Notes under the pieces: model-generated | The model's input: only the letters and a program-made list of their open reading frames with translations | Told to the model about the DNA's origin: nothing | The model's database searches: none | Position numbers and translations under genes: made by a program | Part shown: piece by piece, positions 1 through 64,000 of the stretch | How positions within the stretch are numbered: the stretch's first letter is position 1 | Layout of the letters: every line of letters starts with the position of its first letter | DNA from: Anoxynatronum buryatiense | Lineage (GTDB): Bacteria; Bacillota; Clostridia; Peptostreptococcales; Tindalliaceae | Direction of reading: 5' to 3' | Assembly: GCF_900182905.1 (NCBI RefSeq) | Contig: NZ_FXUF01000002.1 | Location: 124,001 to 188,000 of the forward strand | DNA length: 64,000 nt

Positions 1-2502
1 TATGTCCTGAAAAATGCACAGCAGTCAGGGGATCAGGAAATCATGCTGCAAGTGGCAGAAGAAATGGTGCTGCAGGATCCTTTTGATGAAAAGGCAAGGC
101 GAATCCTGATGCAGGTTTACGCAGATCGTGGAGAGGCCCACAGAGCCATTCAGGAATTCGAGTCAGTAACCGCCATGCTTCGTGAAGAGCTGGGGATTCA
201 GCCGGAGGCAGAAACCCGAAAACTGGCAGAAACCCTTCAGAAGCAGCGGCAGGAGCCCGCATCCCCACAAAAACCGACAGTGGGCGAGAAACGCATTTTT
301 GGTCGTCAAAGGGAATGGCATCAGCTGGAACAGGCACTTGAAACCTTCCGGCGGCAGCAGCAATCAGGAATCGTGGTGGTTTCGGGAGAAGCTGGTGTGG
401 GAAAAACCATGCTGCTGGAAACCTTTCTGGAAGAAGCGGTGACAGACCATTTTCCCATTTTTCAGGCCAACTGCTATCAGCAGGAGGAATCTTTTTTCCT
501 GAAACCATGGCAACCGGTGTTTTCAAGGCTTGCAGATTTGATTGAAACAGAGGGGATACAGCTCCCCAGGCAGTGGCTGGCCCTGATCGCCGGTCAGTTT
601 CCAATCTTCGAAACCCTTCTCAACTCCGATAAGGGAGAGACTGAGACGCCAATGGGCCTCTATGACAGTCGGCCCAACCAACCATTGATGGAAGCAGTGA
701 CAGGGATCTTCAAAAAAATAACCGAGAATCGTCCGGTGGTTATCTTTTTCGAAGATATTCACTGGATGGACCGGGTCAGTCTTCAGTTGATGCAGCGTCT
801 CCTTCAAGAATCCCGGCTGCCGCTGTTATTTTTGACCACTGTTCGCAGTGGATATGAAGACCAACTGGCGGCCTTTATGGCGACCCTTGTCCGACGCCCG
901 CTTTTTCAGAGGGTGAGCCTGGCCTGCTTCAACGAAAAAGAAACATTTCAATGGGTGCAGGAAGCTTCCCGCCGGCTGACAGAAACACACCGGCCTGATG
1001 AAACCACCTGCCGGCAAATCTTCAAAGAAACCGGCGGCAACCCCTTCTTTGTGGCCGAATACCTGTATGCCCTTCAACATCAGACTCAGCCGGGCCAATT
1101 GACTCCCAAAGCCCAGGATATTTTACGCAGCCGTCTTTGCGAATTTTCCCAGGAAACCCGAAAATTACTGGAACTGGTGTCTCTGTTTTTTCACCGGGTC
1201 TCCCTGAATCTACTGGCAGATCTCACCAGTGAGGATGAAATGACCACCTTGGAAATGATTCAGCAGTTGATTCAACGTGGGATGCTGCGTGAAGTGGATG
1301 ACGGTCACAAAATCAGTATGGCCTTCAATCATGAAAAGTTTCGTGAGTATGTATATCAGCAACAGCCTCCCGTAAAGCGGAAGTTGTTGCATCGTCGGGT
1401 AGGTGTGCAACTGGAGAAACAACTGACGGGGTCGACGGGGGATGTCTTGCGTTATACTGATTTGATCCATCACTTCAAACTGGGGGGCGACCACCGTCAA
1501 ACCCTGAAATATACCCTGGCCTACCTTAATGCCTACCTGGATTACTATCATGAGCTTTTCCCCAGCGTCATGCACCCCAGAGAACTGTCAAAACAGTCAT
1601 TGTTGATGCCCCGGGAAGAAGCCCTCCTTTACTTTGAGCAAGTGGAAGACATGCTGACCAGGCTGGAGCCGGAAGATTTGGCTGAAGCGGAAGTGCAGAG
1701 CTGGAAGATTGCCTATTTCCATGTAAAGGGACGTCTGCTGATTAGGGAAGGCGACTATCATGAGGGTGTGTCCACCACGCGCAATATGATTCGCCTGGCA
1801 GAGGAGACTGGTAACTGGCGGTATGCCGTCCATGGCTTTCAACAGCTCATCAATTATGGGATTCAAACTCAACAGCCGGAAGTCATGCGGGTGAATCTGG
1901 AGGCGGCCATGAATCTGGCAGAAGCCCGGGGATTGACAGACCGGGTGCCGGTGCTGCTGCGTCTGCAGGGACTTTACCTCCTCATACAGCATCATTTTGA
2001 TCAGGCAGAGTCGGTATTGGAGCAGGCCATTGAAACAGTGAATAAAATGCCGGAAAAACATCGGCATCAAGTGGTTCATGTGGCAGCCTGCCGATATTAC
2101 CTGGGCGAAATCATGCGCAACCGCCAGCAGTGGGGGGAAGCAATCGTTCACTATCAAAGAGCCATTACGGAGTGTGGGGAACAGGAAGCCCGGCACCATT
2201 CCATCGCAGTGTTCCACACTGGCATGGGTCAAGCCTATTACGAAATGAACCGGATTGCTGACGCAGAGAGGAGCCTGCAACAGGCACTGGAACATTTCAG
2301 GGCTTTCGATATTTATTGGAGGCGGTCCATTGCCAATGCGTACATGGCATTAATTCTGGCAGAAAAAGGAGACGGAAAACAGGCTGGTCATTACCTTCAG
2401 GAAGCGACCCGTTATGCAGAAAAATTGCAAAATCCCTATGAACTGGGGGTTGTGAAACGAGTGCAGGAGCTGGTGCATCAAAGACTGTCAGAAGAATCCT
2501 GA
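1..2502 (+). CDS. BTAD/AAA ATPase/TPR transcriptional regulator, 5' truncated by window edge
   Basis: The frame is open from base 1 with no stop, so the start and any N-terminal DNA-binding domain lie outside the window. The visible 833 residues begin inside a bacterial transcriptional activation (BTAD) helical domain (DPFDEKARR, then LGIQPEAET). An AAA/STAND-type ATPase module follows, with Walker A GEAGVGKT near residue 129 and a Walker B-like VVIFFEDIHWMD near residue 240. The C-terminal half is helical and TPR-like. This order is that of AfsR/MalT-like regulators, which bind DNA when a ligand and ATP permit. The gene ends 74 bp before hutH on the same strand. Control of the hut genes is a reasonable inference from position only; nothing in the sequence identifies the ligand. 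Confidence 0.85.
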   Translation, partial: YVLKNAQQSGDQEIMLQVAEEMVLQDPFDEKARRILMQVYADRGEAHRAIQEFESVTAMLREELGIQPEAETRKLAETLQKQRQEPASPQKPTVGEKRIFGRQREWHQLEQALETFRRQQQSGIVVVSGEAGVGKTMLLETFLEEAVTDHFPIFQANCYQQEESFFLKPWQPVFSRLADLIETEGIQLPRQWLALIAGQFPIFETLLNSDKGETETPMGLYDSRPNQPLMEAVTGIFKKITENRPVVIFFEDIHWMDRVSLQLMQRLLQESRLPLLFLTTVRSGYEDQLAAFMATLVRRPLFQRVSLACFNEKETFQWVQEASRRLTETHRPDETTCRQIFKETGGNPFFVAEYLYALQHQTQPGQLTPKAQDILRSRLCEFSQETRKLLELVSLFFHRVSLNLLADLTSEDEMTTLEMIQQLIQRGMLREVDDGHKISMAFNHEKFREYVYQQQPPVKRKLLHRRVGVQLEKQLTGSTGDVLRYTDLIHHFKLGGDHRQTLKYTLAYLNAYLDYYHELFPSVMHPRELSKQSLLMPREEALLYFEQVEDMLTRLEPEDLAEAEVQSWKIAYFHVKGRLLIREGDYHEGVSTTRNMIRLAEETGNWRYAVHGFQQLINYGIQTQQPEVMRVNLEAAMNLAEARGLTDRVPVLLRLQGLYLLIQHHFDQAESVLEQAIETVNKMPEKHRHQVVHVAACRYYLGEIMRNRQQWGEAIVHYQRAITECGEQEARHHSIAVFHTGMGQAYYEMNRIADAERSLQQALEHFRAFDIYWRRSIANAYMALILAEKGDGKQAGHYLQEATRYAEKLQNPYELGVVKRVQELVHQRLSEES

Positions 2503-2507
2503 TGATG

Positions 2508-2525
2508 CGTCACAACCTGTTGACG
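2508..2525. promoter_or_regulatory. Candidate hut operator, dyad CGTCA-N8-TGACG
   Basis: A 5-8-5 inverted repeat whose right arm overlaps the -35 hexamer TTGACG of the hutH promoter. It lies inside a wider perfect dyad, GCGTCAC (2507-2513) and GTGACGC (2531-2537). The same CGTCA-N8-TGACG arrangement recurs at 6671-6688, upstream of hutU. The sequence is visible; its role as an operator is inferred. Confidence 0.45.
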
Positions 2526-2548
2526 TTTTGGTGACGCTCCTTTGATAA
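2520..2548 (+). promoter_or_regulatory. Probable sigma-A promoter of hutH
   Basis: TTGACG (2520-2525), 17-bp spacer, TGATAA (2543-2548). The -10 is imperfect, but this is the only well-spaced pair in the short gap before hutH. Confidence 0.45.
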
Positions 2549-2576
2549 ACTGCATGAAAAGTGAGGAGGAATGAGC

Positions 2577-4100
2577 GTGGAACCAATTCGGATTGACGGC
2601 AATCATTTGACAGTGGAAAACGTTTTGCAGGTCGCGCGGGAACAGGTTCAGGTGACACTGACAGAACAGGCGGCAGCCCAGGTGCGTCGTTCTCGGGAAG
2701 TCGTGGATGCCTTTGTAGATGAAGGAAAAGTAGTGTATGGCATTACCACCGGATTTGGCAAGTTCAGTGATGTGGTGATTTCCAAGGACGAGGCCAGGGA
2801 GCTGCAAAAAAACCTGATCATGAGCCATGCCTGCGGTGTGGGAGATCCACTGTCGGAGGAAACCGTGCGTGCAGTGATGCTTCTTCGGGCCAATGCCCTT
2901 TCAAAAGGTTTTTCAGGCGTGCGGCTGGAAACCATACAGGTGCTCCTGGACATGCTGAACCAGGGCGTTCATCCGGTGATTCCGGAAAAAGGATCCCTGG
3001 GAGCCAGCGGCGATCTGGCGCCTTTATCCCATATGGTACTGGTGATGATGGGTGAAGGAGAGGCTTTTTACCAGGGCAAGCGCCTCACGGGAAGTGAAGC
3101 CATGAAGGCTGCAGGCATCCAACCCATTGAACTGACTTCGAAAGAAGGGCTGGGCCTCATCAACGGAACCCAGGTGATGACAGCTGTGGGGGTTTTGTGT
3201 GTGGCAGATGCCCTGAACCTGGTGAAACTGGTGGATGTGGCAGGGGCCCTGACACTGGAAGCCTTGCGGGGAATCACCGACGCCTTTGACTCCAGGGTTC
3301 ATCGGCTGCGGCCCCATGAAGGACAGATGCGCAGTGCCGCCAACATATTACGACTTACCACAGACAGCCGGCGAACCACCCGACAGGGAGAACTCCGGGT
3401 TCAGGATGCCTATACATTGAGATGCATTCCCCAGATTCACGGCGCTTCATGGGATGCCCTGCTGCATGTGAAGGAAAAACTGGATATTGAAATCAATGCG
3501 GTGACAGACAATCCCCTGATCTTTGCCGATGAAAGGGACGCCATTTCGGGGGGGAACTTTCATGGACAGCCGGTGGCTCTGGCTTTCGATTATATGGGTA
3601 TTGCCCTGGCAGAAATTGCCAACGTATCTGAACGACGCATTGAGCGGCTGGTGAATCCTCAGTTAAGCGGATTGCCCGCTTTTCTGACAAAAAAAGGCGG
3701 TCTCCACTCAGGCTTTATGATTGCCCAGTATGCAGCGGCAGCGCTGGTATCAGAAAACAAAGTGCTGGCACATCCGGCCAGTGTGGATTCCATTCCCTCG
3801 TCAGCCAACCAGGAAGATCATGTGAGCATGGGAACCATCGGTGCCCGAAAAGCCAGAAGCATTCTCACCAATGCCCAGCAGGTGGTGGCAGTGGAGCTGA
3901 TGGCAGCGTGCCAGGCAGTGGACCTTGATCCAATGGGTGAACTGGGGAAAGGAACTGAAGCAGCTTACAGTGTGCTGCGCCGGCAAGTCTCCATGTTGGA
4001 AGAAGATCGAATTCTCTACCTGGATATGGAACAGTGTGCCCAGTTGGTGCGAAATGGCACCTTGTTGCAGGCGGTGGAAGCAGCAGTGGGACAGCTGTAA
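2577..4100 (+). CDS. hutH: Histidine ammonia-lyase
   Basis: Cytoplasmic enzyme that deaminates L-histidine to urocanate, the first step of histidine catabolism. The ASG tripeptide that cyclises to the MIO electrophile is present in GSLGASGDLAPLSHM (about residue 145), and the family motif YGITTGFG is near the N terminus. The length (about 507 aa) is normal for HutH. An ATG at 2571 lies only 1 nt from the AGGAGG at 2564-2569, too close to be used. The in-frame GTG at 2577 has a 7-nt spacing and is taken as the start. It is the first gene of the hut cluster and its promoter overlaps a dyad. Confidence is high from length and motifs. Confidence 0.97.
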   Translation: MEPIRIDGNHLTVENVLQVAREQVQVTLTEQAAAQVRRSREVVDAFVDEGKVVYGITTGFGKFSDVVISKDEARELQKNLIMSHACGVGDPLSEETVRAVMLLRANALSKGFSGVRLETIQVLLDMLNQGVHPVIPEKGSLGASGDLAPLSHMVLVMMGEGEAFYQGKRLTGSEAMKAAGIQPIELTSKEGLGLINGTQVMTAVGVLCVADALNLVKLVDVAGALTLEALRGITDAFDSRVHRLRPHEGQMRSAANILRLTTDSRRTTRQGELRVQDAYTLRCIPQIHGASWDALLHVKEKLDIEINAVTDNPLIFADERDAISGGNFHGQPVALAFDYMGIALAEIANVSERRIERLVNPQLSGLPAFLTKKGGLHSGFMIAQYAAAALVSENKVLAHPASVDSIPSSANQEDHVSMGTIGARKARSILTNAQQVVAVELMAACQAVDLDPMGELGKGTEAAYSVLRRQVSMLEEDRILYLDMEQCAQLVRNGTLLQAVEAAVGQL

Positions 4101-4186
4101 TATATTGTTGCCAGCTATGCCGGTGGCCAGGTACCCCGGAATGTGGCGGGCTGCGCGCTAAACGTTGTGAAAGGAGGCTAAGTGTC

Positions 4187-4228
4187 ATGACCATGGTCAT
4201 GAACTGGTGGTTGAAGAAGGGAACTTAA
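4187..4228 (+). CDS. 13-residue leader ORF before the histidine permease
   Basis: A tiny ORF reading MTMVMNWWLKKGT. It has its own strong ribosome site (AGGAGG at 4172-4177, 9 nt from the ATG), stops 18 bp before the permease ATG, and the permease has a separate AAAGGAGG site. It contains two Trp and no His, so it is not a histidine attenuator peptide. It could be a coupling leader that tunes permease translation, or chance. No similar peptide is recognised. Confidence 0.4.
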   Translation: MTMVMNWWLKKGT

Positions 4229-4246
4229 CCAAAAAGGAGGAATATC

Positions 4247-5557
4247 ATGTTAACCAATCCTGTGGTTTTATCTGTCATCATCATGATTGTTCTTTGTCTC
4301 CTGAAACTGAACGTATTGCTGGCACTCATTGTGGCAGCCCTGGCAGGCGGTCTTCTGGCTGGTATGCCCCTAGGGGAAACCATGGGCGTCCTCATAGGCG
4401 GCATGGGCGGTAACTCCAGCACAGCCCTCAGCTATATTCTGCTGGGTGCCCTGGCGGCAAGCCTTCACAAGACAGGGATTGCTGTCATTCTGGCGAAAAA
4501 AATTGTTCAGTGGGTTCGTGGTAAGGGCATCATTCTCGTGGTGATCATCGCCGCAGTGGCATGCCTGTCCCAAAACCTGATTCCGGTTCACATTGCCTTT
4601 ATTCCCATTATGATTCCGCCCCTGCTAGCTGTTATGAACAAGTTGAAGATCGATCGCCGCGCAGTGGCTTCAGCCCTCACCTTTGGATTAAAGGCACCTT
4701 ACGTGGCCCTGCCGGTGGGCTACGGCTGGATTTTCCACGGTATCATCAGTGATCAGATGTCTGAAAACGGTCTGACAGTGGCCCAGGGTGAGGTTTGGCA
4801 CGTGATGTGGATTCCCGGACTTGCCATGGTTATCGGGCTTTTTATTGCCATCTTTGTTACATACCGAAAGCCCAGAGAATATCAGGACCTGGAAACAGTA
4901 GCTGCAGCAGCTGATGAGGCTGAAACAGCCGTTACCATGACAGGCCGGCACTGGGTAGCGCTGGTGGGAGCTTTTTCTGCGCTGGCCATTCAGGTGAGTC
5001 CCCTGGGAAGCCTGCACATCGGTGCGGTTGTGGGAATGGCCATCATGCTTATTGGTGGTGCCATCAAGTGGAAAGACATTGACGAAATGATTCATAGTGG
5101 TATTGGCATGATGGGCTTTATTGCCTTTGTCATGCTGGTGGCCGCTGGTTATGGTGCTGTCATTCGTGAAACCGGAGGCGTTGAAACCCTGGTGGCTTCT
5201 GCCAGCGGCATGCTGGCTGGGAACCAATTGGTTGCCGCCACTCTCATGATTCTCATTGGCCTGTTCATCACCATGGGGATCGGTACTTCCTTTGGAACCA
5301 TTCCCATTATTGCAGCCATCTATGTGCCCCTGGCCATGTCTGTGGGCTTCAGTACCCCGGCCACCATCCTGCTCATCGGAACGGCTGCCGCACTGGGTGA
5401 TGCCGGTTCCCCCGCTTCTGACAGTACGTTGGGGCCAACAGCAGGGTTGAATGTGGATGGGCAGCATGACCACATCTGGGATACCTGCGTTCCCACCTTT
5501 ATGCATTACAATATTCCGCTGGTCATTTTTGGCATCATCGGTGCGGTGTTGCTGTAA
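4247..5557 (+). CDS. Putative histidine permease, YuiF-type Na+/H+ antiporter-like family
   Basis: Very hydrophobic 436-aa integral membrane protein with roughly 10-12 predicted membrane segments. It has glycine-rich loops (GGMGGNSSTALSYILLGALA near residue 50) and a conserved SPASDSTLGPTAGLN segment near the C terminus, as in the Na+/H+ antiporter-like family that includes Bacillus YuiF. Proteins of this family in hut loci are commonly annotated as histidine permeases. Its place between hutH and the rest of the pathway supports histidine (or urocanate) uptake. It starts at an ATG 7 nt after AAAGGAGG. Family assignment is fairly sure; the substrate is inferred from context. Confidence 0.85.
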   Translation: MLTNPVVLSVIIMIVLCLLKLNVLLALIVAALAGGLLAGMPLGETMGVLIGGMGGNSSTALSYILLGALAASLHKTGIAVILAKKIVQWVRGKGIILVVIIAAVACLSQNLIPVHIAFIPIMIPPLLAVMNKLKIDRRAVASALTFGLKAPYVALPVGYGWIFHGIISDQMSENGLTVAQGEVWHVMWIPGLAMVIGLFIAIFVTYRKPREYQDLETVAAAADEAETAVTMTGRHWVALVGAFSALAIQVSPLGSLHIGAVVGMAIMLIGGAIKWKDIDEMIHSGIGMMGFIAFVMLVAAGYGAVIRETGGVETLVASASGMLAGNQLVAATLMILIGLFITMGIGTSFGTIPIIAAIYVPLAMSVGFSTPATILLIGTAAALGDAGSPASDSTLGPTAGLNVDGQHDHIWDTCVPTFMHYNIPLVIFGIIGAVLL

Positions 5558-5573
5558 AACAGTCATGAGCATC

Positions 5574-5606
5574 AAAGCCGTTGTCTCTTCGTGAGATAGC
5601 GGCTTT
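5574..5606 (+). terminator. Rho-independent terminator after the histidine permease
   Basis: Stem AAAGCCG ... CGGCTTT with additional inner pairing around a TTCG loop, ending in a T run. It separates hutH-permease from the downstream hut genes, so these form at least two transcription units. Confidence 0.8.
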
Positions 5607-5701
5607 TTACCATTAACGAAACATATGCCTGAAAAGGTACCGGGAAGGTGATTTTCTTAAAGGGAGATTTTTAAAAAGTGGCTTCATTCAATGGAAACAG
5701 G

Positions 5702-5730
5702 TTGTACGGGGGGCAGACCTCGGGTATGCT
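5702..5730 (+). promoter_or_regulatory. Probable promoter of the DapF-fold racemase gene
   Basis: TTGTAC (5702-5707), 17-bp spacer, TATGCT (5725-5730), about 80 bp before the chosen start. It follows the terminator of the previous unit. Confidence 0.45.
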
Positions 5731-5808
5731 TAAATGGTCAGCATTTTTGATGAAAAGAATGTCAGGAAACTGGATTTGAAAGACTCTTAGAGAAAGAGGG
5801 CGTTGACA

Positions 5809-6657
5809 TTGAGACTGACGTTTGTGAAGTGCAATCCCACAGAAAATATGACCATTCTCATCTTTGATCCGGTGGAGCCGGAGAAGTATCCCATGATTGC
5901 TGGTCGCATCATGCAGGAGAATCATCTCCATGCTGAACAAGTGGGCTTTGTGAAACCACCGGCAGCAGAAGCGTCCGGTGTTGACAGTGTGTTGGAGATG
6001 ATGGGCGGTGAGTTCTGTGCCAATGCCACCCGCTCTCTGGCGGCAGCGCTGGCCTTTCGAAACAAACCGGGAAGAGAAACGGAAAAGAAGAAGGGGAATG
6101 ATCAGCTGGAGTATCTATTGGCTGTTTCAGGTGTGCGGGAACCCGTTTCATGCCGTGTCACGGCCACTCATCATGAGGGGATTTATAGGTCCGCTGCCCG
6201 CCTTCCCCTTCCCCTGTCAGTGGAGACCTTGACTTTTCAGTGGGAGGCTCAGGTGTTGGCTGGAACACTGGTAACCTTTCCCGGTATCGCCCACCTGGTT
6301 TTTCAAACAAATGTGGATGATCCTGAAAGCTTTTTTCCGCTGGTGTTTGAGCAACTGGAAGACCGCCACCATGAAGCCTTGGGTATGATGTTTTATGAAC
6401 CGCATGACAGCCGTATGAAACCGCTGGTGTGGGTAAGGGCAACGGATACCCTGATTTGGGAACGAGGCTGTGGCTCTGGTACCGCTGCAGTGGGAGTGGC
6501 ACTGGCTGTGGAGGCCCGGCAAACCATCCGGAAAACCATTTTTCAGCCGGGCGGGGCACTGGAAATTGCTTTGGAATGGGAGGATGGGGTGAAACAGATC
6601 GAACTGGATGGTGAAGTGGCAGTGGTGGCCACAGGAACACTGTTGTTACCGGAATAG
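5809..6657 (+). CDS. DapF-fold amino acid racemase, candidate histidine racemase
   Basis: PLP-independent epimerase fold of the diaminopimelate epimerase family (282 aa). The two catalytic cysteines occupy the usual positions in two pseudo-symmetric halves: GGEFCANATR (Cys about 70) and ERGCGSGTAAVG (Cys about 221). GGEFC rather than the DapF-type CGNG signature, and cysteines near 70 and 220, resemble CntK-type histidine racemases (from memory). Its place between a histidine permease and hutU suggests D/L-histidine interconversion, so D-histidine could enter the pathway. TTG 5803 is too near the AGAGGG site; TTG 5809, 8 nt away, is preferred. True diaminopimelate epimerase is a less likely alternative. 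The substrate is inferred. Confidence 0.8.
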   Translation: MRLTFVKCNPTENMTILIFDPVEPEKYPMIAGRIMQENHLHAEQVGFVKPPAAEASGVDSVLEMMGGEFCANATRSLAAALAFRNKPGRETEKKKGNDQLEYLLAVSGVREPVSCRVTATHHEGIYRSAARLPLPLSVETLTFQWEAQVLAGTLVTFPGIAHLVFQTNVDDPESFFPLVFEQLEDRHHEALGMMFYEPHDSRMKPLVWVRATDTLIWERGCGSGTAAVGVALAVEARQTIRKTIFQPGGALEIALEWEDGVKQIELDGEVAVVATGTLLLPE

Positions 6658-6670
6658 CTCGATCGTGTTT

Positions 6671-6688
6671 CGTCATCAGCCGCTGACG
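6671..6688. promoter_or_regulatory. Second CGTCA-N8-TGACG dyad, upstream of hutU
   Basis: Same 5-8-5 inverted repeat as before hutH, 14 bp after the racemase stop and about 80 bp upstream of a TTGACG -35 candidate. The centre TCAGC-C-GCTGA extends the symmetry. The shared motif suggests a common hut regulator (inference). Confidence 0.4.
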
Positions 6689-6767
6689 CTCACCTGGGCC
6701 TGTCTTTGAATGGTCAAAGTATAGCCATGACACATCGCTTCAGTGATGTTGATTTATCGACACTTTG

Positions 6768-6796
6768 TTGACGCAGATCAGATATGCTGTTGCATA
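6768..6796 (+). promoter_or_regulatory. Possible promoter of hutU
   Basis: TTGACG (6768-6773), 17-bp spacer, TGCATA (6791-6796). The -10 is weak. The -35 hexamer is identical to that of hutH. Confidence 0.3.
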
Positions 6797-6923
6797 GAAA
6801 GGGACAAGTCTTTCTGTGACGTTGCCCGTGTAACTGCATGAACTGAACGCAGATCATCCGGCAGGCATCTTATACCGCCGGAAATATCGATGAAGATGAA
6901 GAAACTGGGAGGAGCGATGAATA

Positions 6924-8948
6924 ATGATTCACCAACATGTGGCTGATGCCATGACCATCAAGTTGACAGGTCCCCTGCCGGACCCAAAGCCGTTTGCTGA
7001 GGGAATCCGCCGGGCACCAGACCGGGGATTCAAACTGACAGCGGCCCAAACAGAAACAGCTCTAAAAAACGCCCTGCGATATATTCCTGAGGAACACCAC
7101 GACATCATGGCGCCGGAATTTCTGGAAGAACTCACCACCATGGGGCGCATTTATGGTTACCGGTTTCGTCCTGAAGCTAACATCAAGGCAAAACCCATTC
7201 ATGAGTATCAAGGCAACTGTCTGGAAGGCAAAGCATTTCAGTTGATGATGGATAATAACCTGGATTTTGACGTGGCCCTGTACCCCTACGAGCTGGTGAC
7301 CTACGGTGAAACCGGCAAAGTCTGTCAAAACTGGATGCAGTATCTGCTGATTCAACAGTACCTGCAGGTAATGACCCAGGACCAGACGCTGGTGGTTTCT
7401 TCCGGGCATCCCGTGGGACTGTTCCACTCCAAGCCTGAGAATCCCCGGGTGATCATTACCAACTCCCTGATGGTGGGGCTTTTTGACAACCCCAAAGACC
7501 AGGATATTGCTGAACAGATGGGAGTGGCCAACTATGGCCAGATGACCGCCGGAGGATGGATGTACATCGGTCCCCAGGGCATTGTTCACGGCACCTTCAA
7601 TACCCTGTTGAATGCAGCCCGACAAAAACTCAATATTGCTGATGATGCTGACCTGGCGGGTATTCTTTTTGTCTCCTCCGGCCTTGGCGGCATGAGCGGC
7701 GCACAGCCCAAAGCGGTGGAAATTGCCGGCGGGGTGGGGATCATCGCCGAGGTGGATGCTTCCCGAATTAAAACCCGTCACGACCAGGGGTGGGTGACAG
7801 AGGTCACCGACGATCTGGCAGAGACTTTCCGATTGGCCAAGGAAGCTCAGAAGGCAAAGAAAGCGGTTTCCATTGCCTATCATGGCAATATCGTGGACTT
7901 ACTGGCTTATGCAGTGGAAAACCAGATTCACATTGATCTGTTGTCGGACCAGACTTCCTGCCATGCCGTCTATGACGGCGGCTATTGTCCCCGGGGAATG
8001 ACTTTTGAAGAACGAACCCGTATGTTGAAAACTGACCGTCAGGCATTTGTTAGCAAGGTGGATGAAACCCTGCGTATCCATTTTGAAATGATCAAGGCAC
8101 TGGTAAATCAGGGCACTTATTTCTTTGACTACGGCAACGCCTTCCTGAAATCGGTCTATGATGCCGGCGTGAAAGAAGTGTCCAAGAACGGTATTGATGA
8201 CAAAGACGGCTTTATCTTTCCCTCCTATGTGGAAGATATCATGGGGCCTGAGCTCTTTGATTTTGGCTATGGTCCTTTCCGGTGGGTATGCCTCAGTGGT
8301 GATCCCGAAGATCTCCGAAAAACCGACGCGGCAGCCATGGCCTGCATCGACCCCGACCGCCGTGGCCAGGACCGTGACAACTATGTGTGGATCCGCGACG
8401 CGGAGAAGAATCAGATGGTGGTGGGCAGCCAGGCTCGCATTCTCTACCAGGATGCTTACGGTCGTCTGAAAATTGCCCTGAAGTTCAATGAAATGGTGCG
8501 CCGGGGAGAAGTTGGACCCATCATGCTGGGCCGTGATCACCATGATGTCAGCGGTACCGACTCACCTTTCCGCGAAACCTCCAACATTAAAGACGGCAGT
8601 AATGTGATGGCTGATATGGCTACTCAGTGCTTCGCCGGAAACGCTGCCCGGGGAATGAGCCTGGTGGCCCTTCACAATGGCGGGGGTGTGGGGATTGGCA
8701 AGTCCATCAACGGCGGATTTGGTATGGTGCTGGACGGCAGCCGGCGGGCAGATGAAATTCTTGAATCCGCCATGCTTTGGGACGTGATGGGCGGCGTGGC
8801 CCGTCGTGCCTGGGCCCGCAACGAAAATGCCATCACTACCAGCATGGAGTATAACCAGCTGAACCAGGGCCGTGATCACATTACCCTGCCTTATCCGGCT
8901 GATGAGGAGAAAATTAAGGCATTGGTGGCTCAAAAGCTGGGTGGTTGA
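6924..8948 (+). CDS. hutU: Urocanate hydratase (long form)
   Basis: Converts urocanate to 4-imidazolone-5-propionate with tightly bound NAD+, the second step of histidine degradation. The protein has 674 residues, longer than the approximately 555-aa proteobacterial/Bacillus enzyme, as seen in clostridial urocanases. Conserved blocks include SSGHPVGLFHS, GGWMYIGPQGIVHGT, SSGLGGMSGAQPKA, DQTSCHAVYDGGYCP and the C-terminal GRDHHDVSGTDSPFRET and HNGGGVGIGKSINGG. AGGAG lies 9 nt before the ATG. ftcD follows after 94 bp without a strong terminator, so co-transcription with ftcD and hutI is likely. Confidence 0.97.
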   Translation: MIHQHVADAMTIKLTGPLPDPKPFAEGIRRAPDRGFKLTAAQTETALKNALRYIPEEHHDIMAPEFLEELTTMGRIYGYRFRPEANIKAKPIHEYQGNCLEGKAFQLMMDNNLDFDVALYPYELVTYGETGKVCQNWMQYLLIQQYLQVMTQDQTLVVSSGHPVGLFHSKPENPRVIITNSLMVGLFDNPKDQDIAEQMGVANYGQMTAGGWMYIGPQGIVHGTFNTLLNAARQKLNIADDADLAGILFVSSGLGGMSGAQPKAVEIAGGVGIIAEVDASRIKTRHDQGWVTEVTDDLAETFRLAKEAQKAKKAVSIAYHGNIVDLLAYAVENQIHIDLLSDQTSCHAVYDGGYCPRGMTFEERTRMLKTDRQAFVSKVDETLRIHFEMIKALVNQGTYFFDYGNAFLKSVYDAGVKEVSKNGIDDKDGFIFPSYVEDIMGPELFDFGYGPFRWVCLSGDPEDLRKTDAAAMACIDPDRRGQDRDNYVWIRDAEKNQMVVGSQARILYQDAYGRLKIALKFNEMVRRGEVGPIMLGRDHHDVSGTDSPFRETSNIKDGSNVMADMATQCFAGNAARGMSLVALHNGGGVGIGKSINGGFGMVLDGSRRADEILESAMLWDVMGGVARRAWARNENAITTSMEYNQLNQGRDHITLPYPADEEKIKALVAQKLGG

Positions 8949-9042
8949 TAAAAGGGACCCCCATCAGTATCAATGGGTGCCTGTTGGATAGATTCCGATA
9001 AAAAGTGTGCCAAAAATGTGAAACCGGAAAGGACAGATCACC

Positions 9043-9936
9043 ATGAAGCAAATTGTACAGTGCATTCCCAATTTCAGCGAAGGCCGGGATTTGGATAAAA
9101 TCGAAAAAATTGTGTCACCTTTTCGTGGAAAAGAAGGTGTTAAACTGCTGGATTACAGCCGGGATGAAGATCACAACCGGATGGTGGTCACAGTGGTGGG
9201 AGAACCGGAACCGTTGAAAAAAGCTGTGTTGGAAGCCGTGGGAGTGGCCATCGACCTCATTGACATGAACCGCCATGAAGGTCAGCATCCCCGCATGGGT
9301 GCCGTGGATGTGATTCCCTTTGTACCCATTCGCAATGTGACCATGGAAGAAGCGGTGGCCATGGCGAAGGATGTGGCTGCTGCAGCCTGGGAAACCTACG
9401 GGCTGCCCATTTTCCTCTATGAAAAAGCAGCCACAGCGCCCCACCGGGAAAATCTGGCGGCGGTGCGAAAAGGCCAGTTTGAGGGGATGGCAGAGAAACT
9501 TCAGGACCCCCAGTGGCAGCCAGATTTCGGTGCCCAGCTTCATCCCACCGCCGGGATCACCGCCGTGGGGGCGCGGATGCCTCTGGTGGCTTTCAATGTG
9601 AACTTGGACTCCAACAACCTGGAATTTGCCAACCAGATCGCTAAAAATGTACGTCACCTCAGCGGAGGCCTGCGCTACTGCAAGGGGATTGGCATTGAAC
9701 TCAAGGACCGGGGGATTGTGCAGGTATCCATGAACATGACAGACTACAGCAAAACAGCCCTTTACCGGGTGTTTGAACTGATCCGCATAGAGGCCCGGCG
9801 CTACGGCGTGAATATTGTGGGCAGCGAAATCATTGGGCTGGTACCCATGGAAGCTCTCATTGATACAGCGGTGTATTATCTGGGAGTTGAAAACTTCAGC
9901 ATGGATCAGGTGCTGGAAAAGCGAATTATGGAATAA
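9043..9936 (+). CDS. ftcD: Glutamate formimidoyltransferase (single-domain)
   Basis: Transfers the formimino group of N-formimino-L-glutamate to tetrahydrofolate, releasing glutamate. The 297-aa protein covers the N- and C-terminal formiminotransferase subdomains (CIPNFSEGRD at the start, NRHEGQHPRMGAVDVIPF with the catalytic-region His). It lacks the cyclodeaminase domain fused in vertebrate FTCD; a separate cyclodeaminase is expected elsewhere, since none is in this window. It starts 8 nt after GGAAAGGA and sits between hutU and hutI (57 bp gap to hutI), in an order that matches the pathway. Confidence 0.95.
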   Translation: MKQIVQCIPNFSEGRDLDKIEKIVSPFRGKEGVKLLDYSRDEDHNRMVVTVVGEPEPLKKAVLEAVGVAIDLIDMNRHEGQHPRMGAVDVIPFVPIRNVTMEEAVAMAKDVAAAAWETYGLPIFLYEKAATAPHRENLAAVRKGQFEGMAEKLQDPQWQPDFGAQLHPTAGITAVGARMPLVAFNVNLDSNNLEFANQIAKNVRHLSGGLRYCKGIGIELKDRGIVQVSMNMTDYSKTALYRVFELIRIEARRYGVNIVGSEIIGLVPMEALIDTAVYYLGVENFSMDQVLEKRIME

Positions 9937-9992
9937 CCAACGGTTGTCGGGGCAAGTGGTGCCCTGTATGAAGGGCAGAAGAGGAGGTTGAC

Positions 9993-11267
9993 ATGAAATC
10001 TGGCAATCTGATTATTATAAATGCAGCCCAGCTGGTGACCTGCAGTGGCAGCACAGCTAAAAAAGGGGCGGCCATGAAAGAACTGGGCATCATTGAAAAT
10101 GGTGCACTGGTGATTGAAGACGGTATCATCACCCGGGTGGGCTCCACAGAAACCGTGATGGCCGACATTGACAAAAGTCTCTATGAAGTGGTGGATGCTG
10201 CCGGAAAAGCCGTTCTTCCAGGTTTTGTGGATTCCCATACCCACTTTGTATTTGGCGGCTACCGGGCTGAAGAATTTTCCTGGCGGCTTCGGGGTGATGA
10301 TTACATGGATATCATGAACCGGGGAGGCGGGATTCTCTCAACGGTGCAGGCCACCCGTGAAGCAACGCCGGAGGAACTGTATACCAGTGGCTACCAACGC
10401 CTCACTGACATGCTGGCCAATGGGGTGACCACTGTTGAGGGAAAAAGCGGCTATGGGCTTGATACAGCCACTGAACTGAAGCAACTGGAAGTGATGCAGG
10501 CCATTGACAGCCATCATCCGGTGGATGTGGTGCCCACCTATATGGGTGCCCATGCAGTGCCGCCGGAGTACAAAGACCGGGGCGGTGCCATGATTGAAGC
10601 CATCATCCAACAGGCGCTGCCTCTTGTGAAAGAGCGAAATCTGGCAGTGTTCTGCGATATTTTTACTGAGAAGAACGTGTTTTCCATCGAAGAATCCCGC
10701 CGGCTGATGACGGCCGCACAGGAGATGGGGTTTAAGCTGAAGATGCATGCCGATGAAATTGTTCCCCTGGGAGGGGCAGAACTGGCGGCAGAAGTGGGGG
10801 CCGTATCAGCGGATCACCTGCTGCAGGCGTCTGACGAAGGTATCCGTCGAATGGCTCAGGAAAACGTGGTGGCCACGTTGCTCCCTGGTACTGCTTTCAG
10901 CCTCCGGGAGAAATATGCCCGGGCCAGGGACATGATGGAAGCCGGATGCGCCGTTGCACTGGCATCTGATTTCAATCCCGGCAGTTGTCACACTGAATCC
11001 ATTCCCCTGATCATTGCACTGGCCACCCTTTACATGGGCATGACACCGGAAGAGACCATCACCGCCCTCACCATCAACGGCGCCGCGGCATTGGATATGG
11101 CTGACACCATCGGCAGTCTGGATGTGGGGAAAAAGGGCGATGTGATTATCCTGAAAGACCCTTCCTACCACTTCCTGTCCTATCACATTGGTGTCAATGT
11201 GGTGGAACGGGTGATCAAAAAAGGCCGTCTTGTCATGGACAACCGACACCAACTGCTTAACCAATAA
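9993..11267 (+). CDS. hutI: Imidazolonepropionase
   Basis: Amidohydrolase-superfamily metalloenzyme that opens 4-imidazolone-5-propionate to N-formimino-L-glutamate. The metal-binding DSHTHFVFGGYR motif is near residue 80. Further metal/substrate motifs are KMHADEIVPLGGAELAAE, SADHLL and ASDFNPGS. Its 424 aa are typical. The site GAGGAGG is 5 nt from the ATG. It is the last hut gene and is followed by the foldback element and terminator at 11284-11536. FtcD consumes its product. Confidence 0.97.
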   Translation: MKSGNLIIINAAQLVTCSGSTAKKGAAMKELGIIENGALVIEDGIITRVGSTETVMADIDKSLYEVVDAAGKAVLPGFVDSHTHFVFGGYRAEEFSWRLRGDDYMDIMNRGGGILSTVQATREATPEELYTSGYQRLTDMLANGVTTVEGKSGYGLDTATELKQLEVMQAIDSHHPVDVVPTYMGAHAVPPEYKDRGGAMIEAIIQQALPLVKERNLAVFCDIFTEKNVFSIEESRRLMTAAQEMGFKLKMHADEIVPLGGAELAAEVGAVSADHLLQASDEGIRRMAQENVVATLLPGTAFSLREKYARARDMMEAGCAVALASDFNPGSCHTESIPLIIALATLYMGMTPEETITALTINGAAALDMADTIGSLDVGKKGDVIILKDPSYHFLSYHIGVNVVERVIKKGRLVMDNRHQLLNQ

Positions 11268-11283
11268 AACAACGAGCCAAAAA

Positions 11284-11536
11284 GCACCCTCTTCCAGGGT
11301 GCTGAGGATGAAGACAAAGGGCTTTGGCCCGGCCAGTTGATTCCAATCTTGTGTGTTTTTAGTCGAAAGTCTCGAAAACAGCGCCTGAACTCGCTGCGCT
11401 CAAACAGCAGGCGCTAGCGGTTTTCTCCCCTTTTCGAAAAAACACTGACAAGATTTTCAAGGCTGTCCTTTACCAAATCCCTTGTCTTCATCTTATTTTG
11501 TCTTCAGTCTGAACACCCACTTGCAGGGTGCTTTTT
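11284..11536 (+). repeat. Terminator-associated foldback element, copy A (long form)
   Basis: A terminator-like hairpin (11284-11302, GCACCCT loop AGGGTGC) is followed by an imperfectly palindromic body. The body begins GAGGATGAAGACAA and ends TTGTCTTCATC, TTTTGTCTTCAGTCTGA. A second, near-identical hairpin (11514-11531, CACCC ... GGGTGC) ends in T5. The two flanking hairpins match at 17 of 20 positions. The body ends form terminal inverted repeats of about 20 bp, and inner segments also pair. Relative to copy B it carries about 98 extra bases at the apex (11347-11445), themselves a hairpin. It fills the hutI downstream gap; nothing here is coding. Confidence 0.8.
11514..11536 (+). terminator. 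Terminator of the hut unit (right hairpin of element copy A)
   Basis: Stem CACCC/GGGTG with a seven-base loop and a T5 tail. It is the functional-looking one of the two duplicated hairpins flanking the repeat. Confidence 0.7.
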
Positions 11537-11586
11537 AGTATGAAAATTGATTTGGAGACGGCTGGTGGTTGATTTCAAAGCCACCT

Positions 11587-13020
11587 TTACGAAGAAAAGG
11601 GGCCGCTGCAGCAGTCGTCTGCCGGAGCTTCAGGTAATCCTTGAGAGGGCGAAGCGGGAACCGCTGAAGGAGTTATGGTAGACAGGTCATCCACCACCTG
11701 AATACTGCTGCGAATCATCCCCATCCAGCAAGAGTAGGCAATGGTTCCGGTTTCAGTGGGGGTAAACTCGAAAAGATTCTCACCGGCCACAATGTTATTG
11801 CGTACATCAAAGGCAGGAATCACAATGGCGTTATTACATCCGTTGATATGTTGTTGTTCAGCATGAACAATGAAGGTAACAGGAATACCTTTTTGAACCA
11901 CGATGGGTTCATAATAATAGGGCTCCAGTTCAATACGGACGACCTGGCGGCCATCTTCCAGCATTGCCACATTACTGTAGGAAGGTGCAGTGAAGGATGG
12001 GGCAGCAGTTCCTGTCAGGCTGAGGCCGCGGGTAATCATCACAGCTCCCAGGAGCATCACCAGCACCCCGCTGGCGGCCAGCATCCGCCGGTTGAAGCGC
12101 TGGCTGACAAAGGTACTCAGAGCTCCCAAAGCAAACAGGAGGGGCGCAGTACCCAGGCTAAAGAAAAACATGCTGGTGGCACCGGCAACAAAGCTTCCTG
12201 TTCCAAGGGCGTATAGCTGCATGGTCTGAAGAGGGCCGCAGGGCATGAATCCATTGATAAGGCCAACCACAAAAGGTCCCCTGCCTTCACGGCTGTCGGC
12301 CAGGCGTCCGCCCAATCCGGCGGGGAGGCGGGGAATCAAGCGCCGCAGTACTGGGAAAAGACCCAGTAAGTTCAACCCCATGATCATCATGAAAACACCG
12401 GCAATGATGACGACGATTCCCTGGGAGCGGAGGGTCATGCTGATCACCGAGCCCAAAGCACCGATAAAACCGCCGATGATGGTATAGGAGACAATCCGGC
12501 CGCCATTATAAAGAAGACTGGGGCGCAGCCTGCCAGGCAGGTTGCTCTGATCTCCGGCACCGATACACTGGCTGAGGGCAATGCCACCACACATGGTGAC
12601 ACAGTGAAGAGATGTCAGAAGGCCGATGACAAAAAGAATGCCATAACTCATTTCATCCTGAATTTCGGGCAGAAAAGCCATGCTGTCGGCCTTTTGAATC
12701 AGGCGATACGCCAACAGCAGAAACAGAGCCAGCCCAGCCCATTTAACAGCGGCCTTAATGGGGGGCGGCAGTTCCCAGCCAATGGATGCTTTGGCGGGAG
12801 AGTAGGCCTTCACCTGTGGTGCGTAACCGGCATTCTCGATGGTTGCCCGAATACTCTTTGGTGTGGCCGGAGATGTGAAACTGACAGATACTGATGCAGT
12901 GACAAAATCTGCTTCTGCCTGAACCACGCCAGGATGTTTTAGCAACGAGCGTTGAATGACCTGTTCACAGCCAGTACAGGTCATGCCATCCACATTCAGG
13001 GTCAAATGATTGTGATCCAT
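11587..13020 (-). CDS. HMA / DsbD-like membrane / cupredoxin fusion, probable copper-handling protein
   Basis: Three modules in 477 aa. Residues 1-70 form a heavy-metal-associated domain with the metal site MTCTGC (Cys15, Cys18). About residues 85-330 form a membrane domain of the DsbD/TauE-like family (TSLHCVTMCGGIALSQC, NGFMPCGPLQTMQ), with intramembrane cysteines in both halves. About residues 360-450 form a cupredoxin-like domain with possible ligands in EQQHINGCNN and YSCWMGM. The tail ends DDCCSGPFSS. This suggests handling or reductive transfer of copper (or similar thiophilic metals) at the membrane (inference). It is monocistronic and convergent with hutI. The ribosome site AAAGGAG is rather far (13 nt) from the ATG. 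Confidence 0.85.
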   Translation of the reverse strand: MDHNHLTLNVDGMTCTGCEQVIQRSLLKHPGVVQAEADFVTASVSVSFTSPATPKSIRATIENAGYAPQVKAYSPAKASIGWELPPPIKAAVKWAGLALFLLLAYRLIQKADSMAFLPEIQDEMSYGILFVIGLLTSLHCVTMCGGIALSQCIGAGDQSNLPGRLRPSLLYNGGRIVSYTIIGGFIGALGSVISMTLRSQGIVVIIAGVFMMIMGLNLLGLFPVLRRLIPRLPAGLGGRLADSREGRGPFVVGLINGFMPCGPLQTMQLYALGTGSFVAGATSMFFFSLGTAPLLFALGALSTFVSQRFNRRMLAASGVLVMLLGAVMITRGLSLTGTAAPSFTAPSYSNVAMLEDGRQVVRIELEPYYYEPIVVQKGIPVTFIVHAEQQHINGCNNAIVIPAFDVRNNIVAGENLFEFTPTETGTIAYSCWMGMIRSSIQVVDDLSTITPSAVPASPSQGLPEAPADDCCSGPFSS

Positions 13021-13474
13021 AGATACGAGTCAACTCCTTTTGAGACAGTCTTTATCATTGCTGAAATCAGCAACAATGATTTCATGATTAATCTGACTTG
13101 CATGTGCAAATGACAATAAATCGATTGATTTCTATTAATTATACCCCATATGCAGATGGAATCAATACCGGACGTAAAAGTTAATTTTGTCACAGCATAA
13201 CGACCAACCTATTTGAATCAAAGCTCTCGGTACTCGTGTTATGAATCGCATCAGTTGATTGTCTGGTTTGAATGAAGCTTTTCAAAAGGGGAGGATTGCG
13301 ATATGGGACAACAAGAGACAGACAAGAATCTTCTTGAAAAAACAAGTCGGATATAAGATATAATATGGTGAGGGCAGGACACATGGTAAGGGCAGCTTGA
13401 ACATATGAGTACTGGTTGCGCTGCTGCACGCTTACAGTCAACCATAGGAAGTGCATGAAGAAAGGAGAAATCAA
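13021..13474. other. Divergent intergenic region between the metal protein and the aminopeptidase
   Basis: 454 bp without a convincing gene. It contains a 7-bp hairpin TTGCTGA-AA-TCAGCAA (about 13058-13073), a dyad TTGCA-TG-TGCAA (about 13097-13108) that could be an operator for the leftward gene, an AT-rich stretch near 13110-13145, and the rightward promoter candidate at 13334-13364. Confidence 0.5.
13334..13364 (+). promoter_or_regulatory. Probable promoter of the M29 aminopeptidase gene
   Basis: TTGAAA (13334-13339) and consensus TATAAT (13359-13364), spacer 19 bp. The wide spacer lowers confidence. Confidence 0.45.
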
Positions 13475-14710
13475 ATGAATCAGGAACGCTTAAAGAAATA
13501 TGCAACGCTGATTGTGAAAGCGGGTGTTAACCTTCAGCAGGGGCAGACATTGGTGATTACTGCACCCATTGAGACTGCAGCTTTTGCCCGCATGGTGGCA
13601 GAACAGGCCTATGATGCAGGTGCCCGTGAAGTGGTCATGGACTGGAATGACGAGCTTTCGAAGAAAATCAAATATCTGAAGGCGCCGGAAGCTGTCTTTG
13701 ACGAATACCCAGAATGGAAGCGCATGTTCTATCAAACCTATGCCAGAGAAGGGGCCGCCTTTGTCAGCATTGCGGCAGAAGATCCTGAACTGATGAAAAA
13801 CGTGGAGCCTCAGCGTATCATGCGCGCCCAGAAAGCTTCCAATACAGCCAACACCGAGTTTCGGGAACGGCTCATGGGCAATGCCAATACATGGAATGTG
13901 GTGTCGGTTCCGACGGTGAGCTGGGCGCGCAAGGTTTTTCCAGAAAAGCCGGAAGCGGCTGCGATGGAGGCACTTTGGGAGGCGATCCTAACATCGGTAC
14001 GGGTGGATGAACCTGATCCGGTGGAAGCCTGGAAGCACCATAAACAACATTTGGAAGCAATGAGTCACTGGCTGAATGAAAAGCAGTTTCATCAGCTGCA
14101 TTTTTCCAACAGTCTGGGGACTGATCTGACCATCACCCTTCCCGAAGGACATATCTGGACAGGGGGAGCCGAGGTCTCACAGCAGGGAATTGACTTCATT
14201 GCCAATATGCCCACAGAAGAAGTTTTCACACTGCCCCACCGACAAGGCGTTGACGGATTGGTCGTCAGTTCCATGCCCTTACAGTACAATGGAAATCTCA
14301 TTGAAAACTTTTCCATCACATTCCAACAGGGAAAAGTAGTGGATTTTAAGGCAGACAAAGGTTATGAGACATTAAAAGGTCTAATTGAAACCGATGAGGG
14401 CTCCCATTACCTGGGAGAAGTGGCGCTGGTGCCGCACCATTCGCCCATTTCCAACACGGGTATTCTCTTTTACAACACCCTTTTTGATGAGAATGCTTCC
14501 TGCCATCTGGCCATTGGAAAAGCATATCCTGTCTGCCTGAAAGGCGGAACAGAGATGTCGAAAGAAGAACAACGGGAGGCGGGAATCAATGACTCCTTGG
14601 TGCACGAGGACTTTATGATTGGAACTGCTGATCTGGAAATTATGGGGATTACCGCCGAAGGGGAGCGAATTCCGGTTTTTCGGCAGGGCAATTATGCAGC
14701 CAGTCTCTGA
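13475..14710 (+). CDS. ampS: M29 family aminopeptidase
   Basis: Cytoplasmic metallo-aminopeptidase of the M29 (AmpS/AmpII/thermophilic aminopeptidase T) family, which trims N-terminal residues from peptides. The 411-aa length is typical. Conserved features include NTEFRERLMG, GNLPTEEVFTLPH-like sequence (here NMPTEEVFTLPHRQGVDG) containing metal-site residues, GSHYLGEVALVPHHSPIS and HLAIGKAYP near the C terminus. The ATG at 13475 has AAAGGAG 7 nt upstream. An upstream in-frame GTG at 13451 would add eight unlikely residues. It stands alone between a promoter and a strong terminator. Confidence 0.93.
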   Translation: MNQERLKKYATLIVKAGVNLQQGQTLVITAPIETAAFARMVAEQAYDAGAREVVMDWNDELSKKIKYLKAPEAVFDEYPEWKRMFYQTYAREGAAFVSIAAEDPELMKNVEPQRIMRAQKASNTANTEFRERLMGNANTWNVVSVPTVSWARKVFPEKPEAAAMEALWEAILTSVRVDEPDPVEAWKHHKQHLEAMSHWLNEKQFHQLHFSNSLGTDLTITLPEGHIWTGGAEVSQQGIDFIANMPTEEVFTLPHRQGVDGLVVSSMPLQYNGNLIENFSITFQQGKVVDFKADKGYETLKGLIETDEGSHYLGEVALVPHHSPISNTGILFYNTLFDENASCHLAIGKAYPVCLKGGTEMSKEEQREAGINDSLVHEDFMIGTADLEIMGITAEGERIPVFRQGNYAASL

Positions 14711-14750
14711 TGCATCGGATTTTGCAGGTGATTCAGAGAATGTGACAGAA

Positions 14751-14799
14751 AACACCGCCTTACAAGCAGGTTCAACCCGCTTCAGGCGGTGTTTTTTTT
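14751..14799 (+). terminator. Strong terminator after the aminopeptidase gene
   Basis: AACACCGCCT ... AGGCGGTGTT stem with an inner helix (AAGC.GGTT loop AACC.GCTT), followed by T8. Confidence 0.9.
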
Positions 14800-14987
14800 G
14801 CATGTTTTGCCACTCGTAGCAACTCTGCAACCGGAAGCACATAGTGAATGTCAGAAACCATTACAGCGGTTAACGTGAACTAATTCAAAAAATGGAATGA
14901 ATTCAGAAGAAAGATTGCTTGAAGCATATACTGATGGGTAAAAAAATGATACAAACAGACGTTAAACTGTTCTGGGAGGGTTGAATC

Positions 14988-16775
14988 ATGAAAATTCGTT
15001 ACATCAACGGCACACGCATCTACTATGCTTTTCTGGCAGGCGCCAGAGAAGTCACGCAGCAACGCAGGCATTTGAACGAAATCAATGTATTCCCGGTGGC
15101 AGACGGTGATACAGGCAGCAACATGGCCTCCACTCTCAACCACATACTCCAGACAGTGAAACCCACCACTTCCATTTATGAAACCCTCCAGTCCATTGCA
15201 GATGCTTCGCTGGCAGGTGCCAGGGGAAACTCAGGCATCATACTGGCACAGTTTCTAAGTGGTGTGGCGGCTGAGGTACATCAGCATCAGGTGATGACAG
15301 CAGAACGGTTCGGACAGACCCTGGTGAATTCAGTTCCCTATGCGTATGGCTCAATGGCCCAACCGGTGGAAGGAACCATGTTAACGGTGATCAGAGCCTG
15401 GGCAGAAGCTTTCCACGAGGCTGGAAAAGCCAGCAATGATTTCGTGGAAATTCTCAATAGTTCATTGGAGAAAGCACGGGATGCTCTCATGAAAACACCG
15501 GAAAAGCTGGAAGTGCTTAAAAAAGCCAAGGTGGTTGATTCAGGGGGGCAGGGATTTGTTCATTTTCTGGAAGGAATCGGAAAAATGATTCAGTCGGGCA
15601 ATTACAAACAGTTTTTAAGTCGACCTGCTGAAATGACAGAAAATGTCATATCTTATGAAGTGCTTTCACCGGAAAAAACGACCTATCGGTACTGCACCGA
15701 AGGGATGTTGTCGGGAGAACATATTCCACTGGAAGAAATAAAGGAAATGTTGAAGCAACTGGGTGATTCAGTGATTGTGGCGGGCAATCAGTTCCGTTGT
15801 CGGTTCCATTTCCATACCGATTACCCGGAGAATGTTTTTGTAAAACTCATGAAGTATGGTCAGCTGACAGAGCAAAAAGTGGATGACATGGTGCGCCAGC
15901 AGGATGCATTGTTTCACCGAAAGGCAGGGGTTGCCCTGGTCACAGATTCCATCGCCGATTTGCCCCGCAGTTTTCAGGATAATTATCAGGTGTTTCAGAT
16001 TCCGCTGCAGGTAATGGTGGAAGGCTCCCCCTTTCTGGACCAGGTCACCCTGACAACATCCACCTTGTTTCAGGTGCTGGAAGACGTGACAGAATACCCC
16101 ACCTCGTCTCAGCCAACGGTGAAAAAAGTGCAGGAAACACTGGAATTTTTGCTGCAGCAATATGATGATGTGTTAATGCTGGCCGTCTCGGCGCAAAACA
16201 GCGGGACCTGGCAGACATTCCGGCAGGCGGCAGCTGACATGCAGCGCCCGGGAAAAAGAATCCATGTCATTGACACCCGTAAAAATTCCGGGGCTGAAGG
16301 GCTGTTGGTTATGATGGCGGCAGAAGCCATTGCGGCAGGCAAATCATTGGAAGAAGTGTCACAACTGGTGGAGAGCCTGATTCCCAAAACTCACATATAC
16401 GTGTCGGTAGCCACCTTCGAATACATGGTGAGGGGTGGGCGGGTGAGCCCCATGAAGGGCAGGCTTGCCAGGTGGATGAACCTGAAACCAATTGTATCTC
16501 TGGATGAAGCCGGAAAAGGTGTTGCCTTTGGAAAGGCATTCAGTCGGGCAGCCAATACCCGTAAAATAATGGAAATCGTGAAAGGACACCACGCGGAAAG
16601 CCTGGTGGAACGGTATTGTGTGGTGCATGCCGAGGCTCCTGAAAAAGCGGAGGAGTATGCAGAAAAACTCACGCAGATCCTGGGAATGCCACCGGCATAT
16701 ATAACAGAAATATCCCCCATTGTTGCCCTGAATGCCGGCCAGGGAGCAGTGGCAGTGGCACTGGTTCAAAAATAA
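14988..16775 (+). CDS. DAK2 (FakA-like) - DegV fusion protein
   Basis: 595 aa joining two halves of fatty-acid kinase chemistry. Residues 1-200 are a DhaL/DAK2 ATP-binding domain (NVFPVADGDTGSNMASTL, GARGNSGIILAQ), as in FakA. A middle linker domain follows. Residues about 305-595 are a clear DegV/FakB-type fatty-acid-binding domain (VALVTDSIADLPRSF, TSQPTVKKVQETLE, SVATFEYMVRGGRVSP). In staphylococci FakA phosphorylates fatty acids bound by separate FakB proteins; here kinase and carrier appear to be one chain. GGGAGGG lies 7 nt before the ATG. DUF1295 follows after 16 bp, so an operon is likely. The function as a fatty-acid kinase is inferred. Confidence 0.88.
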   Translation: MKIRYINGTRIYYAFLAGAREVTQQRRHLNEINVFPVADGDTGSNMASTLNHILQTVKPTTSIYETLQSIADASLAGARGNSGIILAQFLSGVAAEVHQHQVMTAERFGQTLVNSVPYAYGSMAQPVEGTMLTVIRAWAEAFHEAGKASNDFVEILNSSLEKARDALMKTPEKLEVLKKAKVVDSGGQGFVHFLEGIGKMIQSGNYKQFLSRPAEMTENVISYEVLSPEKTTYRYCTEGMLSGEHIPLEEIKEMLKQLGDSVIVAGNQFRCRFHFHTDYPENVFVKLMKYGQLTEQKVDDMVRQQDALFHRKAGVALVTDSIADLPRSFQDNYQVFQIPLQVMVEGSPFLDQVTLTTSTLFQVLEDVTEYPTSSQPTVKKVQETLEFLLQQYDDVLMLAVSAQNSGTWQTFRQAAADMQRPGKRIHVIDTRKNSGAEGLLVMMAAEAIAAGKSLEEVSQLVESLIPKTHIYVSVATFEYMVRGGRVSPMKGRLARWMNLKPIVSLDEAGKGVAFGKAFSRAANTRKIMEIVKGHHAESLVERYCVVHAEAPEKAEEYAEKLTQILGMPPAYITEISPIVALNAGQGAVAVALVQK

Positions 16776-16791
16776 GGGATGAGGTGACGGC

Positions 16792-17568
16792 ATGACAACC
16801 TTGCTGATGCAGTCGGTGGTGGTCATTTTGATTTACTTTTTGGCTCTCTTTTTCATCGCAACGATGATTCGAAATAATTCCATTGTAGACATGGCCTGGG
16901 GTCCCGGGTTTGTTATCGTGACTGGTTTTGCCTATGTGAATGCCGGTTTTTTCACCCTGCGGGCAACGGTGGCCATGATACTGGTGGCCATCTGGGGAAT
17001 ACGCCTGGCAACACATATCATGAAGCGCAACTGGGGAAAGCCGGAAGACTTTCGATACGCCGCCTGGCGTGAAGAGTGGGGCAAGTGGGTGGTTCCCAGA
17101 GCCTTTTTTCAGGTGTTTATGTTGCAAGGTTTTTTTATGCTGGTGGTGGTCTCGCCGGTATTGTTGATTCAGTCAGTGCCCCAACCTGGTTTCGGCTGGT
17201 TCGAAGCAGTAGGGCTGGCAGTTTGGCTGGTTGGTTTTTTCTTTGAAGCAGTGGGTGACCGTCAGTTGCGGGATTTTAAGGCAGATCCTGCCAATAAAGG
17301 CAAAATAATCGAGTCGGGGCTCTGGCGTTATACCCGACATCCCAACTATTTTGGAGAAGCTGCCATGTGGTGGGGGCTGTGGCTGATAGCGGTGCCTGTT
17401 CCTTTTGGCTGGATGGGGATCATCGGACCTGCGACCATCACATGGCTGCTGGTGTTTGTTTCAGGTGTTCCCATGTTGGAAAAGAAATACAGGGGTCGGC
17501 CGGATTTTGAAGCTTATGCAGCCCGTACCAGTGCTTTTTTTCCATGGTTTCCCCGAAAGTCTCACTGA
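16792..17568 (+). CDS. DUF1295 family membrane protein (steroid 5-alpha-reductase-like fold)
   Basis: 258-aa integral membrane protein with about six hydrophobic segments. It carries the family C-terminal signature [19 protein letters not shown], which in isoprenylcysteine methyltransferase/steroid reductase relatives helps bind a nucleotide cofactor. The role in bacteria is unknown; a lipid-modifying reductase or methyltransferase is possible. It lies 16 bp downstream of the DAK2-DegV gene, a lipid-related context that is suggestive only. GAGGTG lies 7 nt before the ATG. Confidence 0.85.
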
Positions 17569-17621
17569 ATCGTGTGTAAAATACGGACGCGATCGGTATT
17601 GTTCTGTGACGGGCGGGATTA

Positions 17622-17630
17622 TGTTATAAT
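17622..17630 (+). promoter_or_regulatory. Extended -10 promoter before the PhoP-like gene
   Basis: TG-T-TATAAT, a consensus extended -10, lies 54 bp before the GTG start. No good -35 is seen, as is common for extended -10 promoters. Confidence 0.65.
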
Positions 17631-17683
17631 GGGGCAAAGAAAACTTGTCGACAATGGAACAAAAGCCGACGGGAGGGAAGTCC

Positions 17684-18394
17684 GTGAAAAAACAGCTCCT
17701 TGTGGTGGATGATGAACCGAATATCATTGAACTGATCCGCATGAATCTGGGCAAGAGTGGTTTTGAAATTTTGCCTGCCTACACCGGCGAAGAGGCGGTG
17801 CTAATGGCCGGAAAAGAACTACCTGACCTGATTCTGCTGGATATCATGCTGCCGGACATTGATGGTTTGGAGGTGCTGCGTCAATTGCGAACAGATGCCG
17901 TTACCGCCGGTATTCCCATCATCATGCTGACAGCTCGAAGTGAGGAAACAGATAAAGTCATTGGCCTGGGTATGGGAGCAGATGATTATGTCACAAAACC
18001 ATTTGGTATGCGAGAGCTGGAAGCACGGGTACGAAATGCCCTGCGCCGAAGCCAGAGCCCCTGGCCGCCATTGACAGCTCCGATCAGACAGCTGCAAATT
18101 GATAACCTGATGATAGATCCCGACAGGCATCAGGTGACATATCAGGGAGAAGTCGTTGACCTGACACCCAGCGAGTTCGCCATTTTGCTGAGACTGGCAG
18201 AAAAACCACGGCAGGTGCATTCTCGCCAAGATCTGATGAATGCACTCCCGGGAGACCCTCGCAGTCAAGATGTCAGAATAGTGGATGTGCACGTTCGAAA
18301 CATCAGAAAGAAGCTGGGTGAAACCAATGATAATTCCCGTTATATTGAAACCATTCGAGGGACGGGATATCGGATCGGTCAGGTACCTTCATGA
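17684..18394 (+). CDS. phoP: PhoP/PhoB-type response regulator (OmpR family)
   Basis: 236-aa cytoplasmic transcription factor. The receiver domain (residues 1-120) has the acidic pair DDE near residue 10, phospho-acceptor Asp53 (LLDIMLPDIDG), Thr in LTARSE and Lys in VTKPFG. The C-terminal OmpR-type winged helix spans about 145-236 (DLTPSEFAILLRL, RIVDVHVRNIRKKLGE, IRGTGYRI). The GTG at 17684 is 6 nt after GGAGGG, a better start than TTG 17645 or ATG 17654. It overlaps the kinase gene by 4 bp (ATGA). Pho-box-like repeats stand before the next operon. The Pho assignment rests on similarity to PhoP/PhoR pairs and on those boxes. Confidence 0.85.
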   Translation: MKKQLLVVDDEPNIIELIRMNLGKSGFEILPAYTGEEAVLMAGKELPDLILLDIMLPDIDGLEVLRQLRTDAVTAGIPIIMLTARSEETDKVIGLGMGADDYVTKPFGMRELEARVRNALRRSQSPWPPLTAPIRQLQIDNLMIDPDRHQVTYQGEVVDLTPSEFAILLRLAEKPRQVHSRQDLMNALPGDPRSQDVRIVDVHVRNIRKKLGETNDNSRYIETIRGTGYRIGQVPS

Positions 18395-20187
18395 AACGAA
18401 AAATAGTAACAAGTTATATTCTCATTTTGCTGGTTGGAACGCTCACAACCGGTATTTTTTCGTTCAGCTTCCTTCGAAACAGCTACTTTGCCAACATGGA
18501 GGAAAAACTGCTCAGTTATGGACAGCTGATTACAGACAGCCTGCTCATGGAAGAAGAGAGTGGTGATCTTCGTAACTTTTTCTGGTTGACACAAAAATTT
18601 GCCCAGCGGACACGTGTCCGGGTCACCTTGCTGGATGAAAGCGGAAAGGTGCTGGCCGACTCGGCTGACAACAGTATCATTTTCATCAATCAACAGATGC
18701 AGCCTGAAGTACAGCTGGCCATGCGGGGCGAAATCAGGAGTATCCAGCGAACGGATGACACCACCGGTGTGAACAGCATGTTTTTGGCGCTTCCCCCTGT
18801 TCATCTGCAGGGCCAGCAAATGATTATTCGACTGTCGGATCCCATTGAAGACTATATGCAGGAAAACCTGGTGTTCATGAAATACGTTTTCATGTCCATC
18901 CTGCTGGGGCTGATCATCGCCATGATCGTTGGGCTTTGGAATGTGGGAAAAATTACGGGACCCATCCATGTGCTCAGTGAAGCCGCAAGTCAGCTGGCAT
19001 CTGCCAAGTTCTCGACGCGCATCCACATACGAACCCGTGATGAACTGGAAGAGTTGGCAGGCACGTTTAATCATATGGCAGAACGTCTGGAAACAATGAT
19101 TTCGCAAATTCAGGCGAAAAACATTCAACTGGATGCCATGCTTTCGGGAATGACAGATGGTGTTATGGCGGTTGATGCATCTGGTAGTCTGCTGATGATG
19201 AACCGGGAGCTACAGCGCTTGCTGCCGTCAAAAATGAACCTTACGATAGGCAGCCACTATCAGGAAACGCTTGGCGAACTTCCTGAGCTGGCGCATCTAA
19301 TTGATGAAACCATTGTTCATCAACAGGCGCTGGAAGAAGAAGTTCAGTTCGAACAACAGCACCAGCCAAGAGTACTGCGCATTAAATCCTCACTGATGCG
19401 GGATCCGGGACGGAATCAGCAAATCATCGGTGTCTTTCTTCTGGTACAGGATATGACTGAAATCAGGAAACTGGAAAACCTTCGCAATGATTTTGTTGCC
19501 AATGTGACCCATGAACTGCGGACGCCGTTAACACTTATCAGTGGTTTTGTCGAAACCCTGCAACAGGACCATGAGCTGGACGAAGATGAACAAAAAACGG
19601 CACTGTCCATCATCGAACTGGAGACAGAGCGGTTAAAGAGACTCATTAATGACGTGCTTACACTATCGGAAATTGAAAACATGCAAGCGGGTGGTGAGAC
19701 TAAAAAATTCAACGCCCTGCTGGAAATTCGAGAGGTAATGGAATGGTTGAACCCACTGGCTCAGGAAAAATCAATAGCGGTAACACTGGAACCGCACGAG
19801 GAGGCTGTTTTAATTGAGGCTAACCCGGGCTGGTTTCGCCAAATGCTGGCAAATCTTCTGGAGAATGCCATCAAGTATACACCTGAGTCAGGCTGGGTAA
19901 CCCTGAAGGTTCAGGTGGCAGATCATGTGTTACACGTCATGATCCAGGACAATGGCATTGGTGTTCCGGATGAAGAAAAAGAACTGATATTTCAGCGATT
20001 CTACAGGGCAAACCGAAACAGAAGCCGTGAGGTGGGAGGAACCGGACTGGGGCTAACCATCGTGCAGCACATTGTCAGCGAAATGAAGGGAACCATTAAG
20101 GTTTCAACACCAGAAAGTGGTGGCAGTCTCTTTTGCGTATGTCTGCCGGGCGTTGTTAATTCTCAGAGCCTGAATGAATCATCGTGA
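18391..20187 (+). CDS. phoR: PhoR-type sensor histidine kinase
   Basis: 598-aa membrane kinase: TM1 (about 5-27), an extracytoplasmic sensor region, TM2 (about 165-190), HAMP, a PAS-like segment (LDAMLSGMTDGVMAVD), then HisKA with phospho-acceptor His374 (FVANVTHELRTPLT). The HATPase domain follows (N box LLENAIKYTP, G1 DNGIGVP, G2 GGTGLGL). This layout is that of PhoR, which responds to phosphate limitation through Pst/PhoU in other Gram-positives. No pst or phoU gene lies in this window. Translation is probably coupled to phoP through the ATGA overlap. It is followed by foldback element copy B and its terminator. Confidence 0.88.
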   Translation: MKRKIVTSYILILLVGTLTTGIFSFSFLRNSYFANMEEKLLSYGQLITDSLLMEEESGDLRNFFWLTQKFAQRTRVRVTLLDESGKVLADSADNSIIFINQQMQPEVQLAMRGEIRSIQRTDDTTGVNSMFLALPPVHLQGQQMIIRLSDPIEDYMQENLVFMKYVFMSILLGLIIAMIVGLWNVGKITGPIHVLSEAASQLASAKFSTRIHIRTRDELEELAGTFNHMAERLETMISQIQAKNIQLDAMLSGMTDGVMAVDASGSLLMMNRELQRLLPSKMNLTIGSHYQETLGELPELAHLIDETIVHQQALEEEVQFEQQHQPRVLRIKSSLMRDPGRNQQIIGVFLLVQDMTEIRKLENLRNDFVANVTHELRTPLTLISGFVETLQQDHELDEDEQKTALSIIELETERLKRLINDVLTLSEIENMQAGGETKKFNALLEIREVMEWLNPLAQEKSIAVTLEPHEEAVLIEANPGWFRQMLANLLENAIKYTPESGWVTLKVQVADHVLHVMIQDNGIGVPDEEKELIFQRFYRANRNRSREVGGTGLGLTIVQHIVSEMKGTIKVSTPESGGSLFCVCLPGVVNSQSLNESS

Positions 20188-20192
20188 TGACT

Positions 20193-20346
20193 GAATCGCT
20201 GCAAAACGATTTGAGGTTGAAAACAAAGGGCGTTGGTCAGGGCAGCTGATTCCAATTCTGACAAGATTTTCAAGGCTGATCTTCACCAAATCCTTTGGCT
20301 TCATCATATTTTGTCTTAAGTCCGGAATCGCCGCAAGGCGATTTTT
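20193..20346 (+). repeat. Terminator-associated foldback element, copy B (short form)
   Basis: The left hairpin (20193-20212, GAATCGC ... CGATTT) and right hairpin (20325-20346, GAATCGC ... GCGATTTTT) match at 17 of 20 positions. Between them is a 112-bp foldback body that aligns with the outer parts of copy A. Shared segments include ACAAAGGGC, TTGG, TGATTCCAAT, TGACAAGATTTTCAAGGCTG, CACCAAATCC and TATTTTGTCTT. It lacks the apical 98-bp insertion of copy A. It lies directly after phoR. Confidence 0.8.
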
Positions 20347-20350
20347 CTTT
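20327..20350 (+). terminator. Terminator of phoPR (right hairpin of copy B)
   Basis: ATCGC-CGCAAG-GCGAT stem followed by a T-rich tail. The left duplicate has weaker pairing and no T run. Confidence 0.65.
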
Positions 20351-20389
20351 TCAAATAAGACTTGCCAAAAAGAAAGGCTCATGGTAACA

Positions 20390-20417
20390 TTAACACAATC
20401 TTAATAAAATCTTAATA
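20390..20417 (+). promoter_or_regulatory. Pho-box-like direct repeats before the Tct operon
   Basis: Three hexamers at exact 11-bp spacing: TTAACA (20390), TTAATA (20401), TTAATA (20412), in AT-rich DNA. This matches the TTAACA-N5 architecture of PhoP/PhoB boxes. A -10-like TATTAA lies at 20441-20446. It is next to phoPR, so phosphate control of the operon is likely. Confidence 0.65.
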
Positions 20418-20525
20418 ATATAAGCAAAAAGTAAATTATTTATTAAGAATACGTTGCCATGGCCTTCTGATGTGTCATTTCTGCCCTTCATCTGGCAGAA
20501 TTACCCAACAGGAAGGAAAATGATC

Positions 20526-21521
20526 ATGAAACAGAAAATGAAAAAAAAGATGCTTATTTCGGGAAGCATATGCTTGTTGCTGTTGCTGATACTCTTCAGC
20601 ACACCCACACAGGAGTTTCTTCAGAGTCTTCAGGGAAAGCGTTATCCTGAGCGCCCCATCGAGCTGATTGTCAGTTTTAAAGAGGGTGGCGGTACAGATA
20701 TCGGTGCCCGTCTTCTGGCTGGCTACCTCTCAAAAGAGTTGGGACAGCCGGTACAGATCCGTAACATCGACGGAAATGACGGTGAAATAGGTTTTGAGCG
20801 ATTGGCAAAAGCAAATCCAGATGGGTACACCATTGGGTTTATCAATCTACCCACATTTATCAGTCTGCCCATTCAGCGGCAAACGAGCTACCAGGTGAAT
20901 GACGTTCGGCCGGTTGCCAATTATGTGATGGATCCGGCGGTATTGGTGGTACGCAGTGACAGTGACTGGGCAACTTTTCAGGATTGGGTGGCCGCCTGCA
21001 TGAGTGAGCCATACAAAATGACGGTTTCCAATAACGGAGTGGCGGCTTCCAACCACATCGCTGCTGCCTATCTGGCACACAAGGCCTTCATCGAGCTGAC
21101 ACATGTCCCGTTTGGCGGAACAGCGGATATGTTAAAAGCACTGGAGGAAGGAATTGTAGATGCATCTGTGGCAAAAGTCAGTGAGGTGGCCCTGGGTGTG
21201 AGGCAAAAAGAACTGCGGGTATTGGCAAGTTTCACTGAAGAGCGTCTGGATTTTCTTCCCGAAACTCCCACATTGAGGGAAATGGGATACGATATCGTTT
21301 TTGGTTCAGCCCGGGCACTGGCTGTACCCAGAGGAACACCTGAAGAAATCGTCTTGCGAATCAGTGAAGCCTTCCGGTTGACTTTTGATGATTCTGAGCA
21401 TCTTGAAGCAGCTCAAGCTGTACAGCTGCCGCTTCTCTACATGGATGAAGAAGGGACTGTCAACTATATGGAAGAACAGGAACGGTACCTGAAAACCATT
21501 ATGCCTCAAATTGGCATGTAA
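20526..21521 (+). CDS. tctC: Tripartite tricarboxylate transporter receptor, membrane-anchored TctC-1
   Basis: 331-aa extracytoplasmic solute-binding protein of the TctC/Bug family. The uncleaved-looking N-terminal hydrophobic anchor (residues 8-26) lacks a lipobox. The mature domain has family landmarks YPERPIELIVSFKEGGGTD (the first beta strand and substrate loop), ANPDGYTIGFINLPTF and PTLREMGYDIVFGSAR. It is closely similar to the next gene, so the two are a tandem duplication. ATG 20526 is 9 nt after GGAAGG. It is first gene of the Tct operon, behind Pho-box-like repeats. The substrate is unknown; carboxylates are usual for the family. Confidence 0.9.
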   Translation: MKQKMKKKMLISGSICLLLLLILFSTPTQEFLQSLQGKRYPERPIELIVSFKEGGGTDIGARLLAGYLSKELGQPVQIRNIDGNDGEIGFERLAKANPDGYTIGFINLPTFISLPIQRQTSYQVNDVRPVANYVMDPAVLVVRSDSDWATFQDWVAACMSEPYKMTVSNNGVAASNHIAAAYLAHKAFIELTHVPFGGTADMLKALEEGIVDASVAKVSEVALGVRQKELRVLASFTEERLDFLPETPTLREMGYDIVFGSARALAVPRGTPEEIVLRISEAFRLTFDDSEHLEAAQAVQLPLLYMDEEGTVNYMEEQERYLKTIMPQIGM

Positions 21522-21606
21522 TCATCTTCAACAGCTCTGTGATCTGCTCTGGCAGTCATACATAGAGGTATTTAATGAAAATGAAGTGATACAAAAGGAG
21601 GAGGAA

Positions 21607-22623
21607 ATGGACATGAGAAAGGCATTTATTTGGGTACTGATGATCTTCATGGTGATTTCACTGGCAGCTTGTGGGTCAAATCAGGAACCGGCAGCAGGAT
21701 CAGCAGGTGAAACAGGTGAGTCGGAAGGATCGGCACTGGATGGATATCCGTCAAAACCGGTTGAAGTGATTGTGGCTTACGCAGCCGGCGGGGGAACAGA
21801 TGTCGGTGCCAGATTGTTGCTTTCTGAAGCAGAAAAGATCCTGGGTCAGCCGATGGTTGTGCTGAACATTGAAGGTGCAGGCGGTGAAATTGGATTTACA
21901 GAGCTGGCAAAAGCCGATCCAGATGGCTATACCATCGGATTTATCAACCTGCCCACCTTTGTCAGTCTGCCCATGGACAGAGAGACTCAGTATGCGGTTG
22001 AAGATGTGCGCCCCATTGTGAATCATGTGTTTGATCCTGGCGTGCTGGTGGTTCGTGGTGACAGCCCCTGGGAAACATTTGAACAGTTTGTTGATTATGT
22101 GAAGGAAAACCCTGGAACCGTTGCGATTTCAAACAATGGAGCAGGGGCATCCAATCATATCGGAGCGGCTCATTTAGAGTATGAAGCAGGCATTGAAGTG
22201 ATTCATGCTCCTTTTGACGGCACTACCAACATGCTGGCCGCACTTCGTGGCAGTCATGTGGATGCAACTGTCGCCAAAATCAGCGAAGTGGCAGATCTGG
22301 TGAATGCCGGTGAACTTAGATTGCTTGCCAGCTATACAGCCAGACGAATCGAAGAATTCCCTGAAGTTCCCACATTGGGTGAGTTTGGATACGAAATTTT
22401 GTTTGGATCAGCCCGTGCACTGGTGGCTCCGGCAGGTGTACCCGATGAAATCATCGATCACCTGGCAGATGTCTTCCATCAGGCAATCGTGAGTGATGAA
22501 CATATGGCAAAAGCCCGTGAAGCCAATCTTCCCATCATGTATATGGGTCCGGATGAACTGAGATATTATATGGTGAACGAAGCTATTTATCTGGAAGAAA
22601 TCAAACCGCTCATAGGGATGTAA
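21607..22623 (+). CDS. tctC: Tripartite tricarboxylate transporter receptor, lipoprotein TctC-2
   Basis: 338-aa lipoprotein: signal peptide ending in lipobox SLAAC (Cys about 22), a short Ser/Gly/Glu linker, then a TctC/Bug domain (YPSKPVEVIVAYAAGGGTD, ADPDGYTIGFINLPTF, PTLGEFGYEILFGSAR). It pairs with TctC-1 upstream; the two share long conserved blocks but use different anchors. The unusually strong site AGGAGGAGG precedes ATG 21607 and ATG 21613. A hairpin with a T run follows at 22652, which would give more receptor than membrane subunits. Confidence 0.92.
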   Translation: MDMRKAFIWVLMIFMVISLAACGSNQEPAAGSAGETGESEGSALDGYPSKPVEVIVAYAAGGGTDVGARLLLSEAEKILGQPMVVLNIEGAGGEIGFTELAKADPDGYTIGFINLPTFVSLPMDRETQYAVEDVRPIVNHVFDPGVLVVRGDSPWETFEQFVDYVKENPGTVAISNNGAGASNHIGAAHLEYEAGIEVIHAPFDGTTNMLAALRGSHVDATVAKISEVADLVNAGELRLLASYTARRIEEFPEVPTLGEFGYEILFGSARALVAPAGVPDEIIDHLADVFHQAIVSDEHMAKAREANLPIMYMGPDELRYYMVNEAIYLEEIKPLIGM

Positions 22624-22651
22624 CAGAAGCATCGAATGCATACTGGAAAAT

Positions 22652-22682
22652 GGGGATGGAAGCAGTTACCATCCCCGTTTTT
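22652..22682 (+). terminator. Intra-operon attenuating terminator between tctC-2 and tctB
   Basis: GGGGATGG ... CCATCCCC, a perfect 8-bp stem followed by GTTTTT, 17 bp before the tctB start. Partial read-through would set receptor:permease stoichiometry. Confidence 0.7.
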
Positions 22683-22699
22683 CGAAAGGAGTGGAGTGG

Positions 22700-23125
22700 A
22701 TGAAAACCTTGGATCAAAAGCTGGGCTGGATCATGGTGATCTTATGTGGTGTCTTTTTTTACCTGACCAGTGGATTATCTGCTGAGGCGGCCCTTTATCC
22801 CCGCTTTGTTCTGGCGATCATGGTCTTATTAACTCTTTTTTTCATCGTAAAAGCCTATCGAACACCGGGAGAGTCGACAAAACTGTTCCCCAAGCTTGAA
22901 AAAAAGCAATTTATCGCTGTACTTTGTGGAAGCATTCTGTACGTCTACCTCCTTCAAATCATCGGATACTTTTCGGCCACGTTCCTGTATTTTGCCGGGA
23001 TCATGTGGACGCTGAAAGTTGACAAACCCCGATTGTTTCTGGTGAGTATCGGGTTTTGTCTGTTCATTTTTATTCTGTTCCAGCACCTGTTGGGTGTTCG
23101 TTTGCCCAAAGGATTGATTTTGTAA
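22700..23125 (+). CDS. tctB: Tripartite tricarboxylate transporter small membrane subunit TctB
   Basis: 141-aa membrane protein with four hydrophobic segments, the size and layout of TctB. It includes EAALYPRFVLAIMVLLTLFF after the first segment and the C-terminal LGVRLPKG, which is typical of the family. ATG 22700 has AAGGAG 8 nt upstream; an in-frame GTG at 22691 overlaps that site. TctB partners TctA in a Na+-coupled secondary transporter that takes substrate from TctC. It lies 16 bp before tctA. Confidence 0.88.
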   Translation: MKTLDQKLGWIMVILCGVFFYLTSGLSAEAALYPRFVLAIMVLLTLFFIVKAYRTPGESTKLFPKLEKKQFIAVLCGSILYVYLLQIIGYFSATFLYFAGIMWTLKVDKPRLFLVSIGFCLFIFILFQHLLGVRLPKGLIL

Positions 23126-23141
23126 AGGGAGGTGAAGCACT

Positions 23142-24647
23142 ATGAACAGTGATGTGTTATACGGTCTGATTAATGCCATGAACTGGATGAATTTGCTGGC
23201 TGCGTTTTTAAGTGTATCGGCTGGTGTTCTGGTGGGTGCGCTGCCCGGATTATCTGCAGCAATGGGTGTTGCCCTGTTGATTCCCGTCACATTTGGAATG
23301 CCGGCAGATACTGCGCTCATTGCTCTGGCAGGTGTGTATTGCGGTGCAATTTACGGAGGCTCCATTTCGGCCATTCTCCTGCATACGCCAGGAACTTCAT
23401 CAGCAGCGGCAACAGCCATTGACGGATATCAAATGACTCTGAAGGGGCAGGCCGGCAAAGCCCTTGGAACTGCCACAATAGCTTCTTTTATTGGCGGTAT
23501 TCTCAGTACCATTGCGCTATATGTGCTGTCACCGCCTCTGGCCAGTCTCGCATTGCGATTTGGCCCTGCTGAATACTTCTGGCTCTCCATCTTTGGTCTC
23601 ACCATTATAGCCGGTGTCAGCTCCAAATCCATCTTAAAGGGACTGCTGTCAGGAGCCATTGGCCTGGCAGTTTCAACCATCGGTATGGATCCGGTTTTAG
23701 GGGTTCCCCGCTTCACTTTTGGCGTACGGTATCTGTTGGATGGTGTTCCCTTTACCTCCGCACTCATCGGGCTCTTTTCCATGTCACAGGTGCTGGTGAT
23801 GGCAGAAAGCAAACTGAAAGTGAAAGAGAAAGCACATGAAATGACAGACCGGGTGATGCTGAGTATGGCAGAAATCAAGCGTATTCTTCCCACCTGTCTG
23901 AGGTCCACCGTGATTGGAACAGTAACAGGAATTCTTCCCGGAGCGGGAGGTACCATTGCTGCATATATGGGCTATAATGAGGCCCGGCGTTTTTCCAAGA
24001 ATAAAGAAGAATTTGGTCATGGCAGCATTGAAGGAATTGCCGGGGCTGAGGCCGCCAATAACGCCGTGACAGGTGGATCATTAATTCCCACACTGACATT
24101 GGGGATTCCCGGGAACAGTGTTACGGCCATTCTTCTGGGGGGGTTGATTATTCAGGGAATGCGTTCAGGGCCAGAGCTTTTCACCTCCCATGCCCGTATT
24201 ACCTATACTTTTTTCGCCGGTTTCATGGTGGTAAACGTCTTTATGTTGCTGGTAGGCCTTTTTGCAGGCAAATATTTTGCGAAAGTGGCTTCGGTTTATG
24301 ACGGGATTCTCATTCCCATCATCTTTGGCCTCAGTGTTATTGGATCTTATTCCATTTACAACCGCCTCTTTGATGTATGGGTGATGCTGATTTTTGGAAT
24401 TGTTGGGTATTTTATAAAGAAGTTTGATTTAAACGCTGCAGCCATTGTGCTGGCACTTATTTTAGGACCCATTGGCGAAGCCGGCTTGCGGCGGGCATTA
24501 ATACTCAGCCGTGGCAGCTACGAAATTTTCTTTCGAAGTACTGTCAGCCTGGTGCTGATTGGAATGAGCCTGCTTTCTCTCTTCTCACCCCTGTTGATGG
24601 AATGGCTGAGCCGGAGTCGGGCTTCAAAACCGAAAGAATCCAGTTAA
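23142..24647 (+). CDS. tctA: Tripartite tricarboxylate transporter large permease TctA
   Basis: 501-aa polytopic membrane permease (about 11-12 segments) that carries the transport path. Family signatures are visible: VGALPGLSAAMGVALLIP near the N terminus, YGGSISAILLHTPGTSSAAAT, and the second repeat GILPGAGGTIAAYMGYNEARRFSK with NNAVTGGSLIPTLTLGIPGNS. GGGAGGTG lies 6 nt before the ATG. It is the last Tct gene, with 59 bp to the MgtC family gene, which may belong to the same transcript. Confidence 0.93.
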   Translation: MNSDVLYGLINAMNWMNLLAAFLSVSAGVLVGALPGLSAAMGVALLIPVTFGMPADTALIALAGVYCGAIYGGSISAILLHTPGTSSAAATAIDGYQMTLKGQAGKALGTATIASFIGGILSTIALYVLSPPLASLALRFGPAEYFWLSIFGLTIIAGVSSKSILKGLLSGAIGLAVSTIGMDPVLGVPRFTFGVRYLLDGVPFTSALIGLFSMSQVLVMAESKLKVKEKAHEMTDRVMLSMAEIKRILPTCLRSTVIGTVTGILPGAGGTIAAYMGYNEARRFSKNKEEFGHGSIEGIAGAEAANNAVTGGSLIPTLTLGIPGNSVTAILLGGLIIQGMRSGPELFTSHARITYTFFAGFMVVNVFMLLVGLFAGKYFAKVASVYDGILIPIIFGLSVIGSYSIYNRLFDVWVMLIFGIVGYFIKKFDLNAAAIVLALILGPIGEAGLRRALILSRGSYEIFFRSTVSLVLIGMSLLSLFSPLLMEWLSRSRASKPKESS

Positions 24648-24706
24648 CAGCGTAGCGTAACATCACACTAAGATTTGAAAAGTTTGGAAGACTGGGAGGT
24701 GAAATC

Positions 24707-25462
24707 ATGGTGTCGACAGCCACATCGGTGGAAATATTGATGCGCTTAATACTTTCGGCTGTGATCGGTGGTTTAATTGGAATGGAGAGAGAGGCAAATA
24801 ACAGACCTGCCGGGTTGCGTACCCATGTGTTGGTCACTCTCGGATCATCGCTGATCATGTTGCTTTCCATGTACGGATTTGATGGGTTGGGAGCCGGCGG
24901 AAAAGGCGGAGACCCAGCCAGGTTGGCAGCCCAGGTGGTCAGTGGTATCGGTTTTTTGGGAGCCGGAACCATTCTGCGCACCGAAAACAAAGTCAGTGGG
25001 CTGACAACTGCCGCCAGTCTCTGGGTCTGCGGCGGTATTGGCCTGGCTATTGGGGGCGGCTATTACCTGGGAGGTCTGGCGACAGCTGCGATTGTGTTAT
25101 TCACACTCAGGAGTCTCGGGTTTGTTGAAAAGAAATTTTTTAAGAAAAAGTATCGCGTATTGATTATTCAGTTCATGGAACGTCCGGGCTTGATTGGAGA
25201 TGTGGGGCATGTGCTGGGAAATAACAGCGTGCTGATCAAAGATATTCGCATTGTTCGGGAAGATGATCAGGATGATGAGGATGAACTGACAGAATCATCG
25301 CTGTCGGAAGTGTATTTCACCGTCAAACTTCCTGGAAAATTCACCAGCAAGCGTTTTTTTGATGATCTGCTGGGCATTTCGGGAGTCGTTTTTGCCCGAT
25401 GGGAGGATGGGAAAAAACGGTATCCACATAACCGAAAGCCTCAGGATCATGATGAAGCATGA
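24707..25462 (+). CDS. MgtC/SapB family membrane protein
   Basis: 251 aa. The N-terminal half is the MgtC membrane domain (RLILSAVIGGLIGMEREANNRPAGLRTHVLVTLGS, then GIGFLGAGTILR and LTTAASLWVCGGIGLA). The C-terminal about 110 residues are a cytoplasmic ACT-like domain, as in longer family members. Some MgtC proteins act in magnesium/phosphate homeostasis and inhibit F-type ATPase; others are uncharacterised. The context after PhoPR and Pho-box-driven Tct genes makes a phosphate or divalent-cation role plausible (inference). GGGAGGTG precedes the ATG; a large terminator follows. Confidence 0.9.
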   Translation: MVSTATSVEILMRLILSAVIGGLIGMEREANNRPAGLRTHVLVTLGSSLIMLLSMYGFDGLGAGGKGGDPARLAAQVVSGIGFLGAGTILRTENKVSGLTTAASLWVCGGIGLAIGGGYYLGGLATAAIVLFTLRSLGFVEKKFFKKKYRVLIIQFMERPGLIGDVGHVLGNNSVLIKDIRIVREDDQDDEDELTESSLSEVYFTVKLPGKFTSKRFFDDLLGISGVVFARWEDGKKRYPHNRKPQDHDEA

Positions 25463-25811
25463 GAAAAACATAAGTGAAATCTGCATAAATAAGGCAACTG
25501 TCTGAACCACTTGCTTCAATACTCTCCTTTGAACAGCGCTTGAAATAATCAATATTTCAAGACTGGAAAAGGAGAGTTTTTTGTGCGAAGGGGAGAGATT
25601 GGTCATCGAAAGCTGTTGATAACTATTGAAAAAAAGCAAGCGCAGCAGGGTGACTCAAAAAAGAAATAAGTGGGTGTATCAGTAAAGGCAAACAAATAAG
25701 TGATAAATGTCCTAAATCATAGTGACAAAATCTGAAAAATGGGAATATAATAGAATGAGAGATAGTTCAGGAAAAATGTCAGGAATGCCCACAAGGAAAG
25801 GAGGCATCATG
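25463..25811. other. Intergenic region before the LRR gene
   Basis: 349 bp holding the terminator at 25521-25582 and an AT-rich stretch near 25660-25760. A GGGAATATAATAG segment at 25741-25753 contains a TATAAT-like -10. No gene is supported apart from the LRR start. Confidence 0.5.
25521..25582 (+). terminator. Terminator after the MgtC family gene
   Basis: ACTCTCCTTT ... AAAGGAGAGT outer stem, inner palindrome CTTGAAATA ... TATTTCAAG, then T6. It closes the tct-mgtC unit. Confidence 0.85.
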
Positions 25812-27026
25812 ATGAGAGTTCGATTAGTTGTTGCACTGGCAATATTCATACTTGCAGCTTCCATGGCTTTTGCACCGGTGGTTGCTGAGAGTGACGGTGT
25901 TCAGATCAAGGATCCGGCACTGGAGGCTTTTATTCGAAGGGAAATAGATAAACCAGAGGGGGTTATACAGTCTGCAGATGTTGAAGGTATCCGAACCATT
26001 GACACCACCACATGAATGCACTGTCGTTACCAGGTGGTAACCCTGGAAGGAATCGAGGCGCTTCATAACCTTCGACGGCTGGCTCTCTGCAGCGGAATCG
26101 ACAGCTTGGTTCCGGTTGCAAAATTATTACAACTGGAGGAACTGGTGATTCAGGATACGGCCATTAGTGACCTGACTCCACTGGCTGGACTTCGCAATCT
26201 GAAGCGGCTTGAAATCAGAGGAAGCCAGGTGTCGGATCTGTCGCCGCTTTCAGACCTGGTCAGACTGGAAACCCTGGTGATTGCCAACAGCCAGGTGAAA
26301 GACCTGACTCCGCTGAAAAACCTGACGAGACTGAAAAGGCTGTTCCTTTATCAAAATAAAATTGAGAGCATTCAGCCACTGGCGGGCCTTCAGCAACTAA
26401 CGATTTTAAATCTGAGTGATAATCTAATTGCTGATGTGCTGCCCCTGGCCAATCAGCAGGAGCTGATGAACTTGTATCTGGCGCGAAATCAGGTGGAAGA
26501 CCTGCGCCCGTTGACATCAATACCCAAACTGATGGGACTCGATTTACGGTGTAATCCGGCGGCTGAAAATGGTCAGTTGCAGTTGCTTGAAAATTTGCAA
26601 TGGCTGGATGTGCGATGTACCAACATTATCAACCCTGAGGTGTCGGAGGACTGTCAGACACGCTGCGGTCAAGCGGATGAGATTTGCCTGTATGTCAATG
26701 GATCGTGCCTTGAGGTGGATCAGCCTCCCATCGTTGAAGCAGGATGCACATTGCTGCCCATCTCTCCTGTGGCGAAAGCCATGGGCGCTGAAATTCGATG
26801 GAACAGCTCTGAAAAGGCGGCTGAAATGATCTATCGCGGGCAGGCATTAACCATTCCCATCAATGCCGACTATGCCAGGCTAAATGGCCGGCAAATTGAT
26901 ATATTTTATCCTACACAGTTGCGGAATGGTCGCACCATGATCCATTCCCGTCTGCTTATTGACGCATTTGGCGTTCGAATTCACTTTGATGCAGAAAACC
27001 GAATCGTGACCATTGATTCACAGTAA
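25812..27026 (+). CDS. Secreted Cys-rich leucine-rich-repeat protein with in-frame TGA (candidate selenoprotein or nonsense-interrupted gene)
   Basis: A signal peptide (residues 1-25, cut near PVVA) is followed by an internalin-like cap (LEAFIRREIDKPEG) and then TGA at 26013-26015. Reading continues in the same frame with about six 22-residue LRRs (LTPLAGLRNLKRLEIRGSQV pattern), a Cys-rich segment (EDCQTRCGQADEIC) and a C-terminal copper-amine-oxidase-N-like stalk domain. The cap and the repeats only make a normal LRR protein if the TGA is read through. It would then be Sec68 in a Sec-Met-His-Cys motif. AGGAGG is 7 nt before ATG 25812. Alternatives are a recent nonsense mutation or a sequence error, leaving a 67-residue fragment and a non-secreted remainder. 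Confidence 0.7.
26026..26041 (+). promoter_or_regulatory. Stem-loop just after the in-frame TGA (bacterial SECIS-like)
   Basis: Perfect 6-bp stem GTTACC/GGTAAC closed by loop AGGT. The loop begins 17 nt after the TGA and has G at its second position, both within the general description of bacterial SECIS elements (G in the first two loop bases, about 16-37 nt from UGA). The stem is short, so the match could be chance. Confidence 0.35.
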
Positions 27027-27033
27027 AACACAC

Positions 27034-27063
27034 AAAAAAAGAGGGCGAAATGCCCTCTTTTTT
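27034..27063. terminator. Bidirectional terminator between LRR and NYN genes
   Basis: A7-GAGGGC-GAAAT-GCCCTC-T6: a T run follows the stem on both strands, serving the convergent genes on either side. Confidence 0.9.
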
Positions 27064-27073
27064 CAACAGCACA

Positions 27074-27820
27074 CTATTCTTTCATTTTGACATAAACGCT
27101 GCTGGGACCAACCGCGTCAAGGCGCTTCAGCTCATATTGTGCCGGGAACGCTTCAATCAGTTGAGAGAGCTGGCGGTATCCATAAGTGCGTGGATCAAAG
27201 CCCGGGTCAAGCTGCAGCAGTGCTTTTCCAAGAGATCCCAAATGAGTCCAACCATCCTCCTGAACCACCATTTCAAAGGCTTCTTTCAGCAATCCAAGTA
27301 CAATGGCTTCCTTGGTCTTTTCTTTCTTTTTGCCTGGCACGCTTTTCGCTGTCGGTTTTGGCTCTTTGGGAGCAATGTTTTCGGTGTAGATAAACACATC
27401 ACATGCATTGACAAAGGCTTTGGAGGTCTTTTGCTCGCCAATTCCCATCACAAAAGTGCCATTCTCACGAATACGTGTTGCCAGCCGGGTGTAATCACTG
27501 TCACTGGAAACGATGCAAAAACCATCCACCAGTTCACCATGAAGAATATCCATGGCATCGATGATCAGAGCGCTGTCGGTGGCATTTTTTCCGACGGTAT
27601 ACCGAAATTGTTGAATGGGCTGGATGGCATAATTATTCAGTGTGTCTTTCCAGCTTTTCATGTTGGGTGTTGTCCAGTCACCGTAAATGCGTTTAATGGT
27701 GACAGATCCGTATTTGCCGGTTTCTGACAGCATCTTGGTAATGAGGGAAGGCTGAGCGTTGTCACCATCAATCAGTAATGCCATCTTATGCTCTTTCTGA
27801 CCATTGTCTTTTTTTATCAC
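27074..27820 (-). CDS. NYN domain protein with OST-HTH/LOTUS domain (LabA-like)
   Basis: 248 aa. The N-terminal NYN (PIN-like) domain has conserved acidic residues in ALLIDGDNAQ, GKNATDSALIIDAMDIL and CIVSSDSDYTRLATR, which form the metal site expected of a ribonuclease. A charged Lys/Pro linker near residue 165 leads to a C-terminal winged-helix OST-HTH-type domain that ends in ELKRLDAVGPSSVYVKM. It is probably an RNA-processing or RNA-binding protein; targets are unknown. The GTG start is 10 nt after AAAGGAG; an internal ATG (at MALLIDGDN) is an alternative. It is monocistronic. Confidence 0.88.
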   Translation of the reverse strand: MIKKDNGQKEHKMALLIDGDNAQPSLITKMLSETGKYGSVTIKRIYGDWTTPNMKSWKDTLNNYAIQPIQQFRYTVGKNATDSALIIDAMDILHGELVDGFCIVSSDSDYTRLATRIRENGTFVMGIGEQKTSKAFVNACDVFIYTENIAPKEPKPTAKSVPGKKKEKTKEAIVLGLLKEAFEMVVQEDGWTHLGSLGKALLQLDPGFDPRTYGYRQLSQLIEAFPAQYELKRLDAVGPSSVYVKMKE

Positions 27821-27974
27821 AGCTGACGGGCTCCTTTCGTGCTGTTGCTGGTCCGGTTTATCAAATGCTGATAAAGACTCCGGTTCTTATGAAACCACTT
27901 TATGCTGTATTCGACAAAAAGTCAAAAAGTCCTGCTGATTTATTTGAACTTTATCAGATTTTTGTGAGAGATAT

Positions 27975-28880
27975 TTAGCGGGGCTTGCGTTGCTCCAACA
28001 GCCGTTTCACTTCTTCAATGGCGCTGACGGCATCGGAGGCATAACCATCAGCGCCGATGGATTTCCATAAATGAGGAGCATTGGTGAAAGCCTGTCCTCC
28101 CACCAACACCTTAATATGATCATATGATTCAAGTTCCCGCAGACTGTGAATGAAAAAACGTGCTTCGTTAACATGGGAAAGAAGTGAAGCAGAGATGGCA
28201 ACCACCTTTACCGGGTATTGGTTGAGGACAAACTGCAGGCTGCTGAAGGGGAGCTGGCTGCCAAGATACATGACGGTATAGCCGGTTTCTTCCAGAGCAC
28301 TGCTAACCATGCGCAGGCCAAGGGTGTGGCGCTCGTCTCCTGCCGCCAGTGCGACAATCAGGGGTCCGGTACTGACGGACGAAGGTTTCTTGCGTAAAAG
28401 GGAAATAAACCGTTCGGTTTCTGCAGTGATAAAATGTTCCTGGGCAATGTCCAGCTTTCCTTTTTGCCATTGAACACCAGCTTCGTAAAGGGCAGGTTTG
28501 ATTATTTGATCATGAATAATTTCAAGAGAAATGCCCATTTTGGAAGCCAGGCTCAACACGCGCCACGCCTCCCTTATATCTGTTCTGATGAGGGCTTCCA
28601 GATAACGAGAACTCCAAGCTTCATCCGGTTGTTGAGGAGGATGTGTTACAGCACCTGACAAGAAAGGAGAAGCGTCTTCGGTTCTCCCCAGCAGATAATC
28701 CAGGCTTACCTGGAAATGATCAGCCAACTGCAACAGGATGGTATCGTTCGGAAACCGACTGTTGTTTTCATAGTTGGCAATGGTGGTTTGTGATAATCCC
28801 AGAAGAGAAGCCAACTCCTGCTGGCTTTTTTTCTGTCCTTTACGCAGACCGCGCAGTCGGTCTCCAAAGTTTTGTGCCAT
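27975..28880 (-). CDS. XRE-family regulator with CarH-like cobalamin-binding domains
   Basis: 301 aa. Residues 5-65 are an XRE/Cro-type helix-turn-helix (SQQELASLLGLSQTTIANYE). Residues about 85-165 are the helical B12-binding cap with W138-x9-E148-H149, the motif that covers the adenosyl group in CarH photoreceptors. Residues about 172-298 are a Rossmann-like B12 domain with E183-x-H185-x-x-G as lower axial ligand motif. CarH normally carries a MerR-type HTH. Here Gln139 replaces the His that forms the light-state bis-His adduct in CarH (from memory). The gene starts 4 bp after the sortase stop (ATG 28880, GGAAAGGAAG upstream), so the two are co-translated. It is probably an adenosylcobalamin- or light-responsive regulator of the cell-surface genes beside it (inference). 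Confidence 0.85.
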   Translation of the reverse strand: MAQNFGDRLRGLRKGQKKSQQELASLLGLSQTTIANYENNSRFPNDTILLQLADHFQVSLDYLLGRTEDASPFLSGAVTHPPQQPDEAWSSRYLEALIRTDIREAWRVLSLASKMGISLEIIHDQIIKPALYEAGVQWQKGKLDIAQEHFITAETERFISLLRKKPSSVSTGPLIVALAAGDERHTLGLRMVSSALEETGYTVMYLGSQLPFSSLQFVLNQYPVKVVAISASLLSHVNEARFFIHSLRELESYDHIKVLVGGQAFTNAPHLWKSIGADGYASDAVSAIEEVKRLLEQRKPR

Positions 28881-28884
28881 GATT

Positions 28885-29682
28885 TCAACTTCCTTTCCTG
28901 GGGAAGGTTTCAAGGTAACGGGCGTGGACCACCAGACGCGCATCATCATACTCGTAGGTACAGGTGGAAAGAGTCAACAATGCGTCTTCTCCAGTGATGG
29001 AATGCGCAAAGGGATGCTTGGATTTTTCCTGCAACACACTGTTGAATGCTTCAAAAGCTAGTTCGTCTTCAAAATGGGTTTCAATATAATAAAAATCAGT
29101 GGTGGTGACATAGACGGAAAAAATTTCAAACCGATGTGTTTCATGAAGATCAGTGATATGAATAACTGGATGCTCCTGTAAAAAAAGTGGATCTTTATAA
29201 GAGATTAATGGCTGGAACATGGAGCCGTCCCTCATGTGGTGTCCGTAAAGAATGGTGTGAGTCGCCGGCCGTGTCAGGGAACTGACATCATTGCGGTAAT
29301 CCATGAAGATGGCTCCTGCCCGGTTTTTTTCAGCCTGCCAGTCATGATCCAGATAAAACACATTGTCGTGAGCCTGAACGATGGGATAATCCACTGTGGT
29401 CTCGGGAATCTGAATCCAGCCGATAACCTGTGGGTTCACAGATTGAAGGTTAGCAATTTCAGGAAGTATCACAGGCGCAGTTTTAGGGGCATCAGATGGA
29501 TCAGTCAGAACCGTAGATGCTTCTTTTAGTATATCTTCATTATTACCTTGGGTGCGATGAAAGCGCTGTTGAGCCTCTAAAATAGAAGTCTGCTGTTTTA
29601 GGGTTTCCAGCCATCTAAGACCGAGAGCTATGATGGCCACGATGAGAAAAAAGATGGATATGATGCGAATCACTTTTTTCAT
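28885..29682 (-). CDS. Class B sortase
   Basis: 265-aa membrane-anchored transpeptidase that joins surface proteins to the cell wall. The N-terminal signal anchor is about residues 5-25 (IISIFFLIVAIIALG). The catalytic His lies in TILYGHHMRDGSMF, Cys in LLTLSTCTYEYDDARLVVHAR and the catalytic Arg in the same segment. VIGWIQIPETTVDYPIVQ and FYLDHDW are class B family blocks. ATG 29682 with AGGTG upstream is preferred over an in-frame extension to 29901 that crosses the promoter. It is divergent from a FAS1 protein ending in a sortase signal, the likely substrate, and coupled to the XRE-B12 regulator. Confidence 0.93.
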   Translation of the reverse strand: MKKVIRIISIFFLIVAIIALGLRWLETLKQQTSILEAQQRFHRTQGNNEDILKEASTVLTDPSDAPKTAPVILPEIANLQSVNPQVIGWIQIPETTVDYPIVQAHDNVFYLDHDWQAEKNRAGAIFMDYRNDVSSLTRPATHTILYGHHMRDGSMFQPLISYKDPLFLQEHPVIHITDLHETHRFEIFSVYVTTTDFYYIETHFEDELAFEAFNSVLQEKSKHPFAHSITGEDALLTLSTCTYEYDDARLVVHARYLETFPRKGS

Positions 29683-29745
29683 GAGAAACACCTCAATATA
29701 TTTTGGCAATTTACGCCATTCATGAATCAGTATGGGTGGATAATA

Positions 29746-29766
29746 AGCCGTTCGACGGGAACGGCT
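29746..29766 (-). promoter_or_regulatory. Hairpin in the sortase 5' leader
   Basis: AGCCGTTC loop GAACGGCT, a perfect 8-bp stem in the transcribed leader, about 65 nt before the start. No T run follows, so it is not an obvious terminator. It could be an mRNA-stability or control element. Confidence 0.4.
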
Positions 29767-29796
29767 ACTTACCAGTTTGATACCCTTTCTAATTAA

Positions 29797-29825
29797 ATTA
29801 TAACATTTCGAAATAATAATTTCAA
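29797..29825 (-). promoter_or_regulatory. Strong promoter of the sortase-regulator operon
   Basis: On the minus strand: TTGAAA, 17-bp spacer, TATAAT, with TG one base before the -10. It is one of the best promoter matches in the window. Confidence 0.8.
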
Positions 29826-29968
29826 ATAAATATAATAAAAATTTCATAACGTGTTTAAGATTAGCGGTGGAGGGTAAAATGTGAATAGTTAAAGAGATCA
29901 TCTGAGAACAACAACTGACCGGATGAAATTGTTGAAGAAACCATCAAGAAGAAGTAGGAGGGAATACA

Positions 29969-31084
29969 ATGAGAAGTCAAAGAGTGTTGGTTATGTTACT
30001 GGTTTTGAGCTTAGTGTTCTTTGGAATCAGCAGCCAGGTATTTGCAGAGGATAACGATATTGTCGATATTGCAGTCAATGACGGCAGGTTCACCGTACTG
30101 ACAGCGGCCCTACAGCGGGCAGGACTGGTGGAAACTCTTCAGGGAGAAGGTCCCTTCACCGTATTTGCACCCACAGATGATGCCTTTGCAGCGTTACTGG
30201 CCGCTCTGGATGTAACGGCAGAGGAACTGTTGGCCCAGCCCGCATTGGCCGATGTGCTTCTGTACCATGTGGTAAGTGGCAAGGTCATGTCCACCGATCT
30301 TTCTGACGGTATGCAGGCAGCAACAGTGGGCGGACAGAATGTGACCATTGATTTAGACGGCGGCGTATTTGTCAATGAATCCCAGGTGATTATTCCTGAT
30401 ATTGAAGCATCCAATGGTGTGATTCATGTCATCGATACCGTACTGGTACCCGCAGGGTTCCAGCTGGTGGTTGAGGATGCGGAAGAACCGGCAGAGGAGC
30501 TTCCATCAATCGTTGATATTGCAGTCAATGATGGCAGGTTCACCGTACTGACAGCGGCCCTGCAACGGGCAAGACTTGTGGAAACCCTTCAGGGAGAAGG
30601 TCCCTTCACCGTATTTGCACCCACAGATGATGCCTTTACAGCGTTACTGGCCGCTCTGGATGTAACGGCAGAAGAACTGTTGGCCCAGCCCGCATTGGCC
30701 GATGTGCTTCTGTACCATGTGGTAAGTGGCAAGGTCATGTCCACCGATCTTTCAGATGGTATGCAGGCTGCAACAGTGGGCGGCCAGAATGTGACCATTG
30801 ATTTAGACGGCGGCGTATTTGTCAATGAATCCCAGGTGATTATTCCTGATATTGAAGCATCCAATGGTGTGATTCATGTCATCGATGCCGTACTGGTACC
30901 TGCAGGGTTCCAGCTGGTGACGGAAGAAGCCCCGACTCCCCAGCCGGTGGAAGCGCCGGTGTTGGTGACGGAGGCCCCCGCACAGGAACCCATTCCACAG
31001 ACTGGTGATGCAGGCATGATGATGTTTGGCCTTATGGCACTGGCAGGAGTGGGTGGTCTGGCACTGACACGGCGTAAAAAATGA
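29969..31084 (+). CDS. Cell-wall-anchored protein with two fasciclin (FAS1) domains
   Basis: 371 aa: signal peptide (1-26), FAS1 domain 1 (about 30-165), short acidic linker, FAS1 domain 2 (about 180-315), a Pro/Glu/Ala/Thr-rich stalk, then the sorting signal IPQTG, a hydrophobic segment and tail TRRKK. FAS1 domains mediate adhesion. The two domains are almost identical even at DNA level (see the repeat entries), a recent in-frame duplication. AGGAGG lies 7 nt before the ATG. It is divergent from the class B sortase, its probable processing enzyme, although IPQTG is closer to LPXTG than to the NPQTN signal of many SrtB substrates. Confidence 0.93.
   Translation: MRSQRVLVMLLVLSLVFFGISSQVFAEDNDIVDIAVNDGRFTVLTAALQRAGLVETLQGEGPFTVFAPTDDAFAALLAALDVTAEELLAQPALADVLLYHVVSGKVMSTDLSDGMQAATVGGQNVTIDLDGGVFVNESQVIIPDIEASNGVIHVIDTVLVPAGFQLVVEDAEEPAEELPSIVDIAVNDGRFTVLTAALQRARLVETLQGEGPFTVFAPTDDAFTALLAALDVTAEELLAQPALADVLLYHVVSGKVMSTDLSDGMQAATVGGQNVTIDLDGGVFVNESQVIIPDIEASNGVIHVIDAVLVPAGFQLVTEEAPTPQPVEAPVLVTEAPAQEPIPQTGDAGMMMFGLMALAGVGGLALTRRKK
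30062..30469 (+). repeat. FAS1 repeat unit 1 (intragenic tandem duplication)
   Basis: About 408 bp, repeated at 30512-30919 with a 450-bp offset and very few differences, most of them silent. Confidence 0.95.
30512..30919 (+). repeat. FAS1 repeat unit 2
   Basis: Second copy of the 408-bp FAS1-coding segment. Coding changes are rare (for example Gly to Arg after QRA, Ala to Thr in DDAF). Confidence 0.95.
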
Positions 31085-31144
31085 GCTCCATGAGAAATGA
31101 TCAATCAATATAAATGACAGTTAAATATGGATGAGAATAATATC

Positions 31145-31175
31145 AAAAACTTCCCTGGTTACGGGGAAGTTTTTT
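31145..31175. terminator. Bidirectional terminator between FAS1 and P-loop kinase genes
   Basis: AAAAACTTCCC ... GGGGAAGTTTTTT with T runs on both strands. Confidence 0.85.
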
Positions 31176-31188
31176 GATGGGAGTTCCA

Positions 31189-31860
31189 TCAAACTCCATT
31201 GGAGTATTTTTCGACAGCCGGAAAGCAAAGGGTGCTGATAATCTGCTGAGACACTGTACTGGCTGTTGCTTCAGAGGTATTAATCTCCAATACCGGCAGG
31301 CAGGAGCTCTGACTCAGACGGCGAGCTTCCGCTTGACGTTTCATAAAAGAGTCCACAATGGCAGCAGGCGTGTCGCCATATTGTTTCAGGTATTGAAGCC
31401 AGCATGTATCTTGCCTGGAAAACAGACGTTTTTCCAGCGTTTCAGCATCAACCGTCAGTAAGCAGAGAGTGGTTCCAAGCGGCTTCAGCCGCCGGTCGAT
31501 TTCCTTCACATGTTCCCATTGCATGTGGGGAAACCGGAACACATGGGTGAGATGAAACCTTTCAAGAAGGAAAAAAAGATCATGGGAGGCCAGTTGATGT
31601 TCATGCCATCCCCGGTCAAGGGTACGGGTTGCACAGCCTTCAATAAAGGCGGTTAACCCCTCAAGCAGTGCAATGTGATCCTCCGGTTGCAGAGTTCCCT
31701 GCTGTTCCTGAAGTTCCAGCACCCGCTGGGTATGATGTTCTGTGAGAATGAGCCGGGAAGCAGCAGAAAGAGTGGCAAGAGACGGGTGTTGAAGCAGTGC
31801 CTGCAGCACCTCTGTTTTACCGGAGCCTGAAATGCCTTCCAGAATAATTCCCTGATACAT
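31189..31860 (-). CDS. P-loop NTPase/kinase-like protein of unknown substrate
   Basis: 223 aa beginning MYQGIILEGISGSGKT, with Walker A at residues 9-16. An acidic/aromatic segment (TLDRGWHEHQLASHD) and a lid-like region rich in Arg/Lys (DAETLEKRLFSRQDTCW) follow. The size and order resemble deoxynucleoside/thymidylate-kinase-like P-loop kinases, but the substrate motif is not diagnostic. AAGGA lies 10 nt before ATG 31860; a longer in-frame version to 31947 lacks a good site. It lies between the FAS1 gene and perR with no close partner. Confidence 0.7.
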   Translation of the reverse strand: MYQGIILEGISGSGKTEVLQALLQHPSLATLSAASRLILTEHHTQRVLELQEQQGTLQPEDHIALLEGLTAFIEGCATRTLDRGWHEHQLASHDLFFLLERFHLTHVFRFPHMQWEHVKEIDRRLKPLGTTLCLLTVDAETLEKRLFSRQDTCWLQYLKQYGDTPAAIVDSFMKRQAEARRLSQSSCLPVLEINTSEATASTVSQQIISTLCFPAVEKYSNGV

Positions 31861-31984
31861 AGATCTTCGTCCTTTCCATTGAGAATCAGCATATGCCATT
31901 TGTGAGCTGCCTTTGAGTTCATCAGCCTTGACCAGCATGGGCGACAATGGGTTCGTCAGGGTTGATGCGGTTTGTGGAAACAGG

Positions 31985-32017
31985 AAAATCCCTGTGTCGG
32001 AAAATCCGGCGCAGGGA
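31985..32017 (-). terminator. Terminator downstream of perR
   Basis: On the minus strand TCCCTG..CCGG-ATTTT-CCG..CAGGGA followed by TTTTCC. The stem is imperfect. Confidence 0.5.
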
Positions 32018-32049
32018 CCTTGGCTTACTGGGAGTGGACAGCCATCTCA

Positions 32050-32496
32050 TCAATGCTGTTTACTTTTTGAAAGACACTGTTTACAGACGCCTTGATAATA
32101 AACGTTGCGTTCCTTGATTAAAAAGGTATCCAGGAACTCATTTTTAAACTGGGTCATATCCAGTTCAAAATCATAAATGGTACCACATTGTTCGCATTTG
32201 AAATGGCCATGGGTGCTTAAATCCACGTCATAGCGGGCTTCGTGATCCTCAATATTCACCATACGAACCAGCTGTGCTTCCATAAAAGCTTTCAACGTAT
32301 TGTACACAGTGGTTTTGGAAAGGGTGGGGATCTGATCTGAAAGTGCCTGGTAAATCTCGTCAACGGTGGGGTGTGTCATATGGTTCAGCAAGTATTCAAA
32401 GATGCGGGTTCGCTGATAGGACGGCTTGACACCATGCTCCTGCAGATACTGATTGAGTTCTTCCATTGATTTTGGTTTTGTGGATTCCATTTTCAT
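32050..32496 (-). CDS. perR: Fur-family repressor, PerR-like
   Basis: 148-aa metal-dependent repressor. The N-terminal winged helix (about 10-85; QRTRIFEYLLNHMTHPTVDEIY, LSKTTVYNTLKAF) is followed by a dimerisation domain with two CxxC zinc-site pairs (FKCEQCGTIYDF and GVCKQCLSK). A His/Asp cluster (DLSTHGHFKCEQC) supplies the regulatory metal site. Fur, Zur and PerR are hard to separate by eye. The PerR assignment rests on a 12-of-14 match to the PerR box just upstream, which also implies autoregulation. It would sense peroxide through Fe-dependent histidine oxidation. AGGTGGG lies 6 nt before the ATG. Confidence 0.85.
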   Translation of the reverse strand: MKMESTKPKSMEELNQYLQEHGVKPSYQRTRIFEYLLNHMTHPTVDEIYQALSDQIPTLSKTTVYNTLKAFMEAQLVRMVNIEDHEARYDVDLSTHGHFKCEQCGTIYDFELDMTQFKNEFLDTFLIKERNVYYQGVCKQCLSKSKQH

Positions 32497-32518
32497 TTAT
32501 AACCCACCTGCTTTCAAT

Positions 32519-32533
32519 GTGTAATGATTATAA
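32519..32533 (-). promoter_or_regulatory. PerR-box-like operator
   Basis: On the minus strand TTATAATCATTACAC, compared with consensus TTATAATNATTATAA: 12 of 14 defined positions match. It is placed 23 bp upstream of the perR start, in the promoter region. Confidence 0.7.
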
Positions 32534-32605
32534 TATGAAATAAGTTTAAACGAAATAATGGAAAATGTCAAGGGAATGAGAAATAATGGTGCTTTCAGCT
32601 CCAAT

Positions 32606-32637
32606 GAAAAAGCCTGTCGCAGGGATGCAACAGGCTT
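32606..32637 (-). terminator. Terminator of speE
   Basis: AAGCCTGT ... ACAGGCTT stem with TTTT following on the minus strand. Confidence 0.75.
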
Positions 32638-32668
32638 GAATGATGAAAAAGTGAAAATCTTAAGGTGC

Positions 32669-33505
32669 CTACTCCATGGGAAGTCCGGTCACATCATACC
32701 AAAAGGCAGGCAACACAAAAGCGGCACTGTGGAAGCGGGTATGGTAGTATTTGCCGGTGAACTGACCGTTTGGCTGGTCGACAGGGGCACCATTTTTAGA
32801 GGCAATGACAAAGGCCATGTCGCCGCCATAAACAGGCACCACGCCTCGGTAGACGGCCACATGAGGGAAGGAGAGCTGCACATGTTCAACAGCTTCTTTC
32901 AACTCAGGTGCCTGAAAGACGGGAACGCCGGCCTGACGAACCATAATCCCGTCTTCATTGAGGCATTTGCTGATGTTTTTATAGAAAGGTGCCTCAAAAA
33001 GAACCATTGCAGGACCCACCGGGTCGGGAGAATCGACGATCACCACATCAAACTTCTTGTTCTGGGCTTCTTCGCCGGCCACATATGCGGCACCATCACC
33101 CACGATGAGCTCCAAACGGGGATCTTTAAAAGCATCTTTAAAGAAGAGCATTTCTTTGCTGACTTCAATGACACGGCCGTCAATGTCCACCATGGTCACC
33201 CGTTTCACACTGTCGTGGCGCAGGCATTCCTGCAGAATGCCACCGTCGCCGCCGCCAATGATCAGGATGCTTTCTGCAGGGCGTGCCAGTGCCATAATGG
33301 GCAGGTGTGTCATCATTTCGTGATAAACAAACTCGTCTTTCTCTGTGGTCTGCACCACGTTGTCCAAAATCATCATACGACCAAAGTGGCCGTGATCCAC
33401 AATTTGAAGTTCCTGAAAACCAGTATTCTCCTCGTGGACGGATGTCACATGGTAACCGTACACTGTTTCGGGGCTCATTTTTTCATAAAACCATTTTTTT
33501 TCCAC
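32669..33505 (-). CDS. speE: Polyamine aminopropyltransferase (spermidine synthase)
   Basis: 278-aa cytoplasmic enzyme that transfers aminopropyl from decarboxylated S-adenosylmethionine to putrescine. It shows the family's short N-terminal beta domain, GFQELQIVDHGHFGRMMILDNVVQ, the nucleotide loop LIIGGGDGGILQECLRH, acidic VDIDGRVIEVSK, and catalytic Asp in VIVDSPDPVGPA. GTG 33505 is 6 nt after GGAGGG; TTG 33511 is too close. No speD or speA/C lies in the window, so it may be part of a dispersed pathway. It follows purL by 87 bp and has its own extended -10 promoter. Confidence 0.95.
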   Translation of the reverse strand: MEKKWFYEKMSPETVYGYHVTSVHEENTGFQELQIVDHGHFGRMMILDNVVQTTEKDEFVYHEMMTHLPIMALARPAESILIIGGGDGGILQECLRHDSVKRVTMVDIDGRVIEVSKEMLFFKDAFKDPRLELIVGDGAAYVAGEEAQNKKFDVVIVDSPDPVGPAMVLFEAPFYKNISKCLNEDGIMVRQAGVPVFQAPELKEAVEHVQLSFPHVAVYRGVVPVYGGDMAFVIASKNGAPVDQPNGQFTGKYYHTRFHSAAFVLPAFWYDVTGLPME

Positions 33506-33570
33506 TTTCAACCCTCCAGTTATTCTTGTTTTCCAGTCATCATACTATTCCTTTGTGACGGGCACGCTAC

Positions 33571-33579
33571 AGTATACCA
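33571..33579 (-). promoter_or_regulatory. Extended -10 promoter of speE
   Basis: On the minus strand TGG-TATACT, about 65 bp before the start, just after the purL stop. CCCGTCAC occurs on both sides of it. Confidence 0.55.
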
Positions 33580-33592
33580 TAAAGTGACGGGA

Positions 33593-36500
33593 TTAACGAT
33601 AGTATTTCACGCCAGATTCAAGTATTTTTTGATCGTAGTCTCCGGGCACATTACGATATAACCCCGGTAGGCAGCGTTCAGAGTGGGCCATTTTCCCAAG
33701 TACTCGGCCATCAGGGCTTGTCAGTGCTTCAATGGCACCCATGGAACCGTTGGGATTATGTGGCAGTGCCATGGCAGGTTGACCTGAGAGATCCACATAC
33801 TGGGCGGCCACCTGGCCCGATGCCATGAGCTGACCTATGGTTTCTTCCGGTGCGATGAAGCGTCCTTCCCCATGAGAGACGGGAAGGGTGTGAATCTGGC
33901 CGGGAGTGACGCCGGCGAACCAGGGAGACAGGCTGGAAGCCACACGGGTGCGAATCAGGCCGGAGACATGACGGCCAAGGGTGTTGAAGGTCAGTGTGGG
34001 TGCGGCTTCGTGGGGGGGGCGAATCTCTCCGTATGGCACCAGCCCCAGCTTAATCAGTGCCTGAAATCCATTGCAGATTCCCAGCATCAGACCGTCCCGT
34101 TCCTTTAGAAGCTGGTGAACGGCATCCTGAATCAAGGGGTTGCGGAACACCACGGTGATGAACTTGCCGGAACCGTCGGGTTCATCACCGGCACTGAAGC
34201 CGCCGGGGAGCACCACCATTTGTGATCGGTGAATGGCGGCGGCCAATGCCTGCACGCTTTCGTCAATGGCATTGGCACTTAGGTTGCGGAAAATCAGCAG
34301 CTCAGCGTCTGCCCCCGCCCGTTCCAGTGCACGCAGGGTATCCATTTCACAATTGGTGCCGGGGAAGGTGGGAATCACCACCCGGGGACGTGGTGTTTTG
34401 ATCAGGGGACGGTTACTGCTGGCAGGCTTTGCTATGGCGTTGGCAATGACTTTCGGTATTTCTGGCGATTTGTTTGTGGGGAAAATATCCTCCAGCGGCT
34501 CCTGCCAGGCTTTCAGCAAATCATCAAGGGGAATGGCCTTGTCGGGAAGCTGCATTTCAGGTGTCTCGATGGTGTGACCCAGCAGGCATCCGGGAAATGT
34601 TTCCAACAGTTCATTCACAGCCTCTTCATCAGTCATTTCAAGCAGAAAGTTGCCGGGAGCAGGGAGGAACAGCGCAGGGGGCTCCAAATCAAGGTCTATC
34701 TGAAGCTGGAAGCCCACCCGGTTGCCAAAGCACATTTGAGAGAGGGCTGCGGATACACCTCCCAGGCCGACAGTTTTTGCGGCCAGCACCCGGTGGCTTC
34801 CAATCAATTGATACAGTTTTTCAAAGAGCGTCTTCATCTGAGAACTGTCCAATAGTAGTGTGCGGGGATCTGCCTGCGGGCGGAGCCATACCACCGGATG
34901 ACCGGCTTCCTTGAACTCCGGTGAACAGAGATGGGGTTCCTCTCCGGCTGCAACGGCAAATGAAACCAGTGTGGGTGGAACATCCAAATCCTTAAAAGTG
35001 CCTGACATGCTGTCTTTGCCGCCGATGGCCGGAATTTCAAGCTGTTGTTGCAGGGTGTAGGCTCCCAGCAGAGCTGCCAGGGGGCGTCCCCACCGTACCG
35101 GGTCATCTCCCGGTTTTTCGAAGTATTCCTGCAGGGTAAGTCGGGCTTTTTGAGTGGAGAAACCCATGGCAGCCAGGCGGCAGAGCGATTCCATCACCGC
35201 GTAATATGCCCCGTGGAAGGGGCTCCAGCAGGCCAGATCAGGATGATAGCCGGCAGTCATGCCGGTGACGGTGGTGGTATTTCCCTGGAGCACCGGCAGT
35301 CGGGCGGCCATGCCTTCCGCCGGCGTCAGCTGATGAATGCCACCCAACGGCATGAGGGAGGTGGCTGCGCCGATAGTGCTGTCAAATTTTTCGATGAGAC
35401 CCTTTTGGCTGCAAACATTCAGGTCAGATAAGTTTTCCATCCAGTGGCGGTGCAGGTCGTCAGGGGCTTCTGCCATGGAACGTTTCAGGTTTTCGGGCAG
35501 TTGTACCAAAGGTGAAGCGTCATAAAAGGGAGCGGGAACTTTCATGGTTGTTTGCTGTTTGACACCGTTGGTGTCAAGGAATGAACGGGCGATGTCAACG
35601 ATGGTGGTGCCCTGCCAGTTCATCACCAGGCGGGGAGATTCGGTGACAACAGCTACTCTGACGGCTTCAAGATTTTCTTTTTGGGCGGCAGCGATGAAAG
35701 CTGTCTCATCAGCAGGATCAAGCACCACGGCCATGCGCTCCTGAGATTCTGAAATGGCCAGTTCGGTGCCATCAAGCCCTTCGTACTTTCGGGGCACCTG
35801 ATCCAAGTCAACAAAGAGGCCGTCTGCAAGTTCACCAATGGCCACCGAGACACCACCGGCACCAAAGTCATTGCATTTTTTGATAAGGCGGCTGACTGCC
35901 GGGTCTCTGAAAAGACGCTGGATTTTTCGTTCGGTGGGGGCATTGCCCTTTTGCACTTCTGCACCGCAGGTGGAAAGGGAGGTTTCATCATGTTCCTTGG
36001 AAGAACCGGTGGCACCGCCACAGCCGTCCCGGCCGGTACGTCCCCCCACCAGCACGATCACATCACCCGGGTCTGATGATGCCCGCATGACCTGGCTTTT
36101 GGGAGCAGCACCAATGACAGCACCCAGTTCCATTCGTTTGGCCACGAAACGTTCATGGTAGTATTCTTTCACATAGCCGGTGGCCAGGCCAATCTGGTTT
36201 CCATAAGAACTGTACCCATGAGAGGCTTCCTGGGTGATTTTTCGCTGCGGGAGCTTTCCGGGAAGGGTTTTTTCCAGAGGGGTGCGGGGATCGCCGCTGC
36301 CGGTGATGCGCATTGCCTGGTAGACATAGGAACGGCCAGACAGGGGGTCGCGGATGGCACCTCCCAGGCAGGTGGCAGCACCGCCGAAGGGTTCAATTTC
36401 GGTGGGGTGGTTATGGGTTTCGTTTTTAAACATCACCAGCCAGTCTTCCTGGCGACCGTCAATGTCAGCCGGCACAATGATGCTGCAGGCGTTGATTTCA

Positions 36501-37396
36501 TCTGAAACTTCCAGATCGTCCAGTTTGCCCGCCCGGCGCATTTCTTTCATGGCAATGACGGCCAGATCCATTAGACAGGCTGGTTTTTCCGACAGATCAT
36601 CGCCATAGACTGCCAGGCGTTTCTGCTGATACAGCTGCCAGGCATCCTGGGCCGGCTGATTTAAGGGATCATTTTCAAAATCCACCTGGGTGATTTCTGT
36701 GAGAAAGGTGGTATGACGGCAGTGGTCAGACCAGTAAGTGTCAATCATGCGAATTTCGGTGATGGAAGGGTCTCTTTTTTCAGTGTCGCTGAAGTAGGTC
36801 TGGCAAAAAGCCAGATCTTCCACAGACATGGCAAGGCCATATTGGCCGGCAAAATCAGCCAGATCAGAGGCTGTCATGGTGGTGAAACCGGAAAGTACTG
36901 CCACGGCTTCAGGAGGTGTTAGCGTTAATTTCAGGGTTTTTGGTTTTTCCAGGGAGGCTTTTCGTGATTCCACAGGGTTGATCAGATAATCACTGATGCG
37001 TGATAAATCGTCGGAGGTCAGGTCTCCTTCAAACACCATGACTTTGGCATACGTCACATCAGGCCGCTGTTCCTGTGTCAGCAGCTGAATGCACTGGGCG
37101 GCAGAGTCAGCCCGTTGGTCATACTGACCGGGAAGCAGTTCGACTGCCAGCATAAGGTCATCATTCTGCACAGGAAATGTTTCTACATATACATCATCCA
37201 ATGGTGGTTCGGCAAAAATAGTTGACAGGGCTTTTTCAAAAGTAATTTCATCGATTCCTTCCACATCATAGCGGTTTAAAACACGTACCCTGCAAAGGGC
37301 TGTGAGTTTCAGGTGGTCACGCAAATCCTCAAACAGTTGCTGCGCTTCCGCCTGAAACGCCTCTTTTTTTTCAACAAAAACTCGTTTGACGCCCAT
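33593..37396 (-). CDS. purL: Phosphoribosylformylglycinamidine synthase, fused PurL-PurQ type
   Basis: 1267-aa enzyme of de novo purine synthesis that converts FGAR, ATP and glutamine to FGAM. The N-terminal PurS-like region is followed by two AIR-synthase-like halves (SDHCRHTTF, FKNETHNHPTEIEPFGGAATCLGG, CGGATGSSKEHDE, then the second half with AIGGKDSMSGTF). The glutaminase domain is at the C terminus (FPGTNCEMD, GICNGFQALIKLG with catalytic Cys1108, and C-terminal His). Bacilli encode separate PurS, PurQ and PurL; this single chain resembles the long form of clostridia and gamma-proteobacteria. No other pur gene is nearby. AAGGGGG is about 9 nt before the ATG. Confidence 0.96.
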   Translation of the reverse strand: MGVKRVFVEKKEAFQAEAQQLFEDLRDHLKLTALCRVRVLNRYDVEGIDEITFEKALSTIFAEPPLDDVYVETFPVQNDDLMLAVELLPGQYDQRADSAAQCIQLLTQEQRPDVTYAKVMVFEGDLTSDDLSRISDYLINPVESRKASLEKPKTLKLTLTPPEAVAVLSGFTTMTASDLADFAGQYGLAMSVEDLAFCQTYFSDTEKRDPSITEIRMIDTYWSDHCRHTTFLTEITQVDFENDPLNQPAQDAWQLYQQKRLAVYGDDLSEKPACLMDLAVIAMKEMRRAGKLDDLEVSDEINACSIIVPADIDGRQEDWLVMFKNETHNHPTEIEPFGGAATCLGGAIRDPLSGRSYVYQAMRITGSGDPRTPLEKTLPGKLPQRKITQEASHGYSSYGNQIGLATGYVKEYYHERFVAKRMELGAVIGAAPKSQVMRASSDPGDVIVLVGGRTGRDGCGGATGSSKEHDETSLSTCGAEVQKGNAPTERKIQRLFRDPAVSRLIKKCNDFGAGGVSVAIGELADGLFVDLDQVPRKYEGLDGTELAISESQERMAVVLDPADETAFIAAAQKENLEAVRVAVVTESPRLVMNWQGTTIVDIARSFLDTNGVKQQTTMKVPAPFYDASPLVQLPENLKRSMAEAPDDLHRHWMENLSDLNVCSQKGLIEKFDSTIGAATSLMPLGGIHQLTPAEGMAARLPVLQGNTTTVTGMTAGYHPDLACWSPFHGAYYAVMESLCRLAAMGFSTQKARLTLQEYFEKPGDDPVRWGRPLAALLGAYTLQQQLEIPAIGGKDSMSGTFKDLDVPPTLVSFAVAAGEEPHLCSPEFKEAGHPVVWLRPQADPRTLLLDSSQMKTLFEKLYQLIGSHRVLAAKTVGLGGVSAALSQMCFGNRVGFQLQIDLDLEPPALFLPAPGNFLLEMTDEEAVNELLETFPGCLLGHTIETPEMQLPDKAIPLDDLLKAWQEPLEDIFPTNKSPEIPKVIANAIAKPASSNRPLIKTPRPRVVIPTFPGTNCEMDTLRALERAGADAELLIFRNLSANAIDESVQALAAAIHRSQMVVLPGGFSAGDEPDGSGKFITVVFRNPLIQDAVHQLLKERDGLMLGICNGFQALIKLGLVPYGEIRPPHEAAPTLTFNTLGRHVSGLIRTRVASSLSPWFAGVTPGQIHTLPVSHGEGRFIAPEETIGQLMASGQVAAQYVDLSGQPAMALPHNPNGSMGAIEALTSPDGRVLGKMAHSERCLPGLYRNVPGDYDQKILESGVKYYR

Positions 37397-37437
37397 CCGG
37401 CGATGCCCCCTTTTATCTTGTGACTCGTTATTGTCTT

Positions 37438-37446
37438 ATTATACCA
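37438..37446 (-). promoter_or_regulatory. Extended -10 promoter of purL
   Basis: On the minus strand TGG-TATAAT, 42 bp before the start codon. No clear purine riboswitch fits in the short leader. Confidence 0.6.
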
Positions 37447-37483
37447 GAACAATCCTTTCGATGCAGAGCAAGGTTGTGGTAAA

Positions 37484-37573
37484 ATGATGGGTGAAAATCA
37501 TATGTTGATCAACGGCACCAACAATATCAACTGCGGTAATAGTACTAACAATGTGGGAAAAGCAAGGCCATGA
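37484..37573 (+). CDS. 29-residue Asn/Gly-rich ORF before maf
   Basis: Reads MMGENHMLINGTNNINCGNS followed by TNNVGKARP. Its TGA overlaps an ATG at 37570 (ATGA) that is in frame with maf, as in coupled genes. The core holds an internal repeat (TNNI / TNNV). The ribosome site is weak (AAGG about 10 nt upstream). It could be a real small peptide coupled to maf, or chance. I recognise no family. Confidence 0.35.
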   Translation: MMGENHMLINGTNNINCGNSTNNVGKARP

Positions 37574-37614
37574 TCAAAAAATATCGAATGAATCAGTCTG
37601 AAAGGCGGATGACA

Positions 37615-38211
37615 ATGGAACTCATATTAGCGTCGGGGTCTCCCCGGCGGTCAGAAATTCTCAACATGTTGACGCTGCGTTATCGGGTGCAGACCAGTCA
37701 GGTGGATGAAGGTGAACTGCTTCGGCAAATGCCCCAGGCGACACCCAAAGAGCTGGTTCAGCGTCTCAGCAGCGCCAAATCTCAGGCGGTGGCCAATCAG
37801 CTGGAAACGGGATTGGTGCTGGGCGCAGACACCATCGTGGTACTGGAAGAGCACATATATGGCAAACCGGTGGATGAACAGGATCTGCGGAACATGATGT
37901 GGGCCTTTTCAGGTAAAACACATCAGGTGCTTACCGGGGTAACACTGACCCAGGCGGTAGGCAGGCATTCGGTGAGTCTGACTGCCGTGACAGATGTGAC
38001 TTTCCGAACCATCTCTGAAGAAGAGATGGAATGGTATGTTGCTCATGCCCACTATAGTGACAAAGCAGGGGGTTACGCCATTCAGGAGCACGCAGCCCTT
38101 TTCGTCGAAGGAATACAGGGGTGCTACTATAATGTGATGGGATTGCCGGTGCAGGAAACATTGGCACTGTTTCAGCTCATGGGAACCAGCTGGCAGGCGT
38201 TTGGATCATGA
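37615..38211 (+). CDS. maf: Maf family nucleoside triphosphate pyrophosphatase
   Basis: 198-aa cytoplasmic house-cleaning enzyme that hydrolyses dTTP/UTP or modified nucleotides. Family motifs: LILASGSPRRSEIL at the N terminus, SAKSQAVA, VLGADTIVVLEEHIYGKP, and DKAGGYAIQEHAALFVEGIQGCYYNVMGLP. ATG 37615 is 6 nt after AAGGCGG and gives the standard N terminus. ATG 37570, which overlaps the small ORF stop, would add 15 residues. It overlaps the MATE gene by 4 bp (ATGA), so the two are translationally coupled. Confidence 0.93.
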   Translation: MELILASGSPRRSEILNMLTLRYRVQTSQVDEGELLRQMPQATPKELVQRLSSAKSQAVANQLETGLVLGADTIVVLEEHIYGKPVDEQDLRNMMWAFSGKTHQVLTGVTLTQAVGRHSVSLTAVTDVTFRTISEEEMEWYVAHAHYSDKAGGYAIQEHAALFVEGIQGCYYNVMGLPVQETLALFQLMGTSWQAFGS

Positions 38212-39569
38212 TTCGATCCATGCTGCAGGACAAACACTTCTTCAGGGTGCTGACAGCCATTGGCATTCCCGTTGCCATTCAGCACGTCATTACGTCCTCC
38301 CTGAACCTGGTGGATGTGGTCATGATTGGGCAAATCAATGCGGTGAGCATTACCGCTGTGGGGCTGGCCAACCAGCTGTTTTTTGTTTTTTCATTGTTAC
38401 TTTTTGGCATTAACAGCGGTGGGGCAATTTTCGTTGCCCAGTTTTGGGGAAGACGTGATCTGGAAAATATTCATAAAAGCCTCGGTGTTGCCCTGCTCCT
38501 CAGTGTGGCGGGTGGCCTGATGTTTACTGTGATCAGCGTTCTTTTTCCTGAATGGTTCATGAGACTCCTCTCCAACGATGATGAGGCCATTCGTCTGGGG
38601 GTGGAATACCTGCGCATTGTGGGCTTGAGCTATCTGGCCACCGCAGTCAGCATCACTTTGTCAAGCGCCTCCAGATCAGTGGGGGATGCCCGGCTTCCCA
38701 TGCGGGCCAGCATTCTGTCGCTTGGCGTGAACACCGGACTGAACGCTGTGCTTATTTTCGGGTTGCTGGGATTTCCTGCCATGGGAGTGAAGGGAGCGGC
38801 CTTGGCCACGTTGGTGGCCCGCGGCCTGGAGTGCCTTATTTTAACCGTAACTATTTTCACCAGCCTTCACCCACTGCGTGCCAAAGGGCATCAATACTTC
38901 CGGTTTTCACGTGCCTTTGCCCGGCGCATCCTGCAAAAGTCCTTTCCGGTGATGGCCAATGAGTTTCTGTGGGCCATTGGCATGACGCTCTATGTGGCCG
39001 CCTATGCCCGTATGGGTACTCAGGCGTATGCAGCAGTCCAAATATCCCAGACGGTGGAAAAACTATTTTTTGTGGCTGCCATGGGTATTGGCCATGCGGC
39101 GGCGGTGATGATCGGCAATCTGCTGGGTGAAAACCGGCGGGAAGAAGCCATTCGTTACTCCCGGTATTTTAACCTGCTGACGATATTTTTTGGCATTGTA
39201 CTTGCTGTCTTTCTGTTGGTAACAGCACCTGCCATTGCCAGGTTTTTCAATGTTGACGAACAGGTAAGGGCTGATGCGGTAAAAGTGATGGCTGTTTTTG
39301 CCTTTTTTCTTACCATCAAAATGTGCAATGCACTGCAGGTGATCGGCACCCTGCGGGGAGGCGGCGATACCACCTACTCTCTGATGATGGAAATTTCAAG
39401 TGTGTATCTGGTGGGGGTTCCCATGGCTTTTCTGGCCACCACCTACTGGCAGCTGCCCATTTATGTTGTTGTGGCACTGGTGCATCTTGAAGAAGTGACG
39501 AAAGCCATTGTGGGCTTCAGAAGGCTGTTTTCAAATAAATGGGCAAGCAACATTATTGAAGGCATGTAG
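38208..39569 (+). CDS. MATE family efflux transporter
   Basis: 453-aa membrane protein with twelve predicted segments in two six-helix halves. The NorM/DinF-like N terminus reads IAIGIPVAIQHVITSSLNLVDVVMIGQIN. The mid-protein LRIVGLSYLATAVSITLSSASRSVGDARLPM and the C-terminal LGENRREEAIRYSRY and GTLRGGGDTTYSLMMEI are typical. It exports organic cations or drugs in exchange for Na+ or H+; the substrate cannot be read. It overlaps maf by 4 bp. Confidence 0.93.
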   Translation: MIRSMLQDKHFFRVLTAIGIPVAIQHVITSSLNLVDVVMIGQINAVSITAVGLANQLFFVFSLLLFGINSGGAIFVAQFWGRRDLENIHKSLGVALLLSVAGGLMFTVISVLFPEWFMRLLSNDDEAIRLGVEYLRIVGLSYLATAVSITLSSASRSVGDARLPMRASILSLGVNTGLNAVLIFGLLGFPAMGVKGAALATLVARGLECLILTVTIFTSLHPLRAKGHQYFRFSRAFARRILQKSFPVMANEFLWAIGMTLYVAAYARMGTQAYAAVQISQTVEKLFFVAAMGIGHAAAVMIGNLLGENRREEAIRYSRYFNLLTIFFGIVLAVFLLVTAPAIARFFNVDEQVRADAVKVMAVFAFFLTIKMCNALQVIGTLRGGGDTTYSLMMEISSVYLVGVPMAFLATTYWQLPIYVVVALVHLEEVTKAIVGFRRLFSNKWASNIIEGM

Positions 39570-39608
39570 GGGTAATCATCTGAATGACTGAAACAGAGGT
39601 GAAGAGAT

Positions 39609-40013
39609 ATGACTCGGGTGGCGGTGGCCATTATCACAAATAAACAACGCCAGGTACTGATAGCCCGGCGGCCTGCGGGGAAAGTCATGGAAGGCTGCTG
39701 GGAGTTTCCCGGAGGAAAAGTTGAAATCGGAGAAACACCTGAAGAATGCCTGGTACGTGAGTTGAAGGAAGAGATGGATCTGACGGTGAAAGCGGGTCGC
39801 TTCATTGCAGAAATTTCTTATGCATATGATTGGGGACATGTTCAGCTGCTGGCTTTTGAAGCCCACATTGTTGAGGGAGAACCCCGGCTCCTGGAGCATG
39901 ATGCCATGGCATGGGTCGGGCTGGAAGAAATGGGAGCCTATGGCATGACGCCGGCAGATGAACCACTGATCGAAGATTTGCTTCGATGGGTTCGCCGTCA
40001 CGACGTGTTTTAG
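39609..40013 (+). CDS. Nudix hydrolase, MutT-like
   Basis: 134 aa. Complete Nudix box GGKVEIGETPEECLVRELKEEMDL (Gx5Ex7REUxEExGU form, with Met for the last Gly) at residues 37-60. WEFPGG before it and a short C-terminal helix (DEPLIEDLLRWV) resemble MutT/8-oxo-dGTP diphosphatase-like proteins, which clean oxidised nucleotides. AGAGGTG is 8 nt before the ATG. It follows the MATE gene by 39 bp; maf, MATE and Nudix may form one transcript, ending at repeat copy C. Confidence 0.9.
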   Translation: MTRVAVAIITNKQRQVLIARRPAGKVMEGCWEFPGGKVEIGETPEECLVRELKEEMDLTVKAGRFIAEISYAYDWGHVQLLAFEAHIVEGEPRLLEHDAMAWVGLEEMGAYGMTPADEPLIEDLLRWVRRHDVF

Positions 40014-40062
40014 AAAGATGAAAACGGGTACGAAAGAGATAATAAGACTCATTATCATGAAC

Positions 40063-40149
40063 ATGAAGCAAAAGTGCTTCATCATATCCCTTGTCTTCAC
40101 CGCATGTTGTCTACAGTCTGAGATGAAGCGAAAGTGCTTCATCTTTTTT
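40063..40149 (+). repeat. Terminator-associated foldback element, copy C (right-end remnant)
   Basis: Two hairpins, ATGAAGCA-AAAG-TGCTTCAT (40063-40082) and GATGAAGCG-AAAG-TGCTTCATC (40122-40143, then T6), differ at one position. They flank 39 bases that match the right end of copy A at 33 positions (TCCCTTGTCTTCA, TTGTCT-CAGTCTGA). The left part of the element is missing. The second hairpin is a good terminator for the Nudix gene and precedes the dehydrogenase gene. Confidence 0.8.
40122..40149 (+). terminator. Terminator after the Nudix gene (right hairpin of copy C)
   Basis: 9-bp stem with one G-T pair and an AAAG loop, T6 tail. Confidence 0.8.
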
Positions 40150-40165
40150 AAACGGAGGTGTACCC

Positions 40166-41608
40166 ATGGAGGAAAAAAAATTGTACATTAACGGTGAATG
40201 GGTGAAGCGTGCTAACGATGATGTGATTCAGGTGTTAAATCCGGCCAGTGGAGAAGTGGTGGGAACGGTTCCCAACGCCGGCAGAGAAGAAGTGATGCAG
40301 GCTGTTGATGCGGCTTCAAAGGCATTTGACACATGGGCAGCACTGCCCGCCCGCCGCCGGGCGGAATATCTGCGGCGATGGTTTGACTTGATGCGAGAAC
40401 ATAAGGAATCCATTGCCAGAACACTGACGCTGGAACAGGGAAAACCGCTGGCGGAAGCCCGGGGTGAGGTGGCGGCTGCCGGTCGTTTCCTGGAATGGTA
40501 CTCTGAGGAAGCGGTGCGCGTTGCCGGGGAAATCATTCCTCCTTCCGGTGAGAAGAAACGGATCATGGTGTTGCGCCAGCCGGTGGGAGTTGTGGCAGCC
40601 ATTACTCCCTGGAATTTTCCTGCGTCCATGGTCACCCGAAAAATAGCACCGGCACTGGCAGCCGGCTGCCCGGTTATTCTAAAACCTGCCAGTCAAACAC
40701 CCCTGACTGCCGTTGCCATTGTGGAACTGGCCCATGAGGCGGGGATTCCCCGGGGTGTGGTAAACCTGGTGACAGGATCGGCAGCCCTCATCGGTGAAAC
40801 CTTAATGGCAGACAGCCGTGTGCGGAAAATCACGTTTACCGGCTCGACAGAAGTGGGAAAAATGCTGATGAGGCAATCGGCAGACACGATGAAAAGAATC
40901 TCTCTTGAACTGGGTGGTCATGCCCCTTATCTGGTTTTCGACGATGCTGATTTGGAACAGGCAGTGGCAGGGGTGATTCAGGCCAAAATTCGCAACGCCG
41001 GTCAAATGTGCGTCGCTGTGAACCGGTTCTTTGTGCAGGAAGGCATCTATGATGCTTTTGTTTCCCGGTTGCGAACCGCATTGAAACAGATTCAGACAGG
41101 CAATGGGCTTGATGAGTCTGTCACCATGGGTCCCCTCATCGACCACAAAGCCTATCAAAAAGTGTTGGATCATGTATTGGATGCCAGAGAACTGGGAGCA
41201 GGGCTGCTCTGCGGTGGCAATGGCCGTCATGAAGGTGGTCATCCGGAGGCCGGCTACTTCTTCGAACCGACTTTGCTCACCAATGTAACTGACCAAATGA
41301 AGATAATGCAAGAAGAAACCTTTGGACCGGTGTTGCCGCTGCGACGCTTTGAAACGGAAGAAGAAGCGTTGCTTCTGGCCAATGATTCCCGTTACGGGCT
41401 GGCCGCCTATGTGTATACTCAGTCTTTAAGCCGCGGAATTCGAGTTTCCGAAAAACTGCAGTATGGCGTGGTGGGGCTGAATGACGGCGGGCCGGCAACC
41501 GTCCAGGCACCCTTCGGCGGGTTCAAGGAGAGCGGCATCGGTCGCGAAGGGGGGCACCACGGGATGGAGCCTTTCCTGGAAATCAAATACATTTCCATTG
41601 GACTTTAG
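40166..41608 (+). CDS. gabD: NAD(P)+-dependent aldehyde dehydrogenase, succinate-semialdehyde type
   Basis: 480-aa cytoplasmic ALDH. Catalytic Glu248 (LELGGHAP) and Cys282 (NAGQMCVAVNRFF) have the canonical 34-residue spacing. The cofactor loop FTGSTEVGKMLM and oxyanion region ITPWNFP are present. VNRFFVQEGIYD, LSRGIRVSEKLQYGVVGLNDG and the C-terminal PFGGFKESGIGREGG match the GabD group, which oxidises succinate semialdehyde to succinate. CGGAGGTG is 6 nt before the ATG. It sits alone behind terminator copy C. Family sure, substrate likely. Confidence 0.92.
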   Translation: MEEKKLYINGEWVKRANDDVIQVLNPASGEVVGTVPNAGREEVMQAVDAASKAFDTWAALPARRRAEYLRRWFDLMREHKESIARTLTLEQGKPLAEARGEVAAAGRFLEWYSEEAVRVAGEIIPPSGEKKRIMVLRQPVGVVAAITPWNFPASMVTRKIAPALAAGCPVILKPASQTPLTAVAIVELAHEAGIPRGVVNLVTGSAALIGETLMADSRVRKITFTGSTEVGKMLMRQSADTMKRISLELGGHAPYLVFDDADLEQAVAGVIQAKIRNAGQMCVAVNRFFVQEGIYDAFVSRLRTALKQIQTGNGLDESVTMGPLIDHKAYQKVLDHVLDARELGAGLLCGGNGRHEGGHPEAGYFFEPTLLTNVTDQMKIMQEETFGPVLPLRRFETEEEALLLANDSRYGLAAYVYTQSLSRGIRVSEKLQYGVVGLNDGGPATVQAPFGGFKESGIGREGGHHGMEPFLEIKYISIGL

Positions 41609-41701
41609 TGATGATGTTAGCCATGAAAAGCCACAAAGAAAGCGGAGTTGTCAGATAATAACAACGAGTCTGTCATAAAATGACCAAGTCAATGATAGAA
41701 G

Positions 41702-41749
41702 CCTGCAGCTGCGGGGTATCAGAGTGATATCCTGACTGCAGGTTTTTTT
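41702..41749 (+). terminator. Terminator after the aldehyde dehydrogenase gene
   Basis: CCTGCAG ... CTGCAGG outer stem, inner GGTATCA/TGATATCC pairing, then T7. Confidence 0.85.
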
Positions 41750-41861
41750 ATACAGAGATATAAAAACCGATGGAAATCCATGCCGCCTGCATACACATAA
41801 ATCGAACTGCAGTCTGGCAGCGCAGTCAATGGTGTCATTTAGACAAGGGGGAGTGAGCGCG

Positions 41862-43889
41862 ATGAAATCAATCAAGGCAAAAATGGTATTGGTCATTATG
41901 ATGGTGGTGGTGGTACTGGCAGGGGCACTGTCATTCATTTCCATCACAACAGCCACCAACGCAGTGGTGGAGGAAGCAAACCGGGGGTTACTGCTTTTGG
42001 CTTCAGAAGGAGCCGATGTGGCGACCGCCCGCATTAACAGTCAGTTTGTATACCTGGAAGGTCTCACGAAACTGGAAAGGATTTCGAATCCCGAGGGAGA
42101 CTTGGGGGTGAAAATGAGCCTGTTGCAACAGGAAGCTGCCAACAGTAATTTTATACGAATTGGGGTCACTGATTTATCGGGGAATCTCTATTTATCCGAC
42201 AGTTATGGGATCGGCGGCAGTATTGTTGATGTATCGGAGCGAGAGTACTATCATCGCTCCCTGGACGGGCAACGGGCCATTATGACACCAACCGTGAGTG
42301 TGAATCCTGATGATCAGGGAAATTTGGTCATGGTGTACTCAGTACCTCTGAGATACGGAGGCCGCATTGTCGGAGCACTGGTGGCTGTGGGAGATGGAAA
42401 TTTTCTTTCAGATTTGGTGCAGGACATGGGATATGGGCAAAATGGATATGCTTACATCATTAATCAGACAGGTACCGTCGTTGGTCATCCCCGGCAAGAA
42501 CTGGTCATTGACCAGTATAATCCCATTGAGGCAGCTCAGCAAGACCCTGCTTTGGCACCGCTGGCAGGGCTTGTTACACAAATACTGGAAGAGCAGACGG
42601 GGACCGGTTCGTATTTTTTTAATAATCTGAATGTCCACGCCGGTTATCACCCCATAACAGAAACCGATTGGTTTCTGGCAGTGGTGGCAGAAGAAAGTGA
42701 ACTGATGGCAGGGGTGGCGGCCATGAGAACCCTGCTGGCGGCAGTGGCGCTGGGAATGATTGTCATCGGTGTCATTCTTGCTGTTGTGGTGGGAGGATCT
42801 TTTGCCCGTCCCATCATTGAAATTCAGAAAATTGTTGATCGCATGGCTGCCTACGATTTTTCCATTGATGAAAACCATCAATTGAATCGCTATGAACGCC
42901 AACAGGATGAAATTGGCAATATGCTGCGAGCCATGAAAATCATGCAAAAGAATCTGGTGACGCTGGTGCAGGATATCAACGACAAATCCAATCAAGTGGC
43001 AGCAGCTTCGCAGGAGCTGACATCCACCAGTTTGGAAGCGGCAACAGCGGCATCGGAAGTGGCCAAAACCATTGAAGAAATTGCCCAGGGAGCATCGGAT
43101 CAGGCAAAGGAAACAGAAATGGGCGCGGAGAGCGTTCACCAGATGGGTCAGAGCATTGAAGATGAACAGGAGCTTATGAAAGAAATGAATCAGGCAGCAG
43201 AAATGGTGGATCAGCTGAAAGATGAAGGAATCGAAACAATGACAGATTTGGTGGAAAAAACCGGCATGAGCCGTGAAACCATTCAGAATGTGCACCGCGT
43301 TATTTCTGAAACCAGTGAAAGTGCGGGAAAAATTGATGCTGCCAGCAGCATGATTCGAAGCATTGCCGAGCAAACCAATTTGTTGGCGCTAAATGCAGCT
43401 ATCGAGGCGGCCCGGGCGGGAGACGCCGGCAGGGGTTTTGCCGTGGTTGCAGATGAAATCAGAAAACTGGCAGAGCAGTCCAACCGCTTTACCGACGAAA
43501 TTGCGGCGGTGATCGCTGAACTGGGTGAAAAAGTGGGAGCGGCTGTTGAAGCTGTGGAAACGGTGTCCCGAACAATGCAAGAGCAGACCATTGGCGTTGA
43601 GAACACCAATACCCGCTTTGTTGGTATCTCTGATGCCGTTGAGTCGATGAAAATCAGTCTAAAAAAACTCAATGATTCGGGCACTGAAATGGCAAAAAGG
43701 AAAGATAGTATCGTCAGCACGATTGAAAGTCTCTCAGCCATCTCAGAAGAAAATGCAGCCGGATCAGAAGAAGCTTCTGCCTCGGTGGAAGAACAAACAG
43801 CAGCTATGGATGAAATCGCAGGTACCAGTGAAGATCTGGCAAAACTGGCTCAGGAGATGCAGGAAGCCGTTGCCCGGTTTAAGTTTTAA
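41862..43889 (+). CDS. Methyl-accepting chemotaxis protein with dCache-like sensor domain
   Basis: 675-aa transmembrane receptor: TM1 (about 5-28), an extracytoplasmic Cache-type sensor (about 35-285; [19 protein letters not shown] and [16 protein letters not shown] are Cache motifs), TM2 (about 290-315), HAMP, then a long coiled-coil. The signalling tip is [38 protein letters not shown]. It would modulate CheA in response to a small ligand such as an amino or organic acid; the ligand is unknown. GGGGGAG is 8 nt before ATG 41862. Two more, soluble, receptor-like genes follow within 4 kb. Confidence 0.94.
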
Positions 43890-43931
43890 TAGCAAATAGC
43901 ATTTAAACAAGTGGATTGTTTTGCTTGCGAC

Positions 43932-43959
43932 TTAACACAAAATTAACAAGTTATTAACC
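43932..43959 (+). promoter_or_regulatory. Pho-box-like direct repeats before the CBS-type chemoreceptor gene
   Basis: TTAACA (43932), TTAACA (43943), TTAACC (43954), each 11 bp apart, with a degenerate fourth unit near 43965. A -10-like TAAACT lies at 43991. It has the same architecture as the repeats at 20390 before the Tct operon. Confidence 0.65.
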
Positions 43960-44002
43960 TCTTAATGAACCTTTTTACTGACATTCCGGCTAAACTGTAG
44001 AA

Positions 44003-44068
44003 AAAGGGTGGAACGGACGGTGTTTAGTGCAGCGGTTATTCTGCAGAATCAGCGGTGTCACCACCTTT
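44003..44068 (+). promoter_or_regulatory. Structured 5' leader of the CBS-type chemoreceptor gene
   Basis: Outer stem AAAGGGTGG (44003-44011) with CCACCTTT (44061-44068), enclosing a palindrome ATTCTGCAGAAT (44037-44048). The ribosome site GGGAGGG follows. The function is unknown; no T run, so it is not a simple terminator. Confidence 0.4.
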
Positions 44069-44085
44069 AGTCCGGGAGGGTCAGC

Positions 44086-45243
44086 ATGTCACAATTACTT
44101 CAGCATCATGTAGCGGATTATTGTCAGCAGTGCCTTGTCATAGAGCCTGGCATCAAAGTTGAAAAGGCGGTAACACTTTATGATGAATCGACGGAATGCC
44201 TGGTGGTGGCTGTTGGTCGGCAACCAGTGGGCATTTTGTTGCGGGAGCGTCTTTTTTCCATGTTGAGCACCCGTTATGGGCCGTTTCTTTACCAGCAAAA
44301 ACCGGTGGAACGGGTGATGCTGCGACAGATGCTTCTGGTGGATGATAGCACAACATTGGAGCAACTGTTGCTGATGATTGAAGAAACTGAGAGCGACTTT
44401 GGAGAAACCATTCTGGTCATGAATGACAAAGGCATTCACGGAATCTTAACGCTGGAAACTCTCTTTAATCTGCTAACTCAAATTCAACACGAAGAAGCAG
44501 ACCATCAAATGACCGTCATTCGGGAAAATGTAAGAGAAGTGACACAGGTTTCCCGCGCAGTTCAAAAAATGTCAACCTCGATGATTCACTACGAACAGAC
44601 AGGACACGTGATGAAGGAAGTTGCCCATGGAGGGCAGCAGACATTGGAAGATTTGCTCAAACACATTCGCCTGATTGAAAAAGTGGTACAACGGCAGTTG
44701 GATCAGGTGGAGATTCTACAGCAGCAGATGCAGCAGATTTCACCCCTGGTGGCAGGCATTAAGCGGATCGCAACCCAGACGAACCTGTTATCTCTGAATG
44801 CCTCCATTGAAGCGGCCAGAGCCGGTGTTCACGGTGCCGGATTTCAGGTGGTTGCGCTGGAAGTCCGTCAGTTGTCAGAGCAGGTGGACGCGGCAGTCAA
44901 GCAAATCGAATCTTATATGGAAAGCACGCTGATGGAGTCTAACCTGACCCGGCAGCAGGTGACGAAAGGCCGCCAGGAAGTCGAAGCGGCCACCACGCTG
45001 GTGAAGGGAATCGATACACAGTTTTCCCGCCTTTTTCAGCTTTCCCATACCATGGGAGAAGAAATGGGTACGGTAACTGAGATCATTCGGGAAGCAGGTT
45101 TGAAAATGAGCTGGCTGGAAAACAGTATGAAAAGAATGGAAGATCAGGTTCGAACAAATCAGCAAAGACTCTTTCGAATAGAGAAGATCAAGAATGATCA
45201 GACGAACCTGGCAGATACTGAAGAGACAAGATGTGCGGGATAA
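44086..45243 (+). CDS. Soluble chemoreceptor-like protein with N-terminal CBS-like pair
   Basis: 385 aa, no membrane segment. Residues 1-130 look like a degenerate CBS pair ([49 protein letters not shown]...[12 protein letters not shown]), a module that often binds adenine nucleotides. The rest is a coiled-coil with an MCP-type tip, [38 protein letters not shown]. It is probably a cytoplasmic sensor of energy or nucleotide state that acts on CheA-type or other partners (inference). GGGAGGG is 7 nt before the ATG. Pho-box-like repeats upstream suggest phosphate control. Confidence 0.85.
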
Positions 45244-45311
45244 TTGCACCAAAAAAATTCCAGTGACTTGATGGCGATGCCAGATGCTGCTGCAGTTCAA
45301 TGATAATGATG

Positions 45312-45346
45312 AAAGCCCCGGATTTCTGTCTGCCGGGGCTTTTTTG
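45312..45346 (+). terminator. Terminator after the CBS-type chemoreceptor gene
   Basis: AAAGCCCCGG ... CCGGGGCTTTTTT, a 10-bp GC-rich stem with T6. Confidence 0.9.
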
Positions 45347-45354
45347 CTTTTCTA

Positions 45355-45383
45355 TCGACAACTGTCATGATTCCGCATATAAT
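45355..45383 (+). promoter_or_regulatory. Promoter of the 45.4-49.4 kb operon
   Basis: TCGACA (45355-45360), 17-bp spacer, consensus TATAAT (45378-45383), 88 bp before the first start codon. Confidence 0.65.
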
Positions 45384-45470
45384 AAATAGAACAAAAGAAT
45401 TGGAAATGCCTGACGACTCTCCATATTAATTAAAAGCGGTGCGATCATTTCATCTAAGGGAGGTGCAGCC

Positions 45471-45737
45471 GTGAAAGTGAAAGCCACTTACCAGGGGCAT
45501 GTCTTTGAATTGCACCGTTCACTGGGGTCGGTGAGCTTTTTGGTGGACGGCGAAATTCGTGACATGACCGGCGGAAAACTGATGCAGCACAAAGTGGATC
45601 AAACATACCATGCTGAGATCAAACAAGGCCCTCATCAGGGAGTGCCGGTGAAAGCAGAACTGAAGCTGGGGTGGTTGGCAGATCAGGTTCTCTTTTACTA
45701 CAATGGGCAGTTGATTGCAGAAAAGAAGCTGCTTTAA
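45471..45737 (+). CDS. Small hypothetical protein
   Basis: 88 aa, soluble and mostly predicted beta strand (MKVKATYQGHVFELHRSLGS, VSFLVDGEIRDMTGGKL, VLFYYNGQLIAEKKLL). No signal peptide, no cysteines, no recognised family. The GTG start is 5 nt after GGGAGGTG, a convincing ribosome site. It is the first gene of a run of six closely spaced genes up to DegV. Confidence 0.75.
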   Translation: MKVKATYQGHVFELHRSLGSVSFLVDGEIRDMTGGKLMQHKVDQTYHAEIKQGPHQGVPVKAELKLGWLADQVLFYYNGQLIAEKKLL

Positions 45738-45798
45738 CGAAATTCTTGAAAAGTGGTTTGCGTTTAGTAAAATATTACCAATGGAAAGGAGCAGACGG

Positions 45799-46062
45799 AT
45801 GATTTTATATGCAGCCATACTGAATATGGTGGATGGTCCAATGGATGAAATGCTTCTTGATGAACACAAGGCATACTTACAGCAACTGATTGACGCAGGC
45901 AGTATCTTTGCTAAGGGGCCTTTCACCGATCACAGCGGAGGGCTGGTGCTTTACAAAGCAGATTCATATGAAGAAGCCATGGCCATGGCTTCTCAAGATC
46001 CGGCAATTGTAAAGGGCAGCCGCACCTTAACATTAAAGGAATGGCGCAGCAATCTGGACTAA
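45799..46062 (+). CDS. YciI family protein
   Basis: 87-aa ferredoxin-like-fold protein of the YCII family: [18 protein letters not shown], then [20 protein letters not shown] with the conserved His and Asp/Gly, [23 protein letters not shown]. YciI homologues are small, sometimes with dehalogenase- or muconolactone-isomerase-like activity; the function here is unknown. ATG 45799 is 8 nt after AAAGGAG. It is followed after 13 bp by a soluble chemoreceptor-like gene. Confidence 0.88.
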
Positions 46063-46075
46063 AGGAGGCGACAGC

Positions 46076-46936
46076 ATGCTTGACAGAACGGTGGCACATA
46101 AGATCGTAGAGAAGTGCCGGGGAATTGTCCCCTACCCCATGATATTATGTGGGGATGAAGGTGAAATAATCGCGGCAACCGTTTCCAGCCGGGAGGGTAA
46201 CATTCACCCCCGGGCGCAAGTCATGATCCGGGAGAGGATTATTGAAAAACAGGTTGTCACCAATGCTGATGAGAAGGCTGCCAAAGAGAAGGGACTCGAT
46301 GTCAGGGCCGGTGTCGCCGGTGTGGTGCAGCATGAGGGTGAAGTGGTGGCAGCCCTCGCCATCACGGGTGAACCTGATGAGGTCATGCCCTTTTTCAACA
46401 TTGTTGCAGCCATGGTGGATATGATGTATGAACAGCATCTGGTGAACCAACGCATCCTTCACACAGCAACTCAGGTCAATCGAAGCATGAGCGATCTTGC
46501 GGCAACTTCTCAGGAACTGCTGGCCGGCTCAGAAACACTGGCAGAGGTCAATAGCCATGCAGTTGAAACGGTCCACCAGGCGGAAGAAGTGTTGGAAACC
46601 ATTGGCAATGACCTAAAATTTGTTGAGCAAATTGCCAAAAAAACCAATCTGCTGTCATTGAACGCTGCCATAGAGGCGGCCCGGGCCGGTGAGCTTGGCA
46701 GAGGGTTTGCCGTTGTCGCAGGGGAAGTGAAAGGACTGGCAGAGCAAACGGGATCTTATGCAAAAAACATCAATGAGCAGACACAGCACTTCTCAACCAT
46801 TTTCAAGGGTATTTTTGATTTGATGAAAAATAATACTGTCACTTCTCAGGAACAGAAAGAGGCCCTGCGTGTACTGACGGATAAAATGGAGACCATCCAG
46901 GCATCCATCAATGAACTGGCGGGCGATTCAGTGTGA
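46076..46936 (+). CDS. Soluble chemoreceptor-like protein with CdaR-type sugar-diacid-recognition domain
   Basis: 286 aa without a membrane segment. Residues 1-125 resemble the putative sugar diacid recognition domain (N-terminal domain of CdaR): [60 protein letters not shown] short MCP-type coiled coil with tip [38 protein letters not shown] follows. It would sense a cytoplasmic organic acid or sugar acid (inference). AAAGGAGG is 8 nt before the ATG. Its TGA overlaps the GTG of the next gene. Confidence 0.87.
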
Positions 46937-48198
46937 TAACAACGACTGTAACACACTGGGATGTGATTGTCATTGGCGCCGGCCCTGGCGGGTTGATGGC
47001 AGCGATCACTGCGGCGGCCCAGGGGTGTCGGGTGTTGGTGCTGGAAAAAAATGATCAACCTGGAAGAAAGTTGCTGGCAACCGGCGGCGGCCAATGCAAC
47101 CTGACTCATCAGATGCCCATGAAATCATTTTTGGTTCATTACCATGAAAAAGCGGCTTATGCCGGCAAATGCATTCGCCAATTTTCGCCCGAAAGTTTAA
47201 TGCAGTGGTTTTCTCAAAGAGGTGTTCGCCTTGAAGTGCTGGAGAATGGCAAGGTGTTCCCTGCCAGCAGGAGAGCCACAGAAATTTTGGAAGTCCTGCT
47301 GAAAGAAATGAAAGAGCTGAAGGTGGTGATGAACTGTCGCAGCCCTGTGAAAAAACTGGAGACCTTTAAAGAGGGCTTTCAGGTAACGTGTGGTGAAGAG
47401 GTGAACAAGGCCAACACTGTCATCCTGTCAACAGGCGGCTTCACCTATCCCTCGCTGGGTACTGCCGGTGACGGGTATCGGTTGGCGGCAGACTTGGGCC
47501 ACAGGATTGTTACCCCCAGGCCGGCTTTAACAGGACTGACTGTTAAACATTGGAAGTTGGAAGATTTGTCGGGAGTTTCCCTCCAGGAAATCACCATATC
47601 TCATTGGAGTGGGGGACGAAAAGCAGGAACCTATACAGGTGATCTGCTGTTTACTCATCAGGGTGTCAGTGGACCGGTGATCCTCAATTATTCCCGTTAT
47701 TTCAAGCTGGGAGACCTGCTCACGGTCAATCTGGCAACACCTGAAAAAGAAGAGGCTTTCAGTAGCAGAATGCTTCGGGAGTTGCAATCAGTGGGCAAGA
47801 AAAAAGTCAAGACATTGCTGTACAAGGAACCAGTGCCCCGACGGGTAATAGACAGTGTGATGAGAATGGCCGGAATCAACGATGACCAGGTGTGCGCATC
47901 TGTCACCAAAGATCAGCGGAAGATGCTGGTCAAATGGATGACCCGGATGCCGCTGGAAGTGGAAGTCTTGGGCGATGTGGAAACGGCGATGGTAACAACT
48001 GGCGGTGTTTCAACAGACGAAATTCGCAGCAGCACCATGGAATCCCTGATAGTTCCCGGGTTGTTCCTTGTGGGAGAAGTCCAGGATGTGGATGGCATGA
48101 CGGGAGGCTTTAATCTCCAGTTTGCTTTTTCCTCCGGCTATGTGGCAGGACGCTCTGCGGTATCAAGACAGAAAGAAGGCGGCAGTAAATGTCGTTAA
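46933..48198 (+). CDS. BaiN/HI0933 family FAD-dependent oxidoreductase
   Basis: 421-aa flavoprotein. The N-terminal dinucleotide fold ([30 protein letters not shown]) is followed by [16 protein letters not shown], the hallmark of the YhiN/HI0933/BaiN family. The C-terminal FAD-contact segment is [29 protein letters not shown]. The physiological substrate of most members is unknown; BaiN has a role in bile-acid reduction. The start GTG overlaps the preceding stop (GTGA). It overlaps the thioredoxin-like gene by 10 bp. Confidence 0.93.
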
Positions 48199-48518
48199 CC
48201 GAAATACATACCATGGAATCATTGGAGACTGTTCTGCAGACAGAAAAAAGGGTATTGCTTTATATAGGAGATGCCGATTGTGCTGTTTGCCGGTCAACCA
48301 AACCCAGGATACAGACAATGATGAAGTCGTATCCACTGTGGGCGGGAGTTGAGGCTTCTGCCCAAAAGACCCCGGATATTGCAGGTCAGTATCTTGTTTT
48401 TTCAATACCTGCGGTGTTGATGTTTGTGGAAGGAAAAGAAATATTTCGCAGTGCACGTTTTCTTGATTTTCAGCAAATACAACAAGTCTTTCAACGTCAA
48501 ATGATGCAGGAAGAATGA
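48189..48518 (+). CDS. Thioredoxin-like protein
   Basis: 109-aa thioredoxin-fold protein. Active site CAVC in GDADCAVCRSTKPRI (about residue 31) and the cis-Pro loop FSIPAVLMFVEGKEI are present. It is cytoplasmic (no signal). It overlaps the preceding flavoprotein gene by 10 bp, which suggests it could reduce or assist that enzyme (inference). Confidence 0.88.
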   Translation: MSLTEIHTMESLETVLQTEKRVLLYIGDADCAVCRSTKPRIQTMMKSYPLWAGVEASAQKTPDIAGQYLVFSIPAVLMFVEGKEIFRSARFLDFQQIQQVFQRQMMQEE

Positions 48519-48578
48519 TGGATCATGACCGAAGAAACTGCCGAGATGAAATCATCGGCCAGTAAAGGAGGAAAACCC

Positions 48579-49403
48579 GTGCAAATTATTACCGACAGCT
48601 CCTGCGACTTGCCGCAGGAAATTATTGACCGCCTGAAAATACTGATTGTGCCATTGCAGATTGAAATTAATGGTGAAGAATTCACGGATGGCGTTAATCT
48701 GACCCACCATCAATTTTTCGAAAAGATGGCGGCTTCACCAACCCTGCCCAAAACATCTCAGCCATCCCCCCAGTCTTTTATTGATGTATTTCGGGAAGGG
48801 CTTAAGCGTCATTCTGAAATCCTCAGTATCCATCTCTCTTCCCGCCTCAGCGGTACCATGGAAGGTGCACTCATGGCGCGAAATGATGTGGAAGGAGAAA
48901 TCAGCATTTTCGACAGCCTGAGCGGTTCGCTGGGTGTGGGCTTGCAAGTATTGAAAGCCTGCGAATTAGTGAAGGAAGGTCTTGGCAAGCAGGCAATTCT
49001 GGAGAGATTGGCTGAATACAGGGAGCAGATGCGGGTGGTGGTGTATCTGGAAACCCTTGAAAATGCCGTTAAAGGTGGCCGTGTGAGCAAACCTAAGGAA
49101 ATTGTGGCTAACCTGCTAAATTTAAAACCGGTAGTTCATGTGGAAGAAGGGTACGTCAAAATTTTGAAAACCCTGCGGGGAAAGAAAAAAGGAATACGTA
49201 TGTTGCTGGATGAAATGGAGAAAAAGGGTGTCGACTACTCCAACCGGATCGTGGGGATCACCCATTGTGATTGTCTGGAAGATGCCCTGGCTTTAAAGGA
49301 AGAGATTATGCAACGCTTTAAGCCGGCGGAAATAATCCTCACCACCATGGGCCCGGTGATTGGTACCCATGCAGGCACTGGCGGACTCCTGGTCTGCTTC
49401 TAA
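48579..49403 (+). CDS. DegV family fatty-acid-binding protein
   Basis: 274-aa FakB/DegV-type protein: VQIITDSSCDLPQEIIDRLKI at the N terminus, TSQPSPQSFIDVF for the lipid headgroup site, and ETLENAVKGGRVSKPKEIV near residue 170. Such proteins present fatty acids to the kinase FakA. The DAK2-DegV fusion at 15 kb could be its partner. GTG 48579 is 7 nt after AGGAGG; the longer frame from 48525 lacks a site and extends the family N terminus. It is the last gene of the operon. Confidence 0.92.
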   Translation: MQIITDSSCDLPQEIIDRLKILIVPLQIEINGEEFTDGVNLTHHQFFEKMAASPTLPKTSQPSPQSFIDVFREGLKRHSEILSIHLSSRLSGTMEGALMARNDVEGEISIFDSLSGSLGVGLQVLKACELVKEGLGKQAILERLAEYREQMRVVVYLETLENAVKGGRVSKPKEIVANLLNLKPVVHVEEGYVKILKTLRGKKKGIRMLLDEMEKKGVDYSNRIVGITHCDCLEDALALKEEIMQRFKPAEIILTTMGPVIGTHAGTGGLLVCF

Positions 49404-49406
49404 ATG

Positions 49407-49444
49407 AAAAAGACACTGCTCAACAACGGGCAGTGTCTTTTTTT
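49407..49444 (+). terminator. Terminator after degV
   Basis: AAAAGACACTGC ... GCAGTGTCTTTTTTT. On the minus strand the A-rich flank also gives a T run, so it may serve the convergent DUF4349 gene. Confidence 0.9.
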
Positions 49445-49455
49445 GAGATGACTGA

Positions 49456-50415
49456 TCAGGAGGGATCTTTCTTGCGTTGAGAAATCCTTCTGCGAATCAA
49501 ACGGTAGACAAAACGTGCCAGGAAAATCAGCGGCAGTAGAACGATGGCGACAGGAATAAACATAATAAACACCACCACCGAGTTCTGAAGGGTTCTGATA
49601 ACAGCAATGACAGAATCTTTAAAAGCCTCGCTTATTTCGGTGCCCCAATGGCGGCTATCCGGGTCGGGAGTCATTTCAGATACTTCCCTCAGATCCACCC
49701 GCATGGTGGCAAACTGTACCAGGTTATCCCATTTTTGAAGTGAGCCGGTGAAACTTTCAATCTGGTAACGAAGATGAGTTAATTCTGATTCGATACGCAA
49801 AATATCCTCCATGCTTTCAGCGCGTTCCAGTAATCCAAGCATGCGTTCCTCCTGAATGCGCAGACTGGTGAGGCGTGCTTCAGTGTCGAAGTACTGCTCG
49901 GTGATGTTTTCACCATGACTGCTGGCTGACAGCACATTGCCAAACTCCTTTAACCCTTCAGTAAAACCTTCAAAACGCTGTTGTGGGATACGAAAAGTAA
50001 AAGAGGCATTCCGTCTGGATGTGTTCGCGGTCTGGCCGATGCGGCGCCCTTCCACATAAGAAGACTCTGCATAGCCTCCCAGTCGGCTGACATAGGCCTG
50101 AATCTCTGCCACTGCGTCATCAAAGTCAAGTGTTTCCATGCTGACTTCGCCTGAATAAATGATCTTATGCTGGCTTTGGTTGACTGTGCTGAGATCGACG
50201 CCGCCACCGGATGCTTCCGCAGGCGCTTCAGCAGCAGGCATGGCATCAGGAGAGCGACTTTCACTGACAGCGCTGCCATCCCAGCCGCTGTCGCTGGTGG
50301 CATATTCCGGTGAACGGGAACATCCGGCCATCCCAGTCACGAGTACAATCATCATCATGACCAGGACCACGTTGCGGTTGCGTTGCCAAAATGCATTCTT
50401 TGTTCTTGTCGACAT
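49456..50415 (-). CDS. DUF4349 lipoprotein
   Basis: 319 aa: signal peptide with lipobox VTGMAGC (Cys about 32), a Ser/Ala-rich linker, then the DUF4349 domain (YSGEVSMETLDFDDAVAEIQAYVSRLGGYAESSYVEG, FRIPQQRFEGF). A coiled-coil (TEARLTSLRIQEERMLGLLERAESMEDILRIESELTHL), a C-terminal membrane segment (about 280-305) and a basic tail complete it. The function of the family is unknown; the layout suggests an envelope-associated scaffold. AGAGGGG is 8 nt before the ATG. Confidence 0.9.
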   Translation of the reverse strand: MSTRTKNAFWQRNRNVVLVMMMIVLVTGMAGCSRSPEYATSDSGWDGSAVSESRSPDAMPAAEAPAEASGGGVDLSTVNQSQHKIIYSGEVSMETLDFDDAVAEIQAYVSRLGGYAESSYVEGRRIGQTANTSRRNASFTFRIPQQRFEGFTEGLKEFGNVLSASSHGENITEQYFDTEARLTSLRIQEERMLGLLERAESMEDILRIESELTHLRYQIESFTGSLQKWDNLVQFATMRVDLREVSEMTPDPDSRHWGTEISEAFKDSVIAVIRTLQNSVVVFIMFIPVAIVLLPLIFLARFVYRLIRRRISQRKKDPS

Positions 50416-50760
50416 AACGATTCCCCTCTTCTTCTGACTATATTTGTGGATACGTTAAGAATTGAAACAGAGCCGGTACAAAATGGGTCGACTTGAGACA
50501 TTGAAACGGAGTACTTGCCGTAACAGTCTTTGATAACATAGACGGCACGAAGGCAAAAAAGTTCCATGTGCAGAATTGACAAAATATAACAAATAAATTG
50601 AATTCATCTGCGCGGTAGGGTACAATCAAACCAAAGGATTACAATAAAACAACAAGGCTTCAAAATGGTGTTGAAAACATGGTGCTCAAGAAATGGATAA
50701 AGGGGGTGACAGAGGCTGTTGGTGGTTTCTAAACGAAGGTGAGAATATGGAGGAATGGTC
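50416..50760. other. Divergent intergenic region, lipoprotein / unknown protein
   Basis: 345 bp with no supported gene. It holds the rightward promoter at 50598-50626, AT-rich DNA around 50575-50600 with a TTGACA (50576-50581), and a 130-nt leader to the 50761 start without a clear hairpin. Confidence 0.5.
50598..50626 (+). promoter_or_regulatory. Promoter of the 50.8-kb gene
   Basis: TTGAAT (50598-50603), 17-bp spacer, TACAAT (50621-50626). Confidence 0.6.
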
Positions 50761-52023
50761 ATGTATCGTGATAAACTCAAAATTGATCCATTAAGACTGG
50801 ATGAGATCAATGATTTTCTCATGGATCGAAATAATCCCCTGATCAGTGAGATCACCCGTATTGTGGGAAAGTACGGTACTCCTGAAGAAATCAACCGACA
50901 AGCCCGGGAAGCCCGGCAGCTTTCCAGCCTTTTGGGAAGACTGGAACGAATGGACTCACCCTATCTGAAAGACTTGGAATGGCTCATGGGAGAAAGGGAC
51001 AGACAAGCTTTCATTGGAATCAGCGATTACAGGCAAAAAGTGATGGGAGACCAACTGCCGGTTTCCGGATTTGACGAAGCAAAGGCAGTCACGCTGGAAA
51101 TCAGTGCGCTCCAATACTTCCCATGGTTGATGACAGAGGCAAAACAGGCCATTGAGCAACAGGAGATCATGCCGGGACGCTTCATCAGAGTGCGAAAAAT
51201 GAAAGAACAGGAGCAGGATCACGGAGACACGCTGGCCATTGCCGCAGCCATGCAGATTGTGGGTGCCAGTTATGTGGAAACCATGGACACAAAGGGAACA
51301 GATGGTTCCAATGTGCATCTGGGTGGTCCGGAAACCATCACCGGGTATTTCGGCGGCATCGGACAGCCCAATGAACACCCGATTCAGTGGATCGATGAAC
51401 TGCTTTACTATTATACCCGATACGGAATTGAACAGGTGCTGAACATAAACCCGGGAACAGTGTTCATCGCCTATATGCTTCATAAAATGGGCATTGATAT
51501 TTCCTTTAAGATATCTGTTTTTATGGGAAATGACAATCCCTATTCCGTGCTTTGGACGCTTCTCATGGCAAAGCTTTTCTCCAGAGAAGATGGATCAACA
51601 CCGCTGGTTGGTTTCAATCTGAGTAATTCAGTAGATAACCGGACAATTGAACTAAGCAGTTTGATTCGACAGCAGCTGGACCTGGAAAACAATGTGCGCA
51701 TTGAACATCACATTACTGAAACCTATCAGGCCATTGTGAGGCAACCATACAATCGAAGAGAGGAACTGCTTGAACTGGCCAGAACTGTTCCCAACATTGC
51801 GGCAAAACACGAGGGCGGAGACCCAGAAGTGGAAGAAACCAGAGAATCACCCTCCAGCATTCTCCATTATTTCAGAGATAAAGCTGAAATACTCGAATCA
51901 GGCGATATGAAGAACCTGGAGCAGAATTACCTTGATAAACACGAAGCAGTGAACCGGACAGCCAGAGCACTCACTGAAAAGGGACTTGCCTTTATTGGTG
52001 CGAAGGCACTGCATCATCGATAA
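50761..52023 (+). CDS. Conserved-looking 420-aa protein of unknown function
   Basis: I do not recognise this family. It is a soluble 420-residue protein, no signal or membrane segment. A helical N terminus (about 1-110) is followed by a mixed alpha/beta region with glycine-rich motifs (TKGTDGSNVHLGGPETITG, FGGIGQPNEHP, INPGTVFIAYMLHKMG). A histidine-bearing segment RIEHHITETYQAIVRQPYNR and an acidic EGGDPEVEETRESP follow. The periodic beta-strand/helix pattern would suit a TIM-barrel enzyme (inference). ATG 50761 is 7 nt after GGAGG; ATG 50755 is too close. It is flanked by its own promoter and a strong terminator. Confidence 0.8.
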   Translation: MYRDKLKIDPLRLDEINDFLMDRNNPLISEITRIVGKYGTPEEINRQAREARQLSSLLGRLERMDSPYLKDLEWLMGERDRQAFIGISDYRQKVMGDQLPVSGFDEAKAVTLEISALQYFPWLMTEAKQAIEQQEIMPGRFIRVRKMKEQEQDHGDTLAIAAAMQIVGASYVETMDTKGTDGSNVHLGGPETITGYFGGIGQPNEHPIQWIDELLYYYTRYGIEQVLNINPGTVFIAYMLHKMGIDISFKISVFMGNDNPYSVLWTLLMAKLFSREDGSTPLVGFNLSNSVDNRTIELSSLIRQQLDLENNVRIEHHITETYQAIVRQPYNRREELLELARTVPNIAAKHEGGDPEVEETRESPSSILHYFRDKAEILESGDMKNLEQNYLDKHEAVNRTARALTEKGLAFIGAKALHHR

Positions 52024-52038
52024 GCCTGCAGGCATATA

Positions 52039-52076
52039 CAGACAAAAACCGCCGGGTTGCCGGCGGTTTTTGTCTG
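52039..52076 (+). terminator. Very strong terminator after the 50.8-kb gene
   Basis: A perfect 17-bp inverted repeat (CAGACAAAAACCGCCGG and its complement) with a GTTG loop; the T run lies in the 3' arm. Confidence 0.9.
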
Positions 52077-52266
52077 CATCGCATTTTCTCTGGGGTGCTT
52101 CTGAACAGACTGTTTGTGGTTGAGAAACAGCGCGTGTTTTTGCGGACAACAATGACGGCCAATTGCTCTGTTGATGAAATTGTGGTACAATCAATCCGGT
52201 CGACTATGCCTTCAACAGGGGCTGATTGCAGTCAGGTTGAGGATTTGAAAAGGAAGGTGACAAACG

Positions 52267-54000
52267 ATGATGCGCAAGTTCATCCGCTATTATCGGCCAC
52301 ATTTACCCTTATTTACCCTTGATTTTGGTTGTGCCCTGATCACGGCTCTTATGGATCTGGTTTTTCCCTTTGTCGTGCGGTTGATGATTGACGAGGTGAT
52401 TCCCAGCCGCAACTTAAACCTGATTTTTATGATTTCAGGGGGGCTGCTGATCTTTTTCATTATTAGAAGTCTGTTGCAGTACATTGTTGATTACTGGGGA
52501 CATGTGCTGGGCATTCGCATGGAGTACCATATGCGAAAAGATCTGTTTCAGCATTTACAGAAGCTTTCTTTCAACTATTTTGATAACACGCGTACAGGTC
52601 ATGTCATGTCCCGGCTGGTAAATGATCTGAATGAAATTTCCGAACTGGCGCACCACGGGCCAGAGGACCTGTTCATTGCGCTGGTGACCCTGACAGGCTC
52701 TTTCCTCATCATGCTTTCAATCCACTGGCAGTTAACACTCATCACCTTTATGCTGATTCCTGTGGTGATGACCTTCACCATTCTTAAGAATAAGCGCATG
52801 CAGGAAGCATTTCGGAACATGCGGCGCAAGCTGGCGGATATCAATGCCCAGGTGGAAGACAGCATATCCGGCGTGCGGGTGGTGAAGTCTTTTACCAATG
52901 AAGCCTATGAAGAAGAAAAGTTCAAGGAAGGTAACGATGGCTTCAGACTCTCCAAAGAAAAAGCACTGAAAGTGATGGCGGAGTTTTTTGCAGGTGTCAA
53001 CTTTTTCACCAACGCCATCAATCTCCTGGTGATCACCTTCGGAGGGCTTTTTATCTACCAGGGAACCATGACCTTGGGCGAAATGGTGGGATTTTTGCTA
53101 TACGTTTCCATGTTTCTGCAACCCATGCGAAAGCTGACAATTCTGGTGGAGAACTATCAAAAGGGGATGGCTGGTTTTCACCGGTTTGTGGAGACGCTGG
53201 AGCTGGAGCCTGATATAAAAGATGATCCTGATGCGATGGAAATGACTGAAGCGGCGGGTGAAATTGAATTTCACGATGTGACATTCAGCTACAATAATCG
53301 GGAACATGTGCTGAATCATATCAGCTTTCGTGTCAGCCCGGGTGAAACGGTGGCGTTGGTAGGGCCTTCCGGTGGTGGAAAAACCACTCTCTGCCACCTG
53401 ATTCCCCGATTCTATGAAGTGGAAACAGGGGCCATCACCATTGATCAGCGAGATATTCGAAGCTATACGCAGGCTTCGCTGCGAAGGAATATTGGAATTG
53501 TGCAGCAGGATGTATTCCTGTTTTCGGGAACGGTGCGTGAGAATATTGCCTATGCCAACCTGAATGCTTCTGAAGATGACATTATCATGGCGGCGCGTCT
53601 GGCCAATGCCCATGAGTTTATTACGGGCCTTGAAAAAGGGTATGATACTTATATCGGTGAACGGGGTGTCATGCTGTCAGGCGGGCAGAAACAACGGTTA
53701 TCCATTGCCCGCATGTTTTTGAAAAATCCACCGATCCTTATTCTTGATGAGGCCACCTCTGCCCTGGATAATGAAACGGAAAAACTGATCCAGCAGTCAC
53801 TGGCGGCATTATCCAAACAGCGAACCACACTGGTGATAGCTCACCGGCTTGCTACCATCAAGAACGCAGACCGGATCATGGTGCTGACAGATGAAGGCAT
53901 CGTGGAAGAAGGGACTCATGAGACATTGATGAAGCAGCAGGGAATGTATGCCCGGCTTTACGAAGCCCAGTTCAGCCAGATACCAACAGTTGTGGCATAA
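52267..54000 (+). CDS. ABC transporter, fused permease-ATPase (exporter type)
   Basis: 577-aa half-transporter: six membrane segments (about 15-300) then an ATPase domain with Walker A LVGPSGGGKTTL, signature MLSGGQKQRLSIARM, Walker B PPILILDEATSALD and switch His in VIAHRLATI. The size and order are those of homodimeric multidrug/lipid exporters (BmrA/MsbA group). No second half-transporter is adjacent, which favours a homodimer. AAGGAAGG lies about 9 nt before the ATG. The PfpI-like gene follows after 15 bp. Confidence 0.93.
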   Translation: MMRKFIRYYRPHLPLFTLDFGCALITALMDLVFPFVVRLMIDEVIPSRNLNLIFMISGGLLIFFIIRSLLQYIVDYWGHVLGIRMEYHMRKDLFQHLQKLSFNYFDNTRTGHVMSRLVNDLNEISELAHHGPEDLFIALVTLTGSFLIMLSIHWQLTLITFMLIPVVMTFTILKNKRMQEAFRNMRRKLADINAQVEDSISGVRVVKSFTNEAYEEEKFKEGNDGFRLSKEKALKVMAEFFAGVNFFTNAINLLVITFGGLFIYQGTMTLGEMVGFLLYVSMFLQPMRKLTILVENYQKGMAGFHRFVETLELEPDIKDDPDAMEMTEAAGEIEFHDVTFSYNNREHVLNHISFRVSPGETVALVGPSGGGKTTLCHLIPRFYEVETGAITIDQRDIRSYTQASLRRNIGIVQQDVFLFSGTVRENIAYANLNASEDDIIMAARLANAHEFITGLEKGYDTYIGERGVMLSGGQKQRLSIARMFLKNPPILILDEATSALDNETEKLIQQSLAALSKQRTTLVIAHRLATIKNADRIMVLTDEGIVEEGTHETLMKQQGMYARLYEAQFSQIPTVVA

Positions 54001-54015
54001 ACAGGGAAGGAAGTG

Positions 54016-54642
54016 ATGGCAATGACCGCTGCAAAAAAAGCCCAACGGGCAGAAGTGCTGCGTGTTGGCATTTATCTTTTCGATAAGGTGGAGCTTCTGG
54101 ATTTTGCAGGGCCCTGCGAAGTTTTCTCGGTGACATCGGAGTTGAACCATTTTGGTTTGTTTCAGGTTCTGACTGTCAGCCAGGATGGGCGGCCCATCCA
54201 AACCATTCATGGACTTCGGGTCGTGACTGACTATAGTTTTGACAATCATCCTCCCATTGATATTCTGGTGATTCCAGGCGGCGTGGGAACCCGTTCTGAA
54301 ATAAAAAAAGAGAAAGTGCTTCAATGGATCTCCCGGGTGAATCATCAGGCCAAAATCACCATGTCAGTCTGCTCAGGGGCAGTACTGCTGGGTAAGCTGG
54401 GGCTTCTGGACGGTCTTGAAGCAACGACTCATCATGAAGTGCTTGATTTGCTGCAGCAAACAGCACCCCGCGCGCTGGTGATGCCGGAAAAACGATGGAC
54501 GGACAATGGCCGGGTGATGACATCCGGCGGTATTTCAGCGGGAATTGATCTGAGCCTGCACCTGGTATCCAAATTTTATGGGCAGGAAGTGATGAAGAAA
54601 ACCATGGCGTATATGGAATATGGCGACTGGCGCACAACATAA
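54016..54642 (+). CDS. DJ-1/PfpI family protein (GATase1-like, isonitrile-hydratase type)
   Basis: 208 aa. YLFDKVELLDFAGPCEVFSV near the N terminus, nucleophile-elbow Cys in MSVCSGAVLLGKLGLL, and TTHHEVLD with following WTDNGRVMTSGGISAGIDLSLHLV match the DJ-1/PfpI subgroup that includes isonitrile hydratase and the ligand domain of AraC-like GATase regulators. There is no DNA-binding domain here. It is in the same transcript as the ABC exporter; the physiological substrate is unknown. ATG 54016 is 5 nt after GGAAGG. Confidence 0.9.
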   Translation: MAMTAAKKAQRAEVLRVGIYLFDKVELLDFAGPCEVFSVTSELNHFGLFQVLTVSQDGRPIQTIHGLRVVTDYSFDNHPPIDILVIPGGVGTRSEIKKEKVLQWISRVNHQAKITMSVCSGAVLLGKLGLLDGLEATTHHEVLDLLQQTAPRALVMPEKRWTDNGRVMTSGGISAGIDLSLHLVSKFYGQEVMKKTMAYMEYGDWRTT

Positions 54643-54660
54643 ATAGATGTAATCATTAAA

Positions 54661-54716
54661 AAAACACCTTCCACCAGACAAGGGCTTGAACAGCCTGAGT
54701 TGGTGGAAGGTGTTTT
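54661..54716. terminator. Bidirectional terminator between PfpI-like and racemase genes
   Basis: AAAACACCTTCCACCA and its exact complement form a 16-bp stem with an inner GGCT/AGCC helix; T4 on both strands. Confidence 0.9.
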
Positions 54717-54719
54717 GAT

Positions 54720-55436
54720 TTAGACTGAAGACAGTGCCAGCATAACAGCTTCCTGTGCCATTAGATCCAGTGGATCAATGACCGGCAAAGGCATGGGATG
54801 CCCTTTTAAAACAAGGCCGATTTCGGTGCAACCGGCGATGACGGCATCAGCACCCAATGATTCAAAGCAGGCAATCAGCCGGTTAAGCCGGGTGATAACC
54901 GGCCCTGACACGTGTCCGGCTTTAATGCCGGAGGGGCCGTAGATCAGGTCCATCACTTCATGTTGCTGTACATATTCATCCGGGTAAATCAACCGGTCTG
55001 CCCCCAGATAGTGCGGGTAAATTTTCGATTGAAGGCTGCCGGTGGTGGCAATTACCGCCACTTTTGTGTAGGCAATTCCCTGATTATCAAGGTAGCGTTG
55101 CATTAAATGAAATCCATTCACCACCGGTATTGACAGAGAAAGTTGTACCTGTTCAATGAAATAATGGGCAGTCATGCAGGGAATCAGGATTAAATCAGCC
55201 CCGGCCCGTTCCAGATTTTTACCCGTGGCAATCATTGCATCGATCGGGCTTGGGCCTTCACCCAGAATGGCTTTGGTACGATCGGGAATTTTGGGGTTTG
55301 AGTCGATAATAATGCGGAGATGCTGGGAATCATTTTTTGCCGGCGTAGCCCTGGTGATGCGTCCGAAAAGATCCCAGGTGGCTTCCGGTCCCATTCCTCC
55401 AAGAATTCCGATGATTTTTTCCTTGTTTAACTGCAT
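54720..55436 (-). CDS. Aspartate/glutamate racemase family protein
   Basis: 238-aa PLP-independent racemase: IIGILGGMGPEATWDLFGRI at the N terminus, first catalytic Cys in LILIPCMTAHYF (about residue 84) and second in VIAGCTEIGLVL (about residue 196). The GGMGP signature is that of aspartate racemases rather than MurI. It lies 36 bp after the DAACS symporter gene on the same strand, so uptake and racemisation of acidic amino acids are probably linked. GAGGTG lies 5 nt before the ATG. Confidence 0.92.
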   Translation of the reverse strand: MQLNKEKIIGILGGMGPEATWDLFGRITRATPAKNDSQHLRIIIDSNPKIPDRTKAILGEGPSPIDAMIATGKNLERAGADLILIPCMTAHYFIEQVQLSLSIPVVNGFHLMQRYLDNQGIAYTKVAVIATTGSLQSKIYPHYLGADRLIYPDEYVQQHEVMDLIYGPSGIKAGHVSGPVITRLNRLIACFESLGADAVIAGCTEIGLVLKGHPMPLPVIDPLDLMAQEAVMLALSSV

Positions 55437-55472
55437 GACGTCACCTCATGGCTTAATGGGGATGATGGTAAA

Positions 55473-56696
55473 CTAGGCTTCAGAGACAAGATCCAGTTCA
55501 TTTTCAGTGGCGGCAACCACTACGGCAGCTGAACCGTCGCCAATCACATTGACAGATGTGCGGGCCATATCCAAAATTCGGTCAATACCGGCCACCAGAG
55601 CAACGCCATCCAATGGCAGGCCGATGGCTGTCAGTACCAAAGAGAGCATAATCATTCCGGCACCCGGAACTCCTGCAGTTCCAATGGAAGCCAAAGTGGC
55701 CGTGACGACAATGGTGCCCATCTGTGCCATTGAAAGCTCGATGCCGTATACCTGTGCAATGAACAGCACGCTGACACCCTGGTAAAGAGCTGTTCCGTCC
55801 ATATTAATGGTGGCACCCAGGGGAAGAACAAAGCTGGCGACTTTCTGAGAAACACCCAGGTTTTCCCGGACAGATTTGATGGTTACCGGTAATGTGCCGG
55901 CGCTGCTGGTGGTACTGAAGGCAGTGATGGCTGCAGGCATAATCCCTTTGAAGAAACGCAGGGGGCTCATATTGGCAAAAATTTTGACAGCACCACTGTA
56001 CACAATCACAGCATGAAGAATACAGCCAATGTAAACGGCGGCAATTACCTTTGCCAATGGCATCAGAACAGAAAGCCCATGGTTGACCACTACCGGAGTG
56101 ATCAGGCCGAAAACACCAATGGGAGCATAGGCCATGACATAGGAGGTGACTTTGTACATGATTTCAGCCAGCCCGTCAAAAAAGTCGATGAATACCTGAC
56201 CTTTCTCTTTGGGGATGGCGTTAAAAGCAACACCAAGGAAGAGGGCGAAGACAATGATCTGAAGCATATTTCCCTGAGCCATGGCGTTGATGGGATTGCG
56301 GGGAATGATGTTGAGGAGTGTGTCTGTTAGTGCAGGGGCTTCGTTCACGGCCACTTCGGCATCCACCGGAATTGACAGGCCTGCGCCAGGTTGCAAGATG
56401 GCCCCCAGTGAAAGTCCGATGGTAATGGCCACGGCAGTGGTGATAAGGTAGTAGCCAAGGGTTTTACCTCCCATGCGGCCAAGGGTTTTCACATCACCCA
56501 CACTGGCGGCACCCACAATCAGCGAAGAGAAGACCAGGGGAACAATGATCATCATGATCAGGTTCAGGAAAAGACGTCCCAATGGAGCAATAAAGGTATT
56601 CACAAAATCGGGGGACCCTTGCAGCACAATCCCGGCCACCAGACCGGCCACCAAACCCATCATGATTTTTGTAGTAAGACTCATTTTGCCTTTCAA
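55473..56696 (-). CDS. Dicarboxylate/amino acid:cation symporter (DAACS, GltP/GltT-like)
   Basis: 407-aa membrane symporter of the glutamate transporter fold. It includes LNLIMMIIVPLVFSSLIVGAASVGD, the serine-rich hairpin AFSTTSSAGTLPVTI, the NMDGTALY motif (QKVASFVLPLGATINMDGTALYQG), GVPGAGMIMLSLVLTAIGLP and the C-terminal DRILDMARTSVNVIGD. These residues bind Na+ and acidic amino acids. The TTG start at 56696 is 7 nt after AGGAGG. It forms an operon with the racemase and carries a GlnL-type box at its -35, beside glnK/glnL. Confidence 0.95.
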   Translation of the reverse strand: MKGKMSLTTKIMMGLVAGLVAGIVLQGSPDFVNTFIAPLGRLFLNLIMMIIVPLVFSSLIVGAASVGDVKTLGRMGGKTLGYYLITTAVAITIGLSLGAILQPGAGLSIPVDAEVAVNEAPALTDTLLNIIPRNPINAMAQGNMLQIIVFALFLGVAFNAIPKEKGQVFIDFFDGLAEIMYKVTSYVMAYAPIGVFGLITPVVVNHGLSVLMPLAKVIAAVYIGCILHAVIVYSGAVKIFANMSPLRFFKGIMPAAITAFSTTSSAGTLPVTIKSVRENLGVSQKVASFVLPLGATINMDGTALYQGVSVLFIAQVYGIELSMAQMGTIVVTATLASIGTAGVPGAGMIMLSLVLTAIGLPLDGVALVAGIDRILDMARTSVNVIGDGSAAVVVAATENELDLVSEA

Positions 56697-56763
56697 TCGA
56701 ATTCCTCCTTTTCACAATTCCATGAATAATAGCTATTGACAGTATCATGATAACCTTTGCCCG

Positions 56764-56799
56764 ACAAAAACGGACAGAAAGGGACGTAATCCGACAAAA
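56764..56799 (-). promoter_or_regulatory. GlnL-type direct repeat at the DAACS symporter promoter
   Basis: On the minus strand TTTTGT (56799-56794), TTCTGT (56779-56774), N4, TTTTGT (56769-56764). TTCTGT-N4-TTTTGT is one base from the TTTTGT-N4-TTTTGT repeat known for Bacillus GlnL. All copies fall on 10-bp helical phasing. The proximal TTTTGT sits 17 bp from a GATACT -10 (56746-56741). Confidence 0.7.
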
Positions 56800-56896
56800 G
56801 AGTTGTGAATTTGATGAATATTCAGTGGCGCATACCATAAGATAAATTAATGTGACCCACAATGAAGCCACGCGTATCAAACAGAGAAAGCAGACT

Positions 56897-57823
56897 TTAA
56901 TGCTGTTCGGCCAGTAATATCTGTATCCCTTCAACAAACTTCTTCACACTGATTTTGCCGCCGTAGGGGCTTTTACCTTTTTCATGGTCCATTTCCCGAC
57001 GCACTTCACCAAATTCAAATAAAATGGTGGAGTAACGAATAAAAATATCGTCGTCATAATTATCAATCCCCAGATTCGCCAGGTTTTTCAGCGCGCTTTT
57101 TATGGCCCGGCGTACCCGTTGTTCAATGGCTCCCGGGTTTGTGCGAGTGCCCTGCCGCTCTGCGTAAAACTGCTGCAGCATGTGGTAGGCATCGGCAAGA
57201 CGATAGGAATGATGGCCTGAAGTCGAAGTGGCATCGTCGGACTGATTCATCCAGTATACAATTTCAATTAAATCCTGGCATCCGGCTTCTCCCAAGATCC
57301 CAAGGTTTGCCAGGATACGGCGAATGTTTCCCCGCTCATCAGCCGGCAAAGATTTCTCGAACCCCTCTTGCAGAGGAAAACTAGCAGTCTCCGGTCTGGC
57401 TTGACGCACATGTTGAATGGCAGATTCAAAAGAATGAAGCATTTTTGTCAGACGATGTTTTTCCATGACATTTTGAATGACGGCGATAACTTCCACCACA
57501 TTCAGGGGTTTGCTGATAAAAAACTCAATCCCCTGCTGATAAGCACCGGAGATCATTTCTTTTGAGTCAACCTGAGAAATCATAATGAAAGACCCGGAGA
57601 AACCCAGTTTTTTCAGAGAAGTCACCACTCCAATCCCGTCAACCTGAGGCATCAGCAGATCGATTAACACAATATCGGGCTGATGATGGATGATTTCGTC
57701 AATGGCTGTTTTTCCATTATCGGCAAGACCGGTGACAGTACCAAGGTGATGATGCTCAATAATACTTTTCAGAATCGTGCGAATGCCCCGGTCGTCGTCG
57801 GCGATGTAGAAATGGGTTGTCAT
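56897..57823 (-). CDS. glnL: GlnL-type response regulator (receiver + YcbB domain)
   Basis: 308 aa. The receiver domain (1-120) has acidic DDDRG, phospho-acceptor Asp in VLIDLLMPQVDG (about 55) and Lys in FISKPLN. The C-terminal about 170 residues match the YcbB/GlnL effector domain (RGNIRRILANLGILGEAGCQDLIEIV, PGAIEQRVRRAIKSALKNLANLGIDNYDDDIFIRYSTILFEFGEVRREMD). In Bacillus GlnK/GlnL activates glutamine uptake and glutaminase. Here a matching box precedes the neighbouring DAACS operon. It overlaps the kinase gene by 4 bp (ATGA), AGGAGGTG upstream. Confidence 0.9.
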   Translation of the reverse strand: MTTHFYIADDDRGIRTILKSIIEHHHLGTVTGLADNGKTAIDEIIHHQPDIVLIDLLMPQVDGIGVVTSLKKLGFSGSFIMISQVDSKEMISGAYQQGIEFFISKPLNVVEVIAVIQNVMEKHRLTKMLHSFESAIQHVRQARPETASFPLQEGFEKSLPADERGNIRRILANLGILGEAGCQDLIEIVYWMNQSDDATSTSGHHSYRLADAYHMLQQFYAERQGTRTNPGAIEQRVRRAIKSALKNLANLGIDNYDDDIFIRYSTILFEFGEVRREMDHEKGKSPYGGKISVKKFVEGIQILLAEQH

Positions 57824-59100
57824 GGGATGAACACCTCCTGTAGACGGTCAAAGGGAATCATCACGCAGAAAGTAGTTCTCCCCAGTTCGGGATCACTTTC
57901 TGCATGGATGTTGCCTCCGAAGTGATTTTCTACAATCTCCTGGGCGTGGCACAGACCGATGCCTGTCGACATGCGGCCGGTAACGGTATCGTATTTGGTG
58001 GAGTAACCGGGGATGAAAAGAAGCTCAAGGTCTTCAGGGCGAATTCCCTGACCATTATCAGTGACGCTGAATCTGTAAATGCTGCCCTCCAGACGGCCTT
58101 CCACCACGATGCGTCCATACTGCTGGATGGCCTCCACTGCATTGATGATCAGGTTGTTAAGCACTGAAATCAGGGGATAGTATTCGGCTGTGACAAATGG
58201 CGTTCGACAGTGAAACTCAAAATGAATATGTAGCTGCCTGTTGGTGCTCAGTTTTTGATAATTTTCCCGTATCAGATCGAAAATTTCCCGGCTGCTCAGG
58301 CTGGAACGATCTTCTTCTGCTGAAAGCACCTTCTCCAGTCCGCTGGCCACCCGATAATAGTCCTTTTTAATTTCGTGAATGTTCTTGGCGATGGACAGCA
58401 CCTGTTCCTTTTGGGGACCTGACTCCAGGTGCCGGTATAGATCATAACTGTCTTTCATTGTATTTTCAATATCTACGATGGATTTTTGAAGAAAAAAGAG
58501 TTCGGATTTTAAACTGGAAATAAACATGATCATTTCACGATAGCGATTTTCCTGATAGCTCCGGTCATACCGTTCGATATAATAAAGCGTGGTATTGTAG
58601 AGAAAATAGGTCAGTACAGATCGTGCCAGCCCCATTAAGATGATTTGGATCAACACATCGGAGACAATATTGGCAGGCGAAATCAGCTGGCGCAGAGAGA
58701 ACTCCAGTATATTGGAAAAACTGTCACAGAGCCAGAGAGACAGAATGAAGGAGAGCGGGTGACTGAGTTTTTCCCGAATGGAAAGCAATAAAAACAGGAA
58801 TCCGTAAGAGATATAAAACGAGACCACGGGAAGATAAGAGCGGAAAATGTCACCAAAATCTGCATCCAGCACTGAAAAATAGTCTACCACACTTCGAAAA
58901 AGGGGGATGGTAACGGCAACGGTGCCACATACCAGCATCACCGGCAGTTTTCGAAAATGGATCAATGCAACTGTCAGCACTGCCACCGCCATGGAAAGAC
59001 GGAAAGTGCCGCCGGTGGGACTCAGATAAATTTGGCCTGAAAAGGTGGTCAGGACAGTGACTAAAATGAGGTTTTCGATATGCTTTCTGTTGAAGACCAA
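57820..59100 (-). CDS. glnK: GlnK-type sensor histidine kinase
   Basis: 426 aa. The N-terminal half has about six membrane segments (to residue 175) without a large extracellular domain. A coiled coil follows, with a DHp-like helix of the SpoOB_a type (MIMFISSLKSELFFLQKSI; the usual H-E-x-x-N motif is not obvious). A HATPase follows (NNLIINAVEAIQQYG, VTDNGQGIRPEDL, TGIGLCHAQEIV). The TTG start is 6 nt after GGAGGTG. Paired with glnL; probably senses glutamine/glutamate or related solutes (inference). It is the first gene of the pair; no clear promoter is identified. Confidence 0.85.
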   Translation of the reverse strand: MVFNRKHIENLILVTVLTTFSGQIYLSPTGGTFRLSMAVAVLTVALIHFRKLPVMLVCGTVAVTIPLFRSVVDYFSVLDADFGDIFRSYLPVVSFYISYGFLFLLLSIREKLSHPLSFILSLWLCDSFSNILEFSLRQLISPANIVSDVLIQIILMGLARSVLTYFLYNTTLYYIERYDRSYQENRYREMIMFISSLKSELFFLQKSIVDIENTMKDSYDLYRHLESGPQKEQVLSIAKNIHEIKKDYYRVASGLEKVLSAEEDRSSLSSREIFDLIRENYQKLSTNRQLHIHFEFHCRTPFVTAEYYPLISVLNNLIINAVEAIQQYGRIVVEGRLEGSIYRFSVTDNGQGIRPEDLELLFIPGYSTKYDTVTGRMSTGIGLCHAQEIVENHFGGNIHAESDPELGRTTFCVMIPFDRLQEVFIP

Positions 59101-59212
59101 TGTAACACCTCCGGAATCTGAGGGATAATATCTTTAAAGCAGCACCGCAGTCGATGGTTACTTTCTCATTATAGCATGGGAAACGACGGTGGTGACAAGT
59201 CTCTCAACATAT

Positions 59213-59259
59213 AAAAAACCGGCTGCGCAGTACAGAAGTTCACTGCGGCAGCCGGTTTT
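59213..59259 (-). terminator. Terminator of the NCS2 permease gene
   Basis: AAAACCGGCTGC ... GCAGCCGGTTTT with an inner GCAGT/ACTGC helix; T-rich on the minus strand (TTTTTTAT). Confidence 0.85.
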
Positions 59260-59338
59260 AATAAAAGTAACAGGCATTCGGGCATTCTGATTGAAAAGAA
59301 TCGGGTGAAGAATTTGAGCAAATTGACGAAACTGTTGG

Positions 59339-60841
59339 TTAGTCTGCCAGCACCGCCGGCGTTTCTTCATCGCCGCCGAAGCGTTTGAAGACCAGGAACA
59401 TAATGGCCATGATCACATAACCGGCAGCAAACTTATAGTCGTAGAAAAGTGTCAGTCTGGGGGCGTGCATAAAGCCTGTGGCAGCCAGAACAGCTGCAAA
59501 GAGGGAGGCATAAGCCGCTTTGGTGTAATCGTTGTCGATGATGTAGACCACGATGGCACCCCAGATGAGACCTGCAAACATGGCACCCTGCCCCAGAGGA
59601 ACAATTCCGGTGGAGATGTTGGCCACCACTTCCCCTGCAGCGTTGTTAAAGCGAGACATGATATAGTTGGCCAGGTAGGGGAACATGGCGATAACCACTG
59701 CAGGGAAATGGCGCTGTGGAACAGCGGCGAAAGTCTGTGCCACCATGGAAATACCCACAAATACCAGGATGGGAGCAATGACTGGAACCGGGATAATTTC
59801 TGAAATAGCGGCAACAATTCCAAAGAGGGAAGCGATCATGAAGACGCCGCCATTGAGAATGGAGTAACCACGACCGGCATTCATCCATTTGGAACCAACA
59901 GAGGCAATGTAGACAGTGGTGGGGAAAACGCCGCCGAAAAGACTGCCCAGCATAATACCGCAGCCGTCAACCAGCATACATTCCCTGGCGCTGTAATCAT
60001 CGCCGGCAGAAGCCATGGCTTCCACATTATTCATGGTTTCAATAAAGTTGTAGATGGAGATGGGGAGCAAAACAGCAACAAGACCAACCATGGGGCCCAG
60101 CAGGAATCTGAATCCTTCAATGAACCCAAGAGTGGGCAGGAACGGGTAAACACCAACGGTACCCATGCCTTCAGCGATGCGGCTCATTTCAACTTCACCC
60201 AGGCTGTAAGCCAGCACAGTACCAATTACGATGGCAAATAAAGAGGCAGGAAGCTTGAAAGGCATGGCTTTTCTTGCAATAAGGCCGACAATGATAATGG
60301 CCAATACGGTGAAGCCGATCATGGGCATTTCGTGAACATTGAAGAAGAGTTCACCACCGATAAAGGCAAAGGCAACACCGGCCAGCGCACCCAGCATAGA
60401 TGCCCGGGGGAGGGTTTTACGCACCCAGTTTCCAATAAAACTGCCAACCACTTCTACAACGCCGCCAAAGAAACAGGCAGCCAGACCAATGCGCCAGGCC
60501 ACTTCGGGATCGCCGGTGAATGCCAGGGCAGGTCCCATGACGCCAAAAAGATACACAAACATAACAGGCGTACTGATCCCGTACGAAAGAGCGGTGACGT
60601 TGGTTCGACCCTCTTTCTGGGCTAAACGGTTTGCCATATAAGCATAGTAAACATTCCCAAAGAGAACCGAAACAGCAGCGCCGGGAATAACGCGTCCATA
60701 GACAATGCTGGTGGGGTAACCCATGCCAATAAGCGCGACAGCAATCAGTACGAAGTTTGCCAGGTTGTTTTGAAACAAAGCAAAAAAGCCGTCAATGTCT
60801 TCTTTTTTAAACCATGGATAATTGACTTTTTGTTCAGTCAT
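59339..60841 (-). CDS. NCS2-type (xanthine/uracil permease superfamily) transporter
   Basis: 500-aa membrane protein with about 12-14 segments. It has the nucleobase-transporter pattern: QNNLANFVLIAVALIGMGYPTSIVYGRVIPGAA, LSYGISTPVMFVYLFGVMGPAL, the acidic SIYNFIETMNNVEAMASAGDDYSARECMLVDG in place of the usual substrate-loop Glu/Asp region, and FGGVFPTTVYIASVGSKWMNAGRGYSI. The nearest well-known relatives are purine/pyrimidine permeases. The divergent PucR regulator and nearby cyclase-family hydrolase suggest import of a purine-derived or other cyclic amide compound (inference). CTAAGGAGG is 7 nt before the ATG. Monocistronic. Confidence 0.85.
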   Translation of the reverse strand: MTEQKVNYPWFKKEDIDGFFALFQNNLANFVLIAVALIGMGYPTSIVYGRVIPGAAVSVLFGNVYYAYMANRLAQKEGRTNVTALSYGISTPVMFVYLFGVMGPALAFTGDPEVAWRIGLAACFFGGVVEVVGSFIGNWVRKTLPRASMLGALAGVAFAFIGGELFFNVHEMPMIGFTVLAIIIVGLIARKAMPFKLPASLFAIVIGTVLAYSLGEVEMSRIAEGMGTVGVYPFLPTLGFIEGFRFLLGPMVGLVAVLLPISIYNFIETMNNVEAMASAGDDYSARECMLVDGCGIMLGSLFGGVFPTTVYIASVGSKWMNAGRGYSILNGGVFMIASLFGIVAAISEIIPVPVIAPILVFVGISMVAQTFAAVPQRHFPAVVIAMFPYLANYIMSRFNNAAGEVVANISTGIVPLGQGAMFAGLIWGAIVVYIIDNDYTKAAYASLFAAVLAATGFMHAPRLTLFYDYKFAAGYVIMAIMFLVFKRFGGDEETPAVLAD

Positions 60842-61022
60842 GCAGATGCCTCCTTAGTTATGATTGATGAGTGCTTCCGTGCATGTGATTCAAGAATGCC
60901 CGTTTGTCTGATGAATCTGCCTGAAAAATGGTCTGTTGGGTTTCGGGCCTCCTTTCTCGGCTGAGAGTGATTGATCTGAAGCGGTGTTCATCCTACAAGC
61001 AAGAGACGAACACTTGCTGCTG

Positions 61023-61052
61023 ATTATACCGTAAATTTCGATTAAATGACAA
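61023..61052 (-). promoter_or_regulatory. Promoter of the NCS2 permease gene
   Basis: On the minus strand TTGTCA, 18-bp spacer, TATAAT. The -35 region TTGTCATTT is shared with the cyclase promoter at 63862. Confidence 0.6.
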
Positions 61053-61213
61053 GAACTCCTTTGTGAAGCTTCAACAAATTCAAAATTAACTGATCATTTA
61101 AAAGGGAGTATAATGACGAAAACAAGCATGAAAGTTTGGGTTAATATCCACATGTCGCGTTGGGAAAACGTTATCCGTATCGATGGCGCCACCTTGTAAA
61201 TAATACACAAAGG

Positions 61214-61241
61214 ATTCACAAAAAATAACTTTAAGCTATAA
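61214..61241 (+). promoter_or_regulatory. Promoter of pucR
   Basis: TTCACA (61214-61219), 16-bp spacer, TATAAT (61236-61241). Confidence 0.5.
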
Positions 61242-61302
61242 TAGATTTAAATGGGATTCCCACAAAAAACAATGTTAGTGGTATATTCAATGGAGAAGCA
61301 AG

Positions 61303-61320
61303 TTGACAAGGACCTGTCAA
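61303..61320. promoter_or_regulatory. 18-bp dyad in the pucR leader, candidate operator
   Basis: TTGACA-AGGACC-TGTCAA, perfect 6-bp arms, 48 bp before the pucR start and downstream of its -10. It is well placed for autorepression. A related TGTCA-AA-TGACA lies at the cyclase -35. Confidence 0.4.
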
Positions 61321-61368
61321 TGCAGAAAATAAGCATGGACTTGACAGTTGAGAGGGGAGAAGTATCCG

Positions 61369-63021
61369 GTGAGAAGACAGAATGGCATTTCCATCGAAGA
61401 TGTGATGAAGATGGAATGCATGAAAAAATGCAGACTGATTGCCGGTTTTGGCGGTATTCGCAACACGGTGTCCAAGGTGAACATCATGGCTGATCCCGAT
61501 GTGCTGGAGTGGGTTGAAGCGGGAGAACTGCTTCTCACCACCGCCTACTCATTTAAGCAAGACGATATCGGGGAACAAAAGCAGCTTGTTAAAAAGTCGG
61601 CGGAAATGGGACTGGCCGGGCTGGGTATCAAAATACAGCCCTACCTGAAAGAACTGCACCCGGAAATTATTCAAATGGCCAACGTGTTGAACTTTCCCAT
61701 TATTGAGTTACATGATGCCATCCCTTTCTCTGAAATTATGACGCCGATTTTTCAGGAGATCTTTAACAAGCAGGCTTCATTGCTGAAACGAATAGAAAAA
61801 ATCCATGAACAGCTGATGCATGTGATGCTCAGCGGAGGAGATTTAAAAGCCATCATCGGTATTGTGACAGACAATGTGCGGAATCCCGTGGTGGTGAAAC
61901 TGGAATCACATGATGAATGGCTTGCAGAATGGGCAACTGCAACACCTGAAATGCAGGAAGCTCTTACAGAAAATGCCCGTCAGTTTCTAAAGCAGGCAGA
62001 GCAGCGGGGTGATCGCAATCGGTTTTCAGAAAATATGGTCACACTGATGCAACAGCGCATACGACGCATGGTGATGCCGATCGTAGTGAAAAACAGGGTA
62101 ACCGGATACTTGATGACCTGGGCGGTGGGAACACCTTTGGGAGGTTTTGATCTGTCGGTTCTGGAATCCGCGTCCACCACCATAGCGTTGGAAGTATTGA
62201 AACAGCTTTCGGTTATGGATGTTGAAAACCGATATCGGACAGAGTTTTTTGAAGACCTGATTTCCATGGATGATACCCGGAAAAAGAAAGCCGTTGAAAA
62301 AGCATCTCTTTTTCATTTGAACCCCACGGATCATTATCTTGTGGTTGTGATAAAAATTGACCGTGCACCGGAAGGATTAACTGACGAAGTGTTTCAAAAA
62401 ATGAGCTGGATTACGCAGGAAACAGACGCTTATCTTCGTGATACGCAACTGCACGCCCTGGTGATTTCCAAAACAGACAGCCTGAATGTCATTTTTACTT
62501 CGGCAGATAAAAAACTTTTAAATGAGCACGTGGCCACATACAGCCGGCAGTTGCTGGCCCGAAAGCCCAAAAAACTGATGGATATTGGTTTTAGAGTGGG
62601 TATTGGGCGCTGTTATCAACAATTGGAGCAGGTGGACAAAAGTTACACAGATGCGGTGAAAGCGATTCAGCATGGCCCGTTGATAGGAGAAACAGAAGTT
62701 GTTTATTTTGAGCAGCTGGGTATCTATAAAATCTTATGCCATCCCAGCCTGAAAGAGGAGCTGGAGCGTTTTTATCAGGCGGTACTGATGCCCTTGGTCA
62801 GATATGATGAGAAAAAATCCACTGAGCTGGTGAAAACACTGGAAGTCTATTACCAGCAGGGTGGAAACTTGCGCAAAACAGCAGAGGTGCTGTTCACTCA
62901 CTACAACACGACGCTGTACCGGATGGAGAGCATCCAGCGCATCACCGGAATGGATCTGAACCATCATAAAGACCGGCTTAATCTTGAGGTGGCCCTGAAA
63001 GTGAAAAAACTGCTGGAATAG
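61369..63021 (+). CDS. pucR: PucR family transcriptional regulator
   Basis: 550 aa. The N-terminal PucR domain (about 5-125; GISIEDVMKMECMKKCRLIAGFGGIRNTVSKVNIM, WVEAGELLLTTAYSFK) binds purine-related effectors in Bacillus PucR. A middle GGDEF-like/GAF-like region follows, then the C-terminal PucR helix-turn-helix (LVKTLEVYYQQGGNLRKTAEVLFTHYNTTLYRMESIQRITGMDL). GTG 61369 is 9 nt after GGGGAG; the frame from TTG 61348 overlaps that site. It is divergent from the NCS2 permease, which is its probable target. Confidence 0.92.
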   Translation: MRRQNGISIEDVMKMECMKKCRLIAGFGGIRNTVSKVNIMADPDVLEWVEAGELLLTTAYSFKQDDIGEQKQLVKKSAEMGLAGLGIKIQPYLKELHPEIIQMANVLNFPIIELHDAIPFSEIMTPIFQEIFNKQASLLKRIEKIHEQLMHVMLSGGDLKAIIGIVTDNVRNPVVVKLESHDEWLAEWATATPEMQEALTENARQFLKQAEQRGDRNRFSENMVTLMQQRIRRMVMPIVVKNRVTGYLMTWAVGTPLGGFDLSVLESASTTIALEVLKQLSVMDVENRYRTEFFEDLISMDDTRKKKAVEKASLFHLNPTDHYLVVVIKIDRAPEGLTDEVFQKMSWITQETDAYLRDTQLHALVISKTDSLNVIFTSADKKLLNEHVATYSRQLLARKPKKLMDIGFRVGIGRCYQQLEQVDKSYTDAVKAIQHGPLIGETEVVYFEQLGIYKILCHPSLKEELERFYQAVLMPLVRYDEKKSTELVKTLEVYYQQGGNLRKTAEVLFTHYNTTLYRMESIQRITGMDLNHHKDRLNLEVALKVKKLLE

Positions 63022-63030
63022 CAAGCAAAA

Positions 63031-63077
63031 TAAAAGACCTCTCATAAGACGGTGAGGACTGTCTGACGGGAGGTCTT
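63031..63077. terminator. Terminator between convergent pucR and cyclase genes
   Basis: AAGACCTC ... GAGGTCTT with an inner AGAC/GTCT helix. On the minus strand it is followed by TTTATTTT, so it mainly serves the cyclase gene. Confidence 0.6.
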
Positions 63078-63103
63078 CAAATGTGGTCAAAAGGTGGTGC
63101 GAG

Positions 63104-63796
63104 TTACTCTTCAATCAGGGCAACAGCCCGAATGGGCGACCCGGATCCGTCCCGAATGCGCAGGGGAAGGCCCATGTACAAAAAGCGGCGATTTACCACC
63201 AGATGAAGATTGCACAGATTTTCAGTGTTGGTGATATCATACTCACCACACACCAGGTGGCCCGAGAAATCGGTATCTTCAGGATGATCAATGGCAGGTG
63301 CGTCAACACCAATGTTCACCACCCCCTGCTCTGCCAGCCACTTGGCACCTTCGTAGTTCAGGCCGCTGTAGGTGGTCTGCCAGTGTTCAGTTCCGAAATA
63401 ACGGTCAAAGTGGCCGGTGTAAAGCAACACAATATCGCCGCGCTGAATGCTTTGGCCGGATTTTTTAACAGCCTCCTGAAGTTCTCTGGGCCCCATGTGC
63501 TGGCGGGGAGTGATATGGGTCAGGTCAATGCAAATGGCACTGCCCCAGAAATGTGTGAGGGGCATGTTGTCGATGGTGGCGCCGCTGGGCTTGTATTCCC
63601 AGACGGCATCGGAGTGGGTGCCGCCGTGCTCGCTGATGAGCAGATTGCGCGCAGAAAATCCAAGTGTTTTGCTGCCGGTTGCCTGCTGATTATCCTCGTG
63701 AGTCATGTTGGTCATAATGAATGTTGGCTGGTGCATGGGAAAGACAGACATGCCCTGAAAGATTTCCTGAGAAAGATCAATAAGCTTTAATGCCAT
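63104..63796 (-). CDS. Cyclase family protein (kynurenine-formamidase-like metal hydrolase)
   Basis: 230 aa of the Cyclase (PF04199-type) family. The metal-binding signature HGGTHSDAVWEY is near residue 57, with GDIVLLYTGHFDRYFG and the C-terminal GLPLRIRDGSGSPIRAVALIE. Members hydrolyse amides such as N-formylkynurenine or isatin. No kynurenine-pathway gene is nearby. The company of an NCS2 permease and pucR suggests a cyclic amide or purine-derived substrate (inference). AGGAGG precedes the ATG; its own promoter is at 63839-63867. Confidence 0.9.
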   Translation of the reverse strand: MALKLIDLSQEIFQGMSVFPMHQPTFIMTNMTHEDNQQATGSKTLGFSARNLLISEHGGTHSDAVWEYKPSGATIDNMPLTHFWGSAICIDLTHITPRQHMGPRELQEAVKKSGQSIQRGDIVLLYTGHFDRYFGTEHWQTTYSGLNYEGAKWLAEQGVVNIGVDAPAIDHPEDTDFSGHLVCGEYDITNTENLCNLHLVVNRRFLYMGLPLRIRDGSGSPIRAVALIEE

Positions 63797-63838
63797 TTCG
63801 AGTCCTCCTTTATCATCATCAAGGTGCTTTTGATCATC

Positions 63839-63867
63839 AGTATACCCAAGTGGCTGTCAAATGACAA
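63839..63867 (-). promoter_or_regulatory. Promoter of the cyclase gene with overlapping dyad
   Basis: On the minus strand TTGTCA, 17-bp spacer, TATACT. The -35 overlaps the dyad TGTCA-AA-TGACA (63855-63866). Beyond 63867 to the window end I see no gene. Confidence 0.65.
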
Positions 63868-64000
63868 CGTGCATGTCTGCAATATGATTAGCCAAAAAAA
63901 GAACCGGGTAAAAACCATCTGAGAGGGGTGCTTTCATTGCCGCTGGAATAACCTGGCACTTGCACACAGATTCTAAAAACCGACAAAAAAGCAGGTCGTT

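Follow-up and report, generated by a model that had tools for sequence, protein, structure and literature searches.

Whole target hairpins are duplicated on both sides of an IS1182-family MITE in Anoxynatronum buryatiense and of related insertion sequences

Introduction

The closest described systems belong to the IS1182 family of insertion sequences (IS), members of which, according to the available excerpt of one account, act with or without duplication or deletion, on a target sequence or a target structure (PMC12056078). IS1272 is described in the accessible sections of Wan et al. 2017 (PMC5678879) as removing the stem-loop that it targets, and duplication of the whole stem-loop appears there only as a theoretical pathway b in the legend to Fig. 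13. The targets of IS1272/TnSha1 are hairpins, several of them terminators, for which the part of Furi et al. 2016 (PMC4923244) at hand describes partial deletion and no duplication. IS1182 is also named, in a passage of another study, among the families over-represented between convergent genes (PMC9208149). In Methanosarcina acetivorans, ISMac2-related MITEs of the IS1182 family, of 160 and 169 bp, are tabulated with 14 and 7 copies in the available part of the report (PMC3852290).

Here, we describe a short element found in three copies in a stretch of 64,000 nt (the window) of contig NZ_FXUF01000002.1 of Anoxynatronum buryatiense (assembly GCF_900182905.1; 4.16 Mb, 47 contigs). Target-site duplications are usually taken as a signature of the transposase that is nearly fixed in length. 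Group IIC introns insert at terminators by a retroelement mechanism, and group II retrohoming leaves no target duplication. Direct repeats of widely varying length are reportedly listed for IS1182 in ISfinder, and part of the present finding may be recorded there.

Results

Copies in the window

The limits of copies A, B and C are given in Table 1. As a preliminary description of this DNA had claimed, the three copies have a common body and site-specific flanking hairpins, left and right resembling each other at each site, and we have refined their limits. The left/right match count given earlier for copy B stood, while that of copy A is now 18/21 and the earlier 20/21 for copy C applies to the core of its hairpin. 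Terminal inverted repeats do exist, but the pair given before lies inside the true ends of the MITE, by 3 nt on the left and 19 nt on the right; the true ends, GAGGATG/GAGGTTG and CAGTCTG, are flush with the hairpins. The body of copy A is 96 bp longer than that of copy B owing to a longer inner palindrome, and the DNA fold of copy A with its flanks had a z value of -7.4.

A scan of the 64-kb window against Rfam at the gathering threshold gave no match, in line with the earlier statement that no group II intron core is present. A degenerate group IIC intron, or some other terminator-homing retroelement, would explain insertion at terminators, but the empty Rfam scan, the retrohoming of group II introns without target duplication, and ends that match those of insertion sequences with a DDE transposase (see below) leave this reading with a negligible probability. 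Loose pattern searches with two motifs in the window gave counts near chance (12 versus 7.6 expected and 7 versus 12.6 expected).

Table 1. Positions of the element copies and their flanking hairpins in the window
Feature	Position	Strand	Remark
Copy A, left target-site duplicate, hairpin AGCACCCTCTTCCAGGGTGCT, A-run before	11283..11303	+	
Copy A, MITE body, 208 bp, ends GAGGATG...CAGTCTG	11304..11511	+	
Copy A, right target-site duplicate, hairpin AACACCCACTTGCAGGGTGCT, then T-run	11512..11532	+	Single hairpin at the orthologous site in G002
Copy B, left hairpin duplicate	20193..20212	+	17/20 versus right
Copy B, MITE body, 112 bp, inner palindrome shortened	20213..20324	+	
Copy B, right hairpin duplicate, then T-run	20325..20344	+	
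Copy C, left hairpin duplicate	40061..40083	+	21/23 versus right, counted by eye
Copy C, MITE remnant, right-hand 37 bp only, end TTGTCTACAGTCTG	40084..40120	+	By comparison with other copies
Copy C, right hairpin duplicate, then T-run	40121..40143	+	

Copies in the genome and their flanks

Searches of the A. buryatiense genome with copy B and a merged query yielded 26 copies that passed the end criteria and are counted here, 18 of 207 to 208 bp and 8 of 84 to 112 bp, the latter with a shortened inner palindrome. The count excludes truncated copies and those whose ends are more decayed; of these, L023 and window copy C retain hairpins that match, and L019 and L020 do not. The element is short, non-coding and multi-copy, with terminal inverted repeats (the ends GAGGTTGAAGACAAA and CAGACTGTAGACAAA agree at 11/15 positions) and a target duplication, as expected of a MITE. 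By eye, the inner palindrome appears to have lost length in several independent events, with breakpoints that differ in copies B, L002, L003, L005, L026 and L031.

The claim that each site has its own hairpin in duplicate held across the genome: in 20 of the 26 counted copies, the flanks share a repeat that is 18 bp or longer and at least 80% identical, and this repeat coincides with the site's own hairpin. Weaker repeats (68 to 77%) were found in three copies (L016, L028 and L066), and no match by the same measure in another three (L005, L008 and L063), of which L005 looks duplicated by eye, with an indel, and L008 has diverged. Copy L063 has two different hairpins at its sides, possibly through rearrangement between copies. 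In other sets, flank repeats of at least 15 bp were present at 4/6 sites in G016, at 7/10 sites of a MITE in the genus of G160 and in 5/6 IS copies in G038. When all four element sets were pooled (49 sites, including one false end pairing, L022 with a span of 117, counted as a miss), 37 of the 49 left/right pairs scored above 99% of 2352 pairs swapped between sites.

Copies with non-matching flanks, which the preliminary description had held to speak against a duplication, do occur but are a minority. They are L063, L008 and the decayed L019 and L020 in this genome, L044 and L051 in G016, L140, L148 and L150 in the G160/G175/G054 set, L096 in G038, and L302 and L307 in the survey described below, where the flanks of L295 are probably unmatched too. 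Recombination between copies or decay could be the cause.

The right hairpin has a T-run after it in 21/26 copies, the left hairpin has an A-run before it in 15/26, and 4/26 have neither. Judging from these counts, the majority of targets resemble intrinsic terminators, in many cases bidirectional. Differences between left and right hairpins showed no enrichment in loops (3 differences in 60 unpaired positions, against 33 in 404 stem positions), and 16 of the 33 stem differences fall in base pairs that still pair in both copies. Selection on both hairpin copies was considered, and we do not claim it, since differences are no denser in loops than in stems.

Empty sites

The orthologue of the copy A site in G002, of the same genus, has the same two neighbors, no element, and a single hairpin (AAACACCCTGCTTTCGCAGGGTGTTT) with the stem core CACCC/GGGTG, as in the copy A hairpins. 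At the second informative site, L102 of G160 (another genus), a homologous 151-bp MITE has a 29-bp hairpin on each side. When the flanks of this site are aligned to G175, the left and the right alignment share exactly 29 bp, which corresponds to one hairpin (AAAGGACGTGGAAAATTTCCACGTCCTTT), while G054 has one hairpin of nearly the same sequence (AAAGGACGCGGAAATTTTCCGCGTCCTTT) and G078 has one of another sequence. These two sites (copy A and L102) make up the empty-site evidence for a single hairpin, which the preliminary description had anticipated and which G002, G175 and G054 provide; at the sites examined, no relative had two hairpins and no body. The copy A site in G001 and G003 to G006 is also without the element but has a different downstream neighbor and no comparable hairpin, which makes it uninformative. 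The gene beside copy L013 is followed, in its orthologues in G002, G003, G004 and G006, by a single terminator of unrelated sequence, a weak but consistent observation.

Given that the repeats in the A. buryatiense genome coincide with hairpins and that empty sites carry one, the earlier proposal that the duplicated target is the terminator stem-loop itself is borne out. Terminators could instead have been duplicated in tandem beforehand, or the hairpins could be part of the mobile unit, so that the element only separates them. We consider this hardly credible, as there is one hairpin at empty sites and the hairpins vary between sites, and we found no support for it.

Source of the element

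A search for the MITE in 60 relatives gave a match at an E value of ≤1 in 52 of them, mostly short noise, with useful matches in G001, G002, G005 and G016. The last, from the same order, contains a distant element family that shares mainly the right end (TTTTGTCTACAGTCTGA) with the query and has the same hairpin arrangement. A search for IS1182-type transposases (Pfam DDE_Tnp_1_6, PF13751; E value, 1e-5) matched in 5/11 genomes and led to full-size IS with MITE-type ends adjoining hairpins in G038 and G036; it gave no match in G016, G002 or G005, though such elements or remnants are present there. All five full-length transposases of relatives scored above the cut-off (270 bits) of the NCBIfam model NF033551 (IS1182), at 411.8 to 478.4 bits, and three partial transposase frames scored below it (122.8 to 221.2 bits).

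Within the A. buryatiense genome, the MITE end CAGACTGTAGACAAAATA agrees with the ends of IS remnants on contig 6 (CAGACTGCAGACAAAATG, 16/18), contig 2 (CAGACTGAAGACAAAATG, 16/18) and contig 16 (CAGACCGAAGACAAAATG, 15/18). MITE and IS remnant have their ends in common, but not their interiors. The earlier reading as a MITE was right, and the shared ends assign the element to the IS1182 family. An intact autonomous partner with these ends was not found in the 47-contig assembly, which holds only fragments (contigs 2, 6 and 16); an intact copy could be missing from it. The sole full-length IS1182 transposase gene found in this genome (contig 22:3736-5142, L092) belongs to a different subgroup from the MITE, and its ends, called by eye, differ (the automatic survey search picked other ends). 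In the transposase frames of two IS loci (L091:128-1630 and L083:1174-1992), the final TGA has only its TG inside the IS, and the flanking hairpin contributes the A as its own first base.

Relation of duplication length to hairpin length

Duplications of 15 bp or more were present at 38 sites, and their length equaled palindrome length to within 1 nt at 33 of these sites by the right copy alone and at 28 by the left alone; 2000 label shuffles of the left-copy measure gave a mean of 6.1 and a maximum of 14 of 38. The correlation between the two lengths was strong for the right copy (r, 0.94) and weak for the left (r, 0.29), a probable consequence of decayed left copies that the hairpin finder misses.

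For a multi-copy test, the cleanest one because it compares near-identical copies of one IS within a genome, IS1182-type elements of 22 genomes were fetched and those of 21 compared (G479 was left out, and G668 gave no common block). Six of these genomes (G317, G435, G643, G333, G636 and G499) had both this end type and whole-hairpin duplications, and the others had neither. These six, together with G038, G036 and three single-copy IS, give 30 full-size IS copies from 11 genomes, all having this type of end. An exact duplication of 15 to 35 bp, matching one palindrome to within 3 nt, was found in 26 of the 30: 35, 20 and 23 bp in G333; 22, 34 and 27 bp in G499; 22, 26 and 29 bp in G643; 17, 24, 15, 21 and 15 bp in G038; 22, 22 and 17 bp in G317; 21, 20 and 23 bp in G435; 25, 20 and 20 bp in G636; and 24, 22 and 25 bp in G301, G531 and G588, respectively. 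In 23/26, the arms form an unbroken run of 5 or more base pairs starting at the outermost nucleotides, and in the other three (L323, L329 and L332) the palindrome is 1 to 3 nt out of register. The four copies without a duplication are three from G036 (one flank lost at a contig end) and L096, with a different hairpin on each side. We also observed that 23/26 of the exact duplications start with A.

Duplication length is set by the target structure and varies among copies of one IS. A fixed long stagger, with a transposase merely favoring palindromes of about 20 bp, would fit the many duplications between 20 and 27 bp. However, shuffled lengths do not match, and lengths within one IS run from 15 to 24 bp (G038), from 20 to 35 bp (G333) and from 22 to 34 bp (G499), every one of these duplications agreeing with a palindrome to within 3 nt. 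This spread argues against a fixed stagger unless the ends were mis-set, and we regard such a stagger as very unlikely.

Transposase tree and members with other ends

A quick method was used to build a tree of 42 transposases, in which a single branch separated all 19 rows with this end type from the rest (SH-aLRT, 98); 6 of the 19 were labeled by their ends alone, without a shown duplication (L091, L295, L301, L302, L307 and L309), and the IS1272 transposase is not among the 42 rows. The transposase fragment on contig 16 of A. buryatiense (best identity, 63%) fell in a starred set (99) of 16 rows, the other 15 of which all have this end type, and a tree on the 131 columns of the fragment gave the same split, with a clade support of only 70. 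Outside the clade are duplication-free members, including GGGGCTGT-ended ones and L355, whose end also begins CAGACTG, and likewise GGCCACTG-ended members. Survey members with GGGGCTGT ends had no whole-hairpin duplication, nor did those with GGCCACTGAAAA-type ends, whose duplications matched at 9/9 bp (L315) and 8/9 (L320).

We lean towards a reading in which one monophyletic branch of IS1182 measures its target by structure, attacking both feet of the extruded hairpin, and the point of attack on the stem-loop differs among sister branches (feet, loop, or stem with loss). Under this reading, duplication size is 15 to 35 bp in the exactly mapped IS and reaches 43 bp in the wider survey. If it is true, the IS1182 family holds natural versions of all branches of a model that has so far only been drawn.

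Some observations concern the members with other ends. By eye, the GGCCACTGAAAA-type-ended L315, L320 and L092 seem to sit within a palindrome. The GGGGCTGT-like-ended L325-L326 and L339-L354 have no duplication and often lie between an A-run and a T-run, as if a terminator hairpin had been replaced. A search for leftover complementary arms beside 22 duplication-free IS1182 copies (L324 was dropped, its core not being found) gave a median of 3.0 versus 1.6 when swapped. Hairpin replacement by these members is not claimed, since only 2/22 copies exceeded the 95% level.

Breadth in other genomes

A 17-mer of the element end, with at most one mismatch, occurs in 47/297 genomes of the window's order, and the exact 16-mer TTTGTCTACAGTCTGA in at least 117 stretches of public genomes, the matches listed including Bacillus and relatives, Enterococcus, Planococcus, Sporosarcina, Lachnospiraceae and Oscillospiraceae. 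Among these listed matches, a hairpin starts flush with the end of the 16-mer at 102/127 junctions, against 23/487 control windows, and in 74 of the 102 the hairpin has a T-run after it. At 38/60 testable junctions, again among the matches listed, the hairpin recurs 56 to 1744 bp away with an identity of at least 80% (21 of the 38 being identical), and at 22/60 no second copy was found by this measure; the 38 junctions represent 31 distinct elements, 7 of them entered from both ends. The swapped-hairpin control matched in 4/294 cases.

A survey drawn by transposase gave a match in 82/398 genomes. Among its best 30 loci plus L092, 9/31 had a perfect whole-hairpin duplication, several of these nine being in genomes that are also in the multi-copy test. 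At five further loci, such ends abut a hairpin on at least one side, with no matching pair or with a contig edge, and the remaining loci, where their ends could be resolved, have other end types. One of the nine, L319 (with L355-L357, G530), is a hairpin-flanked outer element with another IS1182-type IS nested in its middle, in three copies with similar flanks.

Discussion

The element sits flush at the foot of a mostly terminator-like hairpin, with a full hairpin left on either side. We consider it very probable that the MITE is mobilized in trans by an IS1182-family DDE transposase of the clade with ends CAGNNTGNNGACAAA and variants thereof, and that the whole target hairpin is duplicated in the process. 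Since a stagger of 15 to 35 bp is unusual for a conventional DDE transposase, we infer an attack on a cruciform. The palindrome would be extruded, bringing the two attacked phosphates, at the 5' foot of each stem-loop, close together, and the transposase would then join the element at the two feet, as in pathway b of the model in the legend of Wan et al. 2017 (PMC5678879). Gap filling or repair would copy the whole stem-loop, producing a complete hairpin on both sides. Because the outer A-run (left) and T-run (right), where present, are kept, each hairpin copy may still terminate transcription from its side, and the insertion may cost the host little.

The same element and target could also involve a stem-loop on single-stranded DNA, on the lagging strand or in a transcription bubble, instead of a cruciform. 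Single strands present during replication or transcription could fold into terminator hairpins, and the duplication pattern fits both substrates alike. The conventional DDE reaction, however, joins both ends to two opposite strands, for which a cruciform is the simpler fit, and we think a single-stranded substrate possible but rather unlikely. Attack on a cruciform is the reading that we prefer.

A duplication length set by the target is strong evidence, from genomic footprints, that DNA secondary structure is recognized in cells, and offers a clean system for testing. It also suggests a way in which a mobile element can enter a sensitive site, a terminator, and yet restore the terminator on both sides. 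Related full-size elements in other bacteria duplicate whole hairpins as well. Terminator duplicates with a spacing of ca. 0.06 to 1.7 kb may be misinterpreted, and software written for short duplications would overlook them.

Like group IIC introns, which insert at terminators, the element mostly has terminator-like hairpins as its insertion sites; unlike those retroelements, which leave no duplication, it leaves one and has no intron match. The enrichment of IS1182 between convergent genes, as stated in the passage at hand (PMC9208149), fits terminator targeting. The M. acetivorans MITEs share the IS1182-family assignment, but their direct repeats, in the available table as we interpret its column order, are 4 and 0 bp and not a hairpin (PMC3852290). 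In the accessible text of the open-licence literature (including PMC10969869, PMC4438569 and PMC3119063), we found whole-hairpin duplication nowhere as a regular outcome, nor variable duplication length, its link to one clade and end type, or MITEs spreading in this way. The IS1182 family, its preference for stem-loops, and its action with or without duplication are known already; what appears to be new, judging from the same literature, is the regular duplication of the whole hairpin, with a length set by the target structure, in one clade and end type, and MITEs that spread thus. As in IS1272/TnSha1 of staphylococci, going by the sections available, the transposase is of the same family by name and insertion is into stem-loops irrespective of their sequence, many of them terminator hairpins. 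Replacement of the stem-loop in the manner of IS1272 does not describe the present sites, which have two hairpins when filled and one when empty, with exact duplications in 26/30 IS copies. IS1272, in those same sections, is reported to destroy its target hairpin, and what determines the outcome can be tested by comparing transposases. Whereas the hairpin is wholly or partly deleted there, with no duplication, here it is kept and duplicated whole.
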